Part shown: one piece after another, positions 1 through 20,614 of the stretch
Layout: each line of letters begins with the position of its first letter
How positions within the stretch are numbered: position 1 is the stretch's first letter
From: Saccoglossus kowalevskii
Lineage: Eukaryota; Hemichordata; Enteropneusta; Harrimaniidae
Direction of reading: 5' to 3'
Length of the DNA stretch: 20,614 nucleotides
NCBI RefSeq assembly: GCF_000003605.2
Contig: NW_003133843.1
Coordinates: forward strand, 453,704-474,317
The notes under the pieces: generated by a model
Told to the model about the DNA's origin: nothing
Database searches by the model: none
Seen by the model: the letters and a program-made list of their open reading frames with translations, nothing else
Position numbers and translations under genes: made by a program

Positions 1-915
1 AAAAGCTGAGTCACTACCTGAGAAAACATATTTTAAAAGATTTCGACTGTGGCTAGACTGACCCCCCCCCTATGGATACAAGTTATAAGTCATGCCATAG
101 TATGTTTACAGGTGAGTGAATTGTATACCTTCATTAATTAAAGCATAACTAGATATTCACTGCTGGTAATATTGTAATGAATTAATTTTAATATTTTATT
201 TTAATTTCGGAACTAAAGCAAATTCACTACCTGAGACGTATATCGCACATGTATTCACTGCGCCTAGGCTACAAAATCTATAGGAACAAGTTAAAAGTCC
301 TCCCATAGTATGTTTTCAGGTGAGTGAATTGTATACCTTCATTAATTAAAGCATAACTAGATACTCACTGCTGGTAATATTAGATCTCTTTAATATGTTT
401 AAAAGATTCCTCTCATTAGTAAATAACGCCCTCACTCAACAATATTTAGAATGAGTGGTTGGTCAAAAGTTTGATGAGTCAGGTGCATCTATTGGCTAAG
501 CTTGTTGTACATAGATGCAAATGAGTATAGGAACCATTAATGCTGTAAGGTGTACTGGGATGTATCATTAATTAAAGCATAACTAGAAATTCATTGCTTG
601 TAATATTAATGAATTAATTTTAATAATTTAATTTAATTTAATTTCAGAATTAGAGCTCAATCACTACCTGAGAAATCATATATCGCTCAAGTATTTCACT
701 GCGCCTAGGCTACAAAATCTATAGATATTCACTGCTTGTAATATTAGATCTGTTTAATTTGTTAGTTAGTAAATAACGCCCTCACTCAACAATATTTAGA
801 ATGAGTGGTTGGTCAAAAGTTTGATGAGTCAGGTGCATCTATTGGCTAAGCTTGTTGTACATAGATGCAAATGAGTATAGGAACCATTAATGCTGTAGGG
901 TGTACTGGGAGGGAT
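1..915. repeat. Diverged direct repeats, truncated at window start
   Basis: TCACTACCTGAGA starts at 11, 224 and 661. CCTAGGCTACAAAATCTATA is seen near 264 and 703. The phrase CATTAATTAAAGCATAACTAGA occurs near 133, 341 and 567. The best block is 418-560 against 768-910, offset exactly 350 bp, with a single mismatch noticed in about 143 bp. The array is a mosaic of two or three unit types rather than a clean tandem. No coding frame is visible. The left end lies outside the window. Confidence 0.85.
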
Positions 916-1099
916 GTTTGTAATGACTGGTTGTAATGCGCTATCTCGTTGTTTTCAAGATGCAGTCTGATATTTGTTGCTTTCTTGGTTGTTCAATTGT
1001 GACTAAAATTTGTCCATTGTGTCTTTTCTACTTTTTTCCCATGGCTTACTTAATTAAAAACAAGCTCTCGTCAAACCAGAATCACATATTCAGACAATG

Positions 1100-4000
1100 A
1101 ATGCTGGTATAATTAAATACTACTTTAAGTGTTATTAACTGCATCGGCAAACATATAGTCAGTTTACCGTGACCAACACAACATGTTACAGTGAAGTGAA
1201 CAACACACATAAGTGTCCCCTAAGGCGTGATATGGATATTTTGTTCAGGCCAGGAATCTGATTAAATTGTGGTGTTACTGCTGCTTGTACCACTTGGCAG
1301 CAACACGATCGCAATAAGATATACCGAAATAAAATTGTTACATAGAAAGAAATTATATGATACTTAATGGGTCGAAATGGAATAATGAGCATTCTAGGTT
1401 GGTAAAACTTGTGATTACTTCACACAAGTGCATAAGGTAATCATCATAGTTAACAAGATGAACGTACCTGTCATATTGAGAGGATGCTTCGGCAGTTCAG
1501 CCACCTATAGTGATATTATTATTAAGCTTAGAATCATCTACAATAATTTACACAGTCTTTTCAATATTAGGAGACAATACTGATTTGTAAAATGAATGTC
1601 ATCGTCGGATGTGTTTACAGTGTCTGTTATGAATGTGGAGGTCAATCCTGCATCAGATGTTTGGTGATGTTGGCCAATTCATGCAAGTTGCCCATATAGT
1701 ATATGATTAGGCGTTCAACTAATATTCATGCGATGTACCTGACCCAGCCCATCATTTTGCCTATACCTGACCCTGCAAGGAATATATACTTAGTTTGTTG
1801 TTTATAATCACCTCATTTGAATTGAGACAATGGCGTTAGAAGTATTACTAATTTCAAGTTTTTACTACCAGCGCCTTTGCAATGGTTTGAAAATAACTAT
1901 CTCGAAAAGTGTTAGAAGGCTGAGACAGCAAATATGTTTCTGGACGTTATGCAGTTAATAGTTCAATGACTTGCAGCATCCATTAGAGGGAAGTAGTCAG
2001 AGGTCATCACACTTTTTACATTAACGTTTGCTCTTTCTTGTCCAGTTATTTGGTTACATATAGCTTACATGATAAGTATGTGTTAAAGCAGCGATATAGC
2101 CTTGGTTTAAACGTGTTTTTGATTTAGTAAAAACATATAGAGATGACCAAATTTCACCGAAACATTTGCATGGACAAAAGTGACCCTCAGTTCAGGTCAG
2201 GTCACTGTCATAGCCTGTTGGCCTATGGGCCACTTCGATGAGTACACAATTCTACTCCAGCCCTCATGTTTCCTCGCTAGTCTGACACAGATCACTGTGC
2301 TTCATTTCGTCTAAGCCACGATTTCTCGCACCCATGTTTTTTCTTGACCGCCCTCTGCACCTGCTTCCTGTAACTGCTCCGTGCATTATGTCACAGGCAA
2401 GAGACCCAAGCCGTCGTGTAATATGACCAAACTATTGCAGTTTGCACGATGTATGGAGTGGAATTACAGTTTCGTTACAGACTCGGTTCTAAAATATACA
2501 AAATAAAACGGGGAAACTGGATAAATAAATCAAAGTAAATCAAATCATTCTTACCATAAGATATACAATTATCTCAATATGTGCAGGCAGTCGAAGGGTA
2601 CAACCAATGGATATATAGCAAATACATTTTATGATCTTAAATAACGGAATGTAAACTGCGAAACATCTCACAAGCCGAGGCACAAATTGCTTACCATGTG
2701 CTTTATTCAACGTGCAGCTAACCACATGCTCGCTGTGTTTGATCACAAATTGATAGTAAATGGTATAAATTACATCAACATACAAAGAGATAAGACTCAA
2801 CGAATACCAACATTTACAGTTGTGAAATAATCAACCATACAAGTAGTAAAAATCGGATTCCACTCGACTGCTAAAATTTCCTACAAATTGCTGCAGGACA
2901 GGACTCGTTTAGTGCCATCTTCCCGGGCCATTGTACAAGTTTTAGCAAACCTTAGGAATTCATAGCAACCACAGATTACTTCTTTCATTAACGCGCTCAG
3001 CCAAACTATTTAAACAAATATGGCTGCGCACAGTGGAAAATGTTGTTATAATAAGCCCTTTTTCGTACATGTTCCCAGTGAAAGCACTTTTCAATACGTG
3101 TTTCTATTATGTTATTATATAACTTTATATAATGTGTCATGTGCAAAAACATCCCTGAAATAACTCATTTACAATTTTAAGAAAAAAAACACTTGAAGTG
3201 TTCAATTATAAAAGACTTTAAAGTGAGGACAAAAATGCATCATTTTTTAAAACACACTTATATTTACAGTTTATGCAAGTCTAAGAGGAGATTTAAGCAT
3301 TAATGTTGGGAACATTTTCTAGAATCTTGTAACTGTGGATTTAAATAATATGTGGCCCAACTCTTGACCATACCCGGGGTGTCGTTGACTGTGAATCATT
3401 TATTGCCCCAATGTATACATTACAACCTGATGCAACATTCTATCCGCCTAATTTTGAACAAAACACATGATATTTTGTGTAATGTTTTGTTTTGCTAAAT
3501 ACATTTTTTGTATGAACATGAATTTCTAAATACAATTTCAAATTGACTCTATAAATGCCGGCTTTCTAACTAGAATATAGGAGAAGACATTCTAGTCCAC
3601 AAGGTAATTGTGGGGCGACCAGGTCCAAGCATACCTCTTCTCACGGCAAATATTACAAACAAAAATTATATAAGGCATTTCAATATACAGAGAATATCGA
3701 TTATTTTTTTCAAACTTTGACAAAAATATTTGTCACACTCTATGAGCTGCTAATCAATAACCATTGAATCAAACCCTATGTTACATTATTATTATTGTAT
3801 TTGATCAGGTATATACAAAATTTCCACCACTATATTCAATATTGCACTTCAAATCGTTTATTCTGTTTCAACGCCAAATTAGCCGTGCAGTCACACACTT
3901 GATCGTGATATTAACGACTCGCAACTTACAAAAAAAAACTGTTATAGAAAGCCATAGACAATTCCTTTGACCAAACCAGAGTGAATTTAGGTGAAATTGG

Positions 4001-4625
4001 GTTTACTAAGCATGATATAGGAGTTGCTGTTAAGTTTACAGCAGAATTGTATTTAATTTACCAAGTGATGTGATTACTTATATTTATATATGTACAAAAC
4101 CACATGTATATCGCTGCTTTAAAACGTACTTGTCACATCAGATATACGTCTCCAAATAACTGGGGAAGAACTATTTAATGTGATCAGTAAAAATGTGAAA
4201 AGTGTGACGACCTTTGCTACTTCCATCTAATGGATGCTGCCAGTCATTGGACGGGTAACTAAGACGTTTACAGACACACTTGTGTGAACAAATTCAGAGT
4301 TCTACCAATCTAGAATGCTCAATCTTCGATTTTGTTCCTTTTAGTTATACAAAATTTCTTTTTATGTGACTATTTTAACTCAGTGTAAAATCCTACCTTG
4401 TCTTATTTCGATTTCCCTGTCACTGTCGAGCTATACAAACATTAGTAATATCACAATTTTAGTTTTATTCCTGGCCTGAACAATTTTGTTAATGACGTGT
4501 ACCACACCTTAAGGGATACTCATGTTCACTGTAACATTTTGTGCTACTCCTGCTACTCCCAGCAATGCTGACCAGATGTTCGCTGATGCAGGTACTGACA
4601 CTTACACTAATATTTATACCAACAC
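1100..4625. repeat. Large old inverted repeat IR1 (arms about 1 kb and 0.5-0.6 kb)
   Basis: Reverse-complement matches run from 1101-1440 to about 4270-4625, and from 1960-2105 to 4100-4252. Anchors include TTCCTGGCCTGAACAA (4466 region against the complement near 1240-1255), CACTTGTGTG (4277 against 1430), TAATGGATGCTGC (4229 region against 1975) and TATATCGCTGCTTTAA (4107 against 2098). The left arm carries about 510 bp more (1442-1955) than the right. Identity looks like 70-80% by eye, clearly lower than in IR2. No transposase frame was found in the loop (about 2170-3990). Confidence 0.72.
2170..3985. other. Loop of IR1, no gene recognised
   Basis: AT-rich sequence with a more GC-balanced patch at about 2160-2460. 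The short open frames here (2540-2800 minus, 3764-3970 plus) have no domain, low-complexity composition and no clear splice partners. Nothing functional can be named. Confidence 0.5.
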
Positions 4626-4629
4626 TACA

Positions 4630-5554
4630 GCTCAATTTCCAAAAACATTACATTACTGTTTTTTTCTATTCATATAATAATTAACACACTAAAATACTTT
4701 ACCATATATTTTTATTAGGGTGGGGGTAGTATTGGGAACACTGCGTGAATAAAAGTCGATTGATTTGTATCTTGATTCAAAATTTAATCACTGTCTTTTA
4801 AAGCAAGATTTGGAGCTATGCATTGAAATATAAGATATATAAAACGAGAATACAACATTTTATTTTATCTAATGAAATTTAATGTAAAGTAAATTGTGTC
4901 ACAATATTTTGCTATCACCAAAAATAACTTATTTTCAAAATCGTTTTATTTCCTAAAATAATGTACAATGTTGTATATAGTTGTCTTTTAGCATCGTTGG
5001 TGCTTGTTGCAAGTTTTATGAAAACCTCACATTCATTTTATATGATTTACGTTTAAATTTGTTTACGCTAATTTAAACATTGTTCAGTTGATTAAGTTAT
5101 TCTCATAAATATTATTTTTGTTCCTTTTGACAAGACGAATGGTAATCCTAATAGCGACCATCACGTGATCGTTTGTCACCCAAGACATCAATAATAATAT
5201 TGTTCTAATAATGATCAATTGCATCTGTTACTTCAATATTTCTTTAGTTGTTTGTTTATTTATTTATTTATTTATTTATTTATTTGCCTACGTGCATGTG
5301 TGCGTGAGTGAATGTGGGCCTTCCTGACTGTTTGCTTGTCTGCTTATAGTCCAGTATTAAATTATGACTTGGTGGTGGAATCAACAATTCTGTCCAGTTG
5401 AATGGCAGATGAATCGGCAATCGATGATCCACTTTACATACTAATGACGTCATAATCTATGGATATTGAACCTTATCCAATATGAAGTTATACTTCCGAC
5501 CAATTGTGACTCAAGAATACTAACAAGAACATAACTGACGCAGAGTCTTGCCCC
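4630..5554. other. Gene-free AT-rich DNA 3' of the VWD gene
   Basis: No coding exon, RNA gene or mobile element recognised. Only the TTTA microsatellite and an isolated 10-bp palindrome, ATCACGTGAT at 5160-5169 (contains an E-box), stand out. Confidence 0.5.
5255..5285. repeat. (TTTA)n microsatellite
   Basis: Nearly eight perfect TTTA units, in sequence with no other recognisable content downstream of the VWD gene. Confidence 0.95.
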
Positions 5555-5560
5555 TTTATT
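5555..5560 (-). promoter_or_regulatory. Polyadenylation signal AATAAA for the VWD gene
   Basis: A canonical AATAAA reads on the minus strand 170 nt after the stop codon, followed about 25-35 nt later by a T/GT-rich stretch (GTTATGTTCTTGTT) that could be the downstream element. It implies a 3' UTR of roughly 190 nt. Confidence 0.6.
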
Positions 5561-5729
5561 ATTTCAATAACAATAAATACATTCGAGTGACCACCTTCCA
5601 CATGTGAATTATAATTTCAAATTGCATCACACTTTTCTTCGTCATCAGTAATATGTATGATATGTATTAGTAGCTGCTGAGCATTCAGGTAATTTGTGAC
5701 GTTAGTTTTTTGAAATCAACATCAGCACA

Positions 5730-5760
5730 TTACGGGTAATGTCCTGCCAACAAACTGCAA
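5730..5760 (-). CDS. Exon 7 of the VWD gene: terminal ten codons and stop
   Basis: The acceptor is ATTATTTTCAG. The first base completes the split Gly293 codon. The exon then reads CSLLAGHYP and stops at TAA (5732-5730). A second AG six bases inside (TTGCAG) would remove just Cys-Ser and stay in frame. Small exon size makes this the least certain coding piece. The phase match and a polyadenylation signal 170 nt further on support it. Confidence 0.6.
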
Positions 5761-8700
5761 CTGAAAATAATAATAAAGCAGCATGAGTGTCCATAACTAA
5801 TCAATTTCAACATTTTGTTCAGATGTTTTTCCCCGCGTCTTTGTGATTTTCTCGCATTGATATAGAATATTTTGAAAATAATCTGTACATCGTTTTTTTC
5901 AAATAAAAGTCACAGTTTATCGTTCAAGGACCATGACATTTATCCATATACTTTTGTTTAACGTATATACAATAAATGTACGACACATCTCAATATTATA
6001 AGTATATGTGCTATATGTGTGTAATATAATTTCCATTACATAAACATGCACAATTTTTGGAAATCTGTATCTCATATTTCTAATCATAGTAAGACAATAT
6101 CCCATTTTGATCTAATCCTAAATGAATTCTGAAATGGATACATATTTGAGTTGACGAGATATGTCTGCATGACTATTCGACTATTTAGTTCAAAATACGA
6201 ACTTACCCATTTCCATAACCCCAGCTTGTGTGAAATTCTGCATCAGTTATTGCATTCACTCCGTCTGGTGTAATCGTCTCATTTTCAGGACTTCCATTTG
6301 CATCGCCACATAAACCATGGATATCGTAACATTGACTGTAAGGCTGGGAAACGTCGATTTCTACTCTTCTGATGCCCCACCTGACGACAATGTCGTAATA
6401 TCCGTCCAAGTCGAGATCCATTGTAACGTGATAGCTATCGGCATGTTTACGTAATAGGAATTGATTGTACGTACCATAATATTCCGGGAGAACTGCATCA
6501 TCTATTAGTGACGACGCCCCACCCGGTGTAAGCTGAAAACAGAAAGCAGAACATACATATTGGACACAACTGTTACTCGTACACGTATTGTACGTATTGT
6601 ATCGTATTGTGGAAAGACAAATAGATGTACGTTGAGGACACATACAATTTATTTTTGGATTTATGAATGTTTCGAACTGATTTTCAAACAACTCAAAATC
6701 TACAATGGTAAACAAACGCTTCAAAATCTATGCTAACCACGTAGTCAAGGCAAGTACAGTGTGAGCAGTAATATGCAATCACATACAAACAATATACATG
6801 TGGGAAGGTTAAGCTATTCCGCCGAGTTTATAGAAGTAACACTACAACGAAATTCATGCATAACTGGAGGGTGTTATTATAGATGTCCAATGGGCGCGAT
6901 TGTAAAGATTCATATTAATGTTAATAATGTGATGTAAATAAATCCACGTTTCAGTGTCTACTTAAAACCCTGTACTGGTGTCCGACAGTCAGTTGAGAGT
7001 CACGTGGCTTTGAAACAGATAGAGGACACATGGTTTTGAATCAGTCAGTCGAGAAACTCATGGCTTCGAAAACGTCATTTAAGGGACACGTGGCTTTGAA
7101 ACAGATTAGGAACACATGACATTGAAAAGTCAGTTGAGCGGCACATGACTTTGATACAGTCAAGGGACACGTGGTCTTGAAAGAATCAGTGTAGGGATCA
7201 GTCACTTGGGGTGCATGAAAAAGTTATGGAACATATGGCTTTGAAAGTCAGTTGAGGGGATTGGGGATTGTTTGATTATGATGTCAAAATACGAAATGCT
7301 TACCAAATATGTGACAGGATTGAAGCCATCATTAGGTCCAAGCGTGAACGTTTCACCTCCTTATATTAGTAGCAGCGATCCTAAACGATAATGGTCTTTG
7401 GTTTTGTGCTCAGTCACTTTAACATCTATTCTGAAGTCGTTCCCACAAGCCATGTGCATAAGTGAATACAAAGCACAATCACCACCTTGATGATACTTGT
7501 ATCCATCGAAAGTACAGATACGCGGATCTCCATGTACTGTGCAAGTGACCGTCTCTGAGAGAAATACAATAATTTTGTAAATTTTTTAATCAGTTAATAT
7601 TCAGTATGCAATATGGTACTTTATTAAACTAAATTTGGTTAATTATATTTTAATACCGCAAAATACAGGAAAAAATGATTTTTCTGTGAAAATATATTTT
7701 TTATTCTAGCCTTTCGGGCAGATAATAACATGGGCCTAGTTCAAGGCACTAGAAGTATATGTAGAATTACGTTGAACTCACTTCGATTTGTTGACACTCC
7801 GATATAAATACTAAACCAGTATTTGTTTGCCACAGTTGAGTCATGCATTCAGGCTGTAAAGTAGGCAGTAAATGGTTAAAACTAAATTTTTGTGGCAATA
7901 CATAACAAGTAAATTCACTAAAATACGAGAAACATTAGAAAACATTAAAATTGAAAAAACAAATAAATTCATTGGAGCACGAAAAACAGTACAATCATTT
8001 TGATAATGTGGCATTTAAATTAAACATCCAAGTAGCAATCTGCGACTTGATTTTTTATTTCGTGTTACCATAGTAATTTTAATAAAAGAGAAAACAATTT
8101 GCATTTAATTTAAATGAAGTTACATATGAAACTCACTCGTGCGGTTGTACAGTATTCATATTTATCAGGATCAGATTCTGGTTTCAGCAAGCACTCAGCT
8201 AAAGACATTTTATCTGATAGTTTGCACTGTAAACACTTGCTAGCTGTAAATTATATATTATAACAGTCAGTTCAAAGTGAATATAAGTCATTTATCTGTT
8301 CTGTTCCTATACCAATTTGAGTAAACAAGCACATAGTGAAGAAACCAGCACTGTGGGAGTGTACAAAAACGAAGTAACGGCTTTGCCTGTTACATAAACA
8401 CGTAAGTATTTCTACCAGTGGTATATGTACTGTCACAACTACTGTGTTTCTCGAATTGTATTACAAAATGTATTCTCTACTAAGTCAAATTGTTTACACA
8501 TTCAAACAATCTGTCTTTTAAAATGACACTCTTGAACCACAACAACAATGTTAAAAAAATATTAATTATACTACCTTGTCCCTGACCAGGTACCATAAGG
8601 TCATGTGGGTTTCCTTCAGCACGCTTTACAACTTTGGCATAGGACTGACAAGCAATCTGAAATGCAAAAAAAATTGTCGTTTTTTTTTCAAATGCGTCAT

Positions 8701-9507
8701 TATTTGAAGCACGTTCGCCGATTAATTTAGTTGATGACTCGGATGGCTATGTTTGATTTTAGAGACTTTTCTAAACCTAAAATCCATCGTTCACAGTGTG
8801 TGTGCGCATAACCTAACACAGATACAGCGATGCACAAATATAATAGAATATCGATATATACACACTAAACGCATCTATCTAAAATCTATATCACAGCTTA
8901 ATTCATATTTAAATTCAAAGCTCTATGTACAAATGTTCATTCAGATTGTTAACTGTAGCGAATTCTGATTTCATAGGATATTTCTATTTATTAGAAGTTT
9001 GAAATACCTAGTAATATGTATGTTTGAGTAACTCCCTGAGGTTGGACAAATAATACCAAAACAATTCTGTTCATATATAACATTAACACTGTACCACTGA
9101 ACTATCACTGTACCAAAACGGTATAAAAATATATAAATAAAATGCGTCACTTCTGTGGTCGAAGAATTTCGATGGTGTACATCAATCTATATACAGGTTT
9201 AACTATAAAGCAACTAACAGAAATGATGTAAACTTTGAAGCCACCGACTTTACGTTCGAAACTAAATAAACAAAACATAGCCTTGTTTTCTTGTCCAGCA
9301 ATATAACTACTTGAGCAAAACATATTATCTCTTGCGTTCATTGCCATATTTACCGAGCAGTATAGTTCGATCCACTACGAATTTTGACACCTTCAAATAC
9401 TTACAGTAACGACATTTAGTACATTTAATGCGCCAGATATAGCAACCATCAAATCAAAATCACATCTGATCATTGAATTTTATTGAAGTATAAAATTAAT
9501 TATATAG

Positions 9508-9605
<98 letters not shown>

Positions 9606-10222
9606 TAGCTCACTGCTAATGTCAATAAATATAATTTGATTTTCAATCATAATACAACGGACTGTCGGAAAATTGCAGTAGTTGTTTTAGAAACAAGAAA
9701 TAGTCAGTTAATTGCGAGGAGGCCAACTCGAAGTACATAGTACAAACAAGAGACGTGCCGTTAAAATGAGTCGCGTTTTTAAGATTTTTCAAGTATAAAT
9801 TTGGGTTCGATTATTTACGATGGGTATAAATTCGGTATTATTTTGTCAAGATGAGAAGACTTCCTATTCATTTAGATCTATATTGCTTGCCTTAGTGTAT
9901 TGTCCCAGGGGACATAAATTGAAATATCGAGTTATATCATTATTTACAACGGATTTTACAAAAGACAGGAACAATTATAAGTAGTTTGTGATGCTTTTAC
10001 ACATAGGACACCAAACATGATTTAGAAAAACTGGGGTATACACACGGGTTATACAAAATGTACTAGCTTTAAATATGAATATAGATTTTGTAGCTACTTT
10101 CGTAGAAAAAGAAATATAATACTTTCCCCTACCCAGCAATGAATCAAGTGGGAGTGAACGTATGGAATACGATTACTTACCGCGAGGATCACGAGATAGG
10201 AAACGATCAGACAACGATGCAT
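5730..10222 (-). CDS. Secreted single-VWD-domain protein, seven exons, interrupted by an in-frame TAA
   Basis: Assembled from exons 10222-10181, 8656-8575, 8243-8137, 7853-7782, 7552-7304, 6532-6207 and 5760-5730. All junctions are GT-AG with compatible phases, and the total is 909 nt (302 codons plus stop). Seen in order: start codon with an in-frame TGA at 10234-10232 just upstream; a hydrophobic signal peptide (about residues 4-16) spanning the first junction; Lys-Arg at 25-26; six cysteines at 45, 48, 59, 73, 80 and 97; a VWD domain from about 103 to 290, with GDPR at 109-112, TFDG at 115-118 and the GLCGDANGSPENE block at 257-269; and a ten-residue tail. Two N-glycosylation sequons lie at N263 and N268. 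VWD domains occur in mucins, zonadhesins and other extracellular multimeric proteins, but usually several per chain with C8/TIL modules, which are absent here. Codon 165 is TAA, so the allele is truncated or the base is an error. Extracellular adhesion or matrix is inferred only. Confidence 0.78.
6207..6532 (-). CDS. Exon 6 of the VWD gene: C-terminal half of the VWD domain
   Basis: The acceptor is TTTCTGTTTTCAG and the donor GG|GTAAGT, both near consensus. The 108 whole codons give the back half of VWD: an LP motif at 199-200, DLDGYYDIVVRW at 225-236, then CYDIHGLCGDANGSPENE and TPDG, ending in FHTSWGYG, which corresponds to the usual F-x-N-S-W end of the domain. It ends in phase 2. An open frame runs a further 192 nt upstream of the acceptor, but that part has no VWD similarity and is intronic. 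Confidence 0.88.
6533..7303 (-). other. Intron 5 of the VWD gene, splitting the VWD domain
   Basis: This phase-0 intron of 771 nt separates the N- and C-terminal halves of the VWD domain. Its 5' (high-coordinate) half is largely filled by a degenerate minisatellite. Confidence 0.8.
6985..7260. repeat. Degenerate 25-30-bp minisatellite in intron 5
   Basis: Around nine imperfect units read on the plus strand as GTCAGTTGAG..CACRTGGCTTTGAAA with length variation (about 23-40 bp). The cores CACGTGG, CACATGG, CACATGA and CATATGG recur with a following TTTGAAA or TTGAA. No unit is identical to its neighbour, so the array is old. It has no coding signal. Confidence 0.7.
7304..7552 (-). CDS. Exon 5 of the VWD gene: N-terminal half of the VWD domain, contains TAA
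   Basis: Eighty-three codons in phase 0. The acceptor is written CTCAGAG: an AG two bases earlier would shift the frame, so the second AG (7554-7553) is chosen. The frame starts TVTCTVHGDPRICTFDGYKY, the canonical VWD opening, except that the usual His of GDPH is Arg and there is an extra Cys at 114. The FRIDVKV strand follows. Codon 64 of the exon (7363-7361) is TAA, flanked by good VWD-like sequence on both sides in the same frame (SLLLI before, GGETFTLGPN after). The donor is TTG|GTAAGC. Confidence 0.8.
7782..7853 (-). CDS. Exon 4 of the VWD gene: second part of cysteine-rich module
   Basis: This exon is 24 codons, phase 0 at both ends, with acceptor TTTACAG and donor GAA|GTGAGT. It opens Pro-Glu-Cys (Cys80) and contains Cys97 in SECQQ. 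It completes an even count of six cysteines in the module before the VWD domain, consistent with three disulfides. The acceptor is closely similar to that of exon 3. Confidence 0.7.
8137..8243 (-). CDS. Exon 3 of the VWD gene: first part of cysteine-rich module
   Basis: The acceptor is AATTTACAG and the donor CGA|GTGAGT. Only one frame is open, and it begins with the two bases that complete the split Ala42 codon. It encodes a CxxC pair (45, 48), then Cys59 and Cys73. The spacing resembles the start of a Ly6/uPAR-like (three-finger) fold, but the exon is short and no diagnostic terminal CN pair is seen, so the module is left unclassified. It ends in phase 0. Confidence 0.72.
8575..8656 (-). 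CDS. Exon 2 of the VWD gene: end of signal peptide and linker
   Basis: The acceptor is TTTGCATTTCAG. The exon opens with Ile-Ala-Cys, completing the signal peptide core, so cleavage is likely near Ala16 or Ser19. It continues through a polar stretch with Lys-Arg at 25-26, a possible proprotein processing site, and a Gly/Pro/Gln-rich end. The donor is G|GTAGTA, weaker than the others. It ends in phase 1 (82 nt), which fits the two-base start of exon 3. The 1,524-nt intron before it contains the long TA microsatellite. Confidence 0.7.
8657..10180 (-). other. Intron 1 of the VWD gene (1.5 kb)
   Basis: GTAAGT donor and TTTGCATTTCAG acceptor separate the two halves of the signal peptide. It contains the 92-nt TA repeat at 9510-9601. 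The short open frames at 8753-8968 (+) and 9147-9347 (-) lie here and show no recognisable motif. Confidence 0.65.
9510..9601. repeat. (TA)n microsatellite, about 46 units
   Basis: An uninterrupted alternation of T and A for about 92 nt, inside intron 1. It can extrude as a cruciform and is a likely assembly-length uncertainty. Confidence 0.97.
10181..10222 (-). CDS. Exon 1 of the VWD gene: start codon and first half of signal peptide
   Basis: Fourteen codons beginning MHRCLIVSYL and ending on Ala (GCG), followed at once by a consensus GTAAGT donor (10180-10175). The ATG has G at -3 (GCCATG), and the reading frame is closed by TGA four codons upstream, so no longer start is available. The exon ends in phase 0 and matches the phase of exon 2. 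Together they make an uninterrupted hydrophobic stretch, which is strong support for pairing two pieces 1.5 kb apart. The overlapping plus-strand frame is antisense to this exon. Confidence 0.72.
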
Positions 10223-10239
10223 GGCGTCTTCTCAGGATG

Positions 10240-12498
10240 GAGCAAAAAAATGAAACTAATTTTCAATATATAGAGTTTTTGATTGAGAAATATGGCATCA
10301 CAACTTGTCAATCATTTCGCGTGTTACTCAACGCGTGGTACCAGATGTCAACTTAAATAAAAAACAGTGATAAGTATCTGAATGCACAGGGCGTTTTTTG
10401 TGTTATATTTTGCCATATAAATGCCGGCATGTTTCTTGCAATAAATATATTTCCATTATGTGTATATGTGTCTGTATCTCAAATCATGATAATGAGAGAA
10501 TCTATTAATTTACCAAAATACCTTTACCAAAAGTCCAGCATTCTCTGTCATAATATATGCATATGATATTTGTCTGACGCACAGGAAGGGATTAACTAAC
10601 AATATATTTGACCAACTATGAACAATCGCTAACAATGAAATGCCATATAAGCTGTCAAACTAAATATTGGTTTGTTCCAGCAAAAAACATAACATTTAAG
10701 ATCATCTTACACGCGCGCATGTATGTCAGCACGAAACAAATGTTAAAATATAGAATCAGAGATCATAATACCATTTACAAAATTTAAGTGTGGTTCATCC
10801 TTATACTAGCATAAAACACAAGAAAGGAATTATTCATTTGCTCAATCCCAGTGATTTTACCAAGTGCTCATGGGTAATTTCAATTCCGAAATCTTGTCTC
10901 CAAACACTGTCTAAATCAACACTTATCGTTTTCTCTTTCCCTTAGTAAAGCAACAGATGTCTCAAACATGTTAAGAAATTAAAGATGCTTATTTAAATAC
11001 GGCAACTGTAGTACTACTTTCGGCTTGTTGTCAATAGCGGACACTTTTCTTTGGTGATTGCGCAACTATGCTATGTACAGGTCATTGGCCAATTCATCAG
11101 CCATTTTCAATCTAAGCAAAATGAGTTAATATACTGTGACACACTACACCTAAACCGCACAAAATTCGCAATATTACTTCGTACATCAACTCGAACGCTG
11201 AAGGTAGTTAACGATCTGTCTACGGGCTACGGGGATTCACAAAGCCTCATGTTCGCCAGCCAAGAATAATTTAAATCGTCGCATCACCATCACCTTGCAT
11301 ATTTACTATTAGAAACCTGTATTCATTGACAAAATCAAACAATAGTGCGTGACCGAGTTTTTATCATTTACGCTATGACATGATATAAAACAGCAAGATT
11401 TATTGGTTTAAAAAAGAACCGAAAATAAGTATAGGGCATATATGCCAGTTACGGTGTTTGAAAACCAACTGCGACTCCAAAAAATGTGGTTAATGTATGC
11501 AAAATGCCTTTCAATAAACTAAAACGATAATCCCCTAGATTTGTGTTCAATCTCCAAAGCTTGTTAATTTGCAAAGACTATAACCATGCCGTACTGTGTC
11601 TAACGATTAATGACAATAGCGTAAAGATGTGCCTTCGTGATATCACACTTTTTAATCTCTTTTAGTTGTCCAGCGCTGTGGTCATATAATTGCCAGTGTA
11701 ATAAATAGTACTAGAATATAAATAAGCCGTGATGGTGACGCACGAGTTATAAGAGGAAGAAAATGTTGCGCTTGTTAAAAAAAAAAATGTCGTACTAACA
11801 GGATATTGATGCAAAAAATAAATATGCTGCGCTTGTTGTATGGATTCATATACGGCATTTCCTTCTCTACCGTATCTATTCAATGTATGACATCCATTAT
11901 GATGACGAAAGAGGGCCATTGTTAGGGTGATATAATTTATGTATATACAAAGTGCATATTTTGTGGTATGCTGGAGTTTGAAATTCCATGGTAACTGTAT
12001 GTGTATTTCACAAGTTCTCTACTGTTTTCAAATGCTCTATTTGGTAGTTGTGATCACTATGTTATGAATAAACAATGAGCTGATAGCCGTTCCAGCTAAT
12101 CTCATTAGCACGCCATAAGCAAGTTGTGTAAGCATATTGCTCTCTTGTAATATCAAGATTTACATGACGCTCAGATTTCAACAACAATATTGAACACTAC
12201 TAACAGACCTCTTACGCCTGCACCTTATTTTTTTTTCATGATAGATAATACCACAAACAATCGCAAGACCTGACAATCGGTTCAAATCTGTCTCCACTTG
12301 CCGATCGCTTGCTGAATAATTATTATCGAGAAACATTTACATGGTTAGAAGAACTAAGGACATATTGATAGCAATTTATAGATATATGTTAAATATCTAC
12401 TACAGTTGGCAATTTGTCCATTTGTCCTAATTTCACACAATATATCTACTTATATTATGGCATTATCAATACCAGTGGATTTTTTGACGTCATTGCAG
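10240..12498. other. Gene-free AT-rich DNA upstream of the VWD gene
   Basis: No exon with both a convincing splice context and a recognisable motif was seen on either strand. Short open frames at 11051-11269 (+) and 11662-11919 (-) have no family features. The gene's promoter should lie at the low-coordinate edge. Confidence 0.45.
10265..10272 (-). promoter_or_regulatory. Possible TATA box upstream of the VWD gene
   Basis: TATATATTG-like sequence lies about 45 nt upstream of the ATG on the minus strand, with a pyrimidine-rich TTTTTTTGCTCCATCC between. That would give a very short 5' UTR. TA-rich sequence is common in this window, so this is weak. Confidence 0.22.
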
Positions 12499-13101
12499 CA
12501 GATTATTCGCGATAACGTACCCCATTATTGAGCATCAAGGCCCTGGGCCATGGATATGAATACAATGTTGTTTTCGAGAACGAATAAAGGAGGAACTATT
12601 AAAAAGAGAAGAGAAATTGTTAGATAACAAGTATTTAATACTAAAATCGGCATCAAATAAAACAGTCCATTACCAATAACAGAGGATTTTAATATCAAAA
12701 TCAGAAAAATCATCGTCGTCTGGTCTGTACGCTAAAACGCGTTCGGTCGAAGCGTTCCATATAGTACGCGCGCTTCTAGATTCCGCGATTGATGCCGCTG
12801 TGCCGGTGGCCTCCCGACAATTTCGCCCTATCGTGTTGATGAAGTGACATTAACCGAGGGTTATTTATCCAAGTAAATGCGATAAACTAAATGTGGGTAC
12901 AATGTATGTCTACGAGTACAGAGAAACAAATTTGTTCTGTTCCGGGCGCAATTTGCATAAGCAAAAGAAAGTATCCGTGTTTTCGGGGGTGTATTTTTCT
13001 TATTCATACAGTCAGATTAAAATCACTGTTGGTTCTAGGATGGCTAACACCCACTAGCTTTCCAGCCATGTTCGTTAGCTCGCTACGCCTGTAATTTTCA
13101 T

Positions 13102-13299
13102 TTGGCTTGTAAGTATTCGTCAAATCACCGACCTCCCATACAATTAAATAACTATAACACAGACAGGACAGTTTCTAATAACGTCTACCTTGATGGTTTG
13201 AAAACACCAGGGGTCGGGTTACGATGCAACTACGTAAATGTACCCCTGGTACGCACAGTCGATTCAGCTGGGCCTCGGTGGCAATCTAGCATAGCGTAG
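13102..13299 (+). pseudogene. Left-arm counterpart of the unassigned IR2 reading frame
   Basis: It reads CKYSSNHRPP, NNVYLDGLKTP, a diverged stretch, then RTVDSAGPRWQSSIA and TAG. Relative to the right arm it has a 3-nt deletion, then deletions of 2 and 10 nt that sum to 12, so the end returns to the same frame. Upstream, an insertion of about 20 nt with a stop separates it from its GWLTPTSFPAMF part (ending near 13072). It is probably non-functional. Confidence 0.35.
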
Positions 13300-13619
13300 T
13301 GCAAGGCCGCAGCGGACACCGATACGACGTAACAGTCATGGTGTGATGCTCGCTCGGGCGATCACTGCAATGCTACTCCAAACCACGCATCAGTCACCCA
13401 TTCACTCGTTCAATACAATAATATTTGCTTGATTAAAACTGTTTTCTTTCTTACTTTGTCATATGAGCTTGTGAAAACAATTTCTAGAAAGACATTAAAA
13501 ATTATTCAGATTCACGGGCCAGTGACTGTGAAACTCTTCCGTTCACTTTGGATTTGTCTCCAAATTTTCCGCTTTTTAGAGGCAGCAAATCCATTGGTAT
13601 TGACAACGCTACAAAATAT

Positions 13620-13760
13620 AACAACTTCCCAACAACCCATAATGGCCCCAAGCACAGTTTGTGTCCCATATATGTACTCGGCTCACGCCCCGCACATATA
13701 TGTCGCACAAAGAGATCAGAGCTTTCGCCCATTATGGGTTGGCGGGTCGTTCATTATTGT
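13620..13760 (+). repeat. Nested hairpin in IR2 left arm
   Basis: AACAACCCATAATGG (from about 13631) pairs with CCCATTATGGGTT (13728-13740), and CATATATG (13668-13675) with CATATATG (13694-13701) around an 18-nt loop containing GGCTCACGCCCCG. The stem is about 50 nt per side with bulges. It is orthologous in position to the right-arm hairpin but lacks the outermost 13-bp pairing. Confidence 0.75.
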
Positions 13761-13843
13761 TTCATTAAAATGGTAAATATAAACATATTCTACTGTACTC
13801 CGTAGTTTTATGTCCGTTGTCTGTGAGAATATGTGAATCACGG

Positions 13844-13938
13844 AGCATCAAAACAAGATTGGCAGTACTAAAATAGATTCAAATCTCTGTCTTTCAGTTA
13901 TTACTGGTATATAGTCAACGGTCTCAGCGGAAGAAATA
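13844..13938 (+). repeat. 95-bp module, copy a (IR2 left arm)
   Basis: This is a direct repeat of 14555-14649. Shared landmarks are GAGCRTCAAARC, AGATTGGCAGTAC, CTTTCAGTTATTACTGGTA and GGTCTCAGCG, the last followed by AAGAAAT. Copies also sit inverted at 18331-18427 and 19137-19231 in the right arm. Confidence 0.8.
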
Positions 13939-14554
13939 TCTAGTGATTATTTATGCATGAGCACGTATATTACACCATATTATAAAATATAATATGCGAC
14001 CGTCACACTGATACAATAATATCGTTCACTCTTCCCCAATGACTTAGCAGATCAATACCGAACTATGCATAGAACCCACTTTCACCCCACTTTCACTGTC
14101 GGTTATCGTCCTTGTAATCTCCTTCAGAACCAATGTCAAGCAATGCAATATCGGAACCAGACAAACAAGTCAACCCTTGTATATATTTACTGTACCGTTC
14201 GTATTTTTAAATGATTCAAAATAAACAACAGTAGTCACCGATTGATACAAGCTCGTATTCAACTATTGTAAATTACAGTGAATCACACACTGTTCATTTT
14301 GAACTGTCTAGCTGATTCCATTTGCGCTGACATTGTCTTTTTTTACCAACGATAGGGTAAGGGTAGCGATTTCAGCCGAGTTAAGGTGAAGTGTGAGGGT
14401 CGTACTTTGTGGAAAGTAGCCAGCACCGGTGTTGTAATTATCGACTACGGAAAAAATATACGTACGGGCACTAAAACTGGTCAATTGAAACCCTGACCTC
14501 ATGATAATCACGGTAACTCCAACATGGTGGAATGTGCGATTGTGAACCGACAAG

Positions 14555-14649
14555 AGCGTCAAAGCCAGATTGGCAGTACAAAAGAGCAATTCATATTCAA
14601 GTCTTTCAGTTATTACTGGTAAATAGTATGTGGTCTCAGCGCAAGAAAT
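14555..14649 (+). repeat. 95-bp module, copy b (IR2 left arm)
   Basis: Second copy, about 711 bp from copy a in the same orientation. Divergence between a and b (about 75-80% by eye) exceeds that between arms, so the module was duplicated before the arms formed. Confidence 0.78.
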
Positions 14650-14968
14650 TATAAAATATTTACAACAAAATTAAAGCTTTTTAGCAGGTCTATGACCAAA
14701 TCTGATTTACTGCTAATTCCGTCGAAAATGTCTTCCCCATATATTAGTAGGAATTAATAACATTGTATATGCACTGATTTTATTAGTTAAATTTAAGAAA
14801 TCAGGTTAATTGTTGGCTAAATTTTAAATTACATCACAGGGAATTGCGAGCAATCATTTTATTAATCTGTTCTACATATTGGTGTTTGTTGGACATGATA
14901 AATAACGATAATTTTGACTTTCAACGAAATCAAGTACGACTAAATCGGAGAAGAAAATCAACATTCAG

Positions 14969-15000
14969 GATCACACTTGAATGAATTTAAAAGTGTGATC
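14969..15000. repeat. Perfect 10-bp stem inverted repeat
   Basis: GATCACACTT (14969-14978) and AAGTGTGATC (14991-15000) flank a 12-nt loop. The right-arm counterpart near 17969-17997 is less perfect. Confidence 0.8.
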
Positions 15001-15431
15001 AATTTATATCACCAAAATCACTTCCTTTCCATAACTTTCAATTAATCGTAATATTCAAATCAGTTCATACACAATTTGTTGGCATTTGAAAACTTGAATA
15101 AATATATAACTTTCGACGAAATGGTCATTCGACGGAGTGGACTTTCGAAATGTTGTAAGCCACGAACAAGAAAATAAGTCATTCATTTATTTATCATCAC
15201 TGTTCGTGATATTTTTACTAGTCACCGCCTGCTGTTAAATAAACACGCATCACCAGTGTAACGGAAGACGTTTGTTGATATACAGTGAAGTCTGTGATTG
15301 TTAATTTGCATAAGCGCATGCATGTCCAGTAGTGTGTTTCCTGCTGAGTTCTCCTCAACCTCTACCATTGGCTTATTATCAGACTGAATATAATATGTAG
15401 TGGGATTTATTGTACTAGGGTAACAAATTAT

Positions 15432-16283
15432 TGCAAAGACAATATAATGCAAATACAATATAAAACTGTCAAGCCAATGCAAATCCAATGCAAAGACAAT
15501 ATAAAAATGTCAAGCCAAAGCCAACCTAATGCAAAGACAATATAAAACTATCAAAACAATGCCAACCCAATGCAAAGACAATATAAAAATGTCAAGCCGA
15601 AGCCAACCTAATGCAAAGACAATATATAAATCAAGCCAATGCCAACCGAATGCAAAGACAATATAAAACTATCAAACCAATGCCAACCCAATGCAAAGAC
15701 AATATAAAAATGTCAAACCAATGCCAACCTAATGCATAGACAATATAAAAATCAAGCCAATGCCAACCGAATGCAAAGACAATATAAAACTATCAAACCA
15801 ATGCCAACCCAATGCAAAGACAATATAAAAATGTCAAGCCAATGCCAACCTAATGCATAGACAATATAAAAATCAAGCCAATGCCAACCGAATGCAAAGA
15901 CAATATAAAAATGTCAAACCAATGCCAACCTAATGCATAGACAATATAAAAATCAAGCCAATGCCAACCGAATGCAAAGACAATATAAAAATGTCAAGCC
16001 AATGCCAACCCAATGTAAAAACAATATACAAATGTCAAGCCAATGCCCAAGGCATAGACAATATAAAAATGTCAAAACAATGCCAACCCAATGCATAGAC
16101 AATATAAAAATGTCAAACCAACCCAAGGCATAGACAATATAAAAATGTCAAGACAATGCCAACCCAATGCATAGACAATATAAAAAAATGTCAAGCCAAT
16201 GCCAACCCAATGCATAGAGAATATAAAAATGTCAAGACAATGCCAACCTATTGCATAGACAATATAAAAATGTCAAGACAATT
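15432..16283. repeat. 41-bp minisatellite with 121-bp higher-order period
   Basis: There are about 22 copies of a unit built as CAATGCCAACC, then YAATGCAWAGACAATATAAA, then ATGTCAAGC; some units lack 3-4 bases. From 15520 three successive blocks of three units repeat with a period of 121 bp (the phrase GCCAACC(T/G)AA starts at 15520, 15641, 15762 and 15883). Later units are single-period. One edge abuts the mariner-like element. Apparent reading frames rich in Asn, Met and Gln here are repeat artefacts. Confidence 0.95.
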
Positions 16284-16290
16284 ACTCGTA

Positions 16291-17089
16291 CAACGTGTCC
16301 AAAAAGTTCGTTCACATTAATTAGCAATCAATAAAACAAAAACATTCTGATAGAATCACATAATTTAATTTCCACTGTGTCCCCATTCATCTTAATAACA
16401 GTTTTGAGCCGATCATGCATAAAGTGCACCAAGTCATTTAGAACCGATGGCTCAATATTCTCCCATTCCTTTTCCTCTACTTTTTGGACATAAGGGGTTG
16501 GCTGCTGAAGATTCTGTTATTCAGTATCCCCAGCAGTTCTCAATTATATATTCAAGTGTGGTGAGTTGAGAGGGGGGAATTCTTCTTTACGAAGAAAAAC
16601 CAGGAAGTTTCCTGGGACACCATTCCTGGCTCACACGGGCGGCACGAGCAAGTGCACCATCTTGCATGAACACCATGTCCGAGCTTCGTTTGTATGACAG
16701 GACCACTCCTCTTTTTTCTGCTCACGATGGGCACCAGTATCGGTTCCAGTATCTCCTGCAGAGTATTGAGCGTTTACTGTGGTTCCCCATGGCATGAAGC
16801 TCAAAAGAAGGCACTTTCTCAGAACTATTGCTGTTCTGGACTCAAGCTGACATACTTCCTGGCGAAGGTCAGTCTTTCCCTTTCTGGATCTCTGTCAGTC
16901 GTGGTATTTTGGGCATCTTGTATGCCCTCAAACCAGTTTTCTGGGTGAAATAGGGATAAACAGTGCTCTTAGATCCTTTCTCGTCAATGTTTTTTTGTCG
17001 GCGAGCTGGATGACCAGTTGGTGTCGTATGTGAGTATAATGGGGGTAGATGCCTGAACAATAAGGGGAACAAACTTTTGGGACACGGTG
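16291..17089 (-). mobile_element. Decayed mariner-like element, 799 bp
   Basis: Terminal inverted repeats of 29 bp (16291-16319 and 17061-17089) agree at about 24 positions: CAACGTGTCCAAAAAGTTCG against CACCGTGTCCCAAAAGTTTG. Both ends are flanked by TA (16289-16290 and 17090-17091), the mariner/Tc1 target dinucleotide. Full-length mariners are about 1.3 kb, so roughly 0.5 kb is missing. It sits at the edge of the minisatellite in the centre of IR2, so it probably arrived after that structure formed. Confidence 0.88.
16328..17072 (-). pseudogene. Mariner transposase remnant, frameshifted and with stops
   Basis: Pieces in several frames on the minus strand: GLRAYKMPKIPRLTE at about 16934-16890, like the mariner segment between the HTH and catalytic regions; VFMQDGALA followed by QEWCPRKLPGF at about 16673-16610, like the QDGA block holding the second catalytic Asp; then PPS and WGY remnants of the last catalytic block, with its Asp not preserved in the expected SPDLxPxD form; and WENIEPSVLNDLVHFMHDRL at about 16460-16402, ending MNGDTVE and a stop at 16330-16328, like the usual C-terminal RL..CI..NGG end. 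At least two stops and several shifts rule out activity. Confidence 0.82.
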
Positions 17090-17091
17090 TA

Positions 17092-17651
17092 CATGCATTA
17101 GCGTCGCTAAGTTAAACAGTGTCAGTGGAAAAGATTCAGATTCACAAAAACAGCAGCGAACAACTAATTGTTGTGTGTTTGTTGTTTTACTGAAGCAGTA
17201 ATCAAAGACAAAAGTTGTATCAACCACGGTCTATCTAACCCCGTACTTGTACCAAAGCTCATATCGGGTGATTGAAATGTTGACACCTTCTGATAGGTAT
17301 TCCGGAAGTTATATTATCGGTAACTCGATCAAAATAAGCGTGTATATAATTAACTTACAGTTCAGTGCGTAAGCGTGGTCAGGCATAATAACATCAAGAA
17401 ACACAGAAGTCATTTGGGGATTTTACATTTAAAGTACTTTACCAATTTGGAAATGGGTTGTTCTAAATATAAACATCATCACAGATGTCCAAAAGTTATG
17501 GGACGAAATAGATCAGATAAATAGATAGATAGATCGAATTTGGTTCAAATCACTGTGAACGCGGATTTCCCGACGAGCATCGAGTGTTCCCCAAGTAATC
17601 CAGCTGATTTACACTTCAAAAAATGAGCGTTTCCAGACTGGAGATAGAGGG
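17092..17651. other. Right part of the IR2 centre, no gene recognised
   Basis: Unique-looking AT-rich sequence between the mariner-like element and the right arm. Only a short GATA/ATAG run (17517-17533) is notable. There is no counterpart on the left side of the minisatellite. Confidence 0.5.
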
Positions 17652-18330
17652 ACTGTCTATCAACAAATGTCTTCCGTTAAACTGGTGGCGCGTGTTTATT
17701 AACAGCAGGCGGGGATTAGTAAAATTACGAACAGTGATTGTAAATATATACAGAAGTGAATGACTTGTTTTTCTGTTCGTGGCTTACATTGCCTGTGAAG
17801 GGCGAGGACTACGACATTTCGAAATTTCATTCCGTCGAATGACCATTTCGTCGAAAGTTATATATCGTTAAGTAAGCTTTCAATTGCCAACAAATTGTGT
17901 ATGAACTGAATTGAACATTACAATTAATTGAAAGTTATGAAAAGGAAGTGATTTTTGGAGATCTAAAGTGATCACACTTAATTCATTCAAATGTGATTCT
18001 GAAAGTTGATTTTCATCCCCTATTTAGTAGTATTTGATTTCGTCTAAAGTCATAATTATCGTTATTTATCATGTCCAACATGACCCCATGTGTAGAGCCG
18101 ATTAATGAAAGGATTGCTCACAATTCTATGTGAACAATTAACCTGATTCCTTAAATTTAACTAATAAAATCAGTACATATACAATGTCAATAATTCCTAC
18201 TAATATATGGGGAAGGAATCAAGGCTTGGGAGCAACAGACAAAACACATTTGCGACGTAATTAGCAGTGAATCAGATTTGGTCATAGACCTGCTAAAACG
18301 CTTTAATTATGTTGGAAATATGTTGGAATT

Positions 18331-18427
18331 TCTTTCTTGCGCTGAGAACGCATACTATGTACCAGTAATAACTGAAAGACTTGGATATGAATTGCTCTCT
18401 CATACTGCCAATCTGGCTTTGACGCCC
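18331..18427 (-). repeat. 95-bp module, right-arm counterpart of copy b
   Basis: Reverse-complement copy carrying CCAGTAATAACTGAAAG and ACTGCCAATCTGGCTTTGA in the plus strand. Confidence 0.78.
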
Positions 18428-19136
18428 GGTCGATTCACAATCGCACAGTCCATCATTTCGGAGTTACCGGGATTACCATAAGGTAATGGGGTAAGGATTT
18501 CAATTGCCTTATGCAATATTCGCCATTATGTTATCCCGAACTTGCTACAGCCAGTTTCAGTGCCCGTACGTATATTATTTCCGTACTCGATAATTACAAC
18601 ACTGGTGCTGGCTACTTTCCACAGAGTACGACCCTCACACTTCACCTTAACTCTGGCTGAAATCGCTACTCTTACATACTTTATCGTCGGTAAATTAAAC
18701 AATTTCAGCGGAAATAGAATCAGCTCGACAGTTCAAAATGAATTGCGTGTAAATTATTGATTCACTGTAATTTACAATAGTTGAATACGAGCTTGTATCA
18801 AAAACTAGTGACGCGTGTTTAACAGCACCAGGCGGTGACGAGTGTTGTTTATTTTGGATCATTTGAAATACGAACGGTACAATAAATATATACAAGGGTT
18901 GACTTGTTTGTCTGGTTCCGATATTGCATTGCTTGACATTGGATCTGAAGGACGATTACAAGGACGATAACCGACAGTGAAAGTGGGTTCTATGCACAGT
19001 TCGGGATTGATCTGTTAAATCTAGCATTCACTGGGGAAGAGTGAATTACGATATTATTGTATCAGTGTGACGGTCGCATATTATATTTTATAATATGGTG
19101 TAATATACGTGCTCATGCATAAATAATCACTAGATA

Positions 19137-19231
19137 TTTCTTCCGCTGAGACCGTTGACTGTATACCAGTAATAACTGAAAGACAGAGATTTGAATCTAT
19201 TTTAGTACTGCCAATCTTGTTTTGATGCTCC
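19137..19231 (-). repeat. 95-bp module, right-arm counterpart of copy a
   Basis: Reverse-complement copy carrying CGCTGAGACC, CCAGTAATAACTGAAAG and TACTGCCAATCTTG in the plus strand. Confidence 0.78.
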
Positions 19232-19311
19232 GTGATTCAAATATTCTCACAGACAACGTACATAAAACTATGGAGTACAGTAGAATATGTTTATATTTAC
19301 TATTTTAATTA

Positions 19312-19455
19312 AACAATAATGAACGACCCACCAATCCATAATGGGCGAAAGCTCACCTTGTGCGACATATATGTGCGAGGCGTGAGCCGAGTACATATAT
19401 GGGGCACAAAGTGTGCTTGAGTCCATTATGGGTTGTTGGGGAGTTCATTATTGTT
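19312..19455 (-). repeat. Nested 144-nt hairpin in IR2 right arm
   Basis: The ends AACAATAATGAAC (19312-19324) and GTTCATTATTGTT (19443-19455) are a perfect 13-bp inverted repeat. The pairing continues through CCATAATGG and CATATATG to a short loop. Size, terminal inverted repeats and near-total palindromy fit a palindromic MITE or a hairpin-RNA precursor. No target-site duplication could be made out with certainty. Confidence 0.78.
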
Positions 19456-19789
19456 ATTATTTTGTAGTGTTGTCAATACCAGTTGATTTGCTGCCTCTAA
19501 AAAGCGATAAATGTGGAGACAAATCCACAGTGAACGGAAGAGTTTCACAATCACTGGCCCGTGTAACAGAATAATTTAAAATGTCTTTCTGGAAATTTTT
19601 TCCATAATCTCATATGGCGAACTAAGAAAGAAACTAGTTTTAATCCATGAAATATTGTTGTATTGAACTCATTTACATTGTAGGTGAATGAGTGACTGAT
19701 GCGTGGTGTGGAGTAGCATTGCAGTGATCGCACGAGCGAACGGCACACCGTGACTATTATGCCGTATCGGTGTCCTCCGCGGTCTTGCA

Positions 19790-20056
19790 CTACGCTACGC
19801 TAGATTGCCACTGTGGTCCAGCTGGATCGACTGTGCGTAAGAGTGCGTACCAGGGGTACATGTACGCAGTTTCATCGTAACCCCATCCCGCTGGTGTTTT
19901 CAAACCATCAAGGTAGATGTTATTAGGAACTGTTCTGTCTGTATTATAGTCATTTTCAAATTGTACAGGAGGTCGGTGATTTGACGAATACCTACAAGCC
20001 AAACGAAACATGGCTGGAAAGCTGGTGGGTGTTAGCCATCCTAGAGGGAGAACCAA
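19790..20056 (-). CDS. Unassigned 80-odd-residue reading frame in IR2 right arm, possible terminal exon
   Basis: The open frame contains GWLTPTSFPAMF, then CRYSSNHRPP, NNIYLDGLKTP and RTVDPAGPQWQSS, ending at TAG. An acceptor-like GTTCTCCCTCTAG precedes the Gly-Trp, and a possible upstream exon with its own ATG (20207 to about 20097) ends at CAG|GTGTGT. The left arm has the same frame in pieces (see the entry at 13102). It resembles no family I know. It could be a host gene fragment, a domesticated or decayed element gene, or chance conservation in a repeat. The region is richer in CpG than its surroundings. Confidence 0.3.
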   Translation of the reverse strand: MVLPLGWLTPTSFPAMFRLACRYSSNHRPPVQFENDYNTDRTVPNNIYLDGLKTPAGWGYDETAYMYPWYALLRTVDPAGPQWQSSVA

Positions 20057-20614
20057 AAGTGATTTTAATCTGACTGTATAAATAAAAAATACACACCTGA
20101 AAACACGTGCACGGATACTTTCTTTTGCTTATGCAAACTGTGCCCGGACTGTGACATTTACCGGGAGCCGACGTTGAGAAAATACAAGTCACGTGCACGT
20201 CGGCCATCGTCGATCCACACTTAGTTTATTGCATTTGCTTGGATAAATCACCTTCGGTTAACCTCACTTCATCAACACGATAGGGCGAAGTAGTCGGGAG
20301 GCCACCAGGACAGCGGCATCACTCGCGGAATTTAGAAGCGCGCGTACTTGATGTAACGCTTCGACCGAACGCGTTTTTGCATACAGAGCAGACAACGATG
20401 ATTTTTCTGATTTTGATATTTAAATCCGCTGTTATTGGTATTATACCGTTTTATTTGATGCCGATTTTAGTATTAAATACTTGTTATCTAACAATTTCTC
20501 TTCTTTTTCAATAGTTTCTCCTTTATACGTTTTTGAAAACAACATTGTATTAATATCCATGGCACAGGGCCTTGATGCTCAAACATGGGTACAATATCGC
20601 AAATAATCGTCATA

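Follow-up and report, generated by a model that had tools for sequence, protein, structure and literature searches.

What is the long mirror structure that fills the last 8 kb of this stretch of DNA, a mobile element with giant inverted ends or a part of the genome that was duplicated in opposite orientation? The window, by which we mean the whole analysed stretch of 20,614 nucleotides from Saccoglossus kowalevskii, is a 20.6-kb contig flanked by N runs, with zero N inside it. An earlier note had described long inverted arms with a tandem array between them, and both are real. The arms were recovered by BLASTN and aligned with MAFFT.

12501–15286, plus strand: left arm (matched part), from BLASTN against 20608–17652 and from the arm alignment.
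17652–20614, minus strand: right arm, matched by BLASTN to 20608; the element E, described below, continues to the last base of the window, and then the N run follows.

The right arm ends within E at the window end, and its length is thus a lower bound. To the right of the window, positions 474318–484200 of the contig are all N, five of five 200-base probes across 485001–493200 are N as well, and bases resume at 495001. BLASTN of arm against arm gave 3,036 columns with 80.9% identity, 252 mismatches and 41 gap openings (E-value 0.0), and the MAFFT alignment 2,713 ungapped columns with 89.9% identity, 275 mismatches, 35 gap events and a K2P distance of 0.109. In the alignment the E portions are 87.6% and the inner portions 91.8% identical, with numerous indels. 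The close similarity once noted for the arms does not extend to their whole length, where divergence is 8–12% depending on the part, but one near-identical patch of 200 columns remains.

The centre between the arms is a composite of three parts.

15432–16282, no strand: 41-bp minisatellite, period 41, 20.8 copies (array called from 15446).
16289–17091, minus strand: decayed Tc1/mariner-like element of a multi-copy family, with terminal inverted repeats next to TA.
17095–17652, plus strand: right-hand portion of the centre, with homology to 576.6–577.2 and 578.2–578.7 kb on this contig; this segment is absent from the left half.

The middle part is a dispersed relic, with matches on 15 other contigs, every one of them coming to within about 10 bases of one end or both. 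It is like the Tc1/mariner superfamily in that its terminal inverted repeats adjoin TA and its frames are broken, and these frames carry an 'MQDGA'-like motif, which we take to be of Tc1/mariner type. Unlike an intact member it is decayed, and the three broken pieces that were tried gave no Pfam transposase match. The segment 17095–17652 belongs with the right-hand half of the structure, since the locus at 576.6–578.7 kb has it in the same order.

The outer part of each arm, about 1.3 kb, is a repeat of its own, E.

12450–13768, plus strand: E, left copy, Helentron/HINE-like and non-autonomous, from dispersed matches and mapped copy ends.
19305–20614, minus strand: E, right copy, truncated by the window end and N run; sister of the copy on contig C128 in the E tree.
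13625–13762, plus strand: 3'-terminal hairpin of the left E (RNA fold of 13625–13770, -50.2 kcal/mol).
19312–19455, minus strand: 3'-terminal hairpin of the right E (self-inverted, 77.8% over 144 columns; RNA fold -72.9 kcal/mol).

The left copy starts at about 12450, some 50 bases beyond the BLASTN limit of the arm. Inverted repeats of about 28 nt lie near both ends in 26 of the 34 copies examined (27 before L020 was discounted, as its 5' match is internal and due to chance). The terminal hairpin is about 145 nt, and matches to it in both orientations were seen in 11 of 19 loci. E resembles a non-autonomous Helentron. It shares with the Helentron-associated HINE and DINE-1 elements the inverted repeats near both ends, the 3' palindrome and the AT-rich insertion sites. 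No common target-site duplication was found among 24 copies and 3,564 combinations of offset and length (best 6 matches, 2.0 expected), although three copies (L050, L052 and L060) have words of 8–9 bases common to both sides. The mite HINEs have inverted repeats of 12–15 bp and a palindrome of 5–10 bp (PMC4067079), as compared to about 28 nt and about 145 nt in E.

The dispersal of E bears directly on the idea that the window holds a foldback or long-TIR transposon, in which the 3-kb arms would be the terminal inverted repeats of one element with its transposase elsewhere. Long inverted arms do flank a tandem array, and the arm ends are multi-copy; foldback elements and Galileo (PMC3688188, PMC4079207) likewise have long inverted arms around other sequence and a central tandem array, but in the window the dispersed unit is E alone and not the mirror structure. 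The earlier note had proposed looking genome-wide for dispersed copies of the arms with the same ends, and this gave at least 38 further E loci (40 of 298 candidates scored). Only the outer 1.3 kb or so is dispersed: matches outside the window stop by query base 1288 (window 13786), and by our reading a second end, belonging to E itself, lies near 13768 in 26 of 33 copies. The inner arm is not dispersed together with E (19 of 19 candidates scored), no E of opposite orientation was found nearby among the matches listed for these 38 loci (from the 40 of 298 candidates that were scored), and no mirror unit turned up elsewhere among the candidates scored. Furthermore, the inner arm is gene-upstream sequence at a paralogous locus.

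13771–15286, plus strand: inner left arm, upstream region of the VWD gene A, with short fragments of old dispersed repeats.
17652–19304, minus strand: inner right arm, which repeats the upstream region of gene A in inverted form.
6185–10231, minus strand: gene A, a VWD-domain gene (Pfam PF00094 on two ORFs; exon blocks common to the paralogues).
1114–2098 against 4107–4616, no strand: older inverted pair lying 3' of gene A, with matching blocks that are 66% and 75% identical.

Gene A occupies about 6.2–10.2 kb of the minus strand, with approximate exons at 6206–6535 and 7282–7562 and a first exon near 10187–10224; there is an in-frame stop inside the 7.3–7.6 kb exon. Its upstream region extends as far as 15286, taking in E and the inner left arm, and past the centre this region recurs as a mirror image in which E has the same inner junction. 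Beyond the two arms, the inner 1.5 kb or so was found only as partial copies at 577–581 kb of the same contig (C2559) and as short fragments (19 of 19 candidates scored). At 577–581 kb (L041/L045), followed in one direction, there is sequence like 17247–18126, 18525–18880 and 19081–19298, then like 12107–11805 and 11337–10877, and then a VWD gene. The inner-arm sequence thus stands upstream of a VWD-domain gene there, in the same order and without E, and for this reason the arms look like inverted copies of the upstream region of a VWD gene. As an empty site the locus is imperfect, since the homology is also interrupted at about 12107–12350 and about 120 unrelated bases sit in the position of E. 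It may be that E was lost there rather than never present.

A second comparison comes from contig C128. A minus-strand copy at 688.1–690.4 kb corresponds to window 9912–12440, which is the upstream region and first exon, next to N from 680000 to 688093, and a plus-strand copy at 694.4–704.4 kb is placed head to head with it. The left junction of the E on C128 is identical in place to that of the left E in the window, and the gene A upstream region differs from C128 by 0.125, in line with the 0.127 between the left E and the C128 E. The C128 pair differs from the window palindrome: the E there breaks off at about window 13675, and other fragments of the cluster come next. The arm sequence is non-mobile, and paralogues in the cluster keep its order, the inner arm at L041/L045 and the outer flank with E on C128; copies of the VWD gene occur in both orientations on C2559. 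We consider it probable that the structure is a segmental duplication, inverted head to head and old, in a VWD-domain gene cluster. A palindromic segmental duplication had already been named as an alternative, and this is the reading that the evidence favours.

In the E tree (32 rows), the left, right and C128 copies form one clade with support 100/99, and the right E is sister to the C128 E (100/99) and not to the left E. The pairwise divergences are 0.142 for left against right and 0.086 for right against C128. The arms of one element should be each other's closest relatives, yet the two E copies are not, and a foldback or long-TIR transposon, as suggested earlier, now appears very improbable. 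With the C128 copy, and not the left E, as the closest relative of the right E, the arms are neither recent nor homogenised over their full length. Recent formation or ongoing conversion, also suggested earlier, does not fit the arms as a whole, given this tree and a divergence of 8–12%; one local tract may reflect conversion.

The same closeness of the right E to C128 could instead mean that two separate loci were joined in assembly through the minisatellite, and that no mirror exists in the genome. The 850-base central array, in a 20.6-kb contig between N runs, is a plausible site for a false join. Against such a chimera, the window is free of N, 10% of the ungapped positions differ between the arms, which are therefore no single sequence folded back on itself, and the inner-arm sequence is otherwise, short fragments aside, known only from the same contig. 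We regard it as unlikely. The multi-copy E, which both arms contain and which is also found at the rearrangement on C128, might instead have produced the inversion, through separate insertions or through recombination between copies of opposite orientation. However, the junction of E with the inner arm is common to both arms, the homology extends 1.5 kb past E, and the left, right and C128 copies form one clade. We take E to be an improbable cause, although recombination between its copies may still have made the inversion itself.

Under the preferred inverted duplication, E would have been inserted once, before the left, right and C128 copies split; this single insertion is drawn from the inner junction and the tree, with the 5' junction of the right E lying beyond the visible sequence. 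The mirror layout would have come from an inverted duplication, or an inversion after duplication, of a unit of gene and upstream region, and the right arm would lead into a second, plus-strand VWD gene, which is predicted within the N run. Six N-free 200-base probes beyond the gap (495.0–510.2 kb) gave chance-level matches only, 16–24 bases, to the window and the paralogues. No trace of another gene copy was thus detected past the gap, a result that speaks neither for nor against a gene within it. The arms would since have diverged through ordinary mutation, with conversion between them at most local.

13834–14034, no strand: patch in which the arms are near-identical, with one mismatch over 200 columns (0 of 500 shuffles).

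With L041 as a yardstick, identity to the left arm is 86% at the patch compared to 78% in two other blocks, and to the right arm 86% compared to 82% and 84% elsewhere. Relative to the left arm, the conservation of L041 at the patch is raised to some extent, and relative to the right arm scarcely at all, so constraint can account for the patch partly at most. By a hand calculation about 13 to 20 differences are expected in 218 columns, where 4 are observed; the patch was chosen after inspection, and the excess similarity beyond constraint is suggestive only. The patch may be a conversion tract, a constrained segment or both.

We also considered whether the arms are protein-coding, and rejected this: a Pfam scan of four arm frames gave nothing at an E-value up to 1, and the gap length is a multiple of three in only 7 of the 35 arm gaps in the alignment. 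There are 46 stop-to-stop frames of 55 aa or more in 12400–20614, and in the seven scanned (four from the arms, three from the centre element) the sole Pfam match with an E-value of 1 or less was a domain of unknown function in a centre piece (E-value 0.18, below its cut-off). Rfam gave no match at gathering thresholds in the window and one chance-level match (E-value 3.3) in 12400–20614, and no tRNA was found. The palindrome needs no function of its own to be explained.

Inverted head-to-head segmental duplications are known in tandem gene clusters, and palindromes on mammalian sex chromosomes. The window is like these in having mirror copies of gene and flank around a spacer, nested repeats and paralogues in both orientations. 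It differs from them in an arm divergence of 8–12% depending on the part, in having no palindrome-wide homogenisation, and in a second gene that is a predicted one within an N run. Mirror copies flank gene A on either side (12.5–20.6 kb, and the older pair at 1.1–2.1 and 4.1–4.6 kb), and C128 has them as well; E, putatively of rolling-circle type and with an unusually long terminal hairpin, is at or beside two of these rearrangements. It is conceivable, if rather doubtful, that recurrent inverted duplication makes the VWD cluster grow, that E could seed the breaks, and that local conversion keeps the 200-bp upstream patch alike. If E is a Helentron derivative with a hairpin of about 145 nt, it would be a modest extension of the Helentron group. 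What tells this 8-kb 'giant foldback' from a mobile element is that the arm is only partly dispersed and that paralogous loci keep the order of the upstream region without mirroring it. For the organism, it means a VWD gene cluster that has been rearranged in both orientations, in a contig bounded by N runs.

The inverted arms were borne out in this window, part of an assembly of 572 Mb and 4,830 contigs. They lie at 12501-15286 and 17652-20608, with 275 differing sites in 2,713 ungapped columns (K2P 0.109) and 35 gap events. The structure is best read as part of a VWD gene cluster duplicated in inverted, head-to-head orientation, with repeats nested inside it. The right arm is still inside a dispersed element, E, at the last base of the window, and the visible arm length is a lower bound. 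The window itself is free of N, and it is flanked on the left by N throughout C2559:443700-453699 (C2559 being its contig). On the right 474318-484200 is entirely N. All five 200-base probes taken between 485001 and 493200 also read as N, and bases resume at 495001. Left of the N run there is a plus-strand VWD gene copy at C2559:435.8-442.3 kb, and the left end of the window carries overlapping direct repeats (70-910, 84-92% identity).

The centre did contain the tandem repeats noted earlier, and a second component:

15432-16282, 41-bp tandem array
16289-17091, decayed Tc1/mariner-like element, with matches on other contigs

The latter matched 15 other contigs (16 scored candidates, the window's own among them), and the three pieces of it tried gave no Pfam transposase match. 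The matched arms include neither of the two, and neither is among the matches listed in the 577-581 kb locus. A false join within the minisatellite could also have produced the mirror arrangement.

Searched against the genome, the left arm matched 113 times (40 of 298 first-look candidates scored), at the two arms themselves and at 38 further loci spread over 37 contigs. At the other loci no match among those scored goes past query base 1288 of 2,802; the remaining 1,532 bases match both arms, partial copies inside C2559:577202-581092 and, elsewhere in the assembly, fragments 38-163 bases long. The outer arm is therefore a dispersed element, E, whose ends are common to most copies, and the inner arm is local. 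As the ends were read, 27 of 33 fetched copies carry a 5' end like TTATATTATAGCATTATC, and 26 of the 33 end at the 3' side in sequence like GTTCATTATTGTTT. An inverted repeat of the 5' end, ~28 nt, lies within the 3' part in 27 of 34 copies, one of which (L020) is a chance match, and is followed by a hairpin, about 145 nt long, at the terminus. No target-site duplication common to the copies was found in the 24 tested (10 of the 33 were left out, with an end missing or unclear, and the left window copy was included); three of these have matching 8-9-base words on their two sides. E resembles the HINE/DINE-1 Helentron derivatives described in PMC4067079 in its repeats and its terminal hairpin, but both are longer in E.

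The sequence of the inner arm is that of a region upstream of a gene. Gene A, on the minus strand, has Pfam VWD matches on two ORFs (E-values 9.1e-07 and 1.7e-05). In front of a plus-strand paralogue at C2559:574.3-594 kb come, one after another, stretches like window 17247-18126, 18525-18880, 19081-19298, 12107-11805 and 11337-10877. This shared order favours the palindromic segmental duplication that the earlier note gave as an alternative. E is missing upstream of the paralogue, where it may never have been present or may have been lost. The E-less site is also untidy: homology to the left flank is interrupted at about 12107-12350 and returns to about 12413, and after about 120 unrelated bases homology begins again from about 13772. 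The same locus shows that 17095-17652, which the left arm is without, belonged to the duplicated unit. Two partial head-to-tail copies of a 17090-18126-like unit are also seen there, upstream of the paralogous gene (L041 2398-4861). The inner arm contains pieces of older dispersed repeats. Short pieces of such repeats, at window 14680-14838, 17223-17424 and 17583-17670, have matches on other contigs (about 69-86% identity). A ~95-base direct repeat in the left arm (13843-13937 and 14554-14649, 81%), present in the right arm too, is an older duplication within the upstream region. A second, older inverted pair lies 3' of gene A, at 1114-2098 and 4107-4616 (66-75% identity).

Another contig, C128, carries the upstream region and first exon (window 9912-12440) on its minus strand, with E at the same left junction as in the window; the gene body of this copy would lie inside an N run. 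Head to head with the copy, beyond further cluster fragments, is a VWD gene on the plus strand. In a tree of 32 E rows (30 of the 33 fetched copies, three short ones removed, and both window copies) the left, right and C128 copies form a single clade (100/99), in which the right copy is sister to that of C128 (100/99), the bootstrap not being fully settled. This contradicts the suggestion of gene conversion along the whole arms. Local arm-to-arm conversion seems plausible, because the mismatches are unevenly spread (longest exact run 126 columns, 0/2,000 shuffles; 1 mismatch in 200 columns at 13834-14034, 0/500 shuffles) and the latter stretch is only somewhat better conserved between the 574-kb locus and the left arm (86% vs 78% elsewhere), and hardly better against the right arm (86% vs 82-84%).

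The divergence from C128 is 0.125 for the region upstream of gene A and 0.127 for left E, and it is 0.142 between left and right E and 0.086 between right E and C128 E; these divergences agree. Gene A upstream differs by 0.164 from the 574-kb paralogue and by 0.175 from the C128 plus-strand copy, and the two C128 copies by 0.142, splits that are as old or older. A single insertion of E would have come first, then duplication of the unit, and then a further copy on C128 derived from the right-arm lineage. This order fits the clade, the sisterhood of the right and C128 copies and the divergences.

A run of 51 TA units (9501-9601) is probably within the first intron of gene A, and the paralogue has one too (L045, 4586-4696). 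A second VWD gene of the mirror pair is predicted. In the VWD exon of gene A (7264-7562, minus strand) an in-frame stop interrupts the reading frame at a point where that of the paralogue at C2559:589 kb stays open. Gene A may therefore be a pseudogene, and the mirror pair may include one.
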